NCBI RefSeq assembly: GCF_030252345.1
Contig: NZ_CP126980.1
Location: 8,255,501-8,319,500, forward strand
Length of the DNA: 64,000 nt
DNA from: Actinoplanes oblitus
GTDB taxonomy: Bacteria; Actinomycetota; Actinomycetes; Mycobacteriales; Micromonosporaceae
Direction: 5' to 3'
The notes beneath the pieces are model-generated. The model was given only the letters and a program-made list of their open reading frames with translations. It did not search any database and was not told where the DNA came from. Numbering within the stretch: position 1 is the stretch's first letter; each line of letters starts with the position of its first letter. Both the position numbers and the translations under genes were made by a program. This document shows, one piece after another, positions 1 through 64,000 of this stretch.

Positions 1-115
1 CGCCGGCGATACCACGGCCGGGCCGGAAGTGGACGAACCGCCCCGGCACCGGAGAGTCGGCGACGAGGCGGCTCGGGTCAACGGGGGGCGGACAGCCTCG
101 GACATCAAGCCCCAT
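1..115 (-). CDS. Possible 5' fragment of a leftward gene cut by the window edge
   Basis: A minus-strand frame is open from an ATG at 113-115 to the left edge (38 codons visible), with high-GC third positions in its distal half. I do not recognise the peptide. It would read away from lsr2 and would start only eight bases from a CebR-type palindrome at 123-136, which is a plausible place for an operator. No clear ribosome binding site was seen. It may equally be untranslated leader. Confidence 0.15.
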   Translation of the reverse strand, partial: MGLDVRGCPPPVDPSRLVADSPVPGRFVHFRPGRGIAG

Positions 116-122
116 GATGCCC

Positions 123-136
123 TGGGAGCGCTCCCA
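123..136. promoter_or_regulatory. CebR/LacI-family operator-like palindrome
   Basis: The 14 bases TGGGAGCGCTCCCA are a perfect palindrome and equal the published consensus of the CebR cellulose-utilisation repressor box of Streptomyces. The palindrome extends by one base on each side. It lies about 240 bp before lsr2 and directly beside the possible leftward gene at the window edge. No sugar transporter or glucosidase is visible, so the regulated gene is probably to the left. Function is inferred from sequence identity only. Confidence 0.55.
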
Positions 137-376
137 GCTGCGACGTTACCGTACATTCACGAGTTCGAAAAGAGTCTCCGGGCAGCCATTACCGCCCGGG
201 GCGACCACCCTCCGCTTCCGGGTGGATGCGCAGAGGAATTGCGACATGCCAAGGGGAGCAATTTGCAATAGCTACCGGTGGCGCGACACAATAATGCGAC
301 GACGACTAATCGCGGCACCCCCATCGCTCGCGTACAGCCGTCACCCGAATGACATCGCTGTAGGAGCGAACACAAC

Positions 377-724
377 ATGGCCAAGCAGATAATTACCCTT
401 CTGACCGACGACCTCGACGGCGGGGAGGCCGACCGCACTGTCGAATTCGGACTCGACGGCGTGAACTACACGATCGACCTGTCCGAGAAGAACGCCGGCA
501 AGCTGCGCAAGGCTCTGGAGCCGTTCCTCTCCGCCGCCACCCGGCTGGGTCGTTCCGGGGTCACTCCGACGGTTGCCCGGCGGGCCGCGCCGGCCGCCTC
601 CAGCCGGACCAGCCGTGACCAGAATCAGGCCATTCGCGAGTGGGCGAACAAGAACGGATACTCGGTTTCCGAGCGAGGCCGGATCCCGAGCAACGTCGTC
701 GAGGCGTACCACGCCAAGCGCTGA
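377..724 (+). CDS. lsr2: Lsr2 nucleoid-associated protein
   Basis: This 115-residue protein has the usual Lsr2 length and layout. An N-terminal dimerisation domain (about residues 1-60, beginning [15 protein letters not shown]) is followed by an Ala/Arg/Ser linker. The C-terminal DNA-binding domain (about 77-115) holds the segment [19 protein letters not shown]; its RGR triad is the AT-hook-like minor-groove contact of the family. Lsr2 is the actinobacterial H-NS analogue that bridges DNA and silences AT-rich and foreign genes. It is monocistronic: a 376-bp AT-richer leader precedes it and a strong hairpin follows 16 bp after the stop. Confidence 0.97.
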
Positions 725-740
725 TTGACCGCATGCCGGG

Positions 741-778
741 AAAACGGCGCCACCGGGTCACTCCGGTGGCGCCGTTTT
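741..778 (+). terminator. Intrinsic terminator of lsr2
   Basis: A perfect 16-bp stem (741-756 pairing with 763-778) closes a six-base loop. The left arm begins with AAAA and the right arm ends with TTTT, the layout of a factor-independent terminator on either strand. It sits 16 bp beyond the lsr2 stop codon. Confidence 0.9.
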
Positions 779-1420
779 CTTCGGTGAGCGCGGGTCACGG
801 CCGCGCCGGCGCCTCGTCGGCGCAGGTCAGCGCGCTGCCGGTGGTGCCGATTCCGCCGGTTGGTGCGGGCCGGTGACCGCCGGACGGGGTCCGGGCGGTG
901 CGGTTACCGGGTTGATCGCGGTCAATCCGCGACGTGCGCCGCCCACCGATCGGGACAACACGGGCCGGTAACGAAAGAACAGCCGGACCGCCGGCCCGGG
1001 ACGATCCGGTGCGGATCGGGGACGAGCCACGACCGGATCGGCGACGGGACCGGATGATCAGCGGAATCGGCCGGCCGGATCGGCATCGACGGAACTCATT
1101 CGTGGCATTTCGAGCATCACCAAAGCAGCGGTCGCTCCCCTGTCCGGGCAACAGATTTCGGTAGAACGGTGCCGTACCGGCGCCTCCGGAAAGCGGCGGA
1201 ACGACAATTGGCGTCGGGCCGGTACCGGGTCGGCCCGTCGTTGCGGCGAGCACGTCCGCCCGGCCGGAAACGCCGGGGCCGGGAAGGAACACCGGACCAG
1301 GCGAAACACCGGGCGCGCGGAAACGCCGGGTGGCCCGGAAACCGCTGCCGCAAAATCGGGGCCGCCCGAATAGTTCCGGGAATCTGATTCGATCGCGTGC
1401 CGCGGGGTACGCCATGCGAC
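779..1420. other. Intergenic region without a convincing gene
   Basis: About 640 bp separate the lsr2 terminator from the next gene. Frames are open on both strands but give Arg/Pro/Gly-rich peptides without recognisable domains. The sequence is rich in CCGG-containing short words, and the motif CGGAAACGCCGGG occurs twice (near 1265 and 1319). I see no RNA gene or clear operator. Confidence 0.5.
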
Positions 1421-2500
1421 ATGCGTGTCGTCATCGTGGGCGCGACCGGTAACGCCGGCACCGCGCTGCTGCGCCGTCTCCGTACCGAACCGGACGTCGA
1501 GGCGATCGGCATCGCCCGGCGCACCCCGCGGGACAGCGGCCCGTACGCCGACATGGAGTGGCACTCGGTCGACGTGGGCCGGGACGACTCCCTGGACCGG
1601 CTCAGCCAGATCTTCGACGGCACCGACGCCGTGGTGAACCTGGCCTGGCAGATCCAGCCCAGCCACGACGCCCGGCGGCTCTACCGGACCAACGTGCTGG
1701 GCAGTCGCACGGTGTTCCGGGCGGCGCTGCGGGCCGGGGTGTCCACGCTGGTGCACGCCTCGTCGGTCGGGGTGTACGCGCCCGGCCCGAAATGGGCGTA
1801 CGTGAAGGAGACCTGGCTGCGCACCGGCGTACCGGAGTCGTCCTACAGCCGGCACAAGGCGCTGGTCGAGCGGATGCTCGACGAGATCGAGTCGGACCAC
1901 CCGACGCTGCGGGTGGTGCGGCTGCGCCCGGGGCTGATCTTCCAGCGGGACGCCGGCACCGAGATCGGCCGGTACTTCGCCGGGCCGCTGGTGCCGGCCC
2001 GGCTGCTGCGGTTCGGCTGGGTGCCGGTGCTGCCGGCGAACCCGGGGCTGCGGCTGCAGGCGGTGCACGCGGACGACGTGGCGGACGCCTACCTGCGGGT
2101 GCTGCGCGCCGACGTGCGGGGCGCGTTCAACATCGCGGCCGGCCCGGTGCTCGATCCACCGGTGCTGGCCAAGGCGTTCCACGGGGTGCCGGTGCCGGTG
2201 CCCGGGTTCGCCCTGGAGGGTGCCGCCGCGCTGAGCTGGTGGCTGCGGCTGCAACCGGTCGACCGGGGCTGGGTGAAGCTGGCCCTGAAGGCGCCGCTGA
2301 TGTGCTGCGACCGGGCCGCCGAGGAGCTCGGCTGGGCGCCGGCGATGGACGCGGTGGGCGCGCTGCACGAGGTGGTGGCCGGGTTGGCGGAACGGGCCGG
2401 CCGGCCGGAGAGCCCGCCGCTGAACGCGGGTGGGAGCCAGCCGGGACGACTCGGCGGGCTGTTGCGCGGGCGGTTGCCGGGGACGGGCGACCCGTACTGA
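1421..2500 (+). CDS. NAD-dependent epimerase/dehydratase family protein (extended SDR)
   Basis: The protein starts MRVVIVGATGNAGTALLRRL, a Rossmann beta-alpha-beta with the GxxGxxG-type dinucleotide motif of extended short-chain dehydrogenases. A YSRHK segment about 145 residues in fits the catalytic YxxxK pair. The C-terminal half carries a typical substrate-domain pattern (AVHADDVADAYLRVL, FNIAAGP). About 359 residues. An in-frame GTG at 1397 would add eight residues, but the ATG at 1421 sits immediately before the Rossmann strand and is preferred. Substrate cannot be assigned; nucleotide sugars or other small carbonyl compounds are typical. It is convergent with the GGDEF-EAL gene, with 20 bp between stops. 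Confidence 0.85.
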   Translation: MRVVIVGATGNAGTALLRRLRTEPDVEAIGIARRTPRDSGPYADMEWHSVDVGRDDSLDRLSQIFDGTDAVVNLAWQIQPSHDARRLYRTNVLGSRTVFRAALRAGVSTLVHASSVGVYAPGPKWAYVKETWLRTGVPESSYSRHKALVERMLDEIESDHPTLRVVRLRPGLIFQRDAGTEIGRYFAGPLVPARLLRFGWVPVLPANPGLRLQAVHADDVADAYLRVLRADVRGAFNIAAGPVLDPPVLAKAFHGVPVPVPGFALEGAAALSWWLRLQPVDRGWVKLALKAPLMCCDRAAEELGWAPAMDAVGALHEVVAGLAERAGRPESPPLNAGGSQPGRLGGLLRGRLPGTGDPY

Positions 2501-2520
2501 AAAGCGGTCCGGAAAGGTCT

Positions 2521-5500
2521 TCAGGCGGCGATCTCGGAACGGGTCATCCAGGCCAGCACCTCCGTCGGGCCCAGCGGACTGGAGAACAGGAAGCCCTGCC
2601 CCAGCGGGCATCCGAGCTGGACCAGCAGGTCCCGGTGCGCCTCGTCCTCGATCCCCTCGGCGACCACCGTGAGATCGAGGTTGCGTGCCAGGCTGACGAT
2701 GCCGCTGACCAGGGCGAGCGGCTGAGGGCTGGTCACCATGTCGTCGATGAAGGTCTTGTCGATCTTCACGACGTCGATCGGGCGCTGGCGCAGGTAGCCG
2801 AGCGAGGAGTACCCGGTGCCGAAGTCGTCGATGGCGATCCGGACGCCCATCTCGCGCAGCGTGCTCAGGTCGGCCCAGATCCGCTGCTCGTCGTCCTTCA
2901 TCAGCAGCGTCTCGGTGATCTCCAGCATCAGCGACCGGGCCGGCACCCCGGTGTGCTGCAGCGCGTTGCGCACCTGGTCGACGAAGCCGGCCTCGCGGAA
3001 CTGCCGGACCGAGACGTTCACCGTGACGTAGGGCGCCTGGCCGGGCGGCAGCACCCGGCGCCACTCGGAGACCGTGCGCAGCGCCTCCTCCAGGACCCAG
3101 CGGCCCATCGGCACGATCAGGCCGCTCTCCTCGGCGACCTCGATGAACTGGTCCGGGGTGATCACGCCGCGGGCCGGGTGGTGCCAGCGGACCAGCGCCT
3201 CGAAGCCGGCCGCGCGGCCGGACACCAGGTCCACGATCGGCTGGTAGTGCAGCAGGAAGTGCCCCTCGTTGACCGCGTGGTCGAGCGCCGAGCGCAGCTC
3301 CAGCCGCTCCACCATCTCGTCGTGCAGGTGCCGCTGGTAGCGCCGCCACTGGTTCTTGCCGGCGCCCTTGGCCACGTAGAGCGCCAGGTCGGCCTGGCGC
3401 AGCAGCTCGTCGGCGGCGCTCGCCTCCAGGGTGGTGGTGATGCCGATGCTGGCCACCGCGTGCAACGGCTTGGCGTCGGTGACGATCGGGGCGGCCAGCG
3501 CGGCCAGGATCCGGTTCGCGGTCTCCTCCACCGCGCCCGGGTCGTTGACGTTCTCCACCAGTGCGGCGAACTCGTCGCCGCCGAGCCGGGCCGCGGTGTC
3601 GTCGGCGCGCAGCGCGCCGGCGATCCGGTGGGCCACCGCGATCAGCAACTGGTCGCCGACCGCGTGACCGAGCGTGTCGTTGACGATCTTGAAGTCGTCC
3701 AGGTCGATGAAGAGCACGCCGACCACCGAGCCGTCCCGGGCGCCGCGGGCCAGGGCGTGCTTGAGCCGGTCGTGGAAGAGCACCCGGTTGGCCAGGCCGG
3801 TCATCGCGTCGTGGAACGCCTGATGGGTCAGCTCGCGTTCCAGCTGCCGCTGCTCGGTGACGTCCCGCATGGTGACCACCAGGCCGGCCACGCTGGCGTC
3901 GCCGCGCAGGTCCCGGCAGTGCATCTCCAGCAACACCTCGGTACGCCCGGCGCCGATCGCCCGGAAGTCCAGCTGCCGCATCTCCTCGCCGCCGCGGACC
4001 CCGGCGAGGGCCTCGGCCAGCCGGCTCTCGTCGCCGGGGTGGATCACGTCGGGCAGCCGGTAGCCGGTCGGGTCGGCGCCGAAGACGCCGAGCGCGGACG
4101 GGCTGGCGTACCGGATCCGGTCGTGCTCGTCGAGGATGGTGATCACGTCGGCGGTGTTCAGGATCAGCGTCCGGAAGTACGCCTCGCTGTTGCGCTGGGT
4201 CACCTCGTGGCTGAGCGCGATCCGCTCCAGCGCGAGGGCCACCTGCCCGGCCAGCACCTCCACCGAGCGTCGCAGCTCGCGCAGCGCCCAGGTGGGCGCG
4301 CCCACGTGCAGCACCCCGACCAGCGGATCGCCCGTCGGCCGGTCCTGGAGCACCATCGGGCAGCGCAGCGTCTCGGCGTACTGGGTGAGCCGGACCGCTA
4401 CCGCCCAGTCCACGTCCCGGGTCTGCACCAGCCGGGCCGCGGTGCCGGTGGCCCGGTCGACCGCGGCCTGCGCGGCGGCCTCCGGCGACAGCGGCTCGGA
4501 CTGGGTGATGCTGATCGCCAGCACCACACCGTGCGGCACGTCGCCGGGCAGCAGCTGGGCCACCGCGGTGCGGACCGCCAGCCCGACCGCCTCGGCGTCG
4601 GCCGCCGAGACCAGCGCCGCCGACGCCTCGCGCAGCGCGCGTTCCCGGGCCAGCGCCTGCCGGTGGCTGGTCATGATCCCGGCCATCCGGGCCAGCACCA
4701 GCATCAACATCAGCAGGCTGAGCACGGCCACCAGGAACAGCCCGGCCACCTGACCGTCCTGGAACATCCGGACCATCAGCACGGTCGGCGCGGCCAGGGC
4801 GGCGACCGCGAGCAGCGCGAGCCGGCCCCGGCCGGTCTCCGCGGCCGGCGCCACCGACGCCCGGGTCAGCTCGGCCATCGACGGGATCAGCGCGGCCATC
4901 CCGGCGGTGGCGTAGAGGGCGAGCTGCCCGTACGCCGAGGCCCGGAACACGTCGGCGATCAGCATCGCGCCGGTGCCCGCCCCCAGCCAGTACCCGGAGG
5001 CGACCAGCCGGCCGGGCACCGTGGCCAGCCGGATCAGCAGGCCCAGACAGAGCAGGTCGGCGACCGGCAGCAGCTGTTCCAGCCCGTTCACCGACGAGTC
5101 GGACATCCGCGGGCCGATCACGAACGTCCAGACCAGCAGCGCCACCCCGGAGGTGACGATGGCCGCGTCGAGCAGGCCCGGCACGTCCCGGACCGAGCCG
5201 GTGCGGCGCCAGATGAAGCCGGCCAGCGCGACCGCCAGCACCGGATAGGAGCAGAGCAGCAGGGCGGTGCCCAGCCCCTCCAGCCAGAGCAGCCAGTTGG
5301 TGATGAAGGCGGGCGCGTTGCCGATCGCGGCGCCCAGCCCGGACAGCCCGGTCGCGCCGGCCAGCAGCCACCAGGGCATCCGGTCGTCCGGCTGGCTGCG
5401 GTACGTGCCGACCAGCACGCCGATCAGCGCGGACAGGCCGCCGGCCAGGATCAGCCAGCCGTGCAGGGCGGGTTCCAGGGAGTAGAGGACGCCGAGTACC

Positions 5501-5544
5501 ACGATCCAGGCGCCGAAAAGGGCCGCCGGCCACCGCGTCGGCAT
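2521..5544 (-). CDS. Membrane GAF-PAS-GGDEF-EAL cyclic-di-GMP signalling protein
   Basis: Around 1007 residues. The N-terminal ~290 residues form about nine hydrophobic segments (an integral membrane sensor). A GAF-like region (about 300-445) follows, then a PAS domain (about 455-575). Next is a diguanylate cyclase domain with an intact GGDEF signature near residue 655, and an EAL phosphodiesterase domain with intact FEALVRWHHP near residue 782 plus DDFGTGYSSL. Both catalytic signatures look complete, so c-di-GMP synthesis, hydrolysis or both are possible. I prefer the ATG at 5544 because GGGAGGG stands seven bases before it; an ATG at 5571 has its purine run directly abutting. It is divergent from the methyltransferase gene with 80 bp between them. 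In sporulating actinomycetes such proteins affect development; that role is inferred. Confidence 0.93.
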   Translation of the reverse strand: MPTRWPAALFGAWIVVLGVLYSLEPALHGWLILAGGLSALIGVLVGTYRSQPDDRMPWWLLAGATGLSGLGAAIGNAPAFITNWLLWLEGLGTALLLCSYPVLAVALAGFIWRRTGSVRDVPGLLDAAIVTSGVALLVWTFVIGPRMSDSSVNGLEQLLPVADLLCLGLLIRLATVPGRLVASGYWLGAGTGAMLIADVFRASAYGQLALYATAGMAALIPSMAELTRASVAPAAETGRGRLALLAVAALAAPTVLMVRMFQDGQVAGLFLVAVLSLLMLMLVLARMAGIMTSHRQALARERALREASAALVSAADAEAVGLAVRTAVAQLLPGDVPHGVVLAISITQSEPLSPEAAAQAAVDRATGTAARLVQTRDVDWAVAVRLTQYAETLRCPMVLQDRPTGDPLVGVLHVGAPTWALRELRRSVEVLAGQVALALERIALSHEVTQRNSEAYFRTLILNTADVITILDEHDRIRYASPSALGVFGADPTGYRLPDVIHPGDESRLAEALAGVRGGEEMRQLDFRAIGAGRTEVLLEMHCRDLRGDASVAGLVVTMRDVTEQRQLERELTHQAFHDAMTGLANRVLFHDRLKHALARGARDGSVVGVLFIDLDDFKIVNDTLGHAVGDQLLIAVAHRIAGALRADDTAARLGGDEFAALVENVNDPGAVEETANRILAALAAPIVTDAKPLHAVASIGITTTLEASAADELLRQADLALYVAKGAGKNQWRRYQRHLHDEMVERLELRSALDHAVNEGHFLLHYQPIVDLVSGRAAGFEALVRWHHPARGVITPDQFIEVAEESGLIVPMGRWVLEEALRTVSEWRRVLPPGQAPYVTVNVSVRQFREAGFVDQVRNALQHTGVPARSLMLEITETLLMKDDEQRIWADLSTLREMGVRIAIDDFGTGYSSLGYLRQRPIDVVKIDKTFIDDMVTSPQPLALVSGIVSLARNLDLTVVAEGIEDEAHRDLLVQLGCPLGQGFLFSSPLGPTEVLAWMTRSEIAA

Positions 5545-5624
5545 CCCGTTTCCCTCCCGCCCTCTCGTCATCTCCTTCTTCGGCTACCGGATCACGGTTC
5601 TGAGGGAAAGGGCACAATCGTCGG

Positions 5625-6254
5625 GTGCTACTCGATTTCGTACGCGCCCACACCGTCCTGGCGCCGGTTCCGTTCGTCCCGGAGATCAACCTCCGGCAGG
5701 CCGAGGAGCCGATCGCGCTCTGGGAGGCCACCGAGGCGGGCGGCGCCGAGCAGCCGCCGCCGTTCTGGGCGTTCGCCTGGGCCGGTGGGCAGGCCCTCGC
5801 CCGGCACATCCTGGACGAGCCGGAGCTGGTCGCCGGGCGCAGCGTGCTGGACCTGGCCACCGGTTCCGGGCTGGTCGCCGTCGCGGCGGCGAAGGCCGGG
5901 GCCCGGCCGGTGGTGGCCAACGACATCGACCCGCTGTCCCTGGCCGCCGCCGCGGCCAACGCCGCCGACAACCGGGTGGAGGTGGCCACCGTCGAAGCCG
6001 ACCTGCTGGACACCGACGACCGGTACGGCGTGATCCTCGCCGGCGACGTGTTCTACAGCCGGGAGATGGCCGGGCGGGTGCTGCCGTACCTGCGGCGGGC
6101 CGCCGGCCGTGGCTCGCTGGTGCTGGTCGGCGACCCGGGCCGGGCGTACCTGCCGGAGGGGCTGGTGCGCCGGGCGACGTACGACGTGCCGGTCACCGAG
6201 GCGCTGGAGAGCTGCACGATCCGGCGTACGTCGGTGTGGCAGGTGGTCAGCTGA
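5625..6254 (+). CDS. Class I SAM-dependent methyltransferase (ETFB/PrmA-like)
   Basis: 209 residues with the SAM-binding glycine motif VLDLATGSGLVAVAA (about residues 74-88), an acidic post-I residue in ANDIDPLSL, and a motif IV-like ILAGDVFYSREMA. The N-terminal segment FWAFAWAGGQALARHI resembles the lysine methyltransferases that modify ETF-beta and ribosomal protein L11 relatives. A protein substrate is therefore likely but not shown. It starts with GTG. Its 3' end overlaps the convergent HAD gene by 8 bp. Confidence 0.85.
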   Translation: MLLDFVRAHTVLAPVPFVPEINLRQAEEPIALWEATEAGGAEQPPPFWAFAWAGGQALARHILDEPELVAGRSVLDLATGSGLVAVAAAKAGARPVVANDIDPLSLAAAAANAADNRVEVATVEADLLDTDDRYGVILAGDVFYSREMAGRVLPYLRRAAGRGSLVLVGDPGRAYLPEGLVRRATYDVPVTEALESCTIRRTSVWQVVS

Positions 6255-6963
6255 GCAGCGCGGCCAGGGCGTGCCCGTCCTCGACGAGCACGTCCGGCTC
6301 CGGGCTGCCCGGCGGGTCGGCGCGGCCGGACGGCATCAGGATGGCCCGGCCCACGTCGGCGCGGCGCGCGCAGGCGACGTCCCGCCGCCGGCTGTCGCCG
6401 ACGAACCAGCAGCCGGCCGGGTCCACGCCGAGCGCGTCGGTGGCGTGCCAGATCATCTGCGGGTTCGGTTTCCGGACGCCCGCCTCGTCGCTGTAGACCT
6501 GCGTGCCGAAGTAGTGGCTCACCCCGACCTTGGCCAGATAGTCCCGGTGCGCGGCGCCGCTGAGCGTGTTGCTGACCACGGCCATCGGGACACCCGCCGC
6601 GGCGTAGGCGGCCAGCGCCTGCGGAATACCGGGGCGCAGCGCCCAGTCGTCGCGCCGGGCCCAGTCGTAGCTGAGCCTGGTCACCGCGCCGCGGACCGGC
6701 ACCGCCGCGGCCGGCGGCCAGTCCTTGATCACGAAACGCTCCCAGACCTGCGCCTGGGGCAGCTCGTCCGGATGGTCCTCGTCCCGCCAGCGGGCGTAGG
6801 CCGCGGCGCCGTCGGTGAGCGCCCGCTGGATCCGCCCGGGCTGCAGCGCGCCCCCGGTCAGGTTGTAGATCCGCAGGACCAGCTCGGGCGGCGCGGCCCG
6901 GAACGGCCCGGTCGAGTCGGCGAGCACCCCGCCGAAATCGAGCAGCAGGGCCTGCGGTCTCAT
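6247..6963 (-). CDS. HAD-family hydrolase
   Basis: 238 residues from the chosen ATG. Motif I is ALLLDFGGVLADS, with the nucleophile Asp but Gly rather than Asp two positions later, a variant seen in several HAD subgroups. Motif II is VVSNT, a Lys follows (VRKPNPQMIW), and motif IV is FVGDSRRRDVACA. The substrate is probably a small phosphomonoester. Its ATG overlaps the stop of the upstream ROK kinase gene by four bases (ATGA at 6960-6963). It is thus probably translationally coupled and may act on a phosphosugar made or used by that kinase. Confidence 0.85.
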   Translation of the reverse strand: MRPQALLLDFGGVLADSTGPFRAAPPELVLRIYNLTGGALQPGRIQRALTDGAAAYARWRDEDHPDELPQAQVWERFVIKDWPPAAAVPVRGAVTRLSYDWARRDDWALRPGIPQALAAYAAAGVPMAVVSNTLSGAAHRDYLAKVGVSHYFGTQVYSDEAGVRKPNPQMIWHATDALGVDPAGCWFVGDSRRRDVACARRADVGRAILMPSGRADPPGSPEPDVLVEDGHALAALLS

Positions 6964-7727
6964 CGCTGGCCCAGCGTCCACGCGCGCACGCCCCCGACGA
7001 TCCCCGCCGTGTTCGGTACCACCACCACGTCGTCGCCCATCCGGGCCAGCTGGGCCGGGGTGATCAACCGGGAGTTGCCGCCGCCCAGGTACACCCGGTC
7101 CCAGAGGAAGACCGGCCGGAGCCCCTCGATCACGTTGCGCACCCGGCGGGACCAGAGCGCGTCACCGAGCCGGCGGCGCTCGTGCTCGCCGATGTAGGTG
7201 TCGTAGGACATCCCCCAGCGCACCGGCGCCTGCGACATCTCCAGGTGCGGGGCCAGCTCGCCGCCGTCGAAGAGCGCGCAGCCCAGCCCGGTCCCCAGGG
7301 TCAGCACCAGCTCGCAGCCGGTGCCGGCGACCACCCCGGCGCCGTGCACCTCGGCGTCGTTGAGCACCAGCGTGGGCAGCCCGAACGCCTCGGCCAGCGC
7401 GGTCCGGGCGTCGAACCCGCGCCACGCCTCGACCAGCTCCGGATCCACCCTGGTCCGCGGGCCGCTCCGGGTCACGTAGTGCGGGGTCGCCACCACCACG
7501 CCGTGCCGGATCATCCCGGGCATGCCGACGGTGACCCGGTCCGCGTTCGGCAGCTGGGTGCCCAGATCGACGAGCGTCTTGACGAACAGGTCGGGCGGCA
7601 ACGGGTACGGCGTGGGCACCCGGATCGGATGAGCGCGCATCGTGCCCGCGTCATCCAGCACGGATCCCTTGATCCCGCCGCCGCCACAGTCGATCGTCAG
7701 GGTGAAAGTCACGCCGCCAGTTTGCAT
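6960..7727 (-). CDS. ppgK: ROK-family kinase, polyphosphate-glucokinase type
   Basis: 255 residues. The N-terminal phosphate motif LTIDCGGGGIKGSVLD, the segment VLNDAEVHGAG with the catalytic Asp, the second phosphate loop LTLGTGLGCALF, and YLGGGNSRLI near the C terminus fit the ROK/PPGK family. The tract YIGEHERRRLGDALWSRRVR matches the PPGK-specific region better than classic glucokinase. The expected activity is phosphorylation of glucose with polyphosphate and/or ATP. The ATG at 7727 has GGGAGG about eight bases upstream; a GTG at 7751 would have the Shine-Dalgarno inside the gene. First gene of a two-gene unit with the HAD hydrolase. Confidence 0.8.
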   Translation of the reverse strand: MQTGGVTFTLTIDCGGGGIKGSVLDDAGTMRAHPIRVPTPYPLPPDLFVKTLVDLGTQLPNADRVTVGMPGMIRHGVVVATPHYVTRSGPRTRVDPELVEAWRGFDARTALAEAFGLPTLVLNDAEVHGAGVVAGTGCELVLTLGTGLGCALFDGGELAPHLEMSQAPVRWGMSYDTYIGEHERRRLGDALWSRRVRNVIEGLRPVFLWDRVYLGGGNSRLITPAQLARMGDDVVVVPNTAGIVGGVRAWTLGQR

Positions 7728-7769
7728 GTCGACCACCTCCCGGCACCGCAATTGTGCCGGGACACACGG

Positions 7770-8891
7770 CTATCCCGCTTCTTCCGCCCAGACGCGCCAG
7801 TTGTCCAGAACGCCGTGCAGGGCCGGGGTCAGCCAGCCGGGCGCGGAACGACGGAAGACGCCGGGATCCATCGATCCGGCGCCGGCCGGCAGCGCGCCGA
7901 CCAGATGCGGGACCAGCTCGCTGAGGTTGGCCCAGTGGACCAGCTCGGGATCGGCCGGCCAGGCGCCGAGGATCACCTTGGCCGGGACGCCACGCCGGCT
8001 CAGCGCCTCCAGGGTGAGCGCGGTGTGGTTCAGCGTGCCGAGACCGGCCCGGGCCACCACCAGCACGCTCGCCCCCAGGGTGGTGGCCAGGTCGGCGAAC
8101 GTCCACGGCTCGCCGGACGGGCGCAGGCCCATCGGGACCAGCAACCCGCCGGCACCCTCGACCAGCACCAGGTCGTGCTTGTCGGCCTCGGCCCGGATCG
8201 CGTCGACCACCTCGTAGAGCTCCAGCGGCGGCAGCTCGGCGACCTTGGCGGCGGCCAGCGGGGCGAGCGGCTCCGGGTACTCCGCCAGGGTCCGCACGGT
8301 GTCCGGGCCGGCCAGGCGGGTGACCACCTCGGCGTCGGTCGGGTCGCCGGTGACGGTGCCGGTCTGGCCCGGCTTGACGACGGCGACCCGCAGGCCGGCC
8401 GCCTGCGCGGCGGCCGCGACCGCCGCGGTGGTGATGGTCTTGCCGACCTCGGTGTCGGTGCCGGTGATCAGGACGATCCCGTGCCACTCGATCGGGTCGG
8501 CGGCGCGGCGCGGCTGCGCCCCGGGCGCCTCGCCGGCTCCGGCCCGCGGCGTCGTCGTCTCCTCCGCCCGCGGCGAGGTCGTCCCCGCCGCCCGCGGCGT
8601 CGCGGGGTCGTCCGCCTGCGGCGTCGCATCGGGCCCGGCGGTGGCCGGGGTCGGCTCCTCGGCTGCCGGCTCGGTCATGTCATGTGACGGTACGCCCCCC
8701 GCGGCGTCCCCGGCTGGCTCCGGAGTGTGGTGCCCACCCCCGTGTGCGTGCAGCGGGTCGGCGGCCGGGCCGGGCACCCGGGCCGGCCGCGGGCCGGCGG
8801 GCAGCCCGTGCCCCCCGCTGCGCCAGCCGCGCGGCAGCGGGGTGACCGCGACGCCCGGGTAGGCGGCGGTCCGGAGAGAGTCGGCGTTCAT
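7770..8891 (-). CDS. bioD: Dethiobiotin synthetase with long low-complexity N-terminal extension
   Basis: The C-terminal ~235 residues are a complete BioD: P-loop ITGTDTEVGKTITTAAVAAA, switch-like VVKPGQTG, and EGAGGLLVPMG. BioD forms the ureido ring of dethiobiotin from DAPA, CO2 and ATP. The reading frame is open back to an ATG at 8891 whose ATGA overlaps the bioF stop by four bases, the coupling expected in a bioFD operon. That start adds about 137 residues: a conserved-looking head (SLRTAAYPGVAVTPLPRGWR), a Gly/His/Pro stretch, then Thr/Pro/Ala repeats (AETTTPRA-like). An internal ATG at 8678 would give a 302-residue protein with part of the extension. Codon third positions stay GC-rich through the extension, so I favour 8891. 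Confidence 0.88.
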   Translation of the reverse strand: MNADSLRTAAYPGVAVTPLPRGWRSGGHGLPAGPRPARVPGPAADPLHAHGGGHHTPEPAGDAAGGVPSHDMTEPAAEEPTPATAGPDATPQADDPATPRAAGTTSPRAEETTTPRAGAGEAPGAQPRRAADPIEWHGIVLITGTDTEVGKTITTAAVAAAAQAAGLRVAVVKPGQTGTVTGDPTDAEVVTRLAGPDTVRTLAEYPEPLAPLAAAKVAELPPLELYEVVDAIRAEADKHDLVLVEGAGGLLVPMGLRPSGEPWTFADLATTLGASVLVVARAGLGTLNHTALTLEALSRRGVPAKVILGAWPADPELVHWANLSELVPHLVGALPAGAGSMDPGVFRRSAPGWLTPALHGVLDNWRVWAEEAG

Positions 8892-10042
8892 GGTGCGCAC
8901 TCCACGATCACATCCACGGCCCGGGCGAAGTCCGCCTCGGGCACACCCGCGTTGACGGTCAGCCGCAGCCGCGAGCTCCCGTCCGGGGTCGAGGGCGGCC
9001 GGAAACAGCCGACCGCCACCCCACGATCCCGGCAGTCCTCGGCCCAGCCGACCGCTGCCTCCGGGCCCGGAGCGGGCACCGAGAGGACCCCGGCGGCCGG
9101 GTCGGCCACCGGGAAGCCGGCAGCGCGCAACCGGCCCGCGATCCGGGCACCACGCTCGAACAGCGTGGCGCGCCGATCGCCGGCGGACCGGGCCAGCCCG
9201 ATCGCGGCGTGCACGCCGGCCACCACGGCCGGCGGCGGGGCGGTGTCGTAGATGAAAGTGCGGCCGGTGTCGACCAGGTGACGGATCACCGGCTCGGCGC
9301 CGGCGATCACCCCACCCGCGCCACCCAACGACTTGGAGAGCGTGGCGGTGACGATGACGTCCGGCTGACCGGCCAGGCCGGCCGCCACCACGCCGCCACC
9401 GCCAGTCGGGCCGAGCAGGCCGAGCGCGTGCGCGTCGTCGACGATCAGCAGGGCGCCGCGGGCCGAGGTGACCGCGTGCAGCTCGGCGAGCGGGGCCAGG
9501 TCGCCGTCGACCGAGAAGACCGACTCGGTGACCACCGCCGCGGTCCGGCCGGGATGGGCGTCGAGGATGGCGGCGACGGCGGCCGGATCGTTGTGCGGCG
9601 CGACGGTCACCGGCAGCCCGGAGAGCTTGCAGCCGTCGATCAGCGAGGCGTGGTTGAACGCGTCGGACACCACCAGGTCGCAGACCGTGGCGGCAAGCCG
9701 GACGACGGCCAGGTTCGCCAAGTAGCCCGAGGAGAAGACCAGCGCGCCGGCCGTGCCCAGCCAGTCGGCCAGCTCACTCTCCAGGGCGGCGTGCGCGTCG
9801 GTGCTGCCGCGCACCAGGCGGGATCCGGTGGCGCCCAGACCGTACCGGTCAAGTGCCCGCCGGGCCGCGTCGACCACCGCGACGTGGCCGGCCAGCCCCA
9901 GGTAATCGTTTCCGGCCAGGTCGACGACCTGGTCGTCGGCCGGCCGCGGCCGCAGCTGACGGGTCAGCCCCGCCTTGGCCCGCTCGCGGGCCAGGCGATC
10001 GAGCGACACCAACCAGTCCGCCAAAACGCCCCCAGAGATCAC
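8888..10042 (-). CDS. bioF: 8-amino-7-oxononanoate synthase
   Basis: 384 residues of the alpha-oxoamine synthase family (PLP fold type I). It shows the DLAGNDYLGLA N-terminal segment, GLGATGSRLVRGST, VVSDAFNHASLIDG, DDAHALGLLG, and the PLP lysine in TATLSKSLGGAGG. BioF condenses pimeloyl-ACP/CoA with L-alanine to give KAPA, the first dedicated biotin ring precursor. The GTG at 10042 lacks a clear ribosome binding site. A TTG at 10024 has GGGGG four bases upstream and could be the true start. It is transcribed with bioD (4-bp overlap) and divergently from bioB. bioA is not in the window. Confidence 0.95.
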   Translation of the reverse strand: MISGGVLADWLVSLDRLARERAKAGLTRQLRPRPADDQVVDLAGNDYLGLAGHVAVVDAARRALDRYGLGATGSRLVRGSTDAHAALESELADWLGTAGALVFSSGYLANLAVVRLAATVCDLVVSDAFNHASLIDGCKLSGLPVTVAPHNDPAAVAAILDAHPGRTAAVVTESVFSVDGDLAPLAELHAVTSARGALLIVDDAHALGLLGPTGGGGVVAAGLAGQPDVIVTATLSKSLGGAGGVIAGAEPVIRHLVDTGRTFIYDTAPPPAVVAGVHAAIGLARSAGDRRATLFERGARIAGRLRAAGFPVADPAAGVLSVPAPGPEAAVGWAEDCRDRGVAVGCFRPPSTPDGSSRLRLTVNAGVPEADFARAVDVIVECAP

Positions 10043-10109
10043 GAGAACCGGAAACTACCACCCACCTCCGACAGTCCCCGCCGGGAAGGGAAGTCTGTAG
10101 GGTACGGAC
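10043..10109. promoter_or_regulatory. Divergent bioF/bioB control region
   Basis: The 67 bp between the two divergent biotin genes must hold both promoters. The sequence TAGGGT about 10 bases before the bioB ATG is a possible -10 element, with GGGAAGGGAAG just before it. I could not identify a clear BirA-, BioQ- or BioR-type palindrome. Confidence 0.4.
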
Positions 10110-11105
10110 ATGCCTCAGATCCTCGACCGGGCACGTGCCCGGGTTCTCGACGGCGGCGCCGGCCTCGATCAGGCCGAGATCCTCGAGATCCTGCGACTGC
10201 CCGACGAAGACCTGCCCGAGCTGCTGCAGCTCGCTCACGACGTACGGATGAAGTGGTGCGGCCCGGAGGTCGAGGTCGAGGGGATCGTCTCGCTCAAGAC
10301 CGGCGGCTGCCCGGAGGACTGCCACTTCTGCTCCCAGTCCGGGCTGTTCGCGTCCCCGGTCCGTGCCGTCTGGCTGGACATCCCGTCCCTGGTGGAGGCG
10401 GCCAAGCAGACCGCCGCGACCGGCGCCACCGAGTTCTGCATCGTGGCCGCGGTGCGCGGTCCCGACCAGCGCCTGATGGACCAGATGCGGCAGGGCGTCA
10501 AAGCGATCAAGGAGGCGGTCGACATCCAGGTCGCCGCCAGCCTCGGCATGCTCACCCAGGAGCAGGTCGACGACCTCGTCGACATGGGCGTGCACCGCTA
10601 CAACCACAATCTCGAGACCTGCCAGTCCTACTTCCCGAACGTGGTGACCACCCATTCGTGGGACGAGCGCTGGTCCACCCTGACGATGGTCCGCGAGTCC
10701 GGCATGGAGGTGTGCTGCGGCGGCATCCTCGGCATGGGCGAGACGATCGAGCAGCGCGCCGAGTTCGCCGCGCAGCTGGCCGAGCTCGACCCGCACGAGG
10801 TCCCGCTGAACTTCCTCAGCCCGCGGCCGGGCACCCCGTTCGCCGACCGGCCGGTGGTGGAGGGCAAGGACGCGCTGCGCGCGATCGCCGCCTTCCGGCT
10901 GGCCATGCCCAGGACCATCCTCCGGTACGCCGGTGGCCGCGAGCTCACGCTGGGTGACCTCGGCACCCGGGACGGGCTGCTGGGCGGCATCAACGCGATG
11001 ATCGTCGGCAACTACCTGACCACGCTGGGCCGCCCCGCGACCGCCGACCTGGAACTGCTGCGGGATCTGAAGATGCCGATCAAGTCCCTGTCGGCGACGT
11101 TCTGA
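10110..11105 (+). CDS. bioB: Biotin synthase
   Basis: 331 residues, a radical-SAM enzyme with the [11 protein letters not shown] cluster motif (CxxxCxxC) near residue 67 that ligates the 4Fe-4S centre. YNHNLETC and [10 protein letters not shown] regions typical of BioB follow, as does the C-terminal [14 protein letters not shown]. It inserts sulfur into dethiobiotin. It begins with ATG and is followed directly by bsaP: its TGA shares the final A with the bsaP ATG (TGATG), indicating coupled translation. Confidence 0.97.
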
Positions 11106-11281
11106 TGTACTGCGACCGGTGCGGTGAGCCGGCCGCGACGGGTGATCACGCGGCGTGCGCGGCGGCCCGGCAGCTGGAGCCGCCGCGGTTCTGCCCGGAC
11201 TGCCGCCGCCGGATGAAGGTGCAGGTGGTGCCGACCGGCTGGTCGGCCACCTGCGTCGAGCACGGCGAACGCCGGGGCTGA
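11105..11281 (+). CDS. bsaP: Biotin synthase auxiliary protein BsaP-like, 58 residues
   Basis: This short gene follows bioB with a TGATG stop-start overlap. The protein has two metal-ligand-like quartets: C3, C6, H15, C18 and C30, C33, C50, H53, the latter within [16 protein letters not shown] and a conserved TGWSATC. The C-terminal [14 protein letters not shown] pattern matches the small proteins adjacent to bioB in mycobacteria and relatives, described there as needed for biotin synthase activity. A role in Fe-S cluster maintenance of BioB is inferred from that family. A hairpin follows the stop. Confidence 0.85.
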
Positions 11282-11288
11282 CCCTGGG

Positions 11289-11318
11289 GGCGGCGGGCCT
11301 GAACCAGAACCCGCCGCC
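11289..11318. terminator. Hairpin between convergent bsaP and ACT-GNAT genes
   Basis: A nine-base perfect stem GGCGGCGGG / CCCGCCGCC (11289-11297 with 11310-11318) closes a 12-base loop and can extend by GGGG/CCCC past a one-base bulge. It stands in the 52-bp gap between two stop codons, so it probably terminates both directions, although there is no T-run. Confidence 0.6.
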
Positions 11319-11333
11319 ACCCCTCTCACCCGA

Positions 11334-12377
11334 TCACCCCGAGGTGGCGGGAGCCTCGTCGCCGACCGGCTGTGCGGTGGCCGGCAGGGTCACGCTGACC
11401 AGCGCGCCGTCGCGCTCCAGCGGGCCGTGGCCGAGGCGGCGCAGGGTGCGCAGCATCGCCACGTTGTCAGCGCCGGTGTGCGCCACCAGGGCGGCGAAAC
11501 CGGCCCGCTCGGCGTGGGCGCGCAGGCGGCGGAGCAGGGCGGTGCCCAGGCCGCGCCGCTGCCAGCCGTCCTCCACCAGCACCGCCACCTCGCCCAGGTC
11601 GCCCTCGGCGCACAGGCTGGCCATCGCCACCGCCCGGCCGGTCGGCGTGACGGCGAGCAGTGTCACCCCGCCGGCCGGCTCGAGCAGGCGGCGCAGCCGG
11701 GACTCGCCGGGCGCCACGCCCAGGTAACGCCGGCGCAGGGTGGCCGCGGAACAGTGGTCGTGCAGCTCGCGCACGGCCGGCAGATCGTCGGCGCCGGCCG
11801 GGCGGACGGTCACCTCGGCGCCGTCCGGCAGCATCAGGGTCACCGTCTCCCGCTGGTGACGGGAGACGCCGGCGGCGAGCTCGACCAGGGCCTGCGCCCG
11901 CGCGAACTCGGCCGGGGTGAACGCGGGCAGGGCCCGGAGCACCTCGTAGGACCCGCCGGCCGGGTCGGTCAGGGTCATCCGGCCGCCGTGCACGCCGGGC
12001 GGCTCGGCCGACAGCCGCGGGCGCCAGCGCACGTCGGTCGCGTCGAGCAGGGCGACCAGCGACTCGCCCAGCGCGTCCGGCTCGTGCACCAGGCGGCCGG
12101 CCAGGACCAGCGCGCGGGTGGGCTGGTCGGCCAGACCCTGCGCCTCGGCACGGGCCACGAACGCGTCCCGCCCGCGCCCCTTGGTCACCGCGGCCAGCAG
12201 GTCGGCCTCGGTCATCGCCTCCGGCGCGTCGACCAGGAAGTCGTCCACCGCACCGGCCTCGGTGGTGTGCACCTGCACGGCGAGGATGTTGACGGATTTC
12301 AGGGCGAGACTCGCGGTCAGCACGGACAGGTAGCCGGGGCGGTCGTCGACCGTGGCCCGGACACGCCACAGAGCCAT
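11334..12377 (-). CDS. ACT-domain / GNAT acetyltransferase fusion
   Basis: 347 residues. Residues 1-75 form an ACT domain (ALWRVRATVDDRPGYLSVLT), an amino-acid sensing fold. The middle (about 80-165) may hold a second degenerate ACT-like unit. The C-terminal ~165 residues are a GNAT domain with a MLPDGAEVTVRPAGADD entry strand and the acetyl-CoA loop VEDGWQRRGLGTALLRRL. Actinomycetes, including Micromonospora, have amino-acid-regulated protein lysine acetyltransferases with ACT and GNAT domains, so allosteric protein acetylation is the best guess. The ATG at 12377 has AAGGAG eight bases upstream; the GTG at 12386 abuts that site and is rejected. Confidence 0.85.
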   Translation of the reverse strand: MALWRVRATVDDRPGYLSVLTASLALKSVNILAVQVHTTEAGAVDDFLVDAPEAMTEADLLAAVTKGRGRDAFVARAEAQGLADQPTRALVLAGRLVHEPDALGESLVALLDATDVRWRPRLSAEPPGVHGGRMTLTDPAGGSYEVLRALPAFTPAEFARAQALVELAAGVSRHQRETVTLMLPDGAEVTVRPAGADDLPAVRELHDHCSAATLRRRYLGVAPGESRLRRLLEPAGGVTLLAVTPTGRAVAMASLCAEGDLGEVAVLVEDGWQRRGLGTALLRRLRAHAERAGFAALVAHTGADNVAMLRTLRRLGHGPLERDGALVSVTLPATAQPVGDEAPATSG

Positions 12378-12465
12378 GCGGGACACTCCTTTCGCTCTGC
12401 TTCCAGAGTGCCCCGCCGTTGTTGCCGCGGTATTGCCTGAGCTGCTATTTCCCGGGTTAGGACGG

Positions 12466-13176
12466 TCACACCTGGGCGATCGTGGCAGGCGTCACGGCGT
12501 CCAGCCGGTCACCCAGGATCACCGCGGCCGCGCGCACCAGCTGGGCCACCCGGTCCACCTCGGTGACGTGGAAGGCGGCGGCCGGCAGGTCGTCCTCGTC
12601 GGTCCGGGCGACCAGCAGCACCAGCCCACCCCTGCCGAACGGGGCCACCGCGTACCGCGCGCCACCCGGATCGGCGAACGGGCGCGCCCGCAGCGGCGTG
12701 ACCTCGGGCAGGCGCAACGGCGACGGGGCACGCCAGCTCGCGTAGGCCACCCGCGGCTCGTTGCCGACCCCGTTCGCGCCGTTCCGCGCGGCCCAGTCGG
12801 CCGAGACCACCGCGGCGGCCGCCCAGTCGGCGGCGAGCAGCCCCGGCACCGCGTCGACCAGGGTGGCCAGCCCGTCCGCCGGGTTCGCCGCGACCTGGGC
12901 GAGCAGCTCGGCGTCGTACCCGCCGTTGACCGGCGCGCCGATCGCCTTCCACACCCCGTCGACCTGCACCCCGGGGATCGCGGCCAGCCCGGCGAGGAGC
13001 CGCTCCACGCGGGCCGCGCCCGGCCACACGACAGTGAAGTCGTCGACCGCCCGCCCACCGAGCCGCTCCAGCACCACGACCTGCACGATGTCGGCCCCGG
13101 CCACACCGAGCGTGCGCGCGACCTGGCCGAGAGCGCCGGGACGGTCCGGCAGGGTGACTCGAACCCGCAGCAACAT
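12466..13176 (-). CDS. ACT-domain protein of unknown role
   Basis: 236 residues. The N terminus MLLRVRVTLPDRPGALGQVA is a classic ACT domain with the DxPGxL turn, followed by VVVLERLGGRAVDDFTV. The remaining part is Ala-rich with no catalytic domain I recognise. The start is decided by GGGAGG six bases before the ATG at 13176; the frame continues upstream but gives non-protein-like sequence. It lies upstream of, and codirectional with, the ACT-GNAT gene (88-bp gap), and the two share an N-terminal fold. A paired ligand-sensing function is possible but unproven. Confidence 0.8.
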   Translation of the reverse strand: MLLRVRVTLPDRPGALGQVARTLGVAGADIVQVVVLERLGGRAVDDFTVVWPGAARVERLLAGLAAIPGVQVDGVWKAIGAPVNGGYDAELLAQVAANPADGLATLVDAVPGLLAADWAAAAVVSADWAARNGANGVGNEPRVAYASWRAPSPLRLPEVTPLRARPFADPGGARYAVAPFGRGGLVLLVARTDEDDLPAAAFHVTEVDRVAQLVRAAAVILGDRLDAVTPATIAQV

Positions 13177-13881
13177 GGAACTCCTCCCGTCGCGGACGGC
13201 CGGTGCCGGCGCCCTTGGGTGAACACCCTGCCCATCCGGCGTTTCCGACCCGTTGCGCGGCCGTGTCCCGACCGTCAAGCCGAGCAAGATATGCCGTAAG
13301 TCACAACTCACGGTAGGCAGATGAGGCTCCGGGATTCCCGCCCGCTGTCGGGTGTCGGACACTGGGCGCGGGGGCTGGGCGGGCGGCTCAAGCAGGGTTC
13401 GGCTTTGGCTTGGGGGCTGCTTTCCGGTTACGTCGGGGGCTTCGGCGGGCCGGCAGTCACTCCTTCGACTCGCCGGCCGAGCCCCACAACCCGACCGAGC
13501 CCAGCCCACAACCCGGCCAAGCCCAGCTCACAACCCGGCCGAGCTCAGTCCACAACAGCGCAGGCCCCGCCCACCCAGGGGGCAGCCCGCCTAAGACCAG
13601 TGTCCGAGAAAAACGCAAGATCGCCAGCGAGGCTGTGGACAACCCGCCGATGTGCATTCCCTCCTGAGGGAGATCGTCGAGCGCCTCGTCACCGTTGGCC
13701 GAGGTCCGCTGGTCGCCGCCACGGCCACCGGTCCACATCGCCGATGATCGCGACCAATGCGGATGCACCGCCGGTTACGGTCCGTGGTCACTTTTCCCGG
13801 TACGCCCGCAACGCCCACATCCGCCTGATCAGCCCACCCTCAAGATCAGTCCCGGCTGGCAGTGGCGGTGGTGTCGGGGGA
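13177..13881. other. Gene-free stretch with 22-bp tandem repeat
   Basis: No convincing coding region lies here although frames are open. At 13486-13573 there are four imperfect 22-bp copies built on ACAACCCGGCC-AGCCCAGC, giving a purine-poor strand. A perfect DnaA-box word TGTGGACAA is at 13634-13642. The stretch leads into the 63-bp array. Confidence 0.6.
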
Positions 13882-14535
13882 GCTGACACCACCGTGAGCA
13901 CCAGCCGCGAGACCTCGGCTGGCCGTCACGGTGCTATCCGGGGAACTGACACCACCGTGAGCACCAGCCACCAGACCTCGGCTGGCCATCACGGTGGTAT
14001 CCGGGGAACTGACACCACCGTGAGCACCAGCCGCGAGACCTCGGCTGGCCGTCACGGTGCTATCCGGGGAACTGACACCACCGTGAGCACCAGCCACCAG
14101 ACCTCGGCTGGCCGTCACGGTGCTATCCGGGGAACTGACACCACCGTGAGCACCAGCCACCAGACCTCGGCTGGCCGTCACGGTGCTATCCGGGGAACTG
14201 ACACCACCGTGAGCACCAGCCACCAGACCTCGGCTGGCCATCACGGTGCTATCCGGGGAACTGACACCACCGTGAGCACCAGCCACCAGACCTCGGCTGG
14301 CCATCACGGTGCTATCCGGGGAACTGACACCACCGTGAGCACCAGCCACCAGACCTCGGCTGGCCATCACGGTGCTATCCGGGGAACTGACACCACCGTG
14401 AGCACCAGCCACCAGACCTCGGCTGGCCATCACGGTGCTATCCGGGGAACTGACACCACCGTGAGCACCAGCCACCAGACCTCGGCTGGCCATCACGGTG
14501 GTATCCGGGGAACTGACACCACCGTGAGCGCCAGC
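13882..14535. repeat. 63-bp tandem array, ten units plus a partial unit
   Basis: Ten head-to-tail 63-bp units start at 13882 and repeat without any length change; a truncated eleventh copy starts at 14512. Each unit can fold: CACCGTGA pairs with TCACGGTG (8 bp), and inside it CCAGCC pairs with GGCTGG (6 bp) around a ten-base loop. Differences among units fall at unit positions 1, 26, 28, 44 and 53, all unpaired in this fold. The period is a multiple of three, so both strands read as 21-residue repeats. Those peptides resemble no known protein and the frames run on into non-triplet repeats, so I regard the array as non-coding. Confidence 0.9.
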
Positions 14536-14625
14536 TGTGGTTTGTGGCTTGCGCTGGTCGGGACCGGTGTTGCCCTAGGCATCCCGCGGACCGCGACCCG
14601 GGTCGGGGACCGTGGGTGGCTACGA

Positions 14626-14704
14626 ACCGCTGGCGGCTACGAACCGCTGGCGGCCACGGACCGCTGGCGACCGCGGACCGCTGGCGGTTACGGACCGCTG
14701 GCGG
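14626..14704. repeat. 17-bp tandem repeat, five copies
   Basis: The core ACCGCTGGCGG recurs at exactly 17-bp spacing from 14626 to 14704 with variable six-base spacers. The period is not a multiple of three, which argues against the long plus-strand frame that crosses it being a gene. Confidence 0.85.
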
Positions 14705-14810
14705 CGGCCGCGACGGTGACCAACAGCCCCCGGGCCTGGCATCCCCCACCGTGACCAGCCACGGACCGCAAGGGTGGAATCGGCGGACGAAGGCCGGGAC
14801 GGCGGGACGC

Positions 14811-15090
14811 GGCGACGGCGAAGGCGCCAAGACAGCGGGGGCGACGAAACAGCGGGAGGCGACAAGAGGGCGGGAGGGGACGAGACAGCGGGAGAGCGAG
14901 ACAGCGGGGGACGAAACAGCGGGAGGCGACAAGGCAGCGGGAGTGCAAGACAGTCGAGGGAGCGAGACGGCGGAGGGGACGAGACAGCGGGAGGGCAAGA
15001 CAGTCGAGGGAGCGAGACGGCGGAGGGGACGAGACAGCGGGAGAGCGAGACAGCCGAGGGGGCGAGACGGTGGAGGGGCGAGACGGTGGA
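14811..15090. repeat. Purine-rich imperfect tandem repeats
   Basis: About 280 bp with a strongly purine-rich plus strand, built from words such as GAGACAGCGGGAG and GAGACGGCGGAGG. A 50-bp unit is duplicated almost exactly (copies beginning at 14945 and 14995). Long purine/pyrimidine asymmetry can favour triplex or R-loop formation. No gene is recognised. Confidence 0.75.
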
Positions 15091-15215
15091 GGGTGGCTGG
15101 CGGCGGGACCTGGACGCAGCCGACGGCTCCGGGACGGGTGCGCTGGGCGTACCGGAAATCGGCGGTCCGGGGTGGAAGCGGGCCGTGCGTGCCGCCGTGG
15201 GCCTAAAGTCGAGGG

Positions 15216-15335
15216 ATGATCTGCGAGCCTTGCCGGGAGCGGCGGCACGACGAGTGCAAGGGCGGATCGTGGTGCGACTGCCAGCACCGCGAGCCCGAGC
15301 CCGTCCCGCCGGTGACCGGGCCTCCCGGGCCGTGA
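15216..15335 (+). CDS. 39-residue Cys/His-rich small protein
   Basis: An ATG at 15216 opens a 39-codon frame beginning MICEPCRERRHDECKGGSWC. It contains C3, C6, H11, C14, C20, C22 and H24, a dense set of likely zinc ligands (CxxC, HxxC, CxCxH), followed by a Pro-rich tail. Its TGA overlaps the GTG start of the RibD-like gene by four bases (GTGA at 15332-15335), so the two are probably coupled. Compact HDxCxGGxWCxCQH-type micro-proteins occur in actinobacteria, but I know no function. GAGGG directly precedes the ATG, which is closer than usual. Confidence 0.65.
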   Translation: MICEPCRERRHDECKGGSWCDCQHREPEPVPPVTGPPGP

Positions 15336-16036
15336 TCCCGCTGCCGGAGGACCGCGACGGCCTGGTCGCCGCCTATCCGCGGCAGGACCGGCCGGTTCTG
15401 CGGGCCAACTTCATCGCCAGCGCCGACGGCGCGGTCTCGGTCGACGGCCTCTCGGCGGGGTTGCAGGGGCCGGGTGACAAGGAGGTCTTCGACACGCTGC
15501 GGATGGTCTGCGACGGGCTGATCGTGGCGGCCGGCACGGTGCGCGCCGAGCGCTACGACGCGCTGCGGCTGACCGCTTCCGATCGGGCCTGGCGGCGGGC
15601 TCGGGGGCTGCCGGAGTTCCCGCTCATGGTGATCGTCTCGGGGTCGCTGGACCTGGACCCGGCTCAGCTGATCTTCTCGGACGCGCCGATCCGGCCGATC
15701 GTGCTGACCCACCGGGCCGCGCCGGTCTCCCCGATCGCCGAGGTGGCCGAGGTGATAGCGGTCGGCGACGAGCGGGTCGACCTGGCCGCCGGGGTGCGGC
15801 TGCTGCACGAGCGCGGGGCCACCCAGCTGCTCTGCGAGGGCGGGCCGGCGCTGCTCGGCTCGATGATCGCGGCGGATCTGGTCGACGAGTTGTGCCTGAC
15901 CGTGGCGCCGCTGCTGATCGGTGGCCGCGCGGGCCGGATCGCGACCGGGCCGCCGGCGCCGCCGGTGTCGATGTCGCTGCGGCACGCCCTGGTCCGCGAC
16001 GACATGCTTTTCCTTCGGTACGCCCGGCGCCGCTGA
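15332..16036 (+). CDS. RibD C-terminal / dihydrofolate-reductase-like pyrimidine reductase
   Basis: 234 residues from a GTG start that overlaps the preceding micro-gene. Features fit the RibD_C family: RANFIASADGAVSVDG near the N terminus, GLIVAAGTVRAERY, FPLMVIVSGSLDL, and the NADPH-binding QLLCEGGPALLGSMI, then ELCLTVAPLLIGG. Stand-alone members in actinobacteria are annotated as pyrimidine reductases of riboflavin-type or related pathways; the real substrate is often unknown. No other riboflavin gene is nearby. The frame continues upstream through the purine-rich repeats, but that part is not protein-like. Confidence 0.85.
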   Translation: MIPLPEDRDGLVAAYPRQDRPVLRANFIASADGAVSVDGLSAGLQGPGDKEVFDTLRMVCDGLIVAAGTVRAERYDALRLTASDRAWRRARGLPEFPLMVIVSGSLDLDPAQLIFSDAPIRPIVLTHRAAPVSPIAEVAEVIAVGDERVDLAAGVRLLHERGATQLLCEGGPALLGSMIAADLVDELCLTVAPLLIGGRAGRIATGPPAPPVSMSLRHALVRDDMLFLRYARRR

Positions 16037-16090
16037 TCCGTGCCCATCGCCGCAGGCATCAGGCGCGCCTCCGTCGATTGATCCAGATCT

Positions 16091-16131
16091 TGTGCATAAC
16101 TCTGTGGATGGACACCAGAAGTTGTGGAAAA
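16091..16131. promoter_or_regulatory. Cluster of three DnaA-box-like words
   Basis: Within 41 bp upstream of the HerA gene are TGTGCATAA (16091), TGTGGATGG (16103) and TGTGGAAAA (16123), matching the DnaA box TGTGGATAA at 8, 7 and 8 of 9 positions in the same orientation. They lie in a locally AT-richer 145-bp gap that must also carry the promoter of the repair operon. DnaA binding is only a suggestion. Confidence 0.35.
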
Positions 16132-16181
16132 CCCGAACGGGTGGCCCACCGGCGGGCAATTTGTCGTACCCCTGAGGCACC

Positions 16182-17969
16182 ATGATCGGCGTGTCTGACG
16201 AAGCTGAGCCCGTCCGCGGCGGAAACCCGAAGGCCAACCCGGACCTGGATCCGGTCGGCCGGGTCCTCGGTACCGCCGACGCCACCCCGCTGCAGTTCTG
16301 GACGGCCGTCGCCCCGGGCAGCTACCTGCAGCTCGACGACGTCGTGGTGACCCAGCGCGAGCTGCCGGACCGCGAGCCGGTGACGATCGCCGGGGTGGTC
16401 ACCCAGGTCCGGGCGCGGCACGAGGGCGCGCAGTTCGACTCGGACGTGTTCGCCATCGCCGACGGCACGCTGCCGGCCATGGTCCAGGAGGCGGCCGAGG
16501 TCACCACCACCCGCGTCGACCCGGAGCTCTACGTGCCGCCGGCGCCGGGCGCGGTCGTGCACCGGGCCTCCGGCGAGGACCGCGACGCCGCCCTGCACTT
16601 CGACCGGATGGAGCGCCGGGTGCCGATGGGCACCGGCCGCGACGGCGTCCCGGTGTTCCTGAACGCGGACTTTCTCGACGGCACCCGCGGCGCCCACGTC
16701 TCGATCTCCGGCATCTCCGGGGTGGCCACCAAGACCAGCTTCGCCACGTTCCTGCTCTACTCGGTGTTCCGCTCCGGGCAGCTGGGCGCCGACGGGGCGA
16801 ACGCACGGGCGCTGATCTTCAACGTCAAGGGCGAGGACCTGCTCTTCCTGGACCACCCGAACACCAAACTGGACGAGCGGACCCGGGCGTACTACAAGCT
16901 GCTCGACCTGCCGGACAGCCCGTTCACCGACGTCCGGGTCTACGCGCCGCCCCGCCCCGGCGACCCGTCCGGCGCGCCCGACGTGAGCGGCCGGCTGACC
17001 GGGGTCGACGCGTTCTACTGGACGCTCGACGAGTTCTGCTCGGGCAAGCTGCTGCCTTATGTGTTCGCCGACGCCGACGACGAGCGCCAGCAGTACACCA
17101 TGGTGGTCCACTCGGTGACCGCCCATCTGCACCGGTTCGCGGTGCCGGCCGAGGGCGGGATCAGCATCGACGGGCGGCGCATCGGGTCGTACGGCGACCT
17201 GGTCGACCACATCGTCGACCAGCTGACCGACGACGAGACCCGGTCGATCTGGGCCGGCAGCGCGATCAACATGGGCACGGTGAACGCGTTCGCCCGCCGG
17301 CTGATCGGCAGCAAGCGCGACCTGTCCCGGCTGATCCGCGGGGACCTGGCGCAGCGCCGCCCGCACCAGATCAAGACCGCGGACAGCGCCCAGGTCACCG
17401 TCGTCGACCTGCACAACCTGCCGGACCGGGCGCAGCGGTTCGTGGTCGGCGTGACGCTCAAGAGCGAGTTCGAGGAGAAGGAGAAGTCCGGCACCGGCCG
17501 CCCGCTGCTCTTCGTGGTCCTCGACGAGCTGAACAAGTACGCGCCGCGCGAGGGCTCCTCCCCGATCAAGGAGGTGCTGCTGGACATCGCCGAGCGGGGC
17601 CGTTCGCTGGGCGTGATCCTGATCGGCGCCCAGCAGACCGCCAGCGAGGTGGAGCGGCGGATCGTGACGAACTCGGCGATCCGGGTGGTCGGCCGGCTCG
17701 ACCCGGCCGAGGCGTCCCGGCCGGAGTACGGCTTCCTGCCGCCGGCGATGCGACAGCGGGCGCTGCTGGCCCGGCCGGGCACGATGTTCGTCAACCAGCC
17801 GGACATCCCGGTCCCGCTCTGCGTGGAGTTCCCGTTCCCGGCCTGGGCCACCCGCAAGTCGGAGTCGGGCCCGCCGCCGGCCGAGTCGCTGCGCTCGATC
17901 GTGCAGTCCGCCGACCCGTTCGCCGTGATCGGCGGGCGGCCCGGTGGCGACGACGACATCCCGTTCTAG
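16182..17969 (+). CDS. herA: HerA-like hexameric DNA translocase ATPase
   Basis: 595 residues of the FtsK/HerA ATPase class. An N-terminal beta-rich region (about 25-130) resembles the HAS barrel. The nucleotide site is ISGISGVATKTS (174-186), where the residue before the catalytic Lys184 is Thr rather than the usual Gly. FNVKGEDLLFLD (213-224) follows. Walker B is LLFVVLDELNKYAP with D448/E449, then ERGRSLGVILIGAQQ with a candidate arginine finger and sensor Gln. It starts a four-gene run with sbcD (15-bp gap), sbcC and a NurA-like nuclease. In archaea HerA and NurA unwind and resect DNA ends with Mre11-Rad50; the same role is inferred here. An alternative GTG start lies nine bases downstream. 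Confidence 0.88.
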   Translation: MIGVSDEAEPVRGGNPKANPDLDPVGRVLGTADATPLQFWTAVAPGSYLQLDDVVVTQRELPDREPVTIAGVVTQVRARHEGAQFDSDVFAIADGTLPAMVQEAAEVTTTRVDPELYVPPAPGAVVHRASGEDRDAALHFDRMERRVPMGTGRDGVPVFLNADFLDGTRGAHVSISGISGVATKTSFATFLLYSVFRSGQLGADGANARALIFNVKGEDLLFLDHPNTKLDERTRAYYKLLDLPDSPFTDVRVYAPPRPGDPSGAPDVSGRLTGVDAFYWTLDEFCSGKLLPYVFADADDERQQYTMVVHSVTAHLHRFAVPAEGGISIDGRRIGSYGDLVDHIVDQLTDDETRSIWAGSAINMGTVNAFARRLIGSKRDLSRLIRGDLAQRRPHQIKTADSAQVTVVDLHNLPDRAQRFVVGVTLKSEFEEKEKSGTGRPLLFVVLDELNKYAPREGSSPIKEVLLDIAERGRSLGVILIGAQQTASEVERRIVTNSAIRVVGRLDPAEASRPEYGFLPPAMRQRALLARPGTMFVNQPDIPVPLCVEFPFPAWATRKSESGPPPAESLRSIVQSADPFAVIGGRPGGDDDIPF

Positions 17970-17984
17970 GTCTAAGGTTCTGCG

Positions 17985-19133
17985 ATGCGCATCCTGCACA
18001 CCTCCGACTGGCACGTCGGCAAGGTTCTCAAGGGCCGCGACCGGCGTGACGAGCACCGCCGGGTGCTCGCCCAGGTGATCGAGATCGCCCAGGCGGAGAA
18101 ACCCGACCTGGTGATCGTCGCCGGTGACCTCTACGACACCGCGGCGCCGACGGCGGAGTCGACGAAGCTGGTCACCCGGGCGCTGTCCGCCCTGCGGCGC
18201 ACCGGCGCGCGGGTGGTGGCGATCGGCGGCAACCACGACAACGGCCAGGCCCTGGACGCGCTGCGGCCCTGGGCCGACGCGGCCGGCATCGAGTTGCGCG
18301 GCTCCTTCGACAACCCGGCGGACCTGCTCATCGAGGGGACGACCGAGGGGGGCGAGCGCTGGCGGCTGGTCGCCCTGCCGTTCCTGTCGCAGCGGTACGC
18401 GGTCCGCGCCGTCGAGATGTACGACCTGACCGAGGCCGAGTCGAATCAGACGTATGCCGACCTGATCGCCCGGTTGCTCGGCAAGCTGAGCGAGCCGTTC
18501 GCCGAGCCCGGCGTGATCAACCTGATCACCTCGCACCTGACCATGGTCGGGGCGAGCACCGGCGGCGGCGAGCGGGAGGCGCACACGATCATGGGCTACG
18601 CGGTGCCGTCCACGGTCTTCCCGCAGAACACCCACTACGTCGCGCTCGGCCACCTGCACCGGTCGCAACGGGTGATCGGCCCCTGCCCGGTGCGGTACTG
18701 CGGTAGCCCGCTGGCGATCGACTTCGGCGAGGAGGAGAACGTCTGCTCGGTGGCGATCGTCGAGGTCGGGGTGGACAAGGCGGCCCAGGTCCGGGACGTG
18801 CCGGTGACCTCGGCGCTGACCCTGCGGACGGTCCGCGGCACCCTCGAGCAGCTCGCCACGGTGAACCTTCCGGAGGCCTGGCTGCGTGTCCTGGTGCGCG
18901 AGGCGCCCCGCCCCGGCCTGCGCGAGGACGTGCAGGAGCTCCTGCCGAACGCCTTGGAGGTCCGCATCGACCCGGACATGCTGCCGGACCGCGCCGGTGC
19001 CCGGTCGGCGGAACGCGCCGGTCGCTCCCCGCGCGAGCTCTTCGGCGACTACCTGGACAGCCGCGGCAACGCCGAGGAGGGCGTGCGCGAACTCTTCGAC
19101 GAGCTGTACGACGAGGTGAGCAGCGACAAATGA
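17985..19133 (+). CDS. sbcD: Exonuclease SbcD/Mre11-family nuclease
   Basis: 382 residues with the complete metallophosphoesterase motif series: D8 and H10 in TSDWHVGK, D48 in GDLYD, GGNHD at 81-85, TSH at 182-184, and GHLH at 222-225. These coordinate two manganese ions in the Mre11 nuclease. The C-terminal part (about 280-382) is the capping and SbcC-binding region. The usual SbcD length is near 400. It follows herA by 15 bp and overlaps sbcC by four bases (ATGA), so the subunits are made in coupled fashion. Confidence 0.95.
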   Translation: MRILHTSDWHVGKVLKGRDRRDEHRRVLAQVIEIAQAEKPDLVIVAGDLYDTAAPTAESTKLVTRALSALRRTGARVVAIGGNHDNGQALDALRPWADAAGIELRGSFDNPADLLIEGTTEGGERWRLVALPFLSQRYAVRAVEMYDLTEAESNQTYADLIARLLGKLSEPFAEPGVINLITSHLTMVGASTGGGEREAHTIMGYAVPSTVFPQNTHYVALGHLHRSQRVIGPCPVRYCGSPLAIDFGEEENVCSVAIVEVGVDKAAQVRDVPVTSALTLRTVRGTLEQLATVNLPEAWLRVLVREAPRPGLREDVQELLPNALEVRIDPDMLPDRAGARSAERAGRSPRELFGDYLDSRGNAEEGVRELFDELYDEVSSDK

Positions 19134-21628
19134 GGCCCATTCGGCTGGACATGTCCGGTTTCACGGTGTTCCGTGAGCAGACCACTGTCGACTTCACCGA
19201 CGCTGATTACTTCGCCCTGGTCGGCCCGACCGGCTCGGGCAAGTCGACGGTGCTCGACGCCATCTGCTTCGCGCTCTACGGCCAGGTCCCGCGCTGGGGC
19301 GGCGCCCGGGGCATCGGCAACGCGCTCGCCCCGTCCGCCGCCGAGGCCCGGGTCCGCCTGGTCTTCGAGTCGGCCGGCGACCGCTACGTCGCGACCCGGG
19401 TGGTCCGGCGCGACGGGCGGGGCAACGTCAAGACCTCCGGCGCCGGCCTGCAGCTGATGCCGCCCGGCTTCGACGTGACCAAGCTCGACACCGGCATGGA
19501 CCTCGAGGACCTCGGTGAGGTGCTGGCCGGCGTCCCCGCCGAGATGGACGCCGCGGTGCTGCACGCGGTCGGCTTGCCTTACGAACAGTTCACCAGCTGC
19601 GTGGTGCTGCCGCAGGGCCAGTTCGCCGACTTCCTGCACGCCAAGCCGGCCACCCGGCAGCAGATCCTGGTCAACCTGCTGGGCCTGCACGTCTACGAGG
19701 AGGTGCAGGTCAAGGCGGCCGAGCGGGGCAAGGCGGCGGAGGCCAAGCTGACCGTCGTCGACCAGGCGCTGGCCGCGCTGGAGGACGCCACCGACGAGGC
19801 GGTCGCGGAGGCCGCCGGGCACCTGGCCCGGATGCGCGAGCTGACCGCCGCGGTGGAGGCCGCGATGCCGGGGCTGCGCGCGGCCCGGGCGGCCGAGGAC
19901 GCCGCGCGGGACACCCGGGACACCCTCGACGCGGAGCTGCGGCTGCTGGCGTCCGTGCGTACCCCGGCCAACCTGGCCGAGGCGACCACCGCGATCGCCG
20001 CGGCCCGGACCGCCGCGACCGAGGCGGCCGAGGCGGTGCACGAGGCCGAGGAGGCCGAGGAGAAGGTCCGCGGCGAGCTGACCGCGGCCGGCGACGCCGG
20101 GTCGCTGCGGCTGGCCCTGGACCGGCACACCGAGCTGGAGCGGCTCATCGAGCAGGAGGGCTGGTTCGCCGGCAAGGTGTCGGTCGCCGAGGTGGAGTGC
20201 CGGGACGCGCGCGCCTCGGCCGACCTGGCCGAGTCCGAGCACATCGGCGCCCAGCAGTTGCTGGAGCAGGCCCGGCAGGACTACCGCGACGCCCAGCAGC
20301 GCGACCGGGCCGTCGCGCTGCGCGGGCACCTGACCCCCGGGGACGACTGCCCGGTCTGCGAACAGCCGGTCACCGTGGTGCCGGAGGTGCCGCGCGAGTC
20401 GGCGGTGCGCCTGGCCGAGGCGGCCGGGGCGGCCGCCCGGCAGGCCGCCGAGCAGGCCACCGCCCGCTGGCAGGAGCGCGACGCGGTGGCCCGCAACCTC
20501 GAGTCCGACCTGGAGCGCAAGCGCGGGCAGTACGAGCACCACCTCACCCGGCTCGCCGAGGTGCGCAAAGCCGTGCAGGGGCTGCCCGGGGTGGCCGCGA
20601 TCCAGCAGCAGCTCGCCGAGTTCGGCCGGCTGCAGGGCCGGCTGGAGGACGCCACCGCGGCGGTCCGCACGGCCCGCGATCGGCTGCGGTCCGCCCAGAC
20701 CGCGGTCCGCGCCGCCGAGGAGCAGCAGCGCACCGCGTGGCGCCGGTTCGACGAGGTACGCGACGGCGTGGCCCGGTTCGTGCCGCCGCCCGCCGACCGG
20801 GACGACCTGGCCGGCGCCTGGCGGACCCTGGTCGAGTGGGCCCGGGCCGAGCACGCCGCCCGCTCCACGGCCCGCACCGAGGCGGACGCCACCGTCGACG
20901 CCGCGCACGACGCCACGGCCGCCGCCCGCTCGGCGATCATGGCGCTGTTCACCGACGCCGGGGTCCAGCCGCCGGCCACCACGCCGGCCGACGCCGAGGC
21001 CACCCTGATCCGGGCCGCCGCGGTGACCGCCGAGCGGGCCGAGGCGGCCTGGCAGCGCCTGGTCGAGCGGCTCGCGCAGGCTCGCGAGATGCAGGACCAG
21101 CGGATGGCCCTGCAGCAGGCCGGCCGGGTGGCGAAATCGCTGGCCGGGCACCTGCGGGCGAACAACTTCGAGCGCTGGCTGCTGGAGGAGGCGCTGGACC
21201 TGCTGGTCGACGGCGCCTCCCGGATCCTGCGCGAGCTCACCGGCGGGCAGTACGAGCTGATGCACGACAAGGGCGAGTTCTTCGTGATCGACCATCACGA
21301 CGCGGGACTGCGCCGGGGCGTGCGCACGCTCTCCGGCGGCGAGACGTTCCAGGCGTCGCTGGCCCTCGCGCTCGCCCTCTCCGAGCAGCTGGCCGGGATG
21401 AGCACCACGGCGGCCAGCCTGGAGTCGATCGTGCTGGACGAGGGCTTCGGCACGCTGGACGCGGCCACCCTCGACGTGGTCGCCGCCACGCTGGAGAATC
21501 TGGCCGCCCGCGGTGACCGGATGGTCGGACTGGTCACCCACGTGCACGCGCTCGCCGAGCGGGTGCCGGTGCGGTTCGAGGTGCGCAAGGACGCCCGGAC
21601 CGCGCACGTCGAGAGGGTCGGCCTGTGA
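19130..21628 (+). CDS. sbcC: Exonuclease SbcC/Rad50-family SMC ATPase
   Basis: 832 residues. Walker A is GPTGSGKST (32-40). Two long Ala/Glu/Arg-rich coiled-coil arms flank a zinc hook with C407-P-V-C410. The ABC signature LSGGETF begins at about residue 734 and Walker B is IVLDEGFGTLD with D770/E771, followed by a THVHALAE switch. This is the full Rad50 plan on a short coiled coil compared with E. coli SbcC (~1050). With SbcD it forms the end-processing nuclease complex. Its start overlaps sbcD (ATGA) and its stop overlaps the NurA-like gene (GTGA). Confidence 0.95.
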   Translation: MRPIRLDMSGFTVFREQTTVDFTDADYFALVGPTGSGKSTVLDAICFALYGQVPRWGGARGIGNALAPSAAEARVRLVFESAGDRYVATRVVRRDGRGNVKTSGAGLQLMPPGFDVTKLDTGMDLEDLGEVLAGVPAEMDAAVLHAVGLPYEQFTSCVVLPQGQFADFLHAKPATRQQILVNLLGLHVYEEVQVKAAERGKAAEAKLTVVDQALAALEDATDEAVAEAAGHLARMRELTAAVEAAMPGLRAARAAEDAARDTRDTLDAELRLLASVRTPANLAEATTAIAAARTAATEAAEAVHEAEEAEEKVRGELTAAGDAGSLRLALDRHTELERLIEQEGWFAGKVSVAEVECRDARASADLAESEHIGAQQLLEQARQDYRDAQQRDRAVALRGHLTPGDDCPVCEQPVTVVPEVPRESAVRLAEAAGAAARQAAEQATARWQERDAVARNLESDLERKRGQYEHHLTRLAEVRKAVQGLPGVAAIQQQLAEFGRLQGRLEDATAAVRTARDRLRSAQTAVRAAEEQQRTAWRRFDEVRDGVARFVPPPADRDDLAGAWRTLVEWARAEHAARSTARTEADATVDAAHDATAAARSAIMALFTDAGVQPPATTPADAEATLIRAAAVTAERAEAAWQRLVERLAQAREMQDQRMALQQAGRVAKSLAGHLRANNFERWLLEEALDLLVDGASRILRELTGGQYELMHDKGEFFVIDHHDAGLRRGVRTLSGGETFQASLALALALSEQLAGMSTTAASLESIVLDEGFGTLDAATLDVVAATLENLAARGDRMVGLVTHVHALAERVPVRFEVRKDARTAHVERVGL

Positions 21629-22593
21629 CACGGATGTTCGTCGACGCGTGGGATCCGGCGTACGGCGCCTCGTTCGAGGGCGGCGACGGGGCGGGACCGG
21701 CCTCGCCCAGCAGCGCGCAGGTGGACGTCGACGTGGAGGTGCCGGCCGCCGAGTGGGCGCCGGTCGACGTGCCGCGCGGCGCCCGGCCGCCGGACGTGGT
21801 GTTCCTGGTCGACGGGGTGCGCCGCAACGACGCCCAGATCTGGACCGCCGAGGACGACGGGACCACGTTCGCCGGGCTGGCCGCCTCGTTCGCGGCCGGC
21901 GTGGTGCGGTGCGACCTGGCGCACGGCGCGGCCGAGCTGGTCGCGGCCCGGGTCGGCCGGGGGCTGTTCACCGCGAGCCCGTCGGTCGCCGGCGTGCAGG
22001 CCGGCTCGGTGCACTACGAGATCCACCGGATCGCGGGCACCGGCGAGGCGAGCAAGCTGCAGGCCGCCGTGCAGGGCCCGCTCACCGCGCTGGAGATCGA
22101 CATCTCGGCGGAGGCGCGGACCGGCGGCTCGGACGGCGCCGACCTGCTGATCGTGGACGGGCCGCTGCGGGACCGGCGGCAGCTGCCGCGCACCATCGGA
22201 TACATCAAGACTCAGCAGAGCCGCTATCTGCCCGCCGCCCAGGAGGCGATAGTGCCCCGGCTGCGGGCCGGCCAGCGGACCCCGGTCTTCCATCTGGGCA
22301 CCCGCTGGGGCGGCTGGTCGTGGTACCTGCGACTGCCGAACGGGACCGGCGCGCCGTGGTCCGGGATCGTCCGGGTGGAGTGCTCGCCGGAGCTGAGCGT
22401 CGAGCAGGCGATCGAGCTGGCCGGGCTGTCCGGGGCGACGCTGCCGCGGTTCGCGTCGGCGTCGTACAAGGATCCGCGGGCCCCGCAGAACCTGGTGCCG
22501 ATCGCCGGGCTGGAGCGGCGGCTGCGCGGGATGCTCGGCGATTCGCGGGTGCTGCACCGGGCGCTGGCACTGGCGTCGGCGCGCTCCCGCTGA
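21625..22593 (+). CDS. NurA-like nuclease
   Basis: 322 residues from a GTG whose GTGA overlaps the sbcC stop. The pattern is that of NurA 5'-3' nucleases: a core strand ending in Asp (VVFLVDGVRRND, D63), a second core Asp (LLIVDGPLRDRR, D178), IGYIKTQQSRYL, VFHLGTRWGGWSWYLRL, IVRVECSPE, and a C-terminal DPRAPQNLVPIAGLERRL where NurA proteins usually carry a Tyr/His pair. That His is not obvious here. Membership is inferred from these motifs and from the HerA-Mre11-Rad50 neighbours, the canonical archaeal partners. HerA-NurA acts as a DNA-end resection motor and nuclease. An ATG at 21634 is an alternative start. Confidence 0.75.
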   Translation: MTRMFVDAWDPAYGASFEGGDGAGPASPSSAQVDVDVEVPAAEWAPVDVPRGARPPDVVFLVDGVRRNDAQIWTAEDDGTTFAGLAASFAAGVVRCDLAHGAAELVAARVGRGLFTASPSVAGVQAGSVHYEIHRIAGTGEASKLQAAVQGPLTALEIDISAEARTGGSDGADLLIVDGPLRDRRQLPRTIGYIKTQQSRYLPAAQEAIVPRLRAGQRTPVFHLGTRWGGWSWYLRLPNGTGAPWSGIVRVECSPELSVEQAIELAGLSGATLPRFASASYKDPRAPQNLVPIAGLERRLRGMLGDSRVLHRALALASARSR

Positions 22594-23221
22594 CGCCGTC
22601 GGCGCCGGCCGCTCTCACATCCTCCGCGGGTTTCCCATTTGCCGGGATGTCCGACCGCATTCCGGTACCCGATCGCGAATTCGGCGGAGGCGGTCGAAGC
22701 GCTTGCGTCACAGGTCCGGACCATCGCGCACAAGATCCGTGGCGACGGGTCACCGCATCGTGTGGTAAACAATTGCTTACCGGATCGGCATGCGCCCCAT
22801 CAGCAAGATCAAGAATTGGGAGCGCTCCCCACCGGGTGTCGCCCGAAAGAGTCCGAGAGATATTCGGGCATCCCCCGAACGGTTCGGTGAGCCGGTCATT
22901 CACCGCGCAATACTCGGCCGCCGACACCGAGCGGAATGGATCGCTCACGGAGCGAGATCACGCTCTCCTGGGTTGGGCGAAATTATTTCCAGAGCCGTGT
23001 CTCGACACCTGGGCGACTGAGTATCATTCCGCCTTACCTGGCGTCCGAATCGGCGCAGATCAATCCCCCCATGATCCGCGACCGGCACGCCGTCACGATC
23101 GTCACCACAGCGGAGGACCCTTGAGACCGAGTGTCCCGGAAAATCTCGCGCCGGCTTTGATCCCGGCCGGGCCCCCCAGCCGTATCTCAGGCGACGGGGA
23201 AAGGTCCGGGCGGAGGTATCG
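22594..23221. other. Long intergenic leader before the sigma factor gene
   Basis: About 630 bp, clearly less GC-rich than its surroundings, with no convincing frame on either strand. It holds a near-perfect CebR-type palindrome at 22817-22830 and the motif TGGTAAACAATTGCTTACC (near 22761), itself an inverted repeat built on GGTAA-CAATTG-TTACC. The sigma factor promoter must lie toward the right end. A structured leader or a small RNA is possible. Confidence 0.5.
22817..22830. promoter_or_regulatory. Second CebR/LacI-type operator-like palindrome
   Basis: TGGGAGCGCTCCCC matches the CebR box at 13 of 14 positions. It is about 390 bp upstream of the sigma factor gene and 220 bp downstream of the NurA-like gene. 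No sugar-utilisation gene is near, so the target is unclear. Confidence 0.4.
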
Positions 23222-23902
23222 ATGCATGCGGTGGCCGAGAAGCGGCTCACGCCGGAGAGGGTGCGTGTGATGGCGCGACACTCCGGAAACAGGTGGCAGG
23301 CACTCGACGGAGGCCGTGGTGCGCAGGATGACGGTTCGGTGATCCCCCGCCAGTCGGCCCGGCACGAGGCGCCGGCCAGCAAGGGCCCGAGCCACGAGGA
23401 CACGCTGGTCAAGCTGCTCTACGAAGAGCACGCCGGACCGTTGCTGATGTTCGTGCTCCGGCTCACCGGCGGCGACCGGCAGCGGGCCGAGGACATCGTG
23501 CAGGAGACCCTGCTGCGGGCCTGGCGCAACGCGCACCGGCTCGGCGCCCAGGGCCAGCAGTCGCTGCGCCCGTGGCTGGTCACGGTGGCCCGGCGGATCG
23601 CCATCGACGAGCACCGCAGCGCCAACGCGCGGCCCGCCGAGACGTACGACCGGGAGCTGGAGAGCTTCCCGACCACCTCGGACGAGACCGACCGGGTCCT
23701 GCAGTCCATGACGGTGTCGGACGCGCTCCGCCAGTTGAGCCACTCGCACCGGGAGATCCTGATCGAGACGTACTTCCGGGGCCGTACGGTGCCCGAGGCG
23801 GCCGAGGTCCTCAACCTTCCGTTGGGTACCGCCAAGTCCCGGGTGTACTACGCTCTGCGTGCGCTGCGTACCGCTCTGCAGCAGCGGGGGGTGACGGAAT
23901 GA
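23222..23902 (+). CDS. ECF-type RNA polymerase sigma factor
   Basis: 226 residues. Region 2 spans about residues 62-130 (LYEEHAGPLLMFVLRL, RAEDIVQETLLRAWRN, LRPWLVTVARRIAIDEHR). Region 4 spans about 160-220 with LSHSHREILIETYFRGRTV and the helix-turn-helix EAAEVLNLPLGTAKSRV. A 60-residue N-terminal extension precedes region 2; the ATG at 23222 is supported by GGCGGAGG five bases upstream. Its TGA overlaps the anti-sigma gene start by four bases. The pair and the exported proteins downstream suggest a cell-envelope regulon. SigK/SigL-like groups are the closest by pattern, but I cannot place it. Confidence 0.93.
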   Translation: MHAVAEKRLTPERVRVMARHSGNRWQALDGGRGAQDDGSVIPRQSARHEAPASKGPSHEDTLVKLLYEEHAGPLLMFVLRLTGGDRQRAEDIVQETLLRAWRNAHRLGAQGQQSLRPWLVTVARRIAIDEHRSANARPAETYDRELESFPTTSDETDRVLQSMTVSDALRQLSHSHREILIETYFRGRTVPEAAEVLNLPLGTAKSRVYYALRALRTALQQRGVTE

Positions 23903-24669
23903 CACAGGAAGAGCACTACGACGTCGCGTCGTACGCCCTGGGCGTGCTCGACGCCCACGACGCCGCCCGGTTCGAGGACCACCTGATCGAGTGCCCGCAG
24001 TGCGCCCTCGAGCTGGAGTCCTTCGTCCAGGTGGCGGACGCGCTCGCCGACGTCGACGCGGAGGCGCTGATCGCCGCGGAGAAGTCCGAGAAGGACGGCG
24101 TCCTGCTGAACAAGATGTTCCGCGAGGTGAAGGTGGAGCGGCAGCGGGCCAACAGCCGCCGGCTCTACTCGCTCGCCGCCGCCGTGGTCATCTTCGCGAT
24201 GCTGTCCATCGGCGCGCTCTTCGCCGGCGGCAAGTGGCTCGGCCCGGACTCCGGCACCCGGAACCCGGGCACCACCGCCAGCGACAAGCTCGACCCGTTG
24301 CCGGACAGCGACGGCGTCGGCATCGGCGGTGACCCGCTGCCCGGGCAGAACTACAACGGCACCGACTCCCGGACCGGCGTGGCCACCGTGGTCGGCCTGG
24401 AGAAAAAGGACTGGGGCACGCAGATCTCGTTCGCGGTCTCCAACATCAAGGGCCCGAAGACCTGCGGTCTGGTCCTGGTGCACACCGACGGCACCTCGGA
24501 ACGGGTGGCCACCTGGACGATCGGCGAGAAGGGCTGGGGAACCGCCACCAACCCGTCGCCGCTGCTGCTGCAGGCGGTGACCGGCACCCCGCGTGAGGAC
24601 ATCGCCCACGTGCAGGTGCAGGAGCTGACCGCGAGCGGGACCGGGGAGACGCTGATCAGCGTTCCGTAA
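23899..24669 (+). CDS. Membrane anti-sigma factor with zinc-binding ZAS domain
   Basis: 256 residues. The N-terminal cytoplasmic domain carries the ZAS motif HLIECPQC (HxxxCxxC, about residues 31-38) after the typical ALGVLDAHDAARFEDH. One transmembrane helix follows (about 93-115, LYSLAAAVVIFAMLSIGALFAGG). The exported C-terminal ~140 residues match the anti-sigma-K extracellular domain pattern. It should sequester the cognate ECF factor at the membrane until a signal releases it. It is translated from an ATGA overlap with the sigma gene and is followed by a strong terminator. Confidence 0.9.
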   Translation: MTQEEHYDVASYALGVLDAHDAARFEDHLIECPQCALELESFVQVADALADVDAEALIAAEKSEKDGVLLNKMFREVKVERQRANSRRLYSLAAAVVIFAMLSIGALFAGGKWLGPDSGTRNPGTTASDKLDPLPDSDGVGIGGDPLPGQNYNGTDSRTGVATVVGLEKKDWGTQISFAVSNIKGPKTCGLVLVHTDGTSERVATWTIGEKGWGTATNPSPLLLQAVTGTPREDIAHVQVQELTASGTGETLISVP

Positions 24670-24685
24670 TCGACCGAACACGAAT

Positions 24686-24713
24686 AGGGCCCAGCCGACC
24701 CCGGCTGGGCCCT
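24686..24713 (+). terminator. Intrinsic terminator after the sigma/anti-sigma operon
   Basis: An 11-bp perfect stem (AGGGCCCAGCC at 24686-24696 with GGCTGGGCCCT at 24703-24713) closes a six-base loop and is followed by TTTT. It lies 16 bp after the anti-sigma stop. Confidence 0.92.
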
Positions 24714-24869
24714 TTTTCGCTGCTTGGGCCTTTCCTATACGCATCCGGCCACGAGCAGGGTTCAAACAAAAATTCCCCAATTTGATCGAGCCGAATGTTC
24801 AACCGCCGCCGCCCGCGTCCCGTACTACTGCGCGGAAATGGTAGAGGTATCGATCAGCTGGAGGACCCA

Positions 24870-25580
24870 GTGGTACCGGAGAAGCGCAAGTTGATGGTCG
24901 CCGTTGCGGCGCTGGCTGCGATGGTCGCCCTGCCCGGCTGCGCTCCGGCCGGATACAACGCGGCCGACTACGGCAACGCGGCTGAGCCCGCCGCGGCCGA
25001 CGTGGCGGTCACCCCGGGCGCCGCGGCGACCGACGGGGCGGTCGACCCGAACGCCGCGGACCCCACGGCCGAGTCGACGGCACCCGCCGACCCGGGCGAC
25101 GGTGACGCCGCCGAGGTCGGCGACGACCGGCTGACCAAGTCGCTCACCGGCGCCTCGGTGGCCCGGATGGGCAAGGTCGTGGAGGACCAGAACGGCTTCG
25201 TGCTCTACCGGTTCGACAACGACGGTGACGACCCGGCCAAGTCGAACTGCAACGGCGACTGCGCCAAGGTCTGGCCGCCGGCCCTGACCAACGACGGCAA
25301 GCCGACGCTCAAGGGCGTGAACCAGAAGCTGGTCGGCACGGTGACCCGGGCGGACGGTACCAAGCAGCTCACCCTCAAGGGCTGGCCGCTCTACCGCTAC
25401 GTCGGTGACAAGAAGCCGGGCCAGTGGAAGGGCCAGAACGTCAACGGCAAGTGGTTCGTGATCACCCCGACCGGCACCAAGAACCTCACCTGCCTGCCCA
25501 AGGTCTCCAAGCCGGTCGCGCCGCCCGCTGACGACGCCGGCGGCGCCGCGGGTGACTCCGGTGACGACTACAGCTACTGA
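24870..25580 (+). CDS. Secreted lipoprotein with COG4315-type repeats
   Basis: 236 residues from a GTG at 24870 with GGAGG five bases upstream; the frame opens earlier at 24795 but without support. A short basic head and hydrophobic segment end in the lipobox-like ALPGC. An Ala/Asp/Pro-rich spacer follows, then two copies of the secreted-repeat motif: GFVLYRFDNDGDDPAKSNCN with CAKVWPPAL, and LTLKGWPLYRYVGDKKPGQW. Proteins of this group sit outside the membrane in actinobacteria and have no assigned activity. First gene of an envelope cluster with the DUF4142 gene 11 bp downstream. Confidence 0.85.
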   Translation: MVPEKRKLMVAVAALAAMVALPGCAPAGYNAADYGNAAEPAAADVAVTPGAAATDGAVDPNAADPTAESTAPADPGDGDAAEVGDDRLTKSLTGASVARMGKVVEDQNGFVLYRFDNDGDDPAKSNCNGDCAKVWPPALTNDGKPTLKGVNQKLVGTVTRADGTKQLTLKGWPLYRYVGDKKPGQWKGQNVNGKWFVITPTGTKNLTCLPKVSKPVAPPADDAGGAAGDSGDDYSY

Positions 25581-25591
25581 GGAAACGGCAC

Positions 25592-26356
25592 ATGACGAAG
25601 ATGAAGTCCTGGCTGATGGGCGCCGCGGCCGTCACGTTGGCCTTCATGCTGACGCCGGCCGGCGCCGCACGGGCCGACGACGCGGTACCGGTGCCCCCGA
25701 ACACCGGGCTCACCGACACGGCGCGGGGCACCGTCAGCGCCGCTGACGCCGACTTCGTGATCAAGGTGCGGCTGGCCGGCCTCTGGGAGATCCCGGCCGG
25801 CAACATGGCCCAGGAGAAGTCGGACGACCCGAACATCGTCAAGATCGGAAAGTCGATCGCGGCGCAGCACGTGTCGCTCGACAGCCTGGACCGGCAGGCC
25901 GCCAAGAAGCTCGGTATCGACCTGCCCAACAAGCCCAACGGCGACCAGCTGGGCTGGCTGAACGAGATGAAGAACGCCGAGGGGAAGCAGTTCGACCAGA
26001 TCTTCGTCGACCGGCTGCGGGCCGCGCACGGCAAGATCTTCCCGGCCATCGGCACCATCCGGGCGACCACCCGCAACGACACCGTCCGGAAGCTCGCCCA
26101 GCAGGCCAACCAGTTCGTCATGACGCACATGACCCTGCTGGAGAGCAGCGGCATCGTCGATTACGCGGCACTGCCCACCGCCGCGGCGCCGGCCACCGGC
26201 CAGAAGGGCCCGGTGCCGATCGACAACCAGATGATCGCCGCCGCCAGCAACGGCGGCGGAGTGCCGGGTCTCAGCAACACAGTAATTCTGCTCGTCCTTG
26301 CCGCCGCGCTGGTGATCGGCGTGATCACCACCATGCGGATCTTCCGCGCGCGGTAG
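25592..26356 (+). CDS. DUF4142 exported protein with C-terminal membrane anchor
   Basis: 254 residues. An N-terminal signal (KMKSWLMGAAAVTLAFML...AARA) precedes a helical DUF4142 domain (about 45-185) with AADADFVIKVRLAGLWEIPAG, FVDRLRAAHGKIFPAIG and a closing QFVMTHMTLLE. A second hydrophobic helix near residues 229-249 plus basic residues anchors the C terminus. The function is unknown; the fold is ferritin-like in predictions for the family. It is spaced 11 bp from the lipoprotein gene, so the two are likely one transcript. Confidence 0.85.
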   Translation: MTKMKSWLMGAAAVTLAFMLTPAGAARADDAVPVPPNTGLTDTARGTVSAADADFVIKVRLAGLWEIPAGNMAQEKSDDPNIVKIGKSIAAQHVSLDSLDRQAAKKLGIDLPNKPNGDQLGWLNEMKNAEGKQFDQIFVDRLRAAHGKIFPAIGTIRATTRNDTVRKLAQQANQFVMTHMTLLESSGIVDYAALPTAAAPATGQKGPVPIDNQMIAAASNGGGVPGLSNTVILLVLAAALVIGVITTMRIFRAR

Positions 26357-26402
26357 CCCCGAGAGACATCGCCCCGAACGGCGACGAAGAAAGGTGTCAC
26401 CC

Positions 26403-27599
26403 ATGCGAAGGTCCAAGTACCGGCGCGCCAGTAACCCCACGTGGTTCAGCGGGCGTCGCCGGATCATCGCCGTGGCGGCCACGCTCGCGGCGTTCGGCGG
26501 CATCGTGACGGTCACCCAGATTTCCAGCGCCAGCACCAACAACAACACCGGCGACAACACCAAGGCGGCGCTGGCGGCCTGCGACAACCTGCGGGCCGGC
26601 GGTCAGACCAGGCTGTCCACGAACACCCGGCGCGGCACGTACACCACCAACAACGGCACCGTCACCCAGCACCCGGACGACGGGGCCGGGGACGTGGCGA
26701 CCACCGAGCAGGTGCGCGCCCGCTGCCGGGACTGGGTGATGAACAACGTCGCCAACACGCAGAACCAGACCACCCGGCGCCGCGACCGGGGCAGCGGCTG
26801 GAACAACAACACCGGCGGTGGCGGCAACAACACCGGCGGGAACAACAACAACGGCGGTGGCGCGAGCAACGCCCCCGCCACCGGCGACGCTTCCCAGGGT
26901 GCCTCCGCTCCCGCTTCCACCGAGCCGACTCAGGGCCAGAACAACGGTGGGAACAACGGCGGCAACAACGGCGGCAACAACGGCGGGAACAACAACGGCG
27001 GAAACAACAACGGCGGTGGCGCGAACACCCCGCCCAGCACCGCCCCGCCCGGCGCCGGCCTCGGCATCCTGACCAACAGCTGCGCCACCAGCAACCTGCC
27101 GGCGCACGACGGTTTCCAGAAGGGCGACCGGTGCGTCTCCACCGAGTTCGGTGAGGTCGGCTCGGCGGCGAACAACCCGTCGCTGCTGATCACCGGCGCG
27201 CCCCGCCAGGTCAACCGGAACCAGGCCTTCACCCTGCAGGTCAGCACCCGCAACCTGATCCGCGACCGGTTCCTCGCGGCCGGCCAGGGCGGTTACTACG
27301 TGGAGTCCAGCGTCCTGCAGAACGGCCTGGTCCGCGGCCACTTCCACACCGCGTGCCGGATGCTGGCCAACACCAACGAGGCGCCGACCCCGGAAGGCGT
27401 CCCGGCGTTCTTCGTGGCCACCGAGGACAGCAAGGGCGGCCGCACCCCGGACACGGTGACCATCCAGGTCCCGGGACTGCCGCAGTCCGGGCTCGCGCAG
27501 TGCGCGTCGTGGGCCGGTGACGGCTCACACCGCATCCCGATGATGGAGCGCGCCAACCAGACCCCGGCCTTCGACGTGGTCCGGATCCGGGTGCGCTGA
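26403..27599 (+). CDS. Exported Asn/Gly-rich surface protein
   Basis: 398 residues. A basic N terminus and one hydrophobic segment (about 21-40, RRIIAVAATLAAFGGIVTVT) act as signal or anchor. The first exported region is polar, the centre (about 130-215) is low-complexity with NNGG repeats, and the C-terminal ~180 residues form a globular domain with four Cys residues. That domain also contains GHFHTACRML, and has no match that I recognise; similar proteins in Actinoplanes carry uninformative names. The ATG at 26403 has GAAAGG eight bases upstream; a GTG at 26394 would overlap that site. Last gene of the envelope cluster. Confidence 0.8.
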   Translation: MRRSKYRRASNPTWFSGRRRIIAVAATLAAFGGIVTVTQISSASTNNNTGDNTKAALAACDNLRAGGQTRLSTNTRRGTYTTNNGTVTQHPDDGAGDVATTEQVRARCRDWVMNNVANTQNQTTRRRDRGSGWNNNTGGGGNNTGGNNNNGGGASNAPATGDASQGASAPASTEPTQGQNNGGNNGGNNGGNNGGNNNGGNNNGGGANTPPSTAPPGAGLGILTNSCATSNLPAHDGFQKGDRCVSTEFGEVGSAANNPSLLITGAPRQVNRNQAFTLQVSTRNLIRDRFLAAGQGGYYVESSVLQNGLVRGHFHTACRMLANTNEAPTPEGVPAFFVATEDSKGGRTPDTVTIQVPGLPQSGLAQCASWAGDGSHRIPMMERANQTPAFDVVRIRVR

Positions 27600-27632
27600 C
27601 CCTGTAGAACCACGCTCGCGGAGCACAGTCGC

Positions 27633-27701
27633 CCGGCGGACCCGAACCGGAGAGGCACATTCCCACGGTGCCTTTCCGGGACCCCCCTTCGGGTCCGCCG
27701 G
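27633..27701 (+). terminator. Large nested hairpin after the surface-protein gene
   Basis: An outer perfect 14-bp stem (CCGGCGGACCCGAA at 27633-27646 with its complement at 27688-27701) encloses an inner 12-bp stem (27647-27658 with about 27668-27679, one G-T type mismatch). It begins 34 bp after the stop and is followed by a pyrimidine-rich tail. It is probably the terminator of the envelope cluster, but it is unusually large for one. Confidence 0.75.
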
Positions 27702-27793
27702 CTCGTCCTTTCCCCTGCCGGACGAGAACAGCGACTGCCCGGCCTCCACCCGGGGCGCCGCTCCGCAACCGGGTGATCGATCCGATCACCGTC

Positions 27794-27831
27794 CGATGGC
27801 CCTGACCCCCGCACCGGGGACAGGGCCATCG
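27794..27831 (+). terminator. Second hairpin before the glycosylase gene
   Basis: CGATGGCCCTG (27794-27804) pairs perfectly with CAGGGCCATCG (27821-27831), and an inner CCCCG/CGGGG stem closes a three-base loop. There is no T-run. It could be a back-up terminator or part of the leader of the downstream gene. Confidence 0.6.
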
Positions 27832-27879
27832 GCTTGTCCGGGCTCGTCAAAGCCGCCGGGACATGGCACAGTTTCTCCG

Positions 27880-28788
27880 GTGACCGCCGAGGTGAGCCGC
27901 CGTCTGACACCGCCGGAGCGGTATCAGTTCGCCGCCTCGGTGCGGTCGCTGCTGGTGCCGAAACACGACCCGTGCGGCCTGCTGCGCGACGGCGAGCTGT
28001 GGCTCGCGGTCCGTTCCCCCGCCGGCCCGGCGACCCTGCACCTGGCCCGGGTGGCCGGCGAGCTGGTCGCCACCGGGCACGGCGCCGGCGCGGACTGGGT
28101 GGTCGAGCGGGCCGACGCGATCGCCGGACTGCGCGACGACCTGCGGGGTTTCACCGAGCTGGCCCGGCGCCATCCGCTGGTCGCCCGGCTGGCCACGACC
28201 TTCTCCGGGGTACGCATGCCGGCCACCGGCCAGGTGTTCCACCGGCTGCTGCGGGCGATCCTGGAGCAGAAGGTGACGGGTACCGAGGCGCACCGGTCGT
28301 ACCGGAAGATCTGCCGTCACCTCGGCGAACCCGCACCCGGGCCGGTCGCCCTGGTCCTGCCGCCCGATCCGGCCGCCGTGGCGGCCCGGCCCTACTGGGA
28401 GTTCCATCCGCTCGGCGTCGAGCAGCGGCGCACCCAGGCGTTGCTGCGTGCCGCGCAGGCCGCCGCGCGGCTCGCCGAGTGCGCCGACTCGGCCGAGGCC
28501 ACCCGGCGGATGACGGCGCTGCCCGGGATCGGGCCGTGGGCCGCGGCCGAGGTGGTGCGGACCGCTTTCGGCGACCCGGACGCGGTGAGCGTCGGCGACT
28601 TCCACATTCCCAACACCGTCGCGTACGCCCTGGCCGGCGAGCCCCGTGGCACCGACGACCGGATGCTGGAGCTGCTCGAACCGTTCCGTGGCCACCGCGG
28701 CCGGGTCTGCGACCTGCTCGCCATGGGCGGGGTGACGGCCCCGCGGTACGGGCCGCGGATGCCGGTGCGCTCCTTCGCCCGGTTCTGA
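27880..28788 (+). CDS. alkA: AlkA-type 3-methyladenine DNA glycosylase II
   Basis: 302 residues from a GTG. The C-terminal half holds the helix-hairpin-helix LPGIGPWAAAEVVRTA and the GPD region DPDAVSVGDFHIPN, whose Asp is the expected catalytic residue. RLLRAILEQKVTGTEAHRSY fits the family core. The N-terminal ~110 residues form a variable domain. The enzyme would excise alkylated purines during base excision repair. The frame is open 28 codons further upstream into a hairpin; the GTG at 27880 begins where protein-like sequence begins. Confidence 0.88.
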   Translation: MTAEVSRRLTPPERYQFAASVRSLLVPKHDPCGLLRDGELWLAVRSPAGPATLHLARVAGELVATGHGAGADWVVERADAIAGLRDDLRGFTELARRHPLVARLATTFSGVRMPATGQVFHRLLRAILEQKVTGTEAHRSYRKICRHLGEPAPGPVALVLPPDPAAVAARPYWEFHPLGVEQRRTQALLRAAQAAARLAECADSAEATRRMTALPGIGPWAAAEVVRTAFGDPDAVSVGDFHIPNTVAYALAGEPRGTDDRMLELLEPFRGHRGRVCDLLAMGGVTAPRYGPRMPVRSFARF

Positions 28789-28866
28789 CGTTAGTCGATC
28801 TTCATAATCGGGCATCAGCCGGTCACCGGTGGTTGGAAGAGCTCCGGTTCGGGTAACGGCGGCGAC

Positions 28867-29766
28867 ATGCGAACCCCCCGCAAAATCGCCGTCGTTGCCC
28901 ACCAGAAGAAGACTCTCGGTGGCGGGCTGGACGAGCTGCGCCGCCGCCTCACCGACCACGACATCAAGGACCTTTTCTGGTACGAGGTACCGAAGAGCCG
29001 CAAAGCGCCCGGCAAGGTCCGGCAGGCGCTCGCCGAGAAGCCGGACCTGCTCGTGGTCTGGGGCGGTGACGGGATGGTCCAGCGCACCCTGGACGTGGTC
29101 GCCGGAAAACCCGTCCCGGTCGCGATCATGCCGGCCGGCACCGGCAACCTGCTCGCCGGCAACCTCGGCATCCCGACCGACCTGGAGCAGGCCGTCGAGA
29201 TCGCCTTCACCGGCGCCCGGCGGCGGCTCGACCTGGGCAAACTGGGCGGCGAGCACTTCGCTGTGATGGCCGGCGTCGGCTTCGACGGCGCGATGATCAA
29301 GGATGCCGACGGTGCGCTGAAGGATCGGCTGGGCAAGCTCGCCTACGTCTGGACCGGCATCCGGCACGTCGACGGCGAGGCCCCGCGTACGAAGATCAAG
29401 GTGGACGGCGTCCCCTGGTTCGACGACGAGGCCAGCTGCGTGCTGATCGGCAACGTCGGGACGATCACCGGCGGCGTCCGGGCCTTCGACGACGCGGCGC
29501 CCGACGACGGCTGGCTGGACGTCGGGGTGGCGACCGCCCAGGGCGCGCTGCAGTGGGCCCGGGCGCTGGGCACGATGGCCGTGAAGCGGTCGGACAGCTC
29601 CCCGTTCGTCCGGACCACCCGGGCCCGGAAGGTCTCGGTCAAGCTGGAGTCGAAGCTGGAGTACGAGCTCGACGGCGGGGCCCGGACCCGGACCAAGAGC
29701 TTCCAGGCGTCGGTCGTGCCCGGCGCGGTGGAGGTCTGCGTTCCGCGATCCGACGGCGCGGCCTGA
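28867..29766 (+). CDS. Diacylglycerol kinase / NAD-kinase-fold lipid kinase
   Basis: 299 residues. The nucleotide motif VVWGGDGMVQRTLD (about 63-76) and the PAGTGNLLAGNLGIP segment are signatures of the DAGK catalytic family. GVGFDGAMI and a C-terminal beta-rich half with SFQASVVPGAVEV complete the fold. It probably phosphorylates diacylglycerol or a related lipid alcohol with ATP at the inner membrane face. Monocistronic by spacing; 78 bp separate it from the glycosylase gene. Confidence 0.9.
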   Translation: MRTPRKIAVVAHQKKTLGGGLDELRRRLTDHDIKDLFWYEVPKSRKAPGKVRQALAEKPDLLVVWGGDGMVQRTLDVVAGKPVPVAIMPAGTGNLLAGNLGIPTDLEQAVEIAFTGARRRLDLGKLGGEHFAVMAGVGFDGAMIKDADGALKDRLGKLAYVWTGIRHVDGEAPRTKIKVDGVPWFDDEASCVLIGNVGTITGGVRAFDDAAPDDGWLDVGVATAQGALQWARALGTMAVKRSDSSPFVRTTRARKVSVKLESKLEYELDGGARTRTKSFQASVVPGAVEVCVPRSDGAA

Positions 29767-29944
29767 GGGGCCGCACCGGGCCCATCGGTCCGACGCTTCG
29801 AGTGACCGATAGGCGACAGGAGACTTCGTCGCCATCCGTCCCGCACCGCGCGGTTATTGCCCGGATAGGCCCCGGAATCCTCTGGATTGACCATGGTTGC
29901 GGCACCCAGACTGGCGGTTCACCCATCGACACGGGAGGTCCGCC

Positions 29945-30166
29945 ATGTCCCCACAGCTCATCGGTGCCGCGCTGGCCGTCGCCGCGGTCCCGGCCATCGC
30001 CTACCGCCTCGGCCGCACTCACGCGGCCTGGCAGGACGTCCGCTCCTCGAGGCGCTCGTTCCGCCGCGACCGCCGCACGGCCTGGTCGCACACCGCCCGA
30101 TTAGCCGTCGGCGCCGTCCTGGTCCTGCTGAGCCTTACTGTCGCCGCTTTCGATCTGGCCCGCTGA
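29945..30166 (+). CDS. Small membrane protein, 73 residues
   Basis: The ATG at 29945 is preceded by GGAGG at a six-base distance. Two hydrophobic helices (about 4-20 and 52-70) flank a strongly basic loop (RSSRRSFRRDRRTAW) that should lie in the cytoplasm. No family recognised. Upstream in-frame starts lack a ribosome binding site. Confidence 0.6.
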   Translation: MSPQLIGAALAVAAVPAIAYRLGRTHAAWQDVRSSRRSFRRDRRTAWSHTARLAVGAVLVLLSLTVAAFDLAR

Positions 30167-30218
30167 GCCGTTTGGGGATCCCGGTATGCCGGCACCCGGC
30201 CGGGGTTACCGCATCCGG

Positions 30219-30326
30219 CCGGGTTGCCGCACCCGATCGGGTTGGTGCACCCGGCCGGGTTGCCGCACCCGGCCGGGTTGCCGCACCCGATCGGGTTGGT
30301 GCGCCGGGCCCGGGGTTGATGCGCCC
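30219..30326. repeat. 18-bp tandem repeat, about six copies
   Basis: Units alternate between CCGGGTTGCCGCACCCGG-type and TCGGGTTGGTGCACCCGG-type versions at 18-bp spacing from 30219. Each unit contains CGGGT...ACCCG, a short inverted repeat, so single units can form small hairpins. No gene is recognised. Confidence 0.8.
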
Positions 30327-30864
30327 GGCTTGGGTTGGTGCGCCGCGGCCGGCTGTCCGCGATCAATGTTGCCTGAACTCGCTGTGCCGCGCTCACAGCC
30401 CGCGCTCACAGCCCGCGCTCACAGCCCGCCCTCCCAGGGGGATCCCCCTTGAGCAGTGTGGCGGATCTGGGGAGTCGCGGCGGGGCGGGCTGTGGACAAC
30501 GCGGTGCTGTGGACGATGCAGCGGTCTGGACGACGCGGCTCCAGCGACAACGCGACGTCGTGGGCAACGCAATGCCGTCGACCACGGCTCCGTGGACAAC
30601 GCGGCACCCTCAACAACACGAAACCGTCAACAACACCGGCACCGTCAACAACACGAGACCGTCAACAACACGACGCCGCCCACAACACAACGCCGCCGAC
30701 AACACTCTTCCAGTGACCCCCCACGGACCGTGCGGGCAGCGGCGATCGCTGTGGACACGCAGCGGCCAGATCGCCGCTCCCGGCCCGGGACCATGCGATC
30801 CGCACCCCGGCGGACGCACGTGAATGCGGATCGTGACCTTGACCGCTCGACGGCACGGAGATCC
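30327..30864. repeat. Low-complexity gene-free stretch with 14-bp and CAACAAC repeats
   Basis: Three exact copies of GCGCTCACAGCCCG start at 30389. From about 30590 to 30715 the plus strand is a run of imperfect CGTCAACAACACG-type words. TGTGGACAA, the actinobacterial DnaA box, is at 30491-30499, with near matches at 30592 and 30749. I see no convincing gene. Confidence 0.65.
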
Positions 30865-31971
30865 TCAGGCGATCTGCTGCCACCAGCCGTCCACCGGGGG
30901 CGGGTTGTCGACGTCGACGCGTTCGCCGGGGCGCGGGATGGCCAGGCGGACGCCGCGGGCCTTGGCTTCGCGCCAGGTGCGGTCGGCCGGCTCGGACCAG
31001 TCGTGCAGGGCCAGGTTGAAGGTGGCCCAGTGGACCGGGATCATGAGGCCGCCGCGGACGTCGGCGTGGACCGCCACGCCGTCCTCCGGGAACATGTGGA
31101 TGTCGGGCCAGGCGTCGCCGTAGGCGCCGACCTGGACCAGTGTGACGTCGAACGGGCCGTGTTCCGCGCCGATCTCGGCGAAGCCGGGGAAGTAACCGGT
31201 GTCGCCGGAGTAGAACGCCTTCCGGGTCGACCCCTTGATCACCCAGCTGGCCCAGAGGGTCTCGTCGCGGTTGAGGCCGCGGCCGGAGAAGTGCCGGGCC
31301 GGGGTGGCGATCAGCTCCAGGCCGCCGATCTTGTGGGACTCGTGCCAGTCCAGCTCGACGATGCGGGACTCGGGGACGCCCCAGCGCTCCAGGTGCGCGC
31401 CCACGCCGAGCGGCACCAGGAACGGGGCGGCCTGCAGGTCGACGAGGTTCTGGATGCTGACCATGTCGAGGTGGTCGTAGTGGTCGTGGGAGATCACGAT
31501 GGCGTCCAGCGGGGGCAGCTCGCGCAGCGGGACCGGGGGCTCGTGCAGGCGGCGCGGGCCGGTGAGCCGGGACGGGGAGCAGCGGTCGCTCCAGACCGGG
31601 TCGAGCAGGACGCGGCGGCCCTCGATCTCCACCAGCGCGGACGAGTGGCCGTACCACGTCACGTGCAGGCCGTCGGTGGTGGCGGCGGCCGGGGCCGGGG
31701 TGACGACCGGGACCGGCAGGTGCGGGCGGCGCGCGTCGCGGTCGGTCATCGCGGCGACGAACAGCCGGGGCATGGACGCCGCGGCGACCTCGGTGGCCGG
31801 CACGGTGTTGCGGAACTTGCCGCCGGAGAACTGTGGGGAGGCCTCCATCCGGGCCCGGCGCGCACCGCGCGCCTTCGCGCCGATCTGCGCGGGGAGGTCG
31901 CGAGCGGCCCAGACCGCCGCCGCGCCGAGTGCCAGAGCCACTGCCGTACGGGTAGGAAGACGCTTCGCCAT
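30865..31971 (-). CDS. Metallo-beta-lactamase-fold hydrolase (UlaG/NAPE-PLD-like)
   Basis: 368 residues. An N-terminal hydrophobic segment (AVALALGAAAVWAA) suggests membrane attachment or a signal. The metal motif HDHYDHLD (HxHxDH) is preceded by WYGHSSALVEIEG and LLDPVWSDRCSPS. Further ligands are supplied by TPARHFSGR, YSGDTGYFPGF and PVHWATFNLALHDW. The family contains lactonases and phospholipase-D-like enzymes acting on N-acylethanolamine phospholipids; the substrate here is unknown. The ATG at 31971 is chosen because the upstream frame is not protein-like. It diverges from the LURP-one-like gene, 88 bp between starts. Confidence 0.87.
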   Translation of the reverse strand: MAKRLPTRTAVALALGAAAVWAARDLPAQIGAKARGARRARMEASPQFSGGKFRNTVPATEVAAASMPRLFVAAMTDRDARRPHLPVPVVTPAPAAATTDGLHVTWYGHSSALVEIEGRRVLLDPVWSDRCSPSRLTGPRRLHEPPVPLRELPPLDAIVISHDHYDHLDMVSIQNLVDLQAAPFLVPLGVGAHLERWGVPESRIVELDWHESHKIGGLELIATPARHFSGRGLNRDETLWASWVIKGSTRKAFYSGDTGYFPGFAEIGAEHGPFDVTLVQVGAYGDAWPDIHMFPEDGVAVHADVRGGLMIPVHWATFNLALHDWSEPADRTWREAKARGVRLAIPRPGERVDVDNPPPVDGWWQQIA

Positions 31972-32059
31972 GCGCCCAGTCTGACCTGATCGGGCCGTCC
32001 GCGCCCACCGCCTCCCTGAGCCGGTGCTCAGCAAGTGAGCGATATGACACACTGCCGCG

Positions 32060-32638
32060 GTGACGATCGAGATTCTTCAGGCTCAGCAACAGCTCATCGT
32101 GCGTCAGCGCGTGCGTTTGATGGTCAATCAGTACGAGGTCCACGCCGCCACGCCGGACGGCCAGGAGGCCGGCCTGCTCGCCTTCGCCCAGCAGAAGCGG
32201 CTGGCGTTCAAGGAGCAGGTGACCCTCTACACCGACGACACCAAGCAGGTACCGGTGCTGGGCTTCAAGGCCCGTCAGGTGATCGACCTGGGTGCCACCT
32301 ACGACGTGACCGACGCGGTCGGCGCCCCGATCGGCCTGTTCCGCAAGAAGTTCGGCGCCTCGCTGCTGCGTTCCACCTGGGTGCTGGAGCAGCCGGGCTA
32401 CGCCGAGCTGGTCGGTCAGGAGCGGAACCTGTTCGTGGCGCTGTGCCGCCGGTTCGTGGACTACCTGTCCTGGCTGCCGTACCACTTCGACTTCGAGATC
32501 AACGGACACGTCGGGTTCTCGGTGGAGCGCAAGTGGGGCTTCCGGGACACCTACCGGGTCACCATCCACGACCCCAACCTGGACCGCCGCCTGGTGATCG
32601 CGATGGCGGTGGCGCTGGACGCGCTGCAGGCCCGGTAA
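32060..32638 (+). CDS. LURP-one / scramblase-like beta-barrel protein
   Basis: 192 residues from a GTG. The pattern of repeated strands (VRQRVRLMVNQYEV, LAFAQQKRLAFKEQVTLYTD, VLGFKARQVIDLGATYDV, IGLFRKKFGASLLRSTW, DTYRVTIHD) resembles the LURP-one and phospholipid-scramblase fold, a 12-stranded barrel around a central helix. No catalytic motif is visible; roles in membranes or lipid binding are only inferred for the family. The next gene begins 10 bp downstream. Confidence 0.7.
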   Translation: MTIEILQAQQQLIVRQRVRLMVNQYEVHAATPDGQEAGLLAFAQQKRLAFKEQVTLYTDDTKQVPVLGFKARQVIDLGATYDVTDAVGAPIGLFRKKFGASLLRSTWVLEQPGYAELVGQERNLFVALCRRFVDYLSWLPYHFDFEINGHVGFSVERKWGFRDTYRVTIHDPNLDRRLVIAMAVALDALQAR

Positions 32639-32648
32639 TTTGCTCCAC

Positions 32649-34115
32649 ATGGACGATCCACGTGCCCTGCGACTCTTCGGCGACAGCACGGTAGCCCCGG
32701 GCGACCTCGCTCTCAGCCCGTTCCGCGTCGACCGGGACCGGATCGTCAGCTCACCCTTCTTCGCCCGCCTCGCCGGGGTCACCCAGGTGATCAGCCCCGG
32801 CGGGGCCGGCCTGCTGGTGCACAACCGGCTGACCCACAGTCTCAAGGTGGCCCAGGTGGCCCGGGCGATCGCCGAGCGGACCCAGGCCCGGGACGCCGAC
32901 CTGGCGGAGAAGCTGGGCGGCTGCGACCCGGACGTGGTGGAGGCCGCCGCGCTCGCCCACGACCTGGGGCACCCGCCGTTCGGGCACCTCGGTGAGCGGG
33001 TGCTGGACCGGCTGGCCCGGCAGCGGCTCGGGCTGCGGGACGGGTTCGAGGGGAACGCGCAGTCGTACCGGATCGTCACCAGCACCGAGATCCGCGGGCA
33101 GGCCACCATCGGGCTGAACCTGACCAACGCCACCCGGGCGGCGATCCTGAAGTACCCGTGGACCCGGCACGGGCATCCGGAGCCGCACCCGCGGTTCATG
33201 GATCCGCCGCCGCGCGGGGCGGCGCCGCACGCCGACGATCCGGACGGCGGGTCGGCGAAGTTCTCCGCGTACTCCACCGAGATCAACGACGTGCGGGCGG
33301 CGCGGGCGCCGTTCGCCGGGCGGGTCGCCGACTGGCAGCAGACCGTCGAGGCCTCGGTGATGGACACCGCCGACGACATCGCCTACGCGATCCACGACCT
33401 GGAGGACGTGCACCGGGTCGGGGTGCTGCAGCAGGGTGCGGTCGCCACCGAGCTGATGGCCTGGCAGCGGTGGGGCACCGCGACCGATCTGAAACGGTCC
33501 GGCGGCGCCATCGAGTCGCTGCGGCGCAGCCTGCACCGCAAGGAGGGCTGGATCGCCGACGACGACGCCTTCGCCGACGCGGTCGAGCTGGTCCGGGCCG
33601 AGCTGGTGGACGGGTTGCTGGCGCAGCCGTTCGACGGCTCGGTGGCGGCCGAGGCGCGGGTCGCGGCGTTCTCGGCGACCTGGACCCAGCGGCTGGTCGA
33701 CTCGGTGGTGCTGACCGAGCAGGCGGCGGTCCGCAGCGGGCACGCGCAGCTGTCCGTGGCGCAGTGGCACGAGGTGCAGGTCCTCAAGTTCGTGCAGAAC
33801 CGGTTCGTGCTGGCCCGGCCGGATCTGGCGCTGCACCAGCGTGGGCAGGCCCGGTTGCTGGCCTCGCTGGTGGAGGCGCTGCTGGCCTGGCTGACCGACC
33901 CGGACGAGGAGAACCGGCTGCCGCGCCGGCTGCGCGACCTGGTCGAGCTGGCCGAGGCCGAGCTGCCCGAGGGCACCCCGGAGCGGATCGGCCGGGCCCG
34001 CGGGCGCGCGGTGATCGACTTCGTGGCCGGGCTGACGGACGGGCAGGCGGTCGGCCTGATGGAGGCGCTCTCCGGCCGGTCCCGGCAGCTCTGGACGGAC
34101 GCGTTCGTCCTCTAG
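32649..34115 (+). CDS. dgt: Deoxyguanosinetriphosphate triphosphohydrolase-like protein
   Basis: 488 residues of the HD phosphohydrolase superfamily. Metal ligands are in NRLTHSLKVAQVA, AALAHDLGHPPFGH (the HD pair and third His) and later in VMDTADDIAYAIHDLED. FEGNAQSYRIVT is a dGTPase hallmark. The enzyme removes triphosphate from dNTPs and so adjusts the nucleotide pool. The ATG at 32649 is favoured over a TTG at 32640; neither has a strong ribosome binding site. It follows the LURP-one-like gene closely and may be cotranscribed. Confidence 0.92.
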   Translation: MDDPRALRLFGDSTVAPGDLALSPFRVDRDRIVSSPFFARLAGVTQVISPGGAGLLVHNRLTHSLKVAQVARAIAERTQARDADLAEKLGGCDPDVVEAAALAHDLGHPPFGHLGERVLDRLARQRLGLRDGFEGNAQSYRIVTSTEIRGQATIGLNLTNATRAAILKYPWTRHGHPEPHPRFMDPPPRGAAPHADDPDGGSAKFSAYSTEINDVRAARAPFAGRVADWQQTVEASVMDTADDIAYAIHDLEDVHRVGVLQQGAVATELMAWQRWGTATDLKRSGGAIESLRRSLHRKEGWIADDDAFADAVELVRAELVDGLLAQPFDGSVAAEARVAAFSATWTQRLVDSVVLTEQAAVRSGHAQLSVAQWHEVQVLKFVQNRFVLARPDLALHQRGQARLLASLVEALLAWLTDPDEENRLPRRLRDLVELAEAELPEGTPERIGRARGRAVIDFVAGLTDGQAVGLMEALSGRSRQLWTDAFVL

Positions 34116-34119
34116 GCGC

Positions 34120-34749
34120 CTATGTCCGGCCGGCCTTCTTGATCCGGGAGCGCAGCACCCGGGTGGCGAGCGGGCCCAGCTCGTCCATCACCTCGACCAG
34201 CACGGCCAGCTGGTCGATGGCGTCCATCGCCCGCCGGCCGCCGGCCGGGTCGATGCCCTCGAACAGCTCCAGCCCGACGAACGCCGACGAGATCGCCTGT
34301 GCCAGCCCGGGCACGTCGGCGACCTCGGCGATCGGCGAGCCGGCCAGCACCCGGCGCAGCACGGTCTCGATCTCGTCGGTCCAGAGCTGGAAGGTGGCCC
34401 GGATCGGCTCGGCCAGCCGCTCGTTGCTCTGCGCCGCGGCCAGGGTCTGCGCCAGCACCGACACGTTGCCCTGGGCCAGCTCGGCGGCGTGCAGCTCGCG
34501 GCCCACCTGGAGCAGCTCGCGCAGCGAGGTGACGGCGGCGAACCGGTCCGAGTAGTGCGCCACCCGCTGCTCGGTGGCCTGCCGGCAGGCCGCGCCGACC
34601 AGCTCGTCGACCGAGCCGTAGTGGTAGAAGACGAGCGCCTGGTTGACCCCGGCCGCGGCGGCGATGGTCCGCGCCGAGGTGCCTGTCACGCCGTGGTCGC
34701 GCAGGGCGTCCAGGGCCCCGTCCAGCAGGCGTTGCTTGGTGTCGCTCAC
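34120..34749 (-). CDS. TetR-family repressor
   Basis: 209 residues. The N-terminal helix-turn-helix is SDTKQRLLDGALDALRDHG, TSARTIAAAAGVNQALVFYH and the usual YGSVDELVGAA. The C-terminal ~150 residues are the ligand and dimer domain. The GTG at 34749 has GGAGG upstream and overlaps the stop of the ICMT-DCC gene (GTGA), so the repressor is the last gene of a three-gene operon. Two palindromes before the operon are its probable operators, giving autorepression. It is convergent with dgt, four bases between stops. Confidence 0.92.
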   Translation of the reverse strand: MSDTKQRLLDGALDALRDHGVTGTSARTIAAAAGVNQALVFYHYGSVDELVGAACRQATEQRVAHYSDRFAAVTSLRELLQVGRELHAAELAQGNVSVLAQTLAAAQSNERLAEPIRATFQLWTDEIETVLRRVLAGSPIAEVADVPGLAQAISSAFVGLELFEGIDPAGGRRAMDAIDQLAVLVEVMDELGPLATRVLRSRIKKAGRT

Positions 34750-35990
34750 CGTTGTCCTCCGGCGGGGTGGGGTGGGGCGATCTGGGCGTCGGTGATCAGC
34801 TGGGCGAGCCGGTCCACCGCGGGGAGGCGGAGGAACCAGCCGAGGTACGCCCAGCCGATGCCGAGATGATCGAACGCGGACGCGACTGCCGCCACCCCCG
34901 TAGCGGAGTATCCGTCGGCCGCCGCGTACCTCGCCCGCCACAGGGTGGTCGGGTGGGTCGCGGCGGGCACGAGATCCAACCGTACGGGCGAGCGGGCCGC
35001 CACGAAGTCCCGGGTCGCCGCGCACGGGCCGCAGTCGTCGTCCAGCCAGATCCGGGCCGGCGCGAGCGCCGGGTAGGGCCGGGCCCGGGGCAGCCAGTCG
35101 CGCACCCGGCGGCGGTAGGCGAGCCAGCCGTCGCCGTGGCGGGCGCCCAGGTCACCGCGCTCGTGCGGGGCGGCCACGCCGGCCGAGAAGGCGACCGCGC
35201 CCAGCGTGGCGGCGGTCAGCGCCAGGCTGCGCGTGGCGGCGGCCAGCAGGGCGAGCTCGGCGACCATGCTGAGCTGCATCGGGTTGGCGACGTACGCGTA
35301 CGGCCCGGTGGTGACCAGCCGGCGCGGCGGGTCCCAGGGGAACGGGGTGCCACCGCCGCGAACCGCGAACTCGCGGACCGCCGCCACCGCCGGCAGCCCC
35401 AGCAGCGCCGCGACCTGGACGAGCAGGGCGAGCGGGGTGCCGGACAGGCGCGACCAGGAACCGTCGCCGAGGGTGAAGACGGCTGTCGGCAGCAGCCAGA
35501 GGATCAACCCGGTGAACACGATCATCTGGAGCACCACCCGGCGGTACAGGTGACGGTCGGCGGCGGTCCAGCGGCCGAGCAGCTGGGCCGGGAGGGCGAC
35601 GGCGACCAGGCCGAGCAGCTCGCCGCGCAGCCACTGCGGGCCGAGGGTGAGCAGCGGCTCGAGGCGGGGCATCGCCAGCAGGTCGAGCCAGAGCAGCAGG
35701 GCGAGCGTGGCCGGCAGCCGCAGGTGGCGGCGGAGCAGGACGGGGATCGGCCCCCAGAGGGCGGCCCAGCCCAGCCACAGGTCGATCGGCATGCCCCGGT
35801 AGGCGCCGTCGACCGGGGCGAACTCCCACCAGCCGCCGGCCCGGGCGAGCTCGTGCAGGGCGGCGACGCCGGTGACGGCGGCCAGGAAGGCGAGGAAGGC
35901 GCCGGCCCGGTCGCGACGCTCCGACCCCGCCCCGGCCGCGAGCAGGGCGGCGGCGGGCAGCAGCAGGGACAGGTAGCGGACGAGGGTCAT
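34746..35990 (-). CDS. Multi-span ICMT-like protein fused to a DCC1 (DUF393) thiol domain
   Basis: 414 residues. The first ~290 residues have about eight hydrophobic helices and end in the isoprenylcysteine-methyltransferase-like segment TTGPYAYVANPMQLSMVAEL with a later RGDLGARHGDGWLAYRRRV. The last ~110 residues match the DCC family: IWLDDDCGPCAATRDFVAA supplies the CxxC-type pair (DCGPC), followed by YSATGVAAVASAFDHLG and IGWAYLGWFLRLP. A membrane methyltransferase joined to a putative disulfide domain is unusual. It overlaps both neighbours by four bases (ATGA upstream, GTGA downstream), so the three proteins are probably made together. Confidence 0.8.
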   Translation of the reverse strand: MTLVRYLSLLLPAAALLAAGAGSERRDRAGAFLAFLAAVTGVAALHELARAGGWWEFAPVDGAYRGMPIDLWLGWAALWGPIPVLLRRHLRLPATLALLLWLDLLAMPRLEPLLTLGPQWLRGELLGLVAVALPAQLLGRWTAADRHLYRRVVLQMIVFTGLILWLLPTAVFTLGDGSWSRLSGTPLALLVQVAALLGLPAVAAVREFAVRGGGTPFPWDPPRRLVTTGPYAYVANPMQLSMVAELALLAAATRSLALTAATLGAVAFSAGVAAPHERGDLGARHGDGWLAYRRRVRDWLPRARPYPALAPARIWLDDDCGPCAATRDFVAARSPVRLDLVPAATHPTTLWRARYAAADGYSATGVAAVASAFDHLGIGWAYLGWFLRLPAVDRLAQLITDAQIAPPHPAGGQR

Positions 35991-36868
35991 CGCAGCGCGA
36001 GCATGTCGAGGACGTGACCGGCGCCGGCGTGCATCAGGCCGTCCTGCAGCGGCCCGAAGTACCACGACGGGTCGAGCCCGCGCCGGTAGTCGACGCGCAG
36101 CGTGACGGCCGTCCCGCCGGGCACGGTGTGCCAGCTGAGCGTGGCGTCCCGCATGCCCACCCAGCGGTGGGTGATCGAGCTGTCCTCGACCACCGTCCAG
36201 CTCACCCTGGCCGGGCCGGCGTCCCGGACCTCGGTCACGATCTCCCCGCCGGGGCCGTGCGAGCTGCCGTGGTAGACGAACGTCCAGCGGTCGCCCGGGG
36301 TCAGGCCGGCGCCGTGCACGTGCTGCGGCATCGGCACGCCGAGCAGCCGCAGCGGCAGCGACCGGGTGCCGGTCGGCTGCGGTCCGGCCGCCAGCGTCGC
36401 CCGCACTTGTTCCGGGCCGAGCGCGACCACCCGGGTGACCTCGACCGACTGGTCCGGATGCACGCGCCAGTCGGCGGTGGTGCCCTCGGCGCCGCCGGCC
36501 AGCAGCAGCGGCAGCGGCAGGAGCGCGAGGGCGGACCGGCCGCCGCGGCGGGCCAGCCGGACCAGGGCGGTCACCGCGTGCGCGACCAGGTAGACCAGCG
36601 GCGCGGCGAGGAGCACGCAGATCGCGCCCTCGTGCAGGACCACGGCGGCCAGCAGCAGGGCGATGGTGGTCAGCCGGAACACCCGCCCGTGCGTGGACCG
36701 GCCGGAGCTGAGGGCCAGCCCGGCGGCGAGCACCGCCGGGAGCGCGACGAAGAAGAGCGCGCTGTCGGCCCGGCCGGTCGTCACGGCGACGGCGAAGCTG
36801 GCCACCCCGACGACGGCGACCAGTCCGGCCAGGAACAGGTTGGCCGGCTGGACTTCTCTGATCTTCAC
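35987..36868 (-). CDS. Membrane protein with SRPBCC-like C-terminal domain
   Basis: 293 residues. Four or five hydrophobic helices (about 10-140) precede a soluble domain. This runs from SVEVTRVVALGPEQVRA through GDRWTFVYHGSSHGPGG, VSWTVVEDSSITHRWVGM and TAVTLRVDYRRGL, the alternating pattern of polyketide-cyclase/SRPBCC folds. Such domains bind hydrophobic ligands. The GTG at 36868 is supported by GGGAGG; upstream frame sequence crosses the operators and is rejected. First gene of the TetR operon. Confidence 0.75.
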   Translation of the reverse strand: MKIREVQPANLFLAGLVAVVGVASFAVAVTTGRADSALFFVALPAVLAAGLALSSGRSTHGRVFRLTTIALLLAAVVLHEGAICVLLAAPLVYLVAHAVTALVRLARRGGRSALALLPLPLLLAGGAEGTTADWRVHPDQSVEVTRVVALGPEQVRATLAAGPQPTGTRSLPLRLLGVPMPQHVHGAGLTPGDRWTFVYHGSSHGPGGEIVTEVRDAGPARVSWTVVEDSSITHRWVGMRDATLSWHTVPGGTAVTLRVDYRRGLDPSWYFGPLQDGLMHAGAGHVLDMLALR

Positions 36869-36902
36869 GCTGTTCCTCCCAGGTAACGGAGCGATCGCCC
36901 CC

Positions 36903-36954
36903 CGTTTGAGCGACCGCTCAAACGTACGGTAGACGGATTTGAGCGATCGCTCAA
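36903..36954. promoter_or_regulatory. Two palindromic TetR-type operators
   Basis: The first site (36903-36924) is CGTTTGAGCG, AC, CGCTCAAACG: ten perfectly paired bases on each arm. The second (36939-36954) is TTGAGCGATCGCTCAA, a perfect 16-bp palindrome with the same half-site. Centres are 33 bp apart, about three helical turns. They lie 35-86 bp upstream of the GTG of the SRPBCC gene, where a repressor would block the promoter. The TetR gene at the end of the same operon is the obvious binder. They are also within about 80-130 bp of the divergent gene at 37036. Confidence 0.85.
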
Positions 36955-37035
36955 GTCGCGCTGTCGAGGCGTCATTGGCCACTTACGCGATTGCGGTGTA
37001 AGCATGTAATCAAGGCAATGACCGAGGAGGTCGTC

Positions 37036-37590
37036 ATGCGCTTTCGTCCCGCCCCGCCCGGGGCACGCACCGAGCCGCCGCCCGCCGACGACGCCGCCGC
37101 CGCCTGGGTGACCGGAGCGGTGCCGGACGGGTGGTTCACCGAGCCGCCCGAGGTCGTGGTGGACCGCGACGAGATCATCATCTGGGGCCGGCTGCCCGAG
37201 CCGGACCTGCCGGCCGAGGCCACCGACGCGGACCGGGCCACCGCGCACGCCGGGCGGATCGCCCAGTTCCGGGCGAACACCCGGGACGACCGGATCCGGA
37301 TCGCCCACCAGGTCGAGCACCGCTACCAGCGCAAGGTCGCCTGGGGTGCGCGCTGCGGCGACGCGTCGGAGCTGTGGACGCACCTGGCCGCCCCGGTGAT
37401 GACCCGGCTGCGCCAGCCCGAGCGCCAGGTGCTGGACACCCTGGTGGACGCCGGCGTGGCCCGTTCCCGGTCGGACGCGCTGGCCTGGTGCGTCCGGTTG
37501 GTCGGGCAGCACACCGAGGAGTGGCTGGCCGACCTGCGCACCGCCATGACGAAGGTGGACGAGCTGCGGAAGCAGGGCCCATTAGGGTGA
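37036..37590 (+). CDS. Conserved hypothetical protein with RHH-like C terminus
   Basis: 184 residues from an ATG with GAGGAGG five bases upstream; two earlier ATGs in frame lack such a site. The N terminus is Pro/Ala-rich, the centre has PDGWFTEPPEVVVDRDEIIIWG, and the C terminus (VLDTLVDAGVARSRSDALAWCV) resembles a ribbon-helix-helix end where residues after a strand define two helices. No function is known to me. It diverges from the TetR operon and may share its operators. The HipA-like gene follows after 4 bp. Confidence 0.7.
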   Translation: MRFRPAPPGARTEPPPADDAAAAWVTGAVPDGWFTEPPEVVVDRDEIIIWGRLPEPDLPAEATDADRATAHAGRIAQFRANTRDDRIRIAHQVEHRYQRKVAWGARCGDASELWTHLAAPVMTRLRQPERQVLDTLVDAGVARSRSDALAWCVRLVGQHTEEWLADLRTAMTKVDELRKQGPLG

Positions 37591-37594
37591 TCAC

Positions 37595-38317
37595 GTGCTA
37601 TCCGAGGTCACCGCGATCCGTTACGTCACCCCGCTGAGGGAGGGCGGCTCACTTCCCGGGGTCGTCGAGGCCGACGACCTCGGGACGTACGTGGTCAAGT
37701 TCCGGGGCGCCGGCCAGGGCCCGAAAGCCCTGGTCGCCGAGGTGATCGCCGGAGAGCTGGCGCGCCGCCTCGGCCTGCCGGTGCCGGAGCTGGCCCGGGT
37801 CGAGCTGGACCCGGTGGTGGCCCGCGCCGAGCCGGACGAGGAGGTCCAGGAGCTGATCAAGGCGAGCGCCGGCGGCAACCTGGGGATGGACTTCCTGCCC
37901 GGCGCCCTGGGCTACGACCCGAACGCGCACCCGGTCGAGGCCGGCCTGGCCAGCCGGGTGCTCGCCTTCGACGCCTTCGTGGAGAACGTGGACCGCAGCT
38001 GGCGCAATCCCAACCTGCTGATCTGGCACGGCGGGCTGTGGCTGATCGACCACGGCGCCACGCTGTACTTCCACCACAACTGGGCGCGGGCGGAGAGCGT
38101 GGTGCACCGGCCGTACCGATGGGACGACCACGTGCTCGAGCCGTACGCCACCGAACTCGCCACCGAGGGCCCGGCGCTGGCCGCCCGGATCACGCCGGAG
38201 CTGCTCGCCGAGGTGGTCGCGCTGGTCCCGGCGGACTGGCTGGACGACGGCGACCGGGACGCGTACCAGCGGCATCTCGCGGCCCGCGCCGCCCGGCCGG
38301 AGGCGTGGCTGCCATGA
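37595..38317 (+). CDS. HipA-like kinase-fold protein
   Basis: 240 residues. Features of the HipA-like domain family are visible: YVVKFRGAGQGPKALVAEVI with the nucleotide Lys, ELARRLGLPVPELARVEL, LAFDAFVENVDRSWRNPNLL (catalytic-loop DR..NPN) and WLIDHGATLYFHHNW (metal-binding IDHG). It is far shorter than HipA toxin (~440). It starts with GTG and overlaps the DUF3037 gene by four bases. The HipA-like/DUF3037 pairing recurs in bacteria; its role is not established. No HipB-type antitoxin is adjacent. Confidence 0.85.
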   Translation: MLSEVTAIRYVTPLREGGSLPGVVEADDLGTYVVKFRGAGQGPKALVAEVIAGELARRLGLPVPELARVELDPVVARAEPDEEVQELIKASAGGNLGMDFLPGALGYDPNAHPVEAGLASRVLAFDAFVENVDRSWRNPNLLIWHGGLWLIDHGATLYFHHNWARAESVVHRPYRWDDHVLEPYATELATEGPALAARITPELLAEVVALVPADWLDDGDRDAYQRHLAARAARPEAWLP

Positions 38318-38685
38318 CCCGGACCCCTTACGAGTACGCGCTGGTCCAGGCCATGCCCCGGATCGAGCGTGGCGAGCTGATCAACGTCGGGGTGCTGCTC
38401 TACTGCCAGCGCCACGACTTCCTGGCCGCCCGTACCCACCTCGACGAGGCCCGGCTGCTGGCCCTGGACCCGGCGGCCGACGTGCCGGCGGTGCGGGCCG
38501 CCCTGGACTCCTGGACGGCGACCTGCCGGGGCGGCGGCGCGGCGGCCGGGATGAAGCTGGGCGAGCGCTTCCGCTGGCTGGTCGCCCCGCGCAGCACCGT
38601 CCTGCGGGCCGGCCCGGTCCACATGGGGCTGGCCGCGGATCCCGCCGCCGAGCTGGAAAGGCTTGTCGAACTGCTGGTCCGCTGA
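38314..38685 (+). CDS. DUF3037 protein
   Basis: 123 residues matching the DUF3037 plan: YEYALVQAMPRIERGELINVGVLLYC near the N terminus, a Leu/Asp-rich centre, and RFRWLVAPRSTVLRAGPVHMGL near the C terminus. Starts with ATGA overlapping the HipA-like stop, so it is the second gene of a coupled pair. Its function is unknown, and it is plausibly a partner of the kinase-like protein. Confidence 0.85.
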   Translation: MTRTPYEYALVQAMPRIERGELINVGVLLYCQRHDFLAARTHLDEARLLALDPAADVPAVRAALDSWTATCRGGGAAAGMKLGERFRWLVAPRSTVLRAGPVHMGLAADPAAELERLVELLVR

Positions 38686-38719
38686 TACAAACCTCCGACC
38701 ACGAGGTTGCGAGGTTGCC

Positions 38720-38875
38720 ATGGACAAGATGGAGCAGAACACCGCGAAGCGGGCGGACCGGCCGGTCCTGCTGGGCGTCGGGCGCGGGCTGCTGCCGCGG
38801 CAACGGTCAGCGCGGGTCCAGCCGGTAGCGGACGCCGCGCGGCGCGACACCGAGGGCGCTCGCACCGAGGCGTAG
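38720..38875 (+). CDS. Possible 51-residue protein
   Basis: An ATG at 38720 with GAGG five bases upstream opens a 51-codon frame (MDKMEQNTAKRADRPVLLGV...) that is basic and hydrophilic. No family recognised. It lies alone between the DUF3037 gene and the DNA ligase gene. The start context is good but codon evidence is weak. Confidence 0.3.
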   Translation: MDKMEQNTAKRADRPVLLGVGRGLLPRQRSARVQPVADAARRDTEGARTEA

Positions 38876-39030
38876 CCCGGCATCCTCGGCATACCGGACA
38901 GCCGGCCCGGCGCCGGCGCGGCGCCGGACGAACCCGTCTGTCGAGTGTGGTCCGGGCCATCGATGACCTGGTCCGTGCCCGGGGCCGGGTAACGGGCCTC
39001 GCCCGGCCGATTTTCCGGCAGACTGGGCGG

Positions 39031-40098
39031 ATGCAGCTGCCGATCCAGCATCCGGTCAAGCCGATGCTCGCCAAACCCGTCGCGGAGATCCCGGCCGGCC
39101 AGATCTACGAGCCGAAATGGGACGGCTTCCGGTCGATCGTCTTCCGGGACGGCGACGAGGTGGAGATCGGCAGTCGCAACGAGAAGCCGATGACGCGGTA
39201 CTTCCCCGAGGTGGTCGAGGCGGTGCTGGCCAACTTCCCGGAGCGGGCGGTGATCGACGGGGAGGTGATCGTCGCCGACACCGAGCGCAACACCCTGGAC
39301 TTCGAGGCGCTCCAGCAGCGGATCCACCCCGCGGCCAGCCGGGTCAAGCTGCTCGCCGAGCAGACCCCCGCCGCGTTCGTCGCCTTCGACCTGCTGGCGC
39401 TCGGTGACGAGGATCTCACCGAGCTGCCCTTCGAGCAGCGGCGGGACCGGTTGCGGCAGGCGCTGGCCCAGGCGAAGGCTCCGGTGTACGTCACTCCGGC
39501 CACCGACGACCTGGAGACCGCCCGGCGGTGGTTCGCCCAGTTCGAGGGCGCCGGGCTGGACGGGCTGATCGCCAAGCCGCGCGATCTGACCTACCAGCCG
39601 GACAAGCGGGTGATGTTCAAGGTCAAGCACAAGCGGACGGCGGACTGCGTGGTGGCCGGCTACCGGGTGCACAAGTCCGCGGAGAACCGGATCGGCTCGC
39701 TGCTGCTCGGCCTCTACGACGAGCGGGACGTGCTGGTCTCGGTCGGGGTGATCGGCGCGTTCCCGGTGCAGGTGCGCGAGCAGCTGTTCGAGGAACTGCA
39801 GCCGCTGGTCACCGGCTTCGAGGGGCACCCGTGGGACTGGGCGGCGCACCTGCAGGGCGAGCGCACCCCGCGGAAGAACGAGGTGAGCCGGTGGAACAAC
39901 GGCAAGGACCTGTCGTTCACCCCGCTGCGCCCGGAACGGGTGGTCGAGGTCCGCTACGACTACATGGAGGGCCTCCGGTTCCGGCACACCGCCCAGTTCG
40001 AGCGCTGGCGGCCCGACCGGGAGCCGCGGACCTGCACCTACGACCAGCTGGAGCGGCCGGTGCGGTTCGATCTGGCCGAGGTGCTCACCAGCCGCTGA
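39031..40098 (+). CDS. ligC: ATP-dependent DNA ligase (LigC-type)
   Basis: 355 residues. The nucleotidyl-transferase motif EPKWDGFRSIVF (KxDGxR) lies near residue 28, followed by RYFPEVVEAVLANFP, DGEVIV, FVAFDLLAL, GLDGLIAKP and MFKVKHKRTADCVVAGY (motifs III-V). A C-terminal OB domain closes with WRPDREPRTCTYDQLE. This two-domain plan fits LigC rather than LigD or the replicative LigA. Known roles are in non-homologous end joining back-up and base excision repair. A stand-alone LigD-type polymerase is 4.4 kb downstream. Start ATG; the frame is open upstream but not protein-like. Confidence 0.92.
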   Translation: MQLPIQHPVKPMLAKPVAEIPAGQIYEPKWDGFRSIVFRDGDEVEIGSRNEKPMTRYFPEVVEAVLANFPERAVIDGEVIVADTERNTLDFEALQQRIHPAASRVKLLAEQTPAAFVAFDLLALGDEDLTELPFEQRRDRLRQALAQAKAPVYVTPATDDLETARRWFAQFEGAGLDGLIAKPRDLTYQPDKRVMFKVKHKRTADCVVAGYRVHKSAENRIGSLLLGLYDERDVLVSVGVIGAFPVQVREQLFEELQPLVTGFEGHPWDWAAHLQGERTPRKNEVSRWNNGKDLSFTPLRPERVVEVRYDYMEGLRFRHTAQFERWRPDREPRTCTYDQLERPVRFDLAEVLTSR

Positions 40099-40156
40099 GC
40101 GGTGGTGCCGGAGGCACCGGCTAGCCTGGGTGCCCTGCCGTCGAAAGGTCCGAGCC

Positions 40157-41731
40157 GTGCCCCGTCGTCCGCGTTCGGTGATCGCCCTGCTGACCGTGCT
40201 GGTCATGACCGCCGGGGGCTGCACGCTGCCCGCGTTCGCGCCGGACGGCGCCGACGACCCGGCCGATCCGGCCGGCGGCGCTGCCCCGGGCACCGCCTCG
40301 ACACCGGGTGCGGCCGCCCATTGGACGCCCTGTGCCGGCGTGCCGGAGAAACTGGTGGGCAAGGGCGCGGCCGGGATGACCTACGACTGCGCCTCGGTGG
40401 CGGTGCCTCGCGACTGGGCAAAACCGGACAGCGGCGCCACCTATGACGTCGCGATGATCCGTATCCGGTCGAAAACCCAGAAGAACCGGATCGGGTCCCT
40501 GCTGATCAACCCGGGCGGTCCCGGCGGGTCCGGCATCGACACCGCCGTCTACCTCTCGTTCGGCCCGACCTTCGGCGGCCTGCCCACCGAGGTCACCGAC
40601 AGGTTCGACCTGATCGGGTTCGATCCGCGCGGCGTGGGCCGGTCCAGCCCGATCAAGTGCATCAGCGACAGCGACCAGGACGCCAGCTTCGCGGCCGACC
40701 CGGATCCGGTCGGCCAGGCCGAGTTCGACAGGGTCGCCGCGCTGAACAAGCGGATCGCCGACGGCTGCGGCCGCAAGTACGGCGACCAGCTGCCGTTGTT
40801 CTCCACCGAGCAGGCCGCCCGGGACATCGACGCGCTGCGCGCCGCGGTCGGCGACAGCAAGCTGAGCTACCTCGGCTTCTCCTACGGCACCCTGCTCGGC
40901 GCCACCTACGCCCAGCTCTTCCCGACGAACGTGCGGGCCCTGGTGCTGGACGGCGCCGTCGACCCCACGGAGAACTACGTGCAGGGCTCGGAGTCGCAGG
41001 CCAAGGGCTTCGAGCGGGCGTTCCGCAACTTCACCGGGTGGTGCACGAAGCATCCGGCGAAATGCCCGATCTCCGCCGACCCGCGCGGCGCGGTCACCGA
41101 CGCGATGGCCAAGGCGGAGAACTCCCCGGTGCCCTACACCGACGGGCGCAAGGCCACCGCCGGCTGGATCTTCGTCGGGCTGATCTCGTCGCTGTACACC
41201 GAGGACGGCTGGACCAGCCTGGCCAGGGCGATCGACGAGCTGCAGACCGGTGACGCCAAGGGCATCATGGATTTGGCCGATCAGTACGCGGAGCGCAAGC
41301 CGGACGGCAGCTACTCCAACCTGTTCGACGCCAACCTCGCGGTGAACTGCGCGGACACCGACGACGCGCCGACCGCGGCGCGGGTGCGTCAGCTGCAGTC
41401 GCAGTGGCGCAAGAAGTACCCGATCTTCGGGGCGCCGCTGGCGATGGGGATGCTGCCGTGCACGTACTGGCCGGGCAAGCGGGACCCGTACCCGGCCGGC
41501 AAGGCGGCCGGCGCGCCGCCGATCGTGGTGGTGGGCACCACCGGCGACCCGGCCACGCCGTACGAGAACACCGCCGACCTGGCCACCATGCTGGGCACCG
41601 GGCACGTGCTGACCTGGGAGGGCGAGGGGCACACCGCGTACCCGTCGACCCCCTGCGTGGTCAAGGCGGTGGACGGGTACCTCATCGGTCTGACGGTGCC
41701 ACCGGAGGGGCTGCGGTGCCCGGCGAAATGA
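40157..41731 (+). CDS. Secreted alpha/beta-hydrolase, tripeptidyl aminopeptidase type
   Basis: 524 residues from a GTG with GAAAGG upstream. The N terminus is a lipoprotein-like signal (SVIALLTVLVMTAGGC). The hydrolase core has an oxyanion HG-like LLINPGGPGGSGID, the nucleophile elbow LGFSYGTLLGATYA, the acid in VVGTTGDPATPYEN and His in GEGHTAYPSTPCV. A C-terminal TAP domain with paired Cys residues is typical of Streptomyces tripeptidyl aminopeptidases. It should release N-terminal peptides outside the cell. Its 3' end overlaps the convergent K+ channel gene by 50 bp. Confidence 0.9.
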   Translation: MPRRPRSVIALLTVLVMTAGGCTLPAFAPDGADDPADPAGGAAPGTASTPGAAAHWTPCAGVPEKLVGKGAAGMTYDCASVAVPRDWAKPDSGATYDVAMIRIRSKTQKNRIGSLLINPGGPGGSGIDTAVYLSFGPTFGGLPTEVTDRFDLIGFDPRGVGRSSPIKCISDSDQDASFAADPDPVGQAEFDRVAALNKRIADGCGRKYGDQLPLFSTEQAARDIDALRAAVGDSKLSYLGFSYGTLLGATYAQLFPTNVRALVLDGAVDPTENYVQGSESQAKGFERAFRNFTGWCTKHPAKCPISADPRGAVTDAMAKAENSPVPYTDGRKATAGWIFVGLISSLYTEDGWTSLARAIDELQTGDAKGIMDLADQYAERKPDGSYSNLFDANLAVNCADTDDAPTAARVRQLQSQWRKKYPIFGAPLAMGMLPCTYWPGKRDPYPAGKAAGAPPIVVVGTTGDPATPYENTADLATMLGTGHVLTWEGEGHTAYPSTPCVVKAVDGYLIGLTVPPEGLRCPAK

Positions 41732-42137
41732 TGCCCTCCCGCGCGGCCAGCTCCTCCAGCAGCCGGCGGACCTGACGCAGGTTGTCCTTCAGCTCCTCCT
41801 GCTCCTCGTGCCGGAAGGCGTCGTGGTCCACGATCAGCTTGCTGGCGAAGTGCGCGGTGATCAGCGGGATCACCAGCAGCACCATGACCGAGATGAGCAG
41901 CACCGCCATGATCCGGGCCGGCCAGCCGTGCGGGGAGATGTCGCCGTAACCGACGGTGGACGCGGTGACGACGGCCCACCAGAGCGAGTCGCCCATCGTC
42001 TTGCCCTCGAAGAAGGAGTAGAGACAACCACAGACGAAGATCAGGACCGCGTACGCGAGAACCAGCGTCTTCGGCGAGTTGGCCAGCCAGACCATTCCGC
42101 GGTACACCGCCCGCGGCACCCTGAGCAGCACGTTCAT
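41682..42137 (-). CDS. Two-TM potassium channel protein
   Basis: 151 residues. TM1 is VLAYAVLIFVCGCLYSFF, the pore helix and filter are WWAVVTASTVGYGDISPHG with the selectivity signature TVGYGD, and TM2 is AVLLISVMVLLVIPLITAHF. The C-terminal tail is charged and helical (EEQEELKDNLRQVRRLLEEL), suited to tetramer formation. It resembles KcsA-type channels and lacks an RCK domain. The last 50 bp run antisense to the peptidase gene. Confidence 0.9.
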   Translation of the reverse strand: MNVLLRVPRAVYRGMVWLANSPKTLVLAYAVLIFVCGCLYSFFEGKTMGDSLWWAVVTASTVGYGDISPHGWPARIMAVLLISVMVLLVIPLITAHFASKLIVDHDAFRHEEQEELKDNLRQVRRLLEELAAREGIISPGTAAPPVAPSDR

Positions 42138-42192
42138 CAGATCATCGTGCCGGGACGGCGGGCTTCCGGAAAGCCCTGACAGACTGACGATC

Positions 42193-42654
42193 ATGGAGTT
42201 CCGGATCGCCACCCGTGCCGACGTCCCCGCCGTGCTCGCCCTGCTCGCCGACGACGACCTGAGCCGGGAGCGCGGCTTCGGCGAGGTACCGGCGGAGGCC
42301 GGCCCGGAGATCTGGGCGGCCTTCGCGGCGATCGAGGCCGACCCGAACAACGAACTGATCGTCGCCGTCGAGGACGGCGCGGTGACCGGCACCTGCCAGC
42401 TCACCTACCTGCCCGGCCTGAGCCGGGGCGGCGCGTGGCGGATGCAGATCGAGGCGGTCCGGATCCAGGCCGGCCGGCGCGGCCACGGGCTGGGCGCCGA
42501 GATGATGCGCTGGACCATCGAGCGGGCCCGCGAGCGCGGCTGCCGACTGGTCCAGCTCACCTCGGACAAGAAGCGGGCCGACGCGCACCGGTTCTACGAG
42601 AGGCTCGGCTTCGTCCGCTCGCACGAGGGCATGAAGCTGGACCTGGAGAGGTAA
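42193..42654 (+). CDS. GNAT-family N-acetyltransferase
   Basis: 153 residues with the GNAT order: EFRIATRADVPAVLALLADDD, GTCQLTYLPGLS, the acetyl-CoA-binding IQAGRRGHGLGAEMMRWTIERA, and the C-terminal TSDKKRADAHRFYERLGF. The acceptor is unknown. ATG start at 42193, divergent from the channel gene with 55 bp between starts. Confidence 0.9.
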   Translation: MEFRIATRADVPAVLALLADDDLSRERGFGEVPAEAGPEIWAAFAAIEADPNNELIVAVEDGAVTGTCQLTYLPGLSRGGAWRMQIEAVRIQAGRRGHGLGAEMMRWTIERARERGCRLVQLTSDKKRADAHRFYERLGFVRSHEGMKLDLER

Positions 42655-42802
42655 CGAGCCGTCCGGCGCACCGGTGACGAGGCCGCGACAAGCCTGGCAT
42701 TTACTGACGGTTCGGGCGCGGACACGTTGCCGCGGGACCGGGTTGCCACGACTATCGGCGTCGCTCCCCTCCCGGCCCCGGCGAAGAAAGGACACGGCAC
42801 CC

Positions 42803-44533
42803 GTGCAGCCGTCCCTCTCCATGAACGGCCCCCGCTCCCATCCCGGCGAGCCCAGCACCGTCGACCTGAGCGGCAGGTGCGTCGGCAACTCGTACGTCCT
42901 GGTCTGCCCGGTGGGCCAGGGCGCCACCGGGACGGTGTGGCGGGGCATCGACCGAGCCACCGGGGAGCAGGTCGCCGTCAAGCTGCTGCACGAGGGCCTG
43001 CTGCGGCAACCGAAGCTGGTCACCCGGTTCGTCCAGGAACGGACCATCCTGATGATGGTCCGGCACGAGAACATCGTCGGTGTCCGCGACCTGTTCAGCG
43101 CCGGCGAGTCGATCGGCCTGGTGATGGACTTCGTGGCCGGCGGCAGCCTGCGGGACCGGCTGCGCGAGCGGGGCACCCTGCCGGCCGCCGAGGCCGCGTC
43201 GCTGTCGGCACAGGTCGCCGCGGCGCTGACCGAGACCCACGCGCTGGGCGTGGTGCACCGGGACGTGAAGCCGGACAACGTGCTGCTCAGCGAGGACGAC
43301 GACGGCGTACGGGTACGGCTCACCGACTTCGGCATCGCCCGGGTCCTGGACACCGCCGGCCTCACCACCCCGCACGCGATCATCGGCACGCCGCGCTACA
43401 TGGCGCCCGAGACGATCAGCGGGGGCGAGGCCACGCCGGCTGCCGACGTCTACGCGCTCGGCATCATGCTCTACGAGCTGGTCTGCGGCTATCCGCCGTA
43501 CGACGGCGAGCCGTTCGCGGTGCTGCACGGCCACCTGGAGGAGCCGGTGCCCCGCCCGCCCGGGATGCCCGAGCCGGTGTGGTCGGTGGTGCGGGACTGC
43601 CTCGACAAGGACCCGGAACGACGCCCGGCCGCCGCCCGGCTCCAGGAGGCGCTGCGCGGGCTGGCTCGCGACATGGCCGGGATGCCGGCCCTGCCCGCCC
43701 CGGCCGAGCCGCCCGGCGTCGACCCGCCGGTCCTGCCGGCGAGCCCGGCCCGGCCCGCTCGCCGGGCGCCGCGCAACCGCCCGCGGAGCTGGCTGTGGGG
43801 ACGGCACGGCCTGGTGATCACCGCGGTCTGCGGCGTGCTCGCGGCCACCGGCTGGGGCGGTTACCACGCCTGGCAGCTGCTGGACGGGTTCGGGCGGGCA
43901 CCGGCCGCCGCGCAGCCGGCACCGGATCGGGGCATCGCCGCCGGCCCGATGCCCTCGGTGACCGTCGTACCGCCGCTTCCGCCGGCCGCCGTCGCCGGCC
44001 GGGGGCCGGACACCGCCGCGGCCGGGCCCGCCCCGATCGAGCACGCGAGTTCCGGCCGCACCGCGCCGCGGGCCGGGGCCACCCCGATCGCCCGGGGCGC
44101 CGGGATCGGCGTGACGGCCGGGCCCGCCCAGATCGGCGCCTCCGCCGGTCCGGGCCGGGTCGGCGGCTCGGTGGCGTTCCACCCCTGGGTGTGCAGCGAC
44201 AAGTACTCCTTCGACCTCGGCCATCCGATGCTGGTCCAGCCGTGTCACGCCCTGGGCCCGGCGATCCGCGCGGTCGGCCGGATGGAGGCGGTGCCCGGCG
44301 TGCAGGCCGACATCTCGCTGACCGTCCGGGACGCCGAGACCGACGAGGTCGTCGCCGGCCCGTACACCTGCTCGGCGCAGATGTTCACCGACGCGGTCCT
44401 GCAGCACACCTGCGGGCCCGTCGAGTTGCAGGCGCCGCACGGCGGCCGCTACGTCGTCGAGCAGAGCTGGGAGTACACCAACCGGCCCCTGCTCCCCGGC
44501 GGGTCGGTCCGCGGCCCGCAGTTCACCTGGTGA
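42803..44533 (+). CDS. Receptor-type Ser/Thr protein kinase
   Basis: 576 residues from a GTG with AAAGGA ten bases upstream. Kinase domain about 30-290: glycine loop VGQGATGTVWRG, VAVK with K60, catalytic HRDVKPDN with D154, DFG at 175-177, and GTPRYMAPE. A Pro-rich juxtamembrane stretch precedes one transmembrane helix (about 335-357, HGLVITAVCGVLAATG). The exported ~215 residues hold a Pro/Ala linker and a compact Cys-containing domain with WVCSDKYSFDLGHPML and YTCSAQMF, which I do not recognise. Hanks-type kinases like PknB sense envelope signals; the ligand here is unknown. Convergent with the LigD-type gene, one base between stops. Confidence 0.92.
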   Translation: MQPSLSMNGPRSHPGEPSTVDLSGRCVGNSYVLVCPVGQGATGTVWRGIDRATGEQVAVKLLHEGLLRQPKLVTRFVQERTILMMVRHENIVGVRDLFSAGESIGLVMDFVAGGSLRDRLRERGTLPAAEAASLSAQVAAALTETHALGVVHRDVKPDNVLLSEDDDGVRVRLTDFGIARVLDTAGLTTPHAIIGTPRYMAPETISGGEATPAADVYALGIMLYELVCGYPPYDGEPFAVLHGHLEEPVPRPPGMPEPVWSVVRDCLDKDPERRPAAARLQEALRGLARDMAGMPALPAPAEPPGVDPPVLPASPARPARRAPRNRPRSWLWGRHGLVITAVCGVLAATGWGGYHAWQLLDGFGRAPAAAQPAPDRGIAAGPMPSVTVVPPLPPAAVAGRGPDTAAAGPAPIEHASSGRTAPRAGATPIARGAGIGVTAGPAQIGASAGPGRVGGSVAFHPWVCSDKYSFDLGHPMLVQPCHALGPAIRAVGRMEAVPGVQADISLTVRDAETDEVVAGPYTCSAQMFTDAVLQHTCGPVELQAPHGGRYVVEQSWEYTNRPLLPGGSVRGPQFTW

Positions 44534-44534
44534 G

Positions 44535-45560
44535 TCAGGCCTCCCAGTTCGCCGGGTTCTTCTTGCTGGGCTGGACGCGGGGCGGCTCGCCCGGCATCTT
44601 CGGGTGGTCGGGCGGATAGGGCAGGTCGCCCAGCCCGGCCCTCTCGTCCCGCTCCACCCACTCCAGCAGCGGCGTCAGGTCGTGTGCCACGTCGTCGATG
44701 GCGGCGTGCGGGTCGCCGATCTCGGCGATCCTTTTCGGTACGGTGCGCAGGTCGAAGTCGTCCGGCTCGACCCGGGTCAGCTCATCCCAGGTGACCGGGG
44801 TGGAGACGGTGGCCCGCGGGTTGGCCCGCAGCGAGTACGCGCAGGCGATGGTCCGGTCCCGGGCCATCTGGTTGAAGTCCAGGAAGACCCGGTCGCCGCG
44901 CTCCTCCTTCCACCAGGCGGTGGTGATCGCCGACGGGTTGCGCCGCTCCACCTCGCGGGCCAGCGCGATGGCCGCCCGGCGCACCTGGACGAAGTCCCAG
45001 CGCGGGGCGATCCGGACGTAGACGTGCACGCCACGCCCGCCGGACGTCTTCGGGAAGCCCACCCAGCCCAGGTCGGCGAGCACCTCGCGGACCACGCCGG
45101 CGGCCGCGGTGACGTCGCCGAAGCCGAGGCCGGGCTGCGGGTCCAGGTCGATGCGCAGCTCGTCCGGGTGGTCCGGGGCGGCGGCGCGGACCGGCCAGGG
45201 GTGGAAGACCACGGTGCCCATCTGGGCGGCCCAGGCCACGTGGGCGAGGTCGGCGGGGCAGAGCTCGTCCGCCGTACGCATGCTCGGGAACCTGATCTGA
45301 GCGGTGGTGACCCACTCGGGCACGCCGCGGGCCGGGATGCGTTTCTGGAAGAACGTCTCGCCGTCCAGGCCGTCCGGGAAGCGTTGCAGCGTGGTGGGGC
45401 GGTCCCGCAGGGCGCGCAGGATGCCGTCGCCGACCGCGAGGTAGTACTCGAAGACGTCGCGTTTGGTGTAGCCACGCTCGGCGAAGACGATCTTGTCGGG
45501 GCTGCTCAGGCGCACGGTGTGGCCGGCGATCTGATGCTCTTCCGCGGCGGCTTTCGGCAT
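44535..45560 (-). CDS. LigD-type non-homologous end-joining polymerase
   Basis: 341 residues, the primase-polymerase domain of LigD on its own. DELRIDLDPQPGLGF contains the catalytic Asp pair, KTSGGRGVHVYVRI follows, and RVFLDFNQMARDRTIACAYS holds the third acidic residue. The N-terminal GYTKRDVFEYYLAVGDGIL is typical. It would fill gaps with a preference for ribonucleotides at broken ends joined by Ku and a ligase. No Ku gene is in view; the ATP ligase at 39031 is the nearest partner. ATG start at 45560. Confidence 0.93.
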   Translation of the reverse strand: MPKAAAEEHQIAGHTVRLSSPDKIVFAERGYTKRDVFEYYLAVGDGILRALRDRPTTLQRFPDGLDGETFFQKRIPARGVPEWVTTAQIRFPSMRTADELCPADLAHVAWAAQMGTVVFHPWPVRAAAPDHPDELRIDLDPQPGLGFGDVTAAAGVVREVLADLGWVGFPKTSGGRGVHVYVRIAPRWDFVQVRRAAIALAREVERRNPSAITTAWWKEERGDRVFLDFNQMARDRTIACAYSLRANPRATVSTPVTWDELTRVEPDDFDLRTVPKRIAEIGDPHAAIDDVAHDLTPLLEWVERDERAGLGDLPYPPDHPKMPGEPPRVQPSKKNPANWEA

Positions 45561-45583
45561 ACCCCGAGGTTATGCGAAAAGGC

Positions 45584-45614
45584 GAGGGTCACCCGACAAA
45601 GTCGGGTGACCCTC
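45584..45614 (-). terminator. Terminator after the LPXTG-protein gene
   Basis: GAGGGTCACCCGAC (45584-45597) pairs perfectly over 14 bp with 45601-45614 around an AAA loop (TTT on the minus strand). On the minus strand the stem is followed by CCTTTTCGC. It sits 21 bp beyond the stop of the surface-protein gene and before the LigD-type start. Confidence 0.85.
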
Positions 45615-45635
45615 ACAAATCGGACATGTTGTCGA

Positions 45636-46154
45636 TCAGGCGGTCTTCCGCCGGCGGGTGTACCAGAGCGCGCCCGCGCCACCGGCCACCAGCATCGCGC
45701 CGACCGCGACCGTCGCGCCGACCGGGCCACCGGTCAGCGGCAGCGAGCCGGAGCTGACCCCGCTGCCCTTGGTGGTGACCGGCGACGGCGCGTTCGCCGA
45801 GCTGACGCCACCCGGCGCGGACTGGGCGCCACCGGTCGGCAGGCTCGGCGTCTCGGCCGGGCTCTCCCCGCCGTAGCCGGCGTGCCCACGGGTGCCGCCG
45901 GTGGTGGCCGGGCTCGCGGTGGCCGCCGTGACGGCCGCCGGCGGAGTGGTGGGCACCGCGGTGGCCGGCGCGGTGGTCGCCGCCGGCTGCTCGGCGCCGT
46001 AACCGGCGCTGCCCCGGTCCGGGCTGGCCATCACGACCGGGTGGCCCGCCTGAGCGGTGTCGGCGGCGAGAACCGGCGACGAGATGGCGAGCGCGGCGAA
46101 GGCGGTGACGCCGGCCGCGGGCAGTCCCACGGCCAGCCGACGAACAAAGCTCAT
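45636..46154 (-). CDS. LPXTG-type sortase-anchored surface protein
   Basis: 172 residues. The signal peptide (SFVRRLAVGLPAAGVTAFAALA...VLA) is followed by a short exported region rich in Ala, Thr, Pro and Gly, with two GYG-containing motifs (SAGYGAEQP and HAGYGGESP). The C terminus is a complete sorting signal: SLPLTGG (LPxTG), a hydrophobic stretch VGAMLVAGGAGALWY and the basic tail TRRRKTA. A sortase should attach it to the wall; none is in the window. The exported part seems too short for an enzyme. An in-frame ATG at 46193 is an alternative start; neither has a clear ribosome binding site. Confidence 0.82.
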   Translation of the reverse strand: MSFVRRLAVGLPAAGVTAFAALAISSPVLAADTAQAGHPVVMASPDRGSAGYGAEQPAATTAPATAVPTTPPAAVTAATASPATTGGTRGHAGYGGESPAETPSLPTGGAQSAPGGVSSANAPSPVTTKGSGVSSGSLPLTGGPVGATVAVGAMLVAGGAGALWYTRRRKTA

Positions 46155-46254
46155 GAGGAGTATCCGTTCTGTTGCGATTGCGTACGGTTGCATGGTCGCA
46201 CGGGAGCTTAGCGGGGATTGCCCGTTTTACCCGAAAAGCACGCCCGGCGCGTCA

Positions 46255-46740
46255 TCAGCTCGGAAGTCCACCGAAACGGTGACTACGCCACAAATGCGAC
46301 AAAGCGAACACCTTGAGCTCGAACTGCGGGTCGGCCGCGAACAGGCCCCCGCTGTACGGCGCGTGCAACTGCACACTGGCCCCCGAGTCCAGGTAGACCG
46401 AGACCACGTTGCGCCGCCCGCGCCGTTCGGCGCGCAGGTCCACCACCCGGTTCCAGGGCGCCTCGCCCTCGCCGAGCAGCGACGACGTCCGGATCCCCCG
46501 GGTGCCCACCTCGACCCCGGTACGCCGTCCCGACATGATCCCCAGCGCGACCCCGAGCAGCAGCGGCGCCAGCACCAGCACCGCCCACGACCAGCCGGGC
46601 GGCCCCACCGGCCCGGGCCAGAGCAGGGTCGCGATCACCCCCGTCGTGACACTCGCCACCGCGCTCAGCGCGCCGAGATAGAGGCCGTGGCCGAGCGCTT
46701 GCTGGAAGGTCGGCCGGAACGTCGGGGATGCAGCTTCCAT
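46255..46740 (-). CDS. PH-domain membrane protein
   Basis: 161 residues. Two hydrophobic helices (GLYLGALSAVASVTTGVIAT and WAVLVLAPLLLGVALGIM) precede a bacterial PH-like segment: GVEVGTRGIRTSSLLGEGE, APWNRVVDLRAERRG and VSVYLDSGASVQLHAPYSGG. Small actinobacterial proteins of this build are common and unassigned. It is divergent from msrB with a 63-bp gap. Confidence 0.78.
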   Translation of the reverse strand: MEAASPTFRPTFQQALGHGLYLGALSAVASVTTGVIATLLWPGPVGPPGWSWAVLVLAPLLLGVALGIMSGRRTGVEVGTRGIRTSSLLGEGEAPWNRVVDLRAERRGRRNVVSVYLDSGASVQLHAPYSGGLFAADPQFELKVFALSHLWRSHRFGGLPS

Positions 46741-46803
46741 AGACGGCTCAACGGCCCAGCCAGGCGCCGCGCCGCACCGTCGGTGCGACGTACTTTTATA
46801 GGC

Positions 46804-47208
46804 ATGGCAACCGAAGAGACCACGCTGCCCACCACCGAGGACGAGTGGCGGATCCGGCTGAACCCGGAGGAGTTCCGGGTGCTCCGCGAGGCCGGCACCG
46901 AGGCGCCCTGGAGTGGTGAGTACGTGAACACCAAGACCGAGGGGATGTACCGGTGCCGCGGCTGTGGCGCGGAGCTCTACCCGAGTGACACGAAATTCGA
47001 CTCGCACTGCGGCTGGCCGTCCTTCGACGACGCCATCCCGGGCGCGGTCAAGGAGATCGAGGACCGCAGCCACGGGATGGTGCGCGTGGAGATCCGGTGC
47101 GCCCGCTGCGACGGGCACCTCGGTCACGTGTTCCGGAGCGAGGGCTTCACCCCGAAGGACACCCGGCACTGCGTGAACAGCCTGTCGATCAGGCTGGACC
47201 CGAAATAG
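46804..47208 (+). CDS. msrB: Peptide methionine-R-sulfoxide reductase
   Basis: 134 residues, complete MsrB. Zinc ligands are CRGCG (about 51-54) and CARCDGHLGHVF, the substrate region is FDSHCGWPSFDDAI, and the catalytic Cys lies in TRHCVNSLSIRL near the C terminus. It reduces R-methionine sulfoxide in proteins. Start ATG at 46804. It is convergent with the GT2 gene, 3 bp between stops. Confidence 0.96.
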   Translation: MATEETTLPTTEDEWRIRLNPEEFRVLREAGTEAPWSGEYVNTKTEGMYRCRGCGAELYPSDTKFDSHCGWPSFDDAIPGAVKEIEDRSHGMVRVEIRCARCDGHLGHVFRSEGFTPKDTRHCVNSLSIRLDPK

Positions 47209-47211
47209 GGG

Positions 47212-48186
47212 TCAGGCCCGGCCCGAGGTGAAGGCGGGCGCCGGCAACTCCACGTCCCCGGCGCCGGTGTCGAAGGCCACCAGGAACTGTGGCCGGTTCT
47301 GCGTCGCGGCGTAGATCCGGCCCACGTACTCGCCGAGCATGCCGAGGCAGATCAGCTGGACCGCGCCGAGCAGCAGCATCGCGATGTAGAGCGAGGTCCA
47401 GCCGGGCACCACCACGCCGAACGCCCAGGCCGCCAGGCCGCTGACCACCAGGCCCAGGCACACCACGAAGGTGACCAGGCCGAGCCAGGTGGCGATCTTC
47501 AGCGGCGCGGCCGAGAAGCTGGTCACGCTGTCCAGGCTCAACTTGATCATCTTGGTGAGCGGGTACTTCGTCTCGCCGGCCACCCGCTCGGCCCGCACGT
47601 AGGTGACCTCGCCGGCCGGGAAGCCCAGCGACGGCACCACCAGGCGATAGACCGGGCGCTGCTCGGGCAGGTCGTTCAGGGTGTCCACGACCGGGCGGCT
47701 CATCAGCCGGAAATCGCCGGCCTGGCCGCTCACCCACGGGCCGACCAGCTTGCGCATCAGCCAGTAGTAGGCCCCCGCGGTCTGCCGTTTGAACACCGTG
47801 TCGGTGCTGCGGTCGCTGCGCACGCCGTAGACCACGTCCAGGTCCTCGGTGGTGGCCTTGGCCAGCATCTCCCCGATCACCTCGGGCGGATCCTGCAGGT
47901 CGGCGTCGATGCTGACCACGTAGTCGCCGGCGGCCGCCCGCAGGCCCGCCGCCAGCGCGGACTGGTGCCCGACGTTGCGCCGCAGCTTCACCACCCGCAG
48001 CTGTGGCCAGGTGGCCCGCAGTTCCAGCAGGCGCGGCACGGTGCCGTCCGAACTGCCGTCGTCGACGGCGACGACCTCGTAGGTGACTTTCAGTTCGTCC
48101 AGCACCGGCCGGAGCCGGGCTACGAAGTGGTCCACCGCCGCACGCTCGTTGTACATCGGCGTGACGACGGAAAGGGTGACCATCAT
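47212..48186 (-). CDS. Family 2 glycosyltransferase, DPM1/GtrB type
   Basis: 324 residues. The GT-A domain begins LSVVTPMYNERAAVDHFVAR, followed by VVAVDDGSSDGT and SIDADLQDPPEVI (DxD-type DAD). QAGDFRLMSR is typical of DPM/GtrB enzymes. Two C-terminal transmembrane helices (about 230-255 and 265-290) match GtrB. It probably transfers a sugar to polyprenyl phosphate on the inner membrane face. Two adjacent ATGs (48186, 48183) share a GGGGG upstream run. Confidence 0.9.
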   Translation of the reverse strand: MMVTLSVVTPMYNERAAVDHFVARLRPVLDELKVTYEVVAVDDGSSDGTVPRLLELRATWPQLRVVKLRRNVGHQSALAAGLRAAAGDYVVSIDADLQDPPEVIGEMLAKATTEDLDVVYGVRSDRSTDTVFKRQTAGAYYWLMRKLVGPWVSGQAGDFRLMSRPVVDTLNDLPEQRPVYRLVVPSLGFPAGEVTYVRAERVAGETKYPLTKMIKLSLDSVTSFSAAPLKIATWLGLVTFVVCLGLVVSGLAAWAFGVVVPGWTSLYIAMLLLGAVQLICLGMLGEYVGRIYAATQNRPQFLVAFDTGAGDVELPAPAFTSGRA

Positions 48187-48251
48187 CGTCCCCCATAAGA
48201 ACGATAAGCGCGAATGTGTCGGCAAACGACGCTAGTCACCGCTGGTAAAAC

Positions 48252-48743
48252 TCACGTGTCCTGGCGCTGTGCCCCCGGGGAACAAAGGAGATCCTGGACC
48301 TCGTACCGGACACCGTTCGGCGCGGTCAGCCAGCCGGTCGAGGCGCTGACCGTCCACTCGGGACCCAGTTCCGGGGCGTAGACGTCACCGGTCACGTCCA
48401 GGTCGATCACCGTGCGTACGATATGGCCGGCCCGCGGCAGGAAGGCGGCGTAGACCGCGGCACCGCCCATCACCCAGAATTCACTTTCTCCGATCCGGTC
48501 AGGGTCGTGGACGACCTCGGCGCCGTCGGCCCGCCACGACGGGTCCCGGGTGAGCACCAGGTTGCGCCGGCCGGGCAGCGGGCGGCGGGGCAGCGAGTCC
48601 CAGGTGGCCCGGCCCATCACCAGGGTGGCGCCCATCGTCCGGTCCTTGAAGATCTGCTGCTCACCGGGCACCCGCCAGGGGATGTCACCACCGGCGCCGA
48701 TCACCCGGCCGTGCGCCTCCGCCCAGATCATGTGCACCGTCAT
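48252..48743 (-). CDS. dfrA: Dihydrofolate reductase
   Basis: 163 residues. The substrate and NADPH signature [33 protein letters not shown] is compressed but complete (GxDIPW, with Pro-Trp and the following Glu/Asp region), then [24 protein letters not shown] and [15 protein letters not shown]. It regenerates tetrahydrofolate consumed by thymidylate synthase, and its ATG overlaps the thyA stop by four bases (48740-48743), so the two enzymes are coupled. Confidence 0.96.
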
Positions 48744-49537
48744 ACCGCCACCGGAGCTTTGATCGCCGGGTGGTGCCGGTAGTCGACGACGGTGAAGTCC
48801 TCGTACGCGTAGTCGAACAGGCTGGGCCTCGGGGCGATCTCCAGCGACGGGAACGGGTAGGCCTCCCGGGAGAGCTGCTCGCGCACCTGGTCGACGTGGT
48901 TGTCATAGATGTGGCAGTCGCCGCCGACCCAGATGAAGTCGCCGGGGATCAGCCCGACCTGGTCGGCGATCATCCGGGTGAGCAGGGCGTAGGAGGCGAT
49001 GTTGAACGGCACGCCGAGGAAGAGGTCGGCGCTGCGCTGGTAGAGCTGGCAGGAGAGCCTGCCGTCGGCGACGTAGAACTGGAACATCGCGTGGCACGGC
49101 ATGAGAGCCATGTCCTGGAGATCGCCGACGTTCCAGGCCGAGACGATCATGCGCCGCGAGTCCGGATTCTTCCGGAGGGTGTCCAGAACCTCGGAGATCT
49201 GGTCGATGTCGCCGTTCTTCCCGGGCCAGGACCGCCACTGGAAGCCGTAGACCGGGCCCAGCTCCCCGTCCGCCCCGGCCCACTCGTCCCAGATCGTCAC
49301 ACCCTGCTCCCGCAGCCACCGCACGTTCGTCTCGCCGCGCAGGAACCAGAGCAGCTCCACGGCGATCGACTTGAAGTGCACCCGCTTCGTGGTGATCAGC
49401 GGGAACCCCTGGGACAGGTCGTAGCGCAGGCGCTCACCGAAGAGGCTGCGGGTGCCGGTCCCGGTCCGGTCGCTCTTCGGGGTACCGGTCTCCAGCACCC
49501 GCCGGAGCAGTTCTTCGTATTGGGTGTCAACGGCCAT
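48740..49537 (-). CDS. thyA: Thymidylate synthase
   Basis: 265 residues, the standard ThyA length. [20 protein letters not shown] (folate/phosphate binding), [13 protein letters not shown], the catalytic Cys in [34 protein letters not shown] and the closing [20 protein letters not shown] are all present. It methylates dUMP with methylenetetrahydrofolate, giving dihydrofolate for the next gene, dfrA. ATG start at 49537, 13 bp from wrbA. Confidence 0.97.
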
Positions 49538-49550
49538 GCGCAGAAACTTA

Positions 49551-50156
49551 CTAGGCGCGCAGCTTGCCGCCGATGGTGACGACGCGGCGCGCCAGGTGAT
49601 CCAGGGCGGCGTACTGCACGTCGGTCAGCGGCGCGTCGTTCGAGCCGCCGGTGACGTGCGAGACGCCGTACGGGTTGCCGTCCGCGAACTTCAGCGGATC
49701 GGTGTACCCGGGCGCCACCACCACCCCGCCGAAGTGGTAGATCGTGTGGTACAGGGCGAGCAGCGTCGACTCCTGGCCGCCGTGCTCGGTCATCGAGGCG
49801 GTGAACCCGGCGTACGCCTTGTTGGCCAGCAGCCCCTGCGCCCACTGCGGGCCCAGCGTGTCGAGGAACTGCTTGAGCTGGCTGGCCACGTTGCCGTACC
49901 GGGTCGGGGTGCCGAACAGCACCGCGTCCGCCCAGACCACGTCGTCGGCGGTGGCCCGCGGCTCGTCCTTGGTGGTGTCGAAGTGCTGGCTCCACGCCGC
50001 GTTCGAGGCGATCGCCTCGGGCGGGGCCAGCTCGGCGACCTGCCGCAGCCGCACCTCGGCGCCGGCCTTCTCGGCAGCCTCCCCCAACCGCTGCGCCATC
50101 GCGTGCAGCGTGCCGGTGGCTGAGTAGTAGATGATGGCGAGCTTGACGTCTGTCAC
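49551..50156 (-). CDS. wrbA: NAD(P)H:quinone oxidoreductase, WrbA type
   Basis: 201 residues of the flavodoxin-like WrbA family. FMN phosphate loop [20 protein letters not shown], then [43 protein letters not shown], and [14 protein letters not shown]. It reduces quinones by two electrons and protects against semiquinone formation. GTG start at 50156. It lies 13 bp upstream of thyA in the same direction and may be cotranscribed. Confidence 0.93.
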
Positions 50157-50192
50157 GATCAGGCAATCCCCCGGGGCGGCCCGGCGAAACGC

Positions 50193-50447
50193 TTATAGGC
50201 GCAGTTCACTGCCTTCCGGATCGTCGAACCAGACACCGCCGGTGGCCAGGTAGCGGAACTGGTAGTGCCCGGGTTCCAGGGGCACGCTGACCGTCCGGGT
50301 GCCGTTCCGGCGCACCTGCATCTCGTGTCTGCCGGGCTGCCAGTCGTTGAAGGTGCCCACCACACTGACCACCCCGGACGGCTCGTCCGCCGGGAGGGAG
50401 AAGGTCACCCGGGTCTTGCTGCCGAACAACTTGCTGCGCTTGATCAT
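50193..50447 (-). CDS. Small CBM48 / isoamylase-N-terminal-like protein
   Basis: 84 residues. VTFSLPADEPSGVVSVVGTFNDWQPG is the typical start of glycogen-binding (CBM48, AMPK-beta-like) domains, followed by VSVPLEPGHYQFRYLATGGVWFDD. The ATG at 50447 has GGAGG five bases upstream. The stand-alone domain has no enzyme attached; binding to alpha-glucan or a regulatory function is inferred. Confidence 0.85.
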   Translation of the reverse strand: MIKRSKLFGSKTRVTFSLPADEPSGVVSVVGTFNDWQPGRHEMQVRRNGTRTVSVPLEPGHYQFRYLATGGVWFDDPEGSELRL

Positions 50448-50529
50448 GGCGTCCTCCACAGGCCGTAGCCTCATGACTACAACGGCGGCACCGGCGGCGC
50501 GGTGACGACGCGCCGCATACGCTGTGCCG

Positions 50530-50976
50530 ATGCACCCGCTACCGCACGACGAGTTCCGCGTGGCCTCGTTCCGCGACCTGCCCAGCACCACGCTGTACGA
50601 CATCCTGCGTCTGCGCAGCGAGGTGTTCGTGGTCGAGCAGGAATGCGCCTACCTCGACCTGGACGGCCGCGACACCGAGCCCGGTACCCGACACCTATGG
50701 TTCTCCCATGATCGGGAGATTCGGGCCTATCTGCGGATTCTCGATGACCACGGGACGGAACGCATCGGCCGGGTGGTGACCGCCAGGAGCGCCCGCGGGG
50801 CCGGTCTGGCCGGGCGGCTCATGGAGCACGCGCTGGAGATCGTCGGCCATCGGCCCGCGGTGCTGGACGCCCAGTCGTACCTGGTGAGCTTCTACCGCAA
50901 GTACGGTTTCGAGCCGGCCGGGCCGGAGTACGTGGAGGACGGCATCCCCCACGTACCCATGGCGCGGGAGATCTAG
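50530..50976 (+). CDS. GNAT acetyltransferase, ElaA type
   Basis: 148 residues. The ElaA pattern is clear: STTLYDILRLRSEVFVVEQECAYLDLDGRD, HLWFSHDREIRAYLRIL, RIGRVVTARSARGAGLAGRLMEHAL for acetyl-CoA binding, then DAQSYLVSFYRKYGFEPAGPEYVEDGIPHV. The substrate is unknown. ATG at 50530 preferred to the GTG two codons earlier. Divergent from the CBM48 gene; a long hairpin follows the stop. Confidence 0.9.
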   Translation: MHPLPHDEFRVASFRDLPSTTLYDILRLRSEVFVVEQECAYLDLDGRDTEPGTRHLWFSHDREIRAYLRILDDHGTERIGRVVTARSARGAGLAGRLMEHALEIVGHRPAVLDAQSYLVSFYRKYGFEPAGPEYVEDGIPHVPMAREI

Positions 50977-50977
50977 C

Positions 50978-51025
50978 CCGTGTTTCGGAGTCCGACCGGG
51001 GCTGCGGCCGGACTCCGAAACACGG
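50978..51025. terminator. Bidirectional hairpin between ElaA-type and hemQ genes
   Basis: A perfect 17-bp stem (50978-50994 with 51009-51025) closes a 14-base GC-rich loop. It starts one base after the ElaA stop and ends one base before the hemQ stop, so it should terminate both. There is no T-run on either side. Confidence 0.85.
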
Positions 51026-51026
51026 C

Positions 51027-51728
51027 CTAGGGAAGCGCGGCGACGATCTCGGCGACCGAGCGGCGCCGGCCGGTGTAGAACGGCACCTCCTCGCGCACGT
51101 GCCGGCGCGCCCGCGAGGCCCGCAGGTCCCGCATCAGGTCGACGATCCGGTGCAGCTCGTCGGCCTCGAAAGCGAGCATCCACTCGTAGTCCCCGAGAGC
51201 GAACGACGCCACCGTGTTGGCCCGCACGTCCGGGTACCCCCGCGCCTGCCGGCCGTGCTCGGCGAGCATGTCGCGGCGCTCCTCGTCGGGCAGCAGGTAC
51301 CACTCGTAGGAGCGGACGAACGGGTAGACGCAGAGGTACGGCCGCGCCTCCTCACCGGCCAGGAACGCCGGCAGGTGGCTCTTGTTGAACTCGGCCGGCC
51401 GGTGCAGCGCCATCTGCGACCAGACCGGGGTCAGGTGCCGGCCCAGCGCGGTCCGCCGGAACAGCGCGTACGCCTCCTGCAGCGCGTCCGAGTCGCTGGA
51501 GTGCCACCAGACCAGCAGGTCCGCGTCGGCCCGCAGCCCGGACACGTCGTAGGTGCCGCGGATCGTCACGTCTTTCGCCGCCAGCTGCTCGAACAGCGCG
51601 TCGACCTCACCGGCCAGCTCGTCCCGCAGGGCCGGCAGCGGGCTGGACGCCCGGAACACCGACCACATCGTGTAGCGGATGGTGGCGTTCAGCTCGTTGA
51701 TCCGGGCCGCGTTGGTCTGCTCGCTCAT
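51027..51728 (-). CDS. hemQ: Coproheme decarboxylase (HemQ/ChdC)
   Basis: 233 residues of the chlorite-dismutase-like family. [16 protein letters not shown] near the N terminus, [59 protein letters not shown] split over the core, and [18 protein letters not shown] with [13 protein letters not shown]. It turns coproheme into heme b, the last step of the coproporphyrin-dependent route of Gram-positive bacteria. It overlaps hemY by four bases (ATGA) and ends the heme operon. Confidence 0.95.
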
Positions 51729-53119
51729 GCACTTGCCTCCAGGTAATCACTCACATCGTCCGCCGCCCGCTCGCCGCTGGCCACACACACCGGGATCCCG
51801 ACGCCGTCCAGGGCGGCACCGGCCAGCGCGATCCCCGGGGGCAGCGCGGCCCGGGCCGCCGCCACCCGATCCGGGTGGCCCGGCGCGTACTGCGGGAGGC
51901 CGCCACCCCAGCGCTGAATCCAGGCCGCGGCGGGCGGCGGCAGAGGCCCGCCGGCCAGCTCGCCCAGCTCCCGGTGGGCGATCTCCACCAGCACCTGGTC
52001 ACTGAGCTGCAGGCGGTCCTCCTCACCGGCCCGGCCGAGCGAGGCCCGGACGATCACCGGACCGTCCGGGGTGGCCAGGTGCGGCCATTTCCTGGTGAAG
52101 AAGGTGGCCGCCTTGACCAGGGTGCCCTCGCCCGGCGGCACCAGGAAACCGGACAGCTCGGGCAGCGGGGTGCCCGGCGGCAGCGCCATCCCGACCAGGG
52201 CGACACTGGCGTAGTCCAGCTCGCCGACGGCCCGCGCGGCGTCCGGCGCCGCCCCGGCCAGCAGGCGGGCCGCCGGTTTCGCCGGCACGGCCAGGACCAC
52301 CGCGTCCACGTCGTCGGTCTGCGGCTCCGGTGCGGGGCCGAGCACGAGATGCCACCGGTCCCCGGCACGCACGATCTCGCGCACCGGCAGCCCCAGGCTG
52401 ATCCGCGCCCGGGCCGCCATCGCCGCCGCGCCGACCAGCCGGCTCATCCCGCCCGCCACGGCCGCGAAGACCGGCTGGCCGGGCGTCCGCTTGCTCAGCG
52501 CCTGGGCGGCCCGGACCGCCCCGCGCAGGGTGTGCTCGGTCTCCGCGGTGCGGGCCAGCTGCGGCATCGTGGCGCGCAACGAGAGCCGGTCGGCCCGGCC
52601 CGCGTAGACCCCGCCGAGCATCGGGTCGACCAGCCGGTCCACCACCTCGGCGCCGTACCGCGCGCGGACCAGCTCACCGACCGCGACGTCCTGGCCGGGG
52701 GCGAGCAGCGGCCGGCCGGTGTCCCGGTCGGCGCCGGTCGCCGGGAGGGCCACGCCGTCCAGCGCGGACAGGTCGCCGGGCACGCCGACCAGGGTGCCGG
52801 CCGGGATCCGGGACAGCGTGCCGCCGATCGCCAGCGCGGCCGGCTGGGCGGCCGGGTGCACCAGGGCGTCGCCGAGGCCGACGCGACGGGCGAAGGTCAC
52901 CGCCGCGGAGTCGCCGCCGTCGGGCGAGGAGCTCAGGAAGGACTCGGCGCCGCGCTCGACGGACACGCCGGCCAGCTCGCCGGTGCGCAGTTTGCCGCCC
53001 AGGGCGCCACCCTGCTCGTACACGATGATCTCGGTGTCCGGCGGGCAGACGTCCCGCAGGCGCACGGCGGCTGCCAGGCCGGCGATGCCGCCGCCGATGA
53101 CCGCGATCCGCTTTCGCAC
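51725..53119 (-). CDS. hemY: Coproporphyrinogen/protoporphyrinogen oxidase
   Basis: 464 residues, FAD-dependent amine-oxidase fold. The dinucleotide motif [19 protein letters not shown] opens the protein, followed by [19 protein letters not shown] and [10 protein letters not shown]. The C terminus closes with [21 protein letters not shown], the second FAD-binding segment. In actinobacteria this enzyme (also called HemG or CgoX) oxidises coproporphyrinogen III to coproporphyrin III before iron insertion. Central gene of hemE-hemY-hemQ; 56 bp separate it from hemE. Confidence 0.95.
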
Positions 53120-53175
53120 GCTCCCACCCTCCCAGGCCGCGCCCCCGCCCGCTCAGCGGGGTCCGCGGGTGTGAG

Positions 53176-54210
53176 CTACCGAGCCGACGCCTCGTGGACC
53201 AGCGCCACCAGCCGGGTGAGGATCTCCGGGTCCGTCTCCGGCAGCACGCCGTGCCCGAGGTTGAACACGTGGCCCGGCGCCGACCGGCCCTGCGCGAGCA
53301 CCCGCCGGGCCTCCCGCTCCACCACGTCCCACCCGGCGAACAGGATCGCCGGGTCCAGGTTGCCCTGCACCGCCCGGTCCGGGCCGATCCGCTTGGTGGC
53401 CACGTCCAGCGGGGTCCGCCAGTCGACGCCGACCACGTCCGCGCCGGCCTCGCCCATCGCCTCGAGCAGCACCGCGGTGCCCACCCCGAAGTGGATCCGC
53501 GGCACGCCAGCGTCCCGCAGGCCGCGCAGCACCCGCGCCGAGTGCGGCATCACGAACGAGCGGTAGTCCGCCTCGGAGAGCGCGCCGGCCCACGAGTCGA
53601 ACAGCTGCACCGCGCTGACCCCGGCGTCGATCTGCGTGCGCAGGAAGGTGAGGGTGATCTCGGCGAGCCGGTCGAGCAGCGCGTTCCACAGCTCGGGCCG
53701 GTCGTACATCATCGCCTTGGTCTTCAGGTAGGTCCGCGACGGGCCACCCTCGATCAGGTAGCTGGCCAGCGTGAACGGCGCGCCGGCGAAGCCGATCAGC
53801 GGGGTCCGACCCAGCTCGGCGACCAGCAGCCGGACCGACTCGGCGACGAAGTCCACGTCGTCGGCGGTGATCGGCCGCAGCCGGTCCAGGTCGGCGGGCT
53901 CACGCACCGGGGCGGCGACGACCGGACCGGTGCCGGCCACGATGTCCAGGTCGATGCCGGCCGCGGCGATCGGCACCACGATGTCGCTGAACAGGATGGC
54001 GGCGTCGACGCCGTGCCGGCGGACCGGCTGCAGGGTGATCTCGGTGACCAGATCGGGCCGGCGGCACGACTCCAGCATGCCGATCCCCTCCCGGATCTTG
54101 CGGTACTCGGGCAGCGAGCGCCCGGCCTGCCGCATGAACCAGACCGGCGTGTGCGGACCGGGCAGGCCGCGACACGCACGAACGAACGGGGAATCCTCGA
54201 GAACGGTCAC
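53176..54210 (-). CDS. hemE: Uroporphyrinogen decarboxylase
   Basis: 344 residues from a GTG at 54210. Signature one is [17 protein letters not shown], with the RQAGR active-site segment. [34 protein letters not shown] and GVDWRTPLD are also conserved, and [14 protein letters not shown] closes the protein. It decarboxylates uroporphyrinogen III to coproporphyrinogen III. First gene of the heme operon and divergent from the DUF3000 gene with 81 bp between starts. Confidence 0.96.
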
Positions 54211-54291
54211 CGGGCCATGGTGCCACGTGACTGCTGACGCCCGGCGGCGCGGCGACGGCTGCCCGGGCGTAGATCGGCATACTCTTCCCCC

Positions 54292-54861
54292 ATGGCGTCC
54301 CCCTCCGCTGTTCCCGAGCCGTTCACCCGCGCGGTGGCCGGGTTGCGCGCGGACTCGCCCCGGCCGGAGATCCTGCTCGAGGAGATCGCCGCGCCGCAGA
54401 AGCTCGCGCCCTACTCGTTCGCGCTCAGCGCCACCGTGCTGCGCTCCGGCGACGAGGTGGCCAGCGGCCGCCTCATCCTGCTGCACGACCCGGACGGCCA
54501 CGACGCCTGGCGCGGCGACCTGCGCCTGGTGACACTGGTCACCGCCGAGCTGGAGCCGGACCTGGCCACCGACCCGCTGCTGCCCGCCGTCGCCTGGACC
54601 TGGCTCACCGACGCCCTCGACCAGCACGCGGCCGCCTACACCGCGATCGGCGGCACGGTCACCCAGACCGCCTCCACCCGCTTCGGCGAGTTGTCCGGCC
54701 CGGCGCCCACCGCCGACCTGGAGGTCCGCGCCTCCTGGACGCCGACCTCCGACGACTTCGCCGCCCACCTGTACGGCTGGTGCGCCATGCTGGCCTCGAC
54801 GGCCGGCCTCCCGCCGCCGGGCGTCTCGTCCCTCGACCGCCACCGCGCCTCGGCCTCCTGA
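54292..54861 (+). CDS. DUF3000 protein
   Basis: 189 residues. [35 protein letters not shown] and [19 protein letters not shown] fit the actinobacterial DUF3000 family, as does [23 protein letters not shown] with [20 protein letters not shown]. Its function is unknown. The family is typically encoded between hemE and the RNase D gene, as here, which supports the call. ATG start at 54292. Confidence 0.88.
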
Positions 54862-55090
54862 GCCGCACCTCGGCCTCCTGAGCCGCGCCTCACTCGCCTC
54901 CTGAGCCGACCTCCCGGGCCGCGCCTCACCCGCCTCCTGCGCCGCCGCCCCTCTGGACCACCTGCGCCGCCAGGCACACCGACCTCCCGAGCCGCCACCT
55001 CCAGCGGCCTCCCGGCACGCCTTTCCGCGCGCCCGAACCGCATCAAAACCACCCTCGCTGCCGCGATGCCGCCCGCTCGTCTCCGGATCC
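54862..55090. other. Gene-free pyrimidine-rich stretch
   Basis: About 230 bp after the DUF3000 stop contain imperfect repeats of GAGCCGC-CCTC-GCCTCCT type. They form a pyrimidine-rich plus strand leading to the inverted-repeat element. I see no gene. Confidence 0.5.
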
Positions 55091-55550
55091 TTTTCCGGTA
55101 CGACTCGGAGTCCCGTGCGAATCGGCTCGCGATGTAGCGGCCCACTCCGGACCGCGGCGCGTGTCGTGCGGGTCCGCTCGGTGCACGCGACGACCCGGCG
55201 CACTCACGACCACGACGCGTCGTGCGGGTCCGCTTGGCGCGCGCGACGCTCCGGCGCACTCACGACCACGACGCGTCGTGCGGGTCCGCTCGGCGCACGC
55301 GACGACCCGGCGCACTCACGACCGCGACGCGTCGTGCGGGTTCGCTTGGCGCGCGCGATGACCCGGCGCACTCACGACCGCGGCGCGGGTTCCGGCACCG
55401 GCTGGTTCCTGCGGTGGTGTCAGGCGTGCGGAGAGGGTCCTGAGGACCAGCCGGTGAGGCACGGCGGACCCGCACGACACGCGCCGCGGTCCGCCAGGGG
55501 CCGCGGCCTCGCGAGCCGACTGCCACGGTGCTACGAGTCGTACCGGAAAA
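55091..55550. mobile_element. MITE-like element with 87-bp inverted terminal repeats
   Basis: 55091-55177 and the complement of 55464-55550 are equal in length (87 bp) and identical at about 74 positions, with no gaps. The outermost 16 bases (TTTTCCGGTACGACTC) and the innermost 27 are exact. The 286 bp between them hold a 56-bp tandem array. No transposase frame is present. The structure could be a non-autonomous mobile element or a very long stem-loop. No target-site duplication is obvious. Mobility is inferred. Confidence 0.6.
55161..55384. repeat. 56-bp tandem array, four copies
   Basis: Copies begin at 55161, 55217, 55273 and 55329, each starting with GCGTCGTGCGGGTCCGC or a one-base variant; a degenerate fifth follows. 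Odd and even copies alternate (CTCGGCGCACGCGACGAC versus CTTGGCGCGCGCGACGCT), suggesting growth by doubling a 112-bp pair. The first 17 bp of the array belong to the left inverted repeat, and their complement recurs in the right one. The 56-bp period is not a multiple of three, so the Arg-rich frames here are not genes. Confidence 0.88.
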
Positions 55551-55584
55551 TGATGCAACCCATCCCCGAGACTGCCGGAAGTGA

Positions 55585-56709
55585 TCAGCAGATCTTGAAG
55601 GTGGCGCACGCGGTGGCGATCGGGATGGCCAGGCCGATGCCTTCGGCGTCGCGGGCCTTGGCGGTGGCCAGGCCGACCACCTGCTTGCTGGTGTTGACCA
55701 CCGGGCCGCCGGAGTTGCCGGGGTTGATCGGGGCGTCGAACTGGATGGTCGGACCGTCCGCGTCGTCCTCCCGGAAGGCGCTGATCACGCCGGTGGTGAC
55801 GGTGTCGTCGAGGCCGAGCGGCGCGCCGACGACGACCACCTGCTGACCGGGTTTGACCTGTCCACCGGCCACCCCGAGCGGCTTGATCTCCTGCTTGGCG
55901 CGGAGCAGGGCCAGGTCCTTGCCCTCGCTCACCTTGACGATGGTGGCGTTGATCCGGGTGGAGCCGCGTTCCAGGGTGACCCCGCGGTCGCCGGCCTTCC
56001 AGACCGATTCGACGACGTGGAAGTTGGTGAACAGGTTCGCGGTGCCGTCGGCCGCCTTGGTGCCGACCGAGAACGCGGTGCCGGTGAAGTCGCCGGCCCG
56101 CACCCGGAAGACGCTGGGCAGGGCCGCCGCCGAGATGCCCTCCGGATCGAAGACGTTGGTGAGCGCCTTCTCCAGGTCGGCGCTGTGGTTCTGCGCGGTG
56201 GAGACGGCGGAGGCCAGGTCGTTACTGCTTTTGATCACCGACTCGATCCGGTAGGCCTGCCATCCGGTGACGCCGAGCAGCACCGCCACCAGGGCGATGA
56301 CCAGCGGTTTCACCCTGCCCCTGGACCGTGCCGGGCGCGGATCCGCGAAGGCGGGGGCGGCCGACGCGGGCTGCTCGTAACCAGGCTGCTGATAGGCGGG
56401 CTGCGCATAGGCGGGCTGCTCATGGGCCGGCTGCTCGTAACGCGGCTGGTCGTAACCGGGCTGCTCGTAACGGGGCTGGTCGGGCTGGGGCTGGTGCGGG
56501 ACGCGCGGCTCGGCGAAGCTCGTCTCGGTCCAGACCGGGCCCGGCTCCCAGGACCGCTGTTGCTGGCCGGCCCACGGGTCCTCCGGCCGGCGGTATCCGT
56601 CGCCGTACCGGTCCTCCGCGTACCGATCCTCCGGGTACCGATCGGCGTAGCGGCTCCGGCGCGGCTCGGGTGAACCGGCGGGCGTGAAGGGCTCGTAGGT
56701 GGCGGTCAT
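55585..56709 (-). CDS. Membrane-anchored trypsin-like serine protease
   Basis: 374 residues. The N-terminal ~130 residues are cytoplasmic and rich in Tyr/Pro/Gln/Glu (YEQPAYAQPAYQQPGYEQPA-like repeats). One transmembrane helix follows (about 133-155, VKPLVIALVAVLLGVTGWQ). The outer domain is a trypsin fold: TNFHVVES (His), KDLALLRA (Asp) and INPGNSGGPVV (Ser), with GAPLGLDDTVTTG. It resembles HtrA without a PDZ domain. Start ATG at 56709; upstream frame not protein-like. The stop is 34 bp from the inverted-repeat element, which might serve as its terminator. Confidence 0.9.
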   Translation of the reverse strand: MTATYEPFTPAGSPEPRRSRYADRYPEDRYAEDRYGDGYRRPEDPWAGQQQRSWEPGPVWTETSFAEPRVPHQPQPDQPRYEQPGYDQPRYEQPAHEQPAYAQPAYQQPGYEQPASAAPAFADPRPARSRGRVKPLVIALVAVLLGVTGWQAYRIESVIKSSNDLASAVSTAQNHSADLEKALTNVFDPEGISAAALPSVFRVRAGDFTGTAFSVGTKAADGTANLFTNFHVVESVWKAGDRGVTLERGSTRINATIVKVSEGKDLALLRAKQEIKPLGVAGGQVKPGQQVVVVGAPLGLDDTVTTGVISAFREDDADGPTIQFDAPINPGNSGGPVVNTSKQVVGLATAKARDAEGIGLAIPIATACATFKIC

Positions 56710-56855
56710 GCGGCACGGCCTCCCGGGTGGCTTCGGCGTGGCACCCGGGTATACGGAGCAAACCGCGCAATGGTTGAACGCGGAAGTCGATCGAGAATCG
56801 GCGCGCCGGGACCCGGCTGCGCGCGGCAGGGGGGCGACCCCCGTACGGTTACGGA

Positions 56856-58148
56856 GTGACCGACGAAACACCCCTGCGCCGTCGGGACACGCCAGAGCCA
56901 GCAGGGGACGGACCGCACGCAGTGCCGCCCGACCCGAGTTCTGGCGGTTCCGAGGCTGTTCCCCTGACGGCGCCCCGCGATGGCACCCCGGCTCCGGTGG
57001 AGAGCGCTGCCGACCTGGCCGAGATCGTCGCCCGGATGGCGGCGGGCACCGGGCCGGTGGCCGTGGACGCCGAGCGCGCCTCCGGCTACCGCTACACGCA
57101 GCGGGCCTACCTGGTGCAACTGCGCCGGGCCGGGGCCGGCACCGTGCTGATCGACCCGCTGCCGCTGGACGACCTGCGCACCCTGGACGCGGCGCTGGCC
57201 GACACCGAGTGGGTGCTGCACGCCGCCAGCCAGGACCTGCCCTGCCTGGCCGAGCTCGGGATGAAACCGCGCCGGCTGTTCGACACCGAGCTGGCCGCCC
57301 GGCTGGCCGGTTTCGAGCGGGTCGGCCTGGCCGCGCTCACCGAGCAGCTGCTCGGCTTCTCGCTGGAGAAACACCACTCGGCGGCGGACTGGTCGACCCG
57401 GCCGCTGCCGGAGTCCTGGCTGACCTACGCGGCCCTGGACGTCGAGCTGCTCACCGACCTGCGGGACATCCTCGCCGCCGAGCTGGACCGGCAGGGCAAG
57501 GCCGGCTGGGCGGCCGAGGAGTTCGCCTCCCTGGTGGCCAGCGCGGACCGGCCACCGCGGGTGCGTCCCGACCCGTGGCGCCGCACCTCGGGCATCCACC
57601 GGGTGCGTGGCGCGCGGGCCCAGTCCCGGGTCCGCGCCCTCTGGTACGCCCGGGACGGCGTGGCCGCCCGCCGCGACTCGGCGCCCGGCCGGGTGCTGCC
57701 CGACTCGGCGATAGTGGCAGCTGCCGAGGCCGACCCGAAGGACGAGCGGACCCTGCTCGGCATCCCCGGGTTCGGCGGCCGTTCGGTGCGCCGGCTCGCC
57801 AAGATCTGGCTGGACGCGCTGGACCAGGCCCGGTCGCTGCCGGACGACGCGCTGCCGGTGAACCAGCCGGTGGAGGGCCCGCCCCCGCCGCACCGCTGGG
57901 CCGAGCGGGACCCGGTGGCCGCGGCCCGGCTGGCCCGCTGCCGGCAGGTCGTGGTGGGCACCGCGGAGACGCATCGGCTGCCCCCGGAGAACCTGATCAG
58001 CCCGGACTTCATCCGCCGGCTGGCCTGGTCGCCGCCGGACGAGATCAGCGCGCAGACGGTGAGCGACACGCTGCGCGGCTTCGGCGCGCGCAACTGGCAG
58101 GTCGGCCTGATCGCCGGCCAGCTGGCGGCGGTGCTGCCGGCGGAATAG
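56856..58148 (+). CDS. rnd: Ribonuclease D-like 3'-5' exonuclease with HRDC domain
   Basis: 430 residues from a GTG. The DEDD exonuclease motifs are VAVDAERASGYRYTQRAYL (Exo I, DxE), WVLHAASQDLPCLAELG (Exo II) and TYAALDVELLTDLRD (Exo III). HRDC-like helices follow (about 215-300 and 335-420). A ~50-residue Pro-rich head precedes. It would trim RNA 3' ends. Location after DUF3000 and hemE is the usual actinobacterial order, interrupted here by the protease gene and the repeat element. Confidence 0.92.
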   Translation: MTDETPLRRRDTPEPAGDGPHAVPPDPSSGGSEAVPLTAPRDGTPAPVESAADLAEIVARMAAGTGPVAVDAERASGYRYTQRAYLVQLRRAGAGTVLIDPLPLDDLRTLDAALADTEWVLHAASQDLPCLAELGMKPRRLFDTELAARLAGFERVGLAALTEQLLGFSLEKHHSAADWSTRPLPESWLTYAALDVELLTDLRDILAAELDRQGKAGWAAEEFASLVASADRPPRVRPDPWRRTSGIHRVRGARAQSRVRALWYARDGVAARRDSAPGRVLPDSAIVAAAEADPKDERTLLGIPGFGGRSVRRLAKIWLDALDQARSLPDDALPVNQPVEGPPPPHRWAERDPVAAARLARCRQVVVGTAETHRLPPENLISPDFIRRLAWSPPDEISAQTVSDTLRGFGARNWQVGLIAGQLAAVLPAE

Positions 58149-58209
58149 CTCAAGGCGGGGCGGCCAGGGCCGATGTGTGAAGTTCCCGGTGGCCCTGGCA
58201 CCCGCTAGT

Positions 58210-58221
58210 TACTGGCGAGTA
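58210..58221. promoter_or_regulatory. Possible operator before fadA
   Basis: TACTGGCGAGTA is an inverted repeat (TACT/AGTA arms, one central mismatch) about 45 bp upstream of the fadA GTG, near where a promoter is expected. Half-sites of this form occur in TetR-family operators of actinobacterial lipid genes. The regulator is not in the window. Confidence 0.4.
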
Positions 58222-58266
58222 GCATGGCCGACACATTTGGGTTCACGCCCGCATTGGAGGCTTGCT

Positions 58267-59463
58267 GTGCCCCGTGAAGTACGCGAGGTCGTCTTCGTCG
58301 ACGGCGTCCGCACCCCGTTCGGCAAGGCGGGCGGCATGTACGCCGAGACCCGCGCCGACGACCTGGTGATCCGCTGCATCCGAGAGCTGATCAAGCGGAA
58401 TCCCCAGCTCCCGACGGACCGGGTGGACGAGGTCGCGATCGCGGCCACCACTCAGACCGGCGACCAGGGCCTGACCATCGGCCGGACCGCGGCCCTGCTG
58501 GCCGGCCTGCCCAAGACGGTGCCGGGTTACGCCATCGACCGGATGTGCGCCGGCGCGATGACCGCGGTGACCAACGTCGCCGGCGGCATCGCGATGGGTG
58601 CGTACGACATCGCCGTGGCCGGCGGCGTCGAGCACATGGGCCGGCACCCGATGGGTGAGGGCGCCGACCCGAACCCGCGGATCCTGACCGAGAAGCTGGT
58701 CGACCCGTCCGCCCTGGTGATGGGCGCGACGGCGGAGAACCTGCACGACCGGCTCCCGCACATCACCAAGGAGCGGACCGACGCGTTCGCGCTGAACTCG
58801 CAGATCAAGGTCGCCAAGGCGTACGCCAACGGCAAGCTGCAGCCGGACCTGGTCCCGGTCGCCATCCGCAGCGCCGAGCTGGGCTGGGGCCTGGCCACCG
58901 TGGACGAGGCGCCGCGCGAGACCTCGATGGAGAAGCTCGCCACGCTGAAGACCCCGTTCCGCCCGCACGGCCGGATCACCGCGGGCAACGCGGCCGGCCT
59001 CAACGACGGCGCCACCGCGGCGATCCTCGCCGACGAGGCGACCGCCCGTGAGCTGGGCCTGCCGGTCGCCATGCGGCTGGTGTCGTTCGCCTACGCCGGC
59101 GTCGAGCCGGAGATCATGGGTTACGGCCCCATCCCGTCGACCGAGAAGGCCCTGAAGAAGGCCGGCCTCACCATCGACGACATCGGCCTGTTCGAGCTGA
59201 ACGAGGCGTTCGCCGTGCAGGTGCTGGCCCTGCTGGACCACTACGGCATCGCCGACGACGACCCGCGGGTCAACCCGTGGGGCGGCGCGATCGCCGTCGG
59301 TCACCCGCTCGCCTCCTCCGGCGTGCGCCTGATGACCCAGCTGGCCCGGCACTTCGAGGAGCACCCCGAGGTCCGGTACGGCATGAACGCGATGTGCATC
59401 GGTATCGGCATGGGTGGCACCGTGATCTGGGAGAACCCGAACTGGGAAGGCTTCACGAAGTGA
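58267..59463 (+). CDS. fadA: Acetyl-CoA C-acyltransferase (3-ketoacyl-CoA thiolase)
   Basis: 398 residues from a GTG with GGAGG six bases upstream. The nucleophilic Cys is in DRMCAGAMTAVTN (near residue 94), the His in GGAIAVGHPLASSG, and the second Cys in MNAMCIGIGMGG. FVDGVRTPFGKAGGMY opens the fold. It cleaves 3-ketoacyl-CoA to acetyl-CoA in the last step of beta-oxidation. It overlaps fadB by four bases (GTGA at 59460-59463), the usual FadA/FadB complex organisation. Confidence 0.96.
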   Translation: MPREVREVVFVDGVRTPFGKAGGMYAETRADDLVIRCIRELIKRNPQLPTDRVDEVAIAATTQTGDQGLTIGRTAALLAGLPKTVPGYAIDRMCAGAMTAVTNVAGGIAMGAYDIAVAGGVEHMGRHPMGEGADPNPRILTEKLVDPSALVMGATAENLHDRLPHITKERTDAFALNSQIKVAKAYANGKLQPDLVPVAIRSAELGWGLATVDEAPRETSMEKLATLKTPFRPHGRITAGNAAGLNDGATAAILADEATARELGLPVAMRLVSFAYAGVEPEIMGYGPIPSTEKALKKAGLTIDDIGLFELNEAFAVQVLALLDHYGIADDDPRVNPWGGAIAVGHPLASSGVRLMTQLARHFEEHPEVRYGMNAMCIGIGMGGTVIWENPNWEGFTK

Positions 59464-61523
59464 TCGAGAACCCGAACGAGGTAGTGACCAAGGCGCTCGT
59501 GCGCTCCGTCCGGGTACCCGGGCTGGACAAGCCGGTCGCGCTGATCACCCTGGACAACGGCTTCGACCACAAGAAGCCGAACAGCTTCGGCCCGGCCGGC
59601 CTGAAGTCGCTGGACGACGCGATCACCGCGGCCACCGCGGCGGACCCGGCGTTCATCGCGATCACCGGCAAGCCGTACATCTTCTGCGTCGGCGCGGACA
59701 TCACCGGCATGCCGCTGCTCAGCTCGCGCGAGCAGGCGGTCGAGCTGGGCGAGCTGGGTCACCGGGTCTTCGCGCGGCTCAAGGACAGCACCATCCCGAC
59801 CTTCGCGTTCGTGAACGGCGCGGCGCTCGGCGGCGGCCTCGAGGTCGCCCTGCACTGCCACTACCGCACCGTCTCCTCCGGTGCCGCCGCGCTCGGCCTG
59901 CCCGAGGTCGCGATCGGCCTGATCCCCGGCTGGGGCGGCTCGCAGCTGCTGCCGAACCTCATCGGCATCGCCGGCGCGGCCCAGGTCATCCTGCAGAACC
60001 CGCTGACCCAGAAGGTGCTGCGCCCCAAGCAGGCCAAGGAGATGGGCGTCGCCGACGCGCTCTTCGAGGCCGCCGACTTCCTCGAGGACTCGCTGGCCTG
60101 GGCGGCCGGCGTCGTCAAGGGCGAGGTCACCGTCGAGCGCCCGGAGATCGACCGGGACATGTGGGACGGCGTGCTCTGGTTCGCCAAGAACCAGCTCGAC
60201 GAGAAGCTGCACGGCGCGGTCCCGTCCGCCAACAAGGCGCTGGAGCTGCTGGCCCTGGCCAAGGAGGCGTCCTTCGCCGACGGCACCGCGGCCGAGACCG
60301 AGGCCCTCGCCGACCTGATCATGGGGGACGAGGCGCGCGCCAGCCTGTACGCGTTCGACCTGGTCCAGCGGCGCGCCAAGCGCCCGGTCGGGGTGCCGGA
60401 CAAGTCGCTGGCCCGCAAGGTCACCAAGGTCGGCATCGTCGGCGCCGGTCTGATGGCGTCCCAGCTGGCCCTGCTCTTCCTGCGCCGCCTGCAGGTCCCG
60501 GTGGTGCTCACCGACCTGGACCAGGAGCGCGTCGACAAGGGTGTGGCGTACGTCACCGGCGAGATCGACAAGCTGGTCGGCAAGCGCCGCCTGGACGAGG
60601 GCACCGCGGCCAAGCTGCGCGGCCTGATCAGCGGCTCGGTCGACAAGTCGGTCTTCGCCGACGCCGACTTCGTGATCGAGGCGGTCTTCGAGAACCTCGA
60701 GCTCAAGAAGAAGATCTGGGCCGAGTTCGAGACGATCGTCAAGCCGGAGGCGATCCTCGCCACCAACACCAGCTCGCTGTCGATCACCGAGATGGCCGCC
60801 GACCTGGCGCACCCCGAGCGGGTCGTCGGCTTCCACTTCTTCAACCCGGTCGCCGTCCTCCCGCTGCTGGAGATCATCAAGGGCGAGAAGACCGACGACG
60901 CGACGCTGGCCACCGCGTTCGCCGTCGGCAAGGAGCTGAAGAAGTCCTCGGTGCTGGTCAAGGACGCCCCCGCGTTCGTGGTCAACCGGGTGCTGACCCG
61001 GTTCACCAGCGAGGTCTTCAAGGCCGTCGACGCCGGCACCCCGCTGGACGTGGTGAACGAGGCGTTCGACCCGATGGGCCTGCCGATGCGGCCGATCGCG
61101 CTGCTCCAGCTGGTCGGCCCGGCGGTCGCGTACCACGTGGGCGAGACCCTGCACCGCGCCTTCCCGGACCGGTACGTGGACAGCCCGAACCTCAAGCGCA
61201 TCGTCGAGGCCGGCCTGCCGCTGCTGGTCGACGACGAGATCAACACCGAGGTCGTGAAGGTCCTCGAGGTCGGCGACACCGTGCTCACCGGTGACGAGGT
61301 GCGGGCCCGGGCCCTCGCCGCGCTGGCCGAGGAGATCCGGATCATGCTCGACGAGGGTGTGGTCGCCGAGGCGCAGGACATCGACCTGTGCATGATCCTC
61401 GGCGCCGGGTACCCGTTCCACCTGGGCGGGATCACGCCGTACCTGGACCGCAGCGGCATCGCGGAGCAGGTCACCGGCAAGCGGTTCCTGCCGTCCGGCC
61501 TGGCGAACGTGCGCCGCGCCTGA
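59460..61523 (+). CDS. fadB: Enoyl-CoA hydratase / 3-hydroxyacyl-CoA dehydrogenase
   Basis: 687 residues. The N-terminal crotonase domain (about 1-200) has AITGKPYIFCVGADITGM, NGAALGGGLEVALHCHYR and LPEVAIGLIPGWGGSQLLP with both catalytic Glu positions present. The NAD domain begins KVGIVGAGLMASQLALLFLR near residue 325, then EAVFENLELKKKIWAEFE and NTSSLSI. HFFNPVAVLPLLEII holds the catalytic His. The C-terminal dehydrogenase domains complete the protein. With FadA it forms the trifunctional-type beta-oxidation complex. The GTG start overlaps fadA; a terminator follows. Confidence 0.96.
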   Translation: MIENPNEVVTKALVRSVRVPGLDKPVALITLDNGFDHKKPNSFGPAGLKSLDDAITAATAADPAFIAITGKPYIFCVGADITGMPLLSSREQAVELGELGHRVFARLKDSTIPTFAFVNGAALGGGLEVALHCHYRTVSSGAAALGLPEVAIGLIPGWGGSQLLPNLIGIAGAAQVILQNPLTQKVLRPKQAKEMGVADALFEAADFLEDSLAWAAGVVKGEVTVERPEIDRDMWDGVLWFAKNQLDEKLHGAVPSANKALELLALAKEASFADGTAAETEALADLIMGDEARASLYAFDLVQRRAKRPVGVPDKSLARKVTKVGIVGAGLMASQLALLFLRRLQVPVVLTDLDQERVDKGVAYVTGEIDKLVGKRRLDEGTAAKLRGLISGSVDKSVFADADFVIEAVFENLELKKKIWAEFETIVKPEAILATNTSSLSITEMAADLAHPERVVGFHFFNPVAVLPLLEIIKGEKTDDATLATAFAVGKELKKSSVLVKDAPAFVVNRVLTRFTSEVFKAVDAGTPLDVVNEAFDPMGLPMRPIALLQLVGPAVAYHVGETLHRAFPDRYVDSPNLKRIVEAGLPLLVDDEINTEVVKVLEVGDTVLTGDEVRARALAALAEEIRIMLDEGVVAEAQDIDLCMILGAGYPFHLGGITPYLDRSGIAEQVTGKRFLPSGLANVRRA

Positions 61524-61536
61524 CATCGGTTCCACC

Positions 61537-61569
61537 GACGCCCCCGCCCGGATGCCGGGCGGGGGCGTC
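61537..61569 (+). terminator. Intrinsic terminator of fadAB
   Basis: A perfect 15-bp stem (GACGCCCCCGCCCGG at 61537-61551 with 61555-61569) closes an ATG triloop and is followed by TTCTTGT. It lies 13 bp beyond the fadB stop. Confidence 0.92.
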
Positions 61570-61628
61570 TTCTTGTCAGACCGCACGGATAAGCTGCGCC
61601 GCACTACAACTGATCGTGGAGCCCGTCG

Positions 61629-62498
61629 ATGTCGCAGGACCCTTACTCCGGCCAGCCCTTCCCCGGCGTGCCGAACCCGGACGTTCCGGGCTCGGTGCCG
61701 CCCGCCTACGGCGCGCCGCCGCCCGGTTACGGCCCGGCCCCGGAGCAGCCACCCACCCAGCCCTTCACGCCGGGTTACGCCCAGCCCGGCTACTCACCGC
61801 CCGGCTACGCTCAGCCCCAGTTCGGCCAGCCCGGATACGGCCCGCCCGGCTTCCCGCCGCCGGCGCCGAAGAAGTCCCGGGTCCTGCCGATCGTGCTGCT
61901 CTCCATCGCGATCGTGCTGGTGCTCTGCGTCGGCGGCATCGTGGCGATCGCCGTGCTGGCCGACAAGGAGGACACCGACGCCCGGTCACCGAAACCCGGG
62001 GTGTCGGCGACCACCGGCCGGGACACCGCACCGGCCGCGGACATCACCGTGGTCGAGCCGAAAACCCTCGGTGGCCGGCCGAAACTGACCACCGCCGAGT
62101 TCGCCGACATCACCAAGACGATGGAGGACGGCCTGCTCACCGGTTACCCGGGGGCCACCACCTCGTTCGGCGCGTTCTACGGCACCCCGGCCAAGAAGAA
62201 CATGGTGATGGCGATCGGCGTGGCCGCCCCGATCCCCAACCCGGAGCTGGAGCTCAGCAAGAACATCACCAGCATGAGCCTGACCGGCATCTCGGTGGAC
62301 GACATCGTCGCGGTGGACACCGGCTCCTACGGCGGCGCGGCCAAGTGCGGCAGCGGCAAGACCTCCGGCGTCGACCTCGCCGTCTGCATCTGGAGCGACA
62401 AGGGCAGCGTCGGCATGCTGGTGTGGTACTACACCTCGGTCACCAAGGCGAAAGCCGAGCTGCCCAAGCTCCGCGCCCAGATCGAGCAGGTGGGCTAA
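61629..62498 (+). CDS. Pro/Tyr/Gly-rich single-span membrane protein
   Basis: 289 residues. The cytoplasmic N terminus (1-80) consists of PGYxxPGY-type repeats. One transmembrane helix spans about 85-108 (VLPIVLLSIAIVLVLCVGGI). The outer ~180 residues contain LTTAEFADITKTMEDGLLTG, FYGTPAKKNMVMAIGVAAP, and two Cys residues (GAAKCGSGKTSG and LAVCIW) that could pair. No family recognised. Similar repeat-TM-domain layouts are frequent in actinomycetes. Its last four bases overlap the convergent kinase gene. Confidence 0.8.
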   Translation: MSQDPYSGQPFPGVPNPDVPGSVPPAYGAPPPGYGPAPEQPPTQPFTPGYAQPGYSPPGYAQPQFGQPGYGPPGFPPPAPKKSRVLPIVLLSIAIVLVLCVGGIVAIAVLADKEDTDARSPKPGVSATTGRDTAPAADITVVEPKTLGGRPKLTTAEFADITKTMEDGLLTGYPGATTSFGAFYGTPAKKNMVMAIGVAAPIPNPELELSKNITSMSLTGISVDDIVAVDTGSYGGAAKCGSGKTSGVDLAVCIWSDKGSVGMLVWYYTSVTKAKAELPKLRAQIEQVG

Positions 62499-63715
62499 CG
62501 CCCGATCCGGGGCACGCTGGCGGTCGCCGCCACCACCGGTGTGGTGTCGGCGGCCGGCAGCGAGACGGTGACCTCCAGGCCGCCGTCGGCCAGCGCGATC
62601 GCCGAGACCGTGCCGCCGTGCGCGTCGCAGACCGCCCGCACGATGGAGAGCCCGAGGCCGGAGCCGCGCGACCCGGTGCGTTCCCAGCCACCCCTGCGGA
62701 ACGGCTCGAACAGGCCCGGCACCTCGGACTGCTCGACCTCGTGGCCGGTGTTGCCGACGATCAGCCGGGCCTGCCCGTCCACCGACGCGGTGCGCAGCCA
62801 GAGCCGCCCGAGCAGGTGGTTGTACCGGATCGCGTTCTCGATCAGGTTGCCGGCCAGCCGGTCCAGCAGGCTCGGGTCGCCGACCACCGGCGCCGCGCCC
62901 AGGTCGGTGGTCACCTCCAGCTTCATCCGCTCGGCCTCGGTCTTCACCGCCGACAGCGCGTTGTAGACGCTGGTGGCCAGGTCGGCGGGCACCTTGCGGA
63001 CCAGCCGCCGGCCGGACTGCGCCTCCGAGCGGGCCAGCACCAGCAGCGCGTCGACCAGCCCGTTCGCCCGGGTCGAGGCGTCCCGGACCACCCGGGCCAT
63101 CCGGCGGTACTCGGCGACGTCGGCGTCCGGGTCGCTGAGCGTCACGTCGATCTCGGTGCGCATCACCGCGAGCGGGGTGCGCAGCTCGTGCGAGGCGTTC
63201 GCGACGAACCGCTTCTGCGACTCGAACGCACCGGCCAGCCGGTCCAGCATCGCGTCGAACGTGCGGGCCAGTTCGGCCACCTCGTCGTCCGCCCCGGCGT
63301 ACCGGATCCGCTGGTCCAGGGTCTCCTCGCCGAGCCGCTGGGCGGTCTGGGTGACGGTGTGCAGCGGGCGCAGCGCCCGCCGGGTCACCAGGTATCCCCC
63401 GGCGGTCCCGATGATGCCGATCGCCACCAGCGCGCTCAGGCCTTTCACCAGCAGCTCGTCCGAGGCCTGGTCGACCATCTCGGCCTGCCAGCCGCGCGCC
63501 TCCTCGACCCGGCCGTCGTTCAGCGTCACCGTCGAACCGGCCAGCAGCTCGTCGGCCGGGTGCAGCGACTCGTCGACCAGCAGCCAGGCCAGCACGACGA
63601 GCACCGCGCCGGCCGCGACCAGCAGGATCCCGTTCAGCAGGGTGAGCCGCAGCCGCAGCGTGGGCCGCATCAGCCGGCGCAGCAGTGCCGGGTGCTGCCC
63701 CTGATAGATCGTCAC
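62495..63715 (-). CDS. Sensor histidine kinase
   Basis: 406 residues from a GTG. Two transmembrane helices (about 24-47 and 90-110) flank a short outer loop. A HAMP domain follows (RRALRPLHTVTQTAQRLGEE). The dimerisation domain has the phospho-acceptor in FVANASHELRTPLAVMRTE (H-box), then the ATPase domain with NLIENAIRYN (N-box) and GSRGSGLGLSIVRAVCDAHGG (G-box; a clear F-box LFEPFRRG precedes). The GTG overlaps the response-regulator stop (GTGA), giving the regulator-kinase order usual for OmpR systems. Confidence 0.95.
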   Translation of the reverse strand: MTIYQGQHPALLRRLMRPTLRLRLTLLNGILLVAAGAVLVVLAWLLVDESLHPADELLAGSTVTLNDGRVEEARGWQAEMVDQASDELLVKGLSALVAIGIIGTAGGYLVTRRALRPLHTVTQTAQRLGEETLDQRIRYAGADDEVAELARTFDAMLDRLAGAFESQKRFVANASHELRTPLAVMRTEIDVTLSDPDADVAEYRRMARVVRDASTRANGLVDALLVLARSEAQSGRRLVRKVPADLATSVYNALSAVKTEAERMKLEVTTDLGAAPVVGDPSLLDRLAGNLIENAIRYNHLLGRLWLRTASVDGQARLIVGNTGHEVEQSEVPGLFEPFRRGGWERTGSRGSGLGLSIVRAVCDAHGGTVSAIALADGGLEVTVSLPAADTTPVVAATASVPRIGR

Positions 63716-64000
63716 CCGGACACGACCCGGTAGCCGGCCCCGACCACGGTGTCGATCAGCGGCGGATCGCCGAGCTTCTTCCGCAGGGTCATCACCGTCA
63801 CCCGCACCGTGGTGGTGAACGGGTCGGTGTTCGCGTCCCAGACCCGCTCCAGCAGCTCCTCGCTGGACACCACGGCGCCACTCGCCTTGAGCAGCACCTC
63901 CAGCACACCGAACTCCTTGTTCGTCAGGTCGACCGGCAGGCCGCCCCGGGTCACCGCGCGGCGCGCCGGGTCGAGCACCAGGTTGCCCACGCTGAACACC
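63712..64000 (-). CDS. OmpR-family response regulator, C-terminal part only
   Basis: The visible ~96 residues are the winged-helix DNA-binding domain: NLVLDPARRAVTRGGLPVDLT, NKEFGVLEVLLKASGAVVSS, ERVWDANTDPFTTTVRVTVM and RKKLGDPPLIDTVVGAGYRV. The receiver domain lies beyond the right edge. It pairs with the histidine kinase it overlaps. The target genes are unknown. Confidence 0.93.
   Translation of the reverse strand, partial: VFSVGNLVLDPARRAVTRGGLPVDLTNKEFGVLEVLLKASGAVVSSEELLERVWDANTDPFTTTVRVTVMTLRKKLGDPPLIDTVVGAGYRVVSG

Follow-up and report, generated by a model that had tools for sequence, protein, structure and literature searches.

The window, a 64,000-nucleotide stretch of Actinoplanes oblitus DNA at the 8.26 Mb point of a 9.81-Mb one-contig genome, carries herA, sbcD, sbcC and nurA in what we consider likely to be a chromosomal, probably DNA-damage-inducible operon for DNA-end processing, a function predicted from sequence. 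Sequence and fold comparisons reveal four components, intact active-site motifs, conserved clustering and a damage-type promoter element, and it is on these that the role in double-strand-break repair, raised in a preliminary description of this DNA, appears likely as a role in DNA-end processing.

All four genes lie on the plus strand, with the frames and spacing that the preliminary description had read from the list of open reading frames. As called from its ATG, herA spans 16182–17969 (595 aa) and is followed, after a 15 bp gap, by sbcD (17985–19133, 382 aa; Mre11-family nuclease), sbcC (19130–21628, 832 aa; Rad50-family ATPase) and nurA (21625–22593, GTG start, 322 aa; RNase-H-like nuclease), the last two junctions being 4 bp overlaps. 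Profile and structure comparisons matched each product to its family, and the set is complete, as had been claimed. Immediately upstream of herA lies a RibD_C-type reductase gene (14774–16036); 45 of the 80 named loci, these 80 being the best of 581 confirmed stretches, have a relative of it on the same strand no more than 900 bp upstream. Shortly upstream of this gene, a tandem array (13866–14535; 63-bp unit, 10.6 copies, 97% matches) is crossed by open reading frames on both strands.

The match of HerA to its Deinococcus radiodurans counterpart (7f6d_B) has E 1e-148 and covers residues 19–322 and 363–562 as two stretches, while the other solved HerA structures matched at E ≤ 1 gave only E 0.003, 0.054 and 0.25 (organisms unnamed in the output). 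No Pfam family was matched at E ≤ 10, and the NCBIfam helicase HerA model scored 10.2 bits, with a cut-off of 970. The Walker A motif, GISGVATKTS, is non-canonical and identical to that of D. radiodurans HerA. Numbered from ATG 16182, Walker A K184/T185 and Walker B D448/E449 are invariant across 19 aligned rows, the pore residue R456 is nearly invariant, and the pore residue R513, which aligns with Deinococcus R552, is other than arginine in two loci (L043 and L046). Of the acidic triad D78, E80 and D81 with which Deinococcus HerA binds NurA, D78 corresponds to D88 here, the other two being F and A; these acidic residues align poorly outside Deinococcus, according to passages of PMC9960219. 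By these sequence matches HerA, a predicted hexameric DNA-pumping ATPase, is of the bacterial (Deinococcus/Thermotoga) type.

The product of the last gene matched Deinococcus NurA (7f6d_H) at E 4.7e-20, has the NurA fold and, by alignment, carries D63, K195, R285 and W9 at the positions of D53, K201, R309 and W8 of the Deinococcus protein, D63, K195 and R285 being invariant in 52 of 52 rows. Fold and catalytic residues agree with the earlier assignment as NurA, of predicted nuclease activity, and this NurA too is of the bacterial (Deinococcus/Thermotoga) type. The profile check that had been proposed, against Pfam NurA (PF09376), gave a match for the 322-residue product, at 11.8 bits and below the 21-bit cut-off; a six-frame search of the whole genome with PF09376 returned nothing at E ≤ 0.001, and precomputed annotation places the family on some relatives at 42–54% identity to the window protein. 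The failure lies with the model, not with the fold. The window NurA is 95% identical to a protein labelled Actinoplanes ianthinogenes. The expectation that the gene would easily be called hypothetical holds for the NCBI and JGI names listed (‘hypothetical’ or ‘uncharacterized protein’) and fails for several UniRef entries, named ‘NurA domain-containing protein’. A gene often labelled hypothetical is what completes the four-protein set.

Counting the own genome, NurA was found in 24 of 148 genomes of the phylum and HerA, at E ≤ 1e-20, in 21 of 394 genomes of the class, in four families. Of the 20 HerA-positive relatives in the class, 19 have the order HerA-SbcD-SbcC-NurA, the other locus (L080) being cut by a contig end after SbcD. 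Among the named loci (best 80 of 581), all of which are Micromonosporaceae or Glycomycetaceae to judge by their titles and taxonomy, 67 have the full order, 11 are cut after SbcC and one (L132) after HerA, and one from a MAG (L172) has HerA without these neighbours within 6.1 kb; a start that gives the 4-bp SbcC-NurA overlap is available in 35 of the 67. With this order in 67 of 80, the four-gene arrangement is not due to chance, and the co-occurrence of NurA with HerA in related genomes, on which the preliminary description had staked its claim, is borne out by both sets of loci. Across the phylum, 22 of 23 loci other than our own have one of two gene orders: 13 have NurA, HerA, then SbcD and SbcC (the contig of L041 ending after HerA), and nine have SbcD-SbcC-NurA, of which seven carry HerA upstream and two have none on the locus. 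At L027, NurA stands alone, none of the three partners being detected over 8.9 kb upstream and 1.3 kb downstream.

In four phylum loci (L028, L030, L032, L043) HerA and SbcD are 1.5–3.8 kb apart, with intervening genes. An extra conserved partner between the two was considered and rejected, as six inserted frames scanned against Pfam gave no recurring family: we found a pyridine nucleotide-disulphide oxidoreductase, an FAD oxidoreductase, a GNAT acetyltransferase, a CWB2 cell-wall-binding protein and two unmatched frames (L030, L032), which may be related to each other.

SbcD matched TIGR00619 above its cut-off (E 6e-50, 170 bits), and SbcC matched TIGR00618 at E 4e-74 and 250 bits, under the model cut-off of 478.5, as well as the SbcC structure 6s6v (E 9e-41), with Walker A at 32, a CPVC zinc hook at residue 407, the signature at 734 and Walker B at 768. 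The SbcCD structures matched by the two proteins are of E. coli type, and by sequence the pair is bacterial SbcCD, not archaeal Mre11/Rad50. The operon SbcD is the sole SbcD in its genome at E ≤ 0.001. At E ≤ 1e-20, SbcD occurs in 233 of the 394 class genomes; among the matches listed, those of at least 336 bits belong to exactly the 21 HerA-positive genomes, and the remaining rows reach at most 169 bits at 28–38% identity, apart from an intermediate SbcD of 236 bits, split over contigs, in a genome (G332) that has operon-type SbcD and SbcC fragments without a HerA match.

In a tree of 62 SbcD rows, which carries long-branch flags, the 31 order-A rows, G332 included, form one group (support 100/98); 15 ordinary actinomycete SbcD are set off by a branch of 1.3, and the order-B SbcD fall elsewhere on the operon side, with four paralogues. 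L176, L178, L180 and L182, SbcD paralogues of HerA-negative actinomycetes, were seen on the HerA-linked side of this tree. Four HerA-positive genomes (G208, G233, G405, G515) have two SbcD matches each, and in G233 and G405 the second copy groups with the ordinary SbcD.

herA is preceded by a predicted RecA-independent damage-type promoter element, for which induction and PafBC binding are putative. This RecA-NDp/PafBC-type element, TTGTCGTAC-N8-CACCAT, lies on the plus strand at 16161–16183, with its TGTC box at 16162–16165 and its −10-like hexamer at 16178–16183. The RecA-independent damage motif is given as tTGTCRgtg-8nt-TannnT in passages of PMC5656591; in mycobacteria it is controlled by PafBC, whose regulon includes RecA, UvrABC and AdnAB (passages of PMC8223512). 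Spacing and TTGTCR agree at herA, where TAC stands for gtg and C replaces T as the first base of the −10; the recA and uvrA sites of the same genome also carry TAC. Because the −10 overlaps ATG 16182 and GTG 16191 lies 7 nt after the element, herA probably starts at this GTG (16191–17969), a position also favoured by 25 of the 45 other genomic sites of this type, where a frame start 6–8 nt past the element, fitting leaderless mRNAs, is among the candidates shown.

Genome-wide, TGTCRTAC-N8-YANNNT has 46 matches (reversed pattern, 0) and TTGTCR-N11-TANNNT likewise 46 (reversed form, 7). The element also precedes recA, uvrA, uvrB, dinB-type, polA-type and radA-like genes. We scanned 30 frames downstream of the 45 non-herA sites against Pfam at E ≤ 1e-8: nine have other domains, 11 have none, and 10 are repair, replication or helicase proteins (RecA, UvrA, UvrB, a DinB-type polymerase, a PolA-type 5′-3′ exonuclease, a DNA_pol_A protein, a DnaQ-type exonuclease, an AlkZ-like protein, a DEAD helicase and a RadA-like protein, so named from its sequence by eye where Pfam gives AAA_25/KaiC), which leaves 20 of the 30 without a DNA-repair domain. 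The genome encodes a PafC-type regulator (PF19187, E 1e-41). A PafC-like WYL regulator (L234/L274, 1645257–1645606 in the genome) itself stands behind a damage-type element, as do two DUF3375 genes (L242 and L252, near 2470897 and 5466255). DUF3375 is the family of Wadjet JetA, and these sites would connect a condensin of plasmid defence with the response to DNA damage. A search of the window for the LexA-like site GAAC-N4-GTTC found none.

Conservation of the element was assessed against random stretches that are mostly coding DNA, drawn with one seed each, so that the true background upstream of genes lies above the figures quoted. Upstream of herA in 79 named loci and the window, TGTCR-N11-YANNNT occurs in 66 of 80, against 56 of 4000 random stretches, and TGTCRTAC-N8-YANNNT in 42 of 80, against 28 of 4000, the YANNNT and TGTCRTAC forms having been chosen after seeing the aligned upstreams of the own family; the reversed pattern gives 0 of 80 against 8 of 4000. 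An in-frame start follows TGTCR-N11-YANNNT by 6–9 nt in 43 of the 66. In other classes, where 19 of the 23 phylum loci were testable, TGTCR-N11-TANNNT, fixed earlier together with TTGTCR-N11-TANNNT, precedes the first gene at 8 of 19 loci against 23 of 4600 stretches, and [TC]GTCR-N11-TANNNT, a form chosen after the strict-form phylum counts, is no more than 90 bp away from that gene at 13 of 19 against 18 of 6900; 11 of the 13 sit at −28 to −30, and both gene orders are represented. No clear element was seen in the remaining HerA-positive families of this class (f61, f62, f79), which gave 0 of 17 for the strict forms and 2 of 17 for the relaxed [TC]GTCR-N11-TANNNT (12 of 5100 random stretches). 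Scoring by the full mycobacterial consensus is only suggestive: the window agrees at 8 of 12 positions, and at least 10 are reached in 7 of 80 herA upstreams, a score also attained by 4 of 1600 shuffles and by 2 of 400 random places.

These observations are most economically read as an end-processing operon that is induced by damage. The PafC-type regulator of this genome would switch the operon on once DNA is damaged, SbcCD would bind and open a broken or blocked DNA end, and a HerA hexamer would thread the duplex and pump DNA into a NurA dimer, which would trim the 5′ strand and leave a 3′ tail for RecA, the operon acting alongside the AdnAB-like pair described below. We infer the SbcCD opening, HerA pumping and NurA 5′ trimming from Deinococcus biochemistry, in which NurA-HerA performs translocation-coupled 5′ resection in vitro (PMC9960219, in part), and from archaeal precedent. 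Damage induction need not equal a pro-survival role, and the operon may even lower survival, because the Deinococcus nurA-herA double mutant shows roughly tenfold higher resistance to UV and mitomycin C (passages of PMC9960219). Reports from Thermus conflict, nurA/herA mutants being more resistant according to work cited in PMC7776575 and a hepA mutant more UV-sensitive according to a passage of PMC5448004; together with the Deinococcus mutant, they leave the role of bacterial HerA-NurA disputed.

The own genome has AdnAB-like adjacent frames with UvrD and PD-(D/E)XK domains, the upstream subunit being clipped at the edge of the stretch fetched. Judged by frame length and spacing, a large-frame PDDEXK pair of this kind is adjacent in 14 of the 16 relatives examined among 43 that are HerA/NurA-positive (G126 and G147 are without it). 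The operon as a replacement for AdnAB is thereby ruled out; it adds to the AdnAB-like pair, which leaves it potentially redundant. No element was found at this pair in the whole-genome hit lists of TTGTCR-N11-TANNNT and TGTCRTAC-N8-YANNNT. These pairs lend weight to the strongest alternative, in which SbcCD would lead in clearing stalled forks, palindromes and cross-links, HerA-NurA would be a trimming accessory and AdnAB would resect for recombination. Bacterial SbcCD acts on palindromes and cross-links (PMC2288612, in part), and the only SbcD found in the genome is that of the operon. We regard this alternative as possible, yet the weaker candidate, as taken alone it leaves unexplained why HerA and NurA are retained with SbcCD across classes and in two gene orders.

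HerA-nuclease pairs occur in defence systems, and the preliminary description had floated an anti-plasmid or anti-phage nuclease; HerA-NurA and SbcCD would then degrade the DNA ends of incoming plasmids or phages. Such pairs are documented in the abstract of PMC11291478, and positive evidence in the window consists of PADLOC results in which HerA weakly matched mad8 (E 3e-8) and HerA models, and SbcC weakly matched mad3 (E 9e-27), whereas NurA had no PADLOC match at E ≤ 1. We consider a defence module unlikely. Its promoter element is that of a repair regulon, a same-strand RibD_C gene adjoins the unit in 45 of the 80 named loci, and the unit is near-uniform in these loci, where a defence island would be expected to come and go between members of a family; this last argument is weak, because the 80 were chosen by similarity as the best of 581. 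Recent acquisition from archaea, whose thermophiles have the same four-protein set (PMC2288612, in part), is highly improbable, and the label ‘archaeal type’ given earlier is rejected with it, since in structure comparisons HerA and NurA, of Deinococcus/Thermotoga type, are much closer to bacterial than to archaeal entries, and SbcD and SbcC match bacterial SbcCD models.

Returning to the damage-induced end-processing operon, we tentatively propose, at somewhat less than even confidence, that in several Actinomycetota classes HerA and NurA, together with an SbcCD lineage dedicated to them, constitute one co-inherited four-protein resection machine under a RecA-independent damage response, parallel to AdnAB and overlooked as a regulated unit. 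If true, this would be a further bacterial end-resection pathway, and the combination of a conserved operon, its own SbcCD lineage, a damage-type promoter and culturable actinomycetes makes PafBC-dependent induction and an end-processing defect testable.

That Actinobacteria have HerA and NurA is already stated in a passage of PMC8708640. The titles, abstract openings and selected passages surveyed held no report of this operon or promoter in actinobacteria, although 2004 papers (Iyer, Constantinesco) may mention bacterial clusters; sbcD and sbcC are listed in the genome paper on Rubrobacter radiotolerans, whose main text nowhere uses the words HerA and NurA. The archaeal herA-nurA-mre11-rad50 operon, co-transcribed in Sulfolobus acidocaldarius (PMC2288612, in part), is the same functional set. 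Among bacteria, a published Oceanithermus profundus cluster, nurA-hepA-sbcD-sbcC, holds the same four proteins by its description in passages of PMC5448004, and its order is that of the second actinobacterial arrangement, whereas the window has nurA last. With respect to the D. radiodurans NurA-HerA system (PDB 7f6d; PMC9960219, in part), the window differs in joining herA and nurA to sbcD-sbcC in one operon, in a HerA that keeps the NurA-binding acidic residues only in part, and in its actinobacterial damage-type promoter element. That element resembles the promoter form TTGTCR..TAnnnT of the mycobacterial PafBC regulon (passages of PMC5656591 and PMC8223512) in TTGTCR and in spacing, with recA and uvrA in both regulons, and differs from it by the TGTCRTAC variant and the −10 CACCAT at herA.
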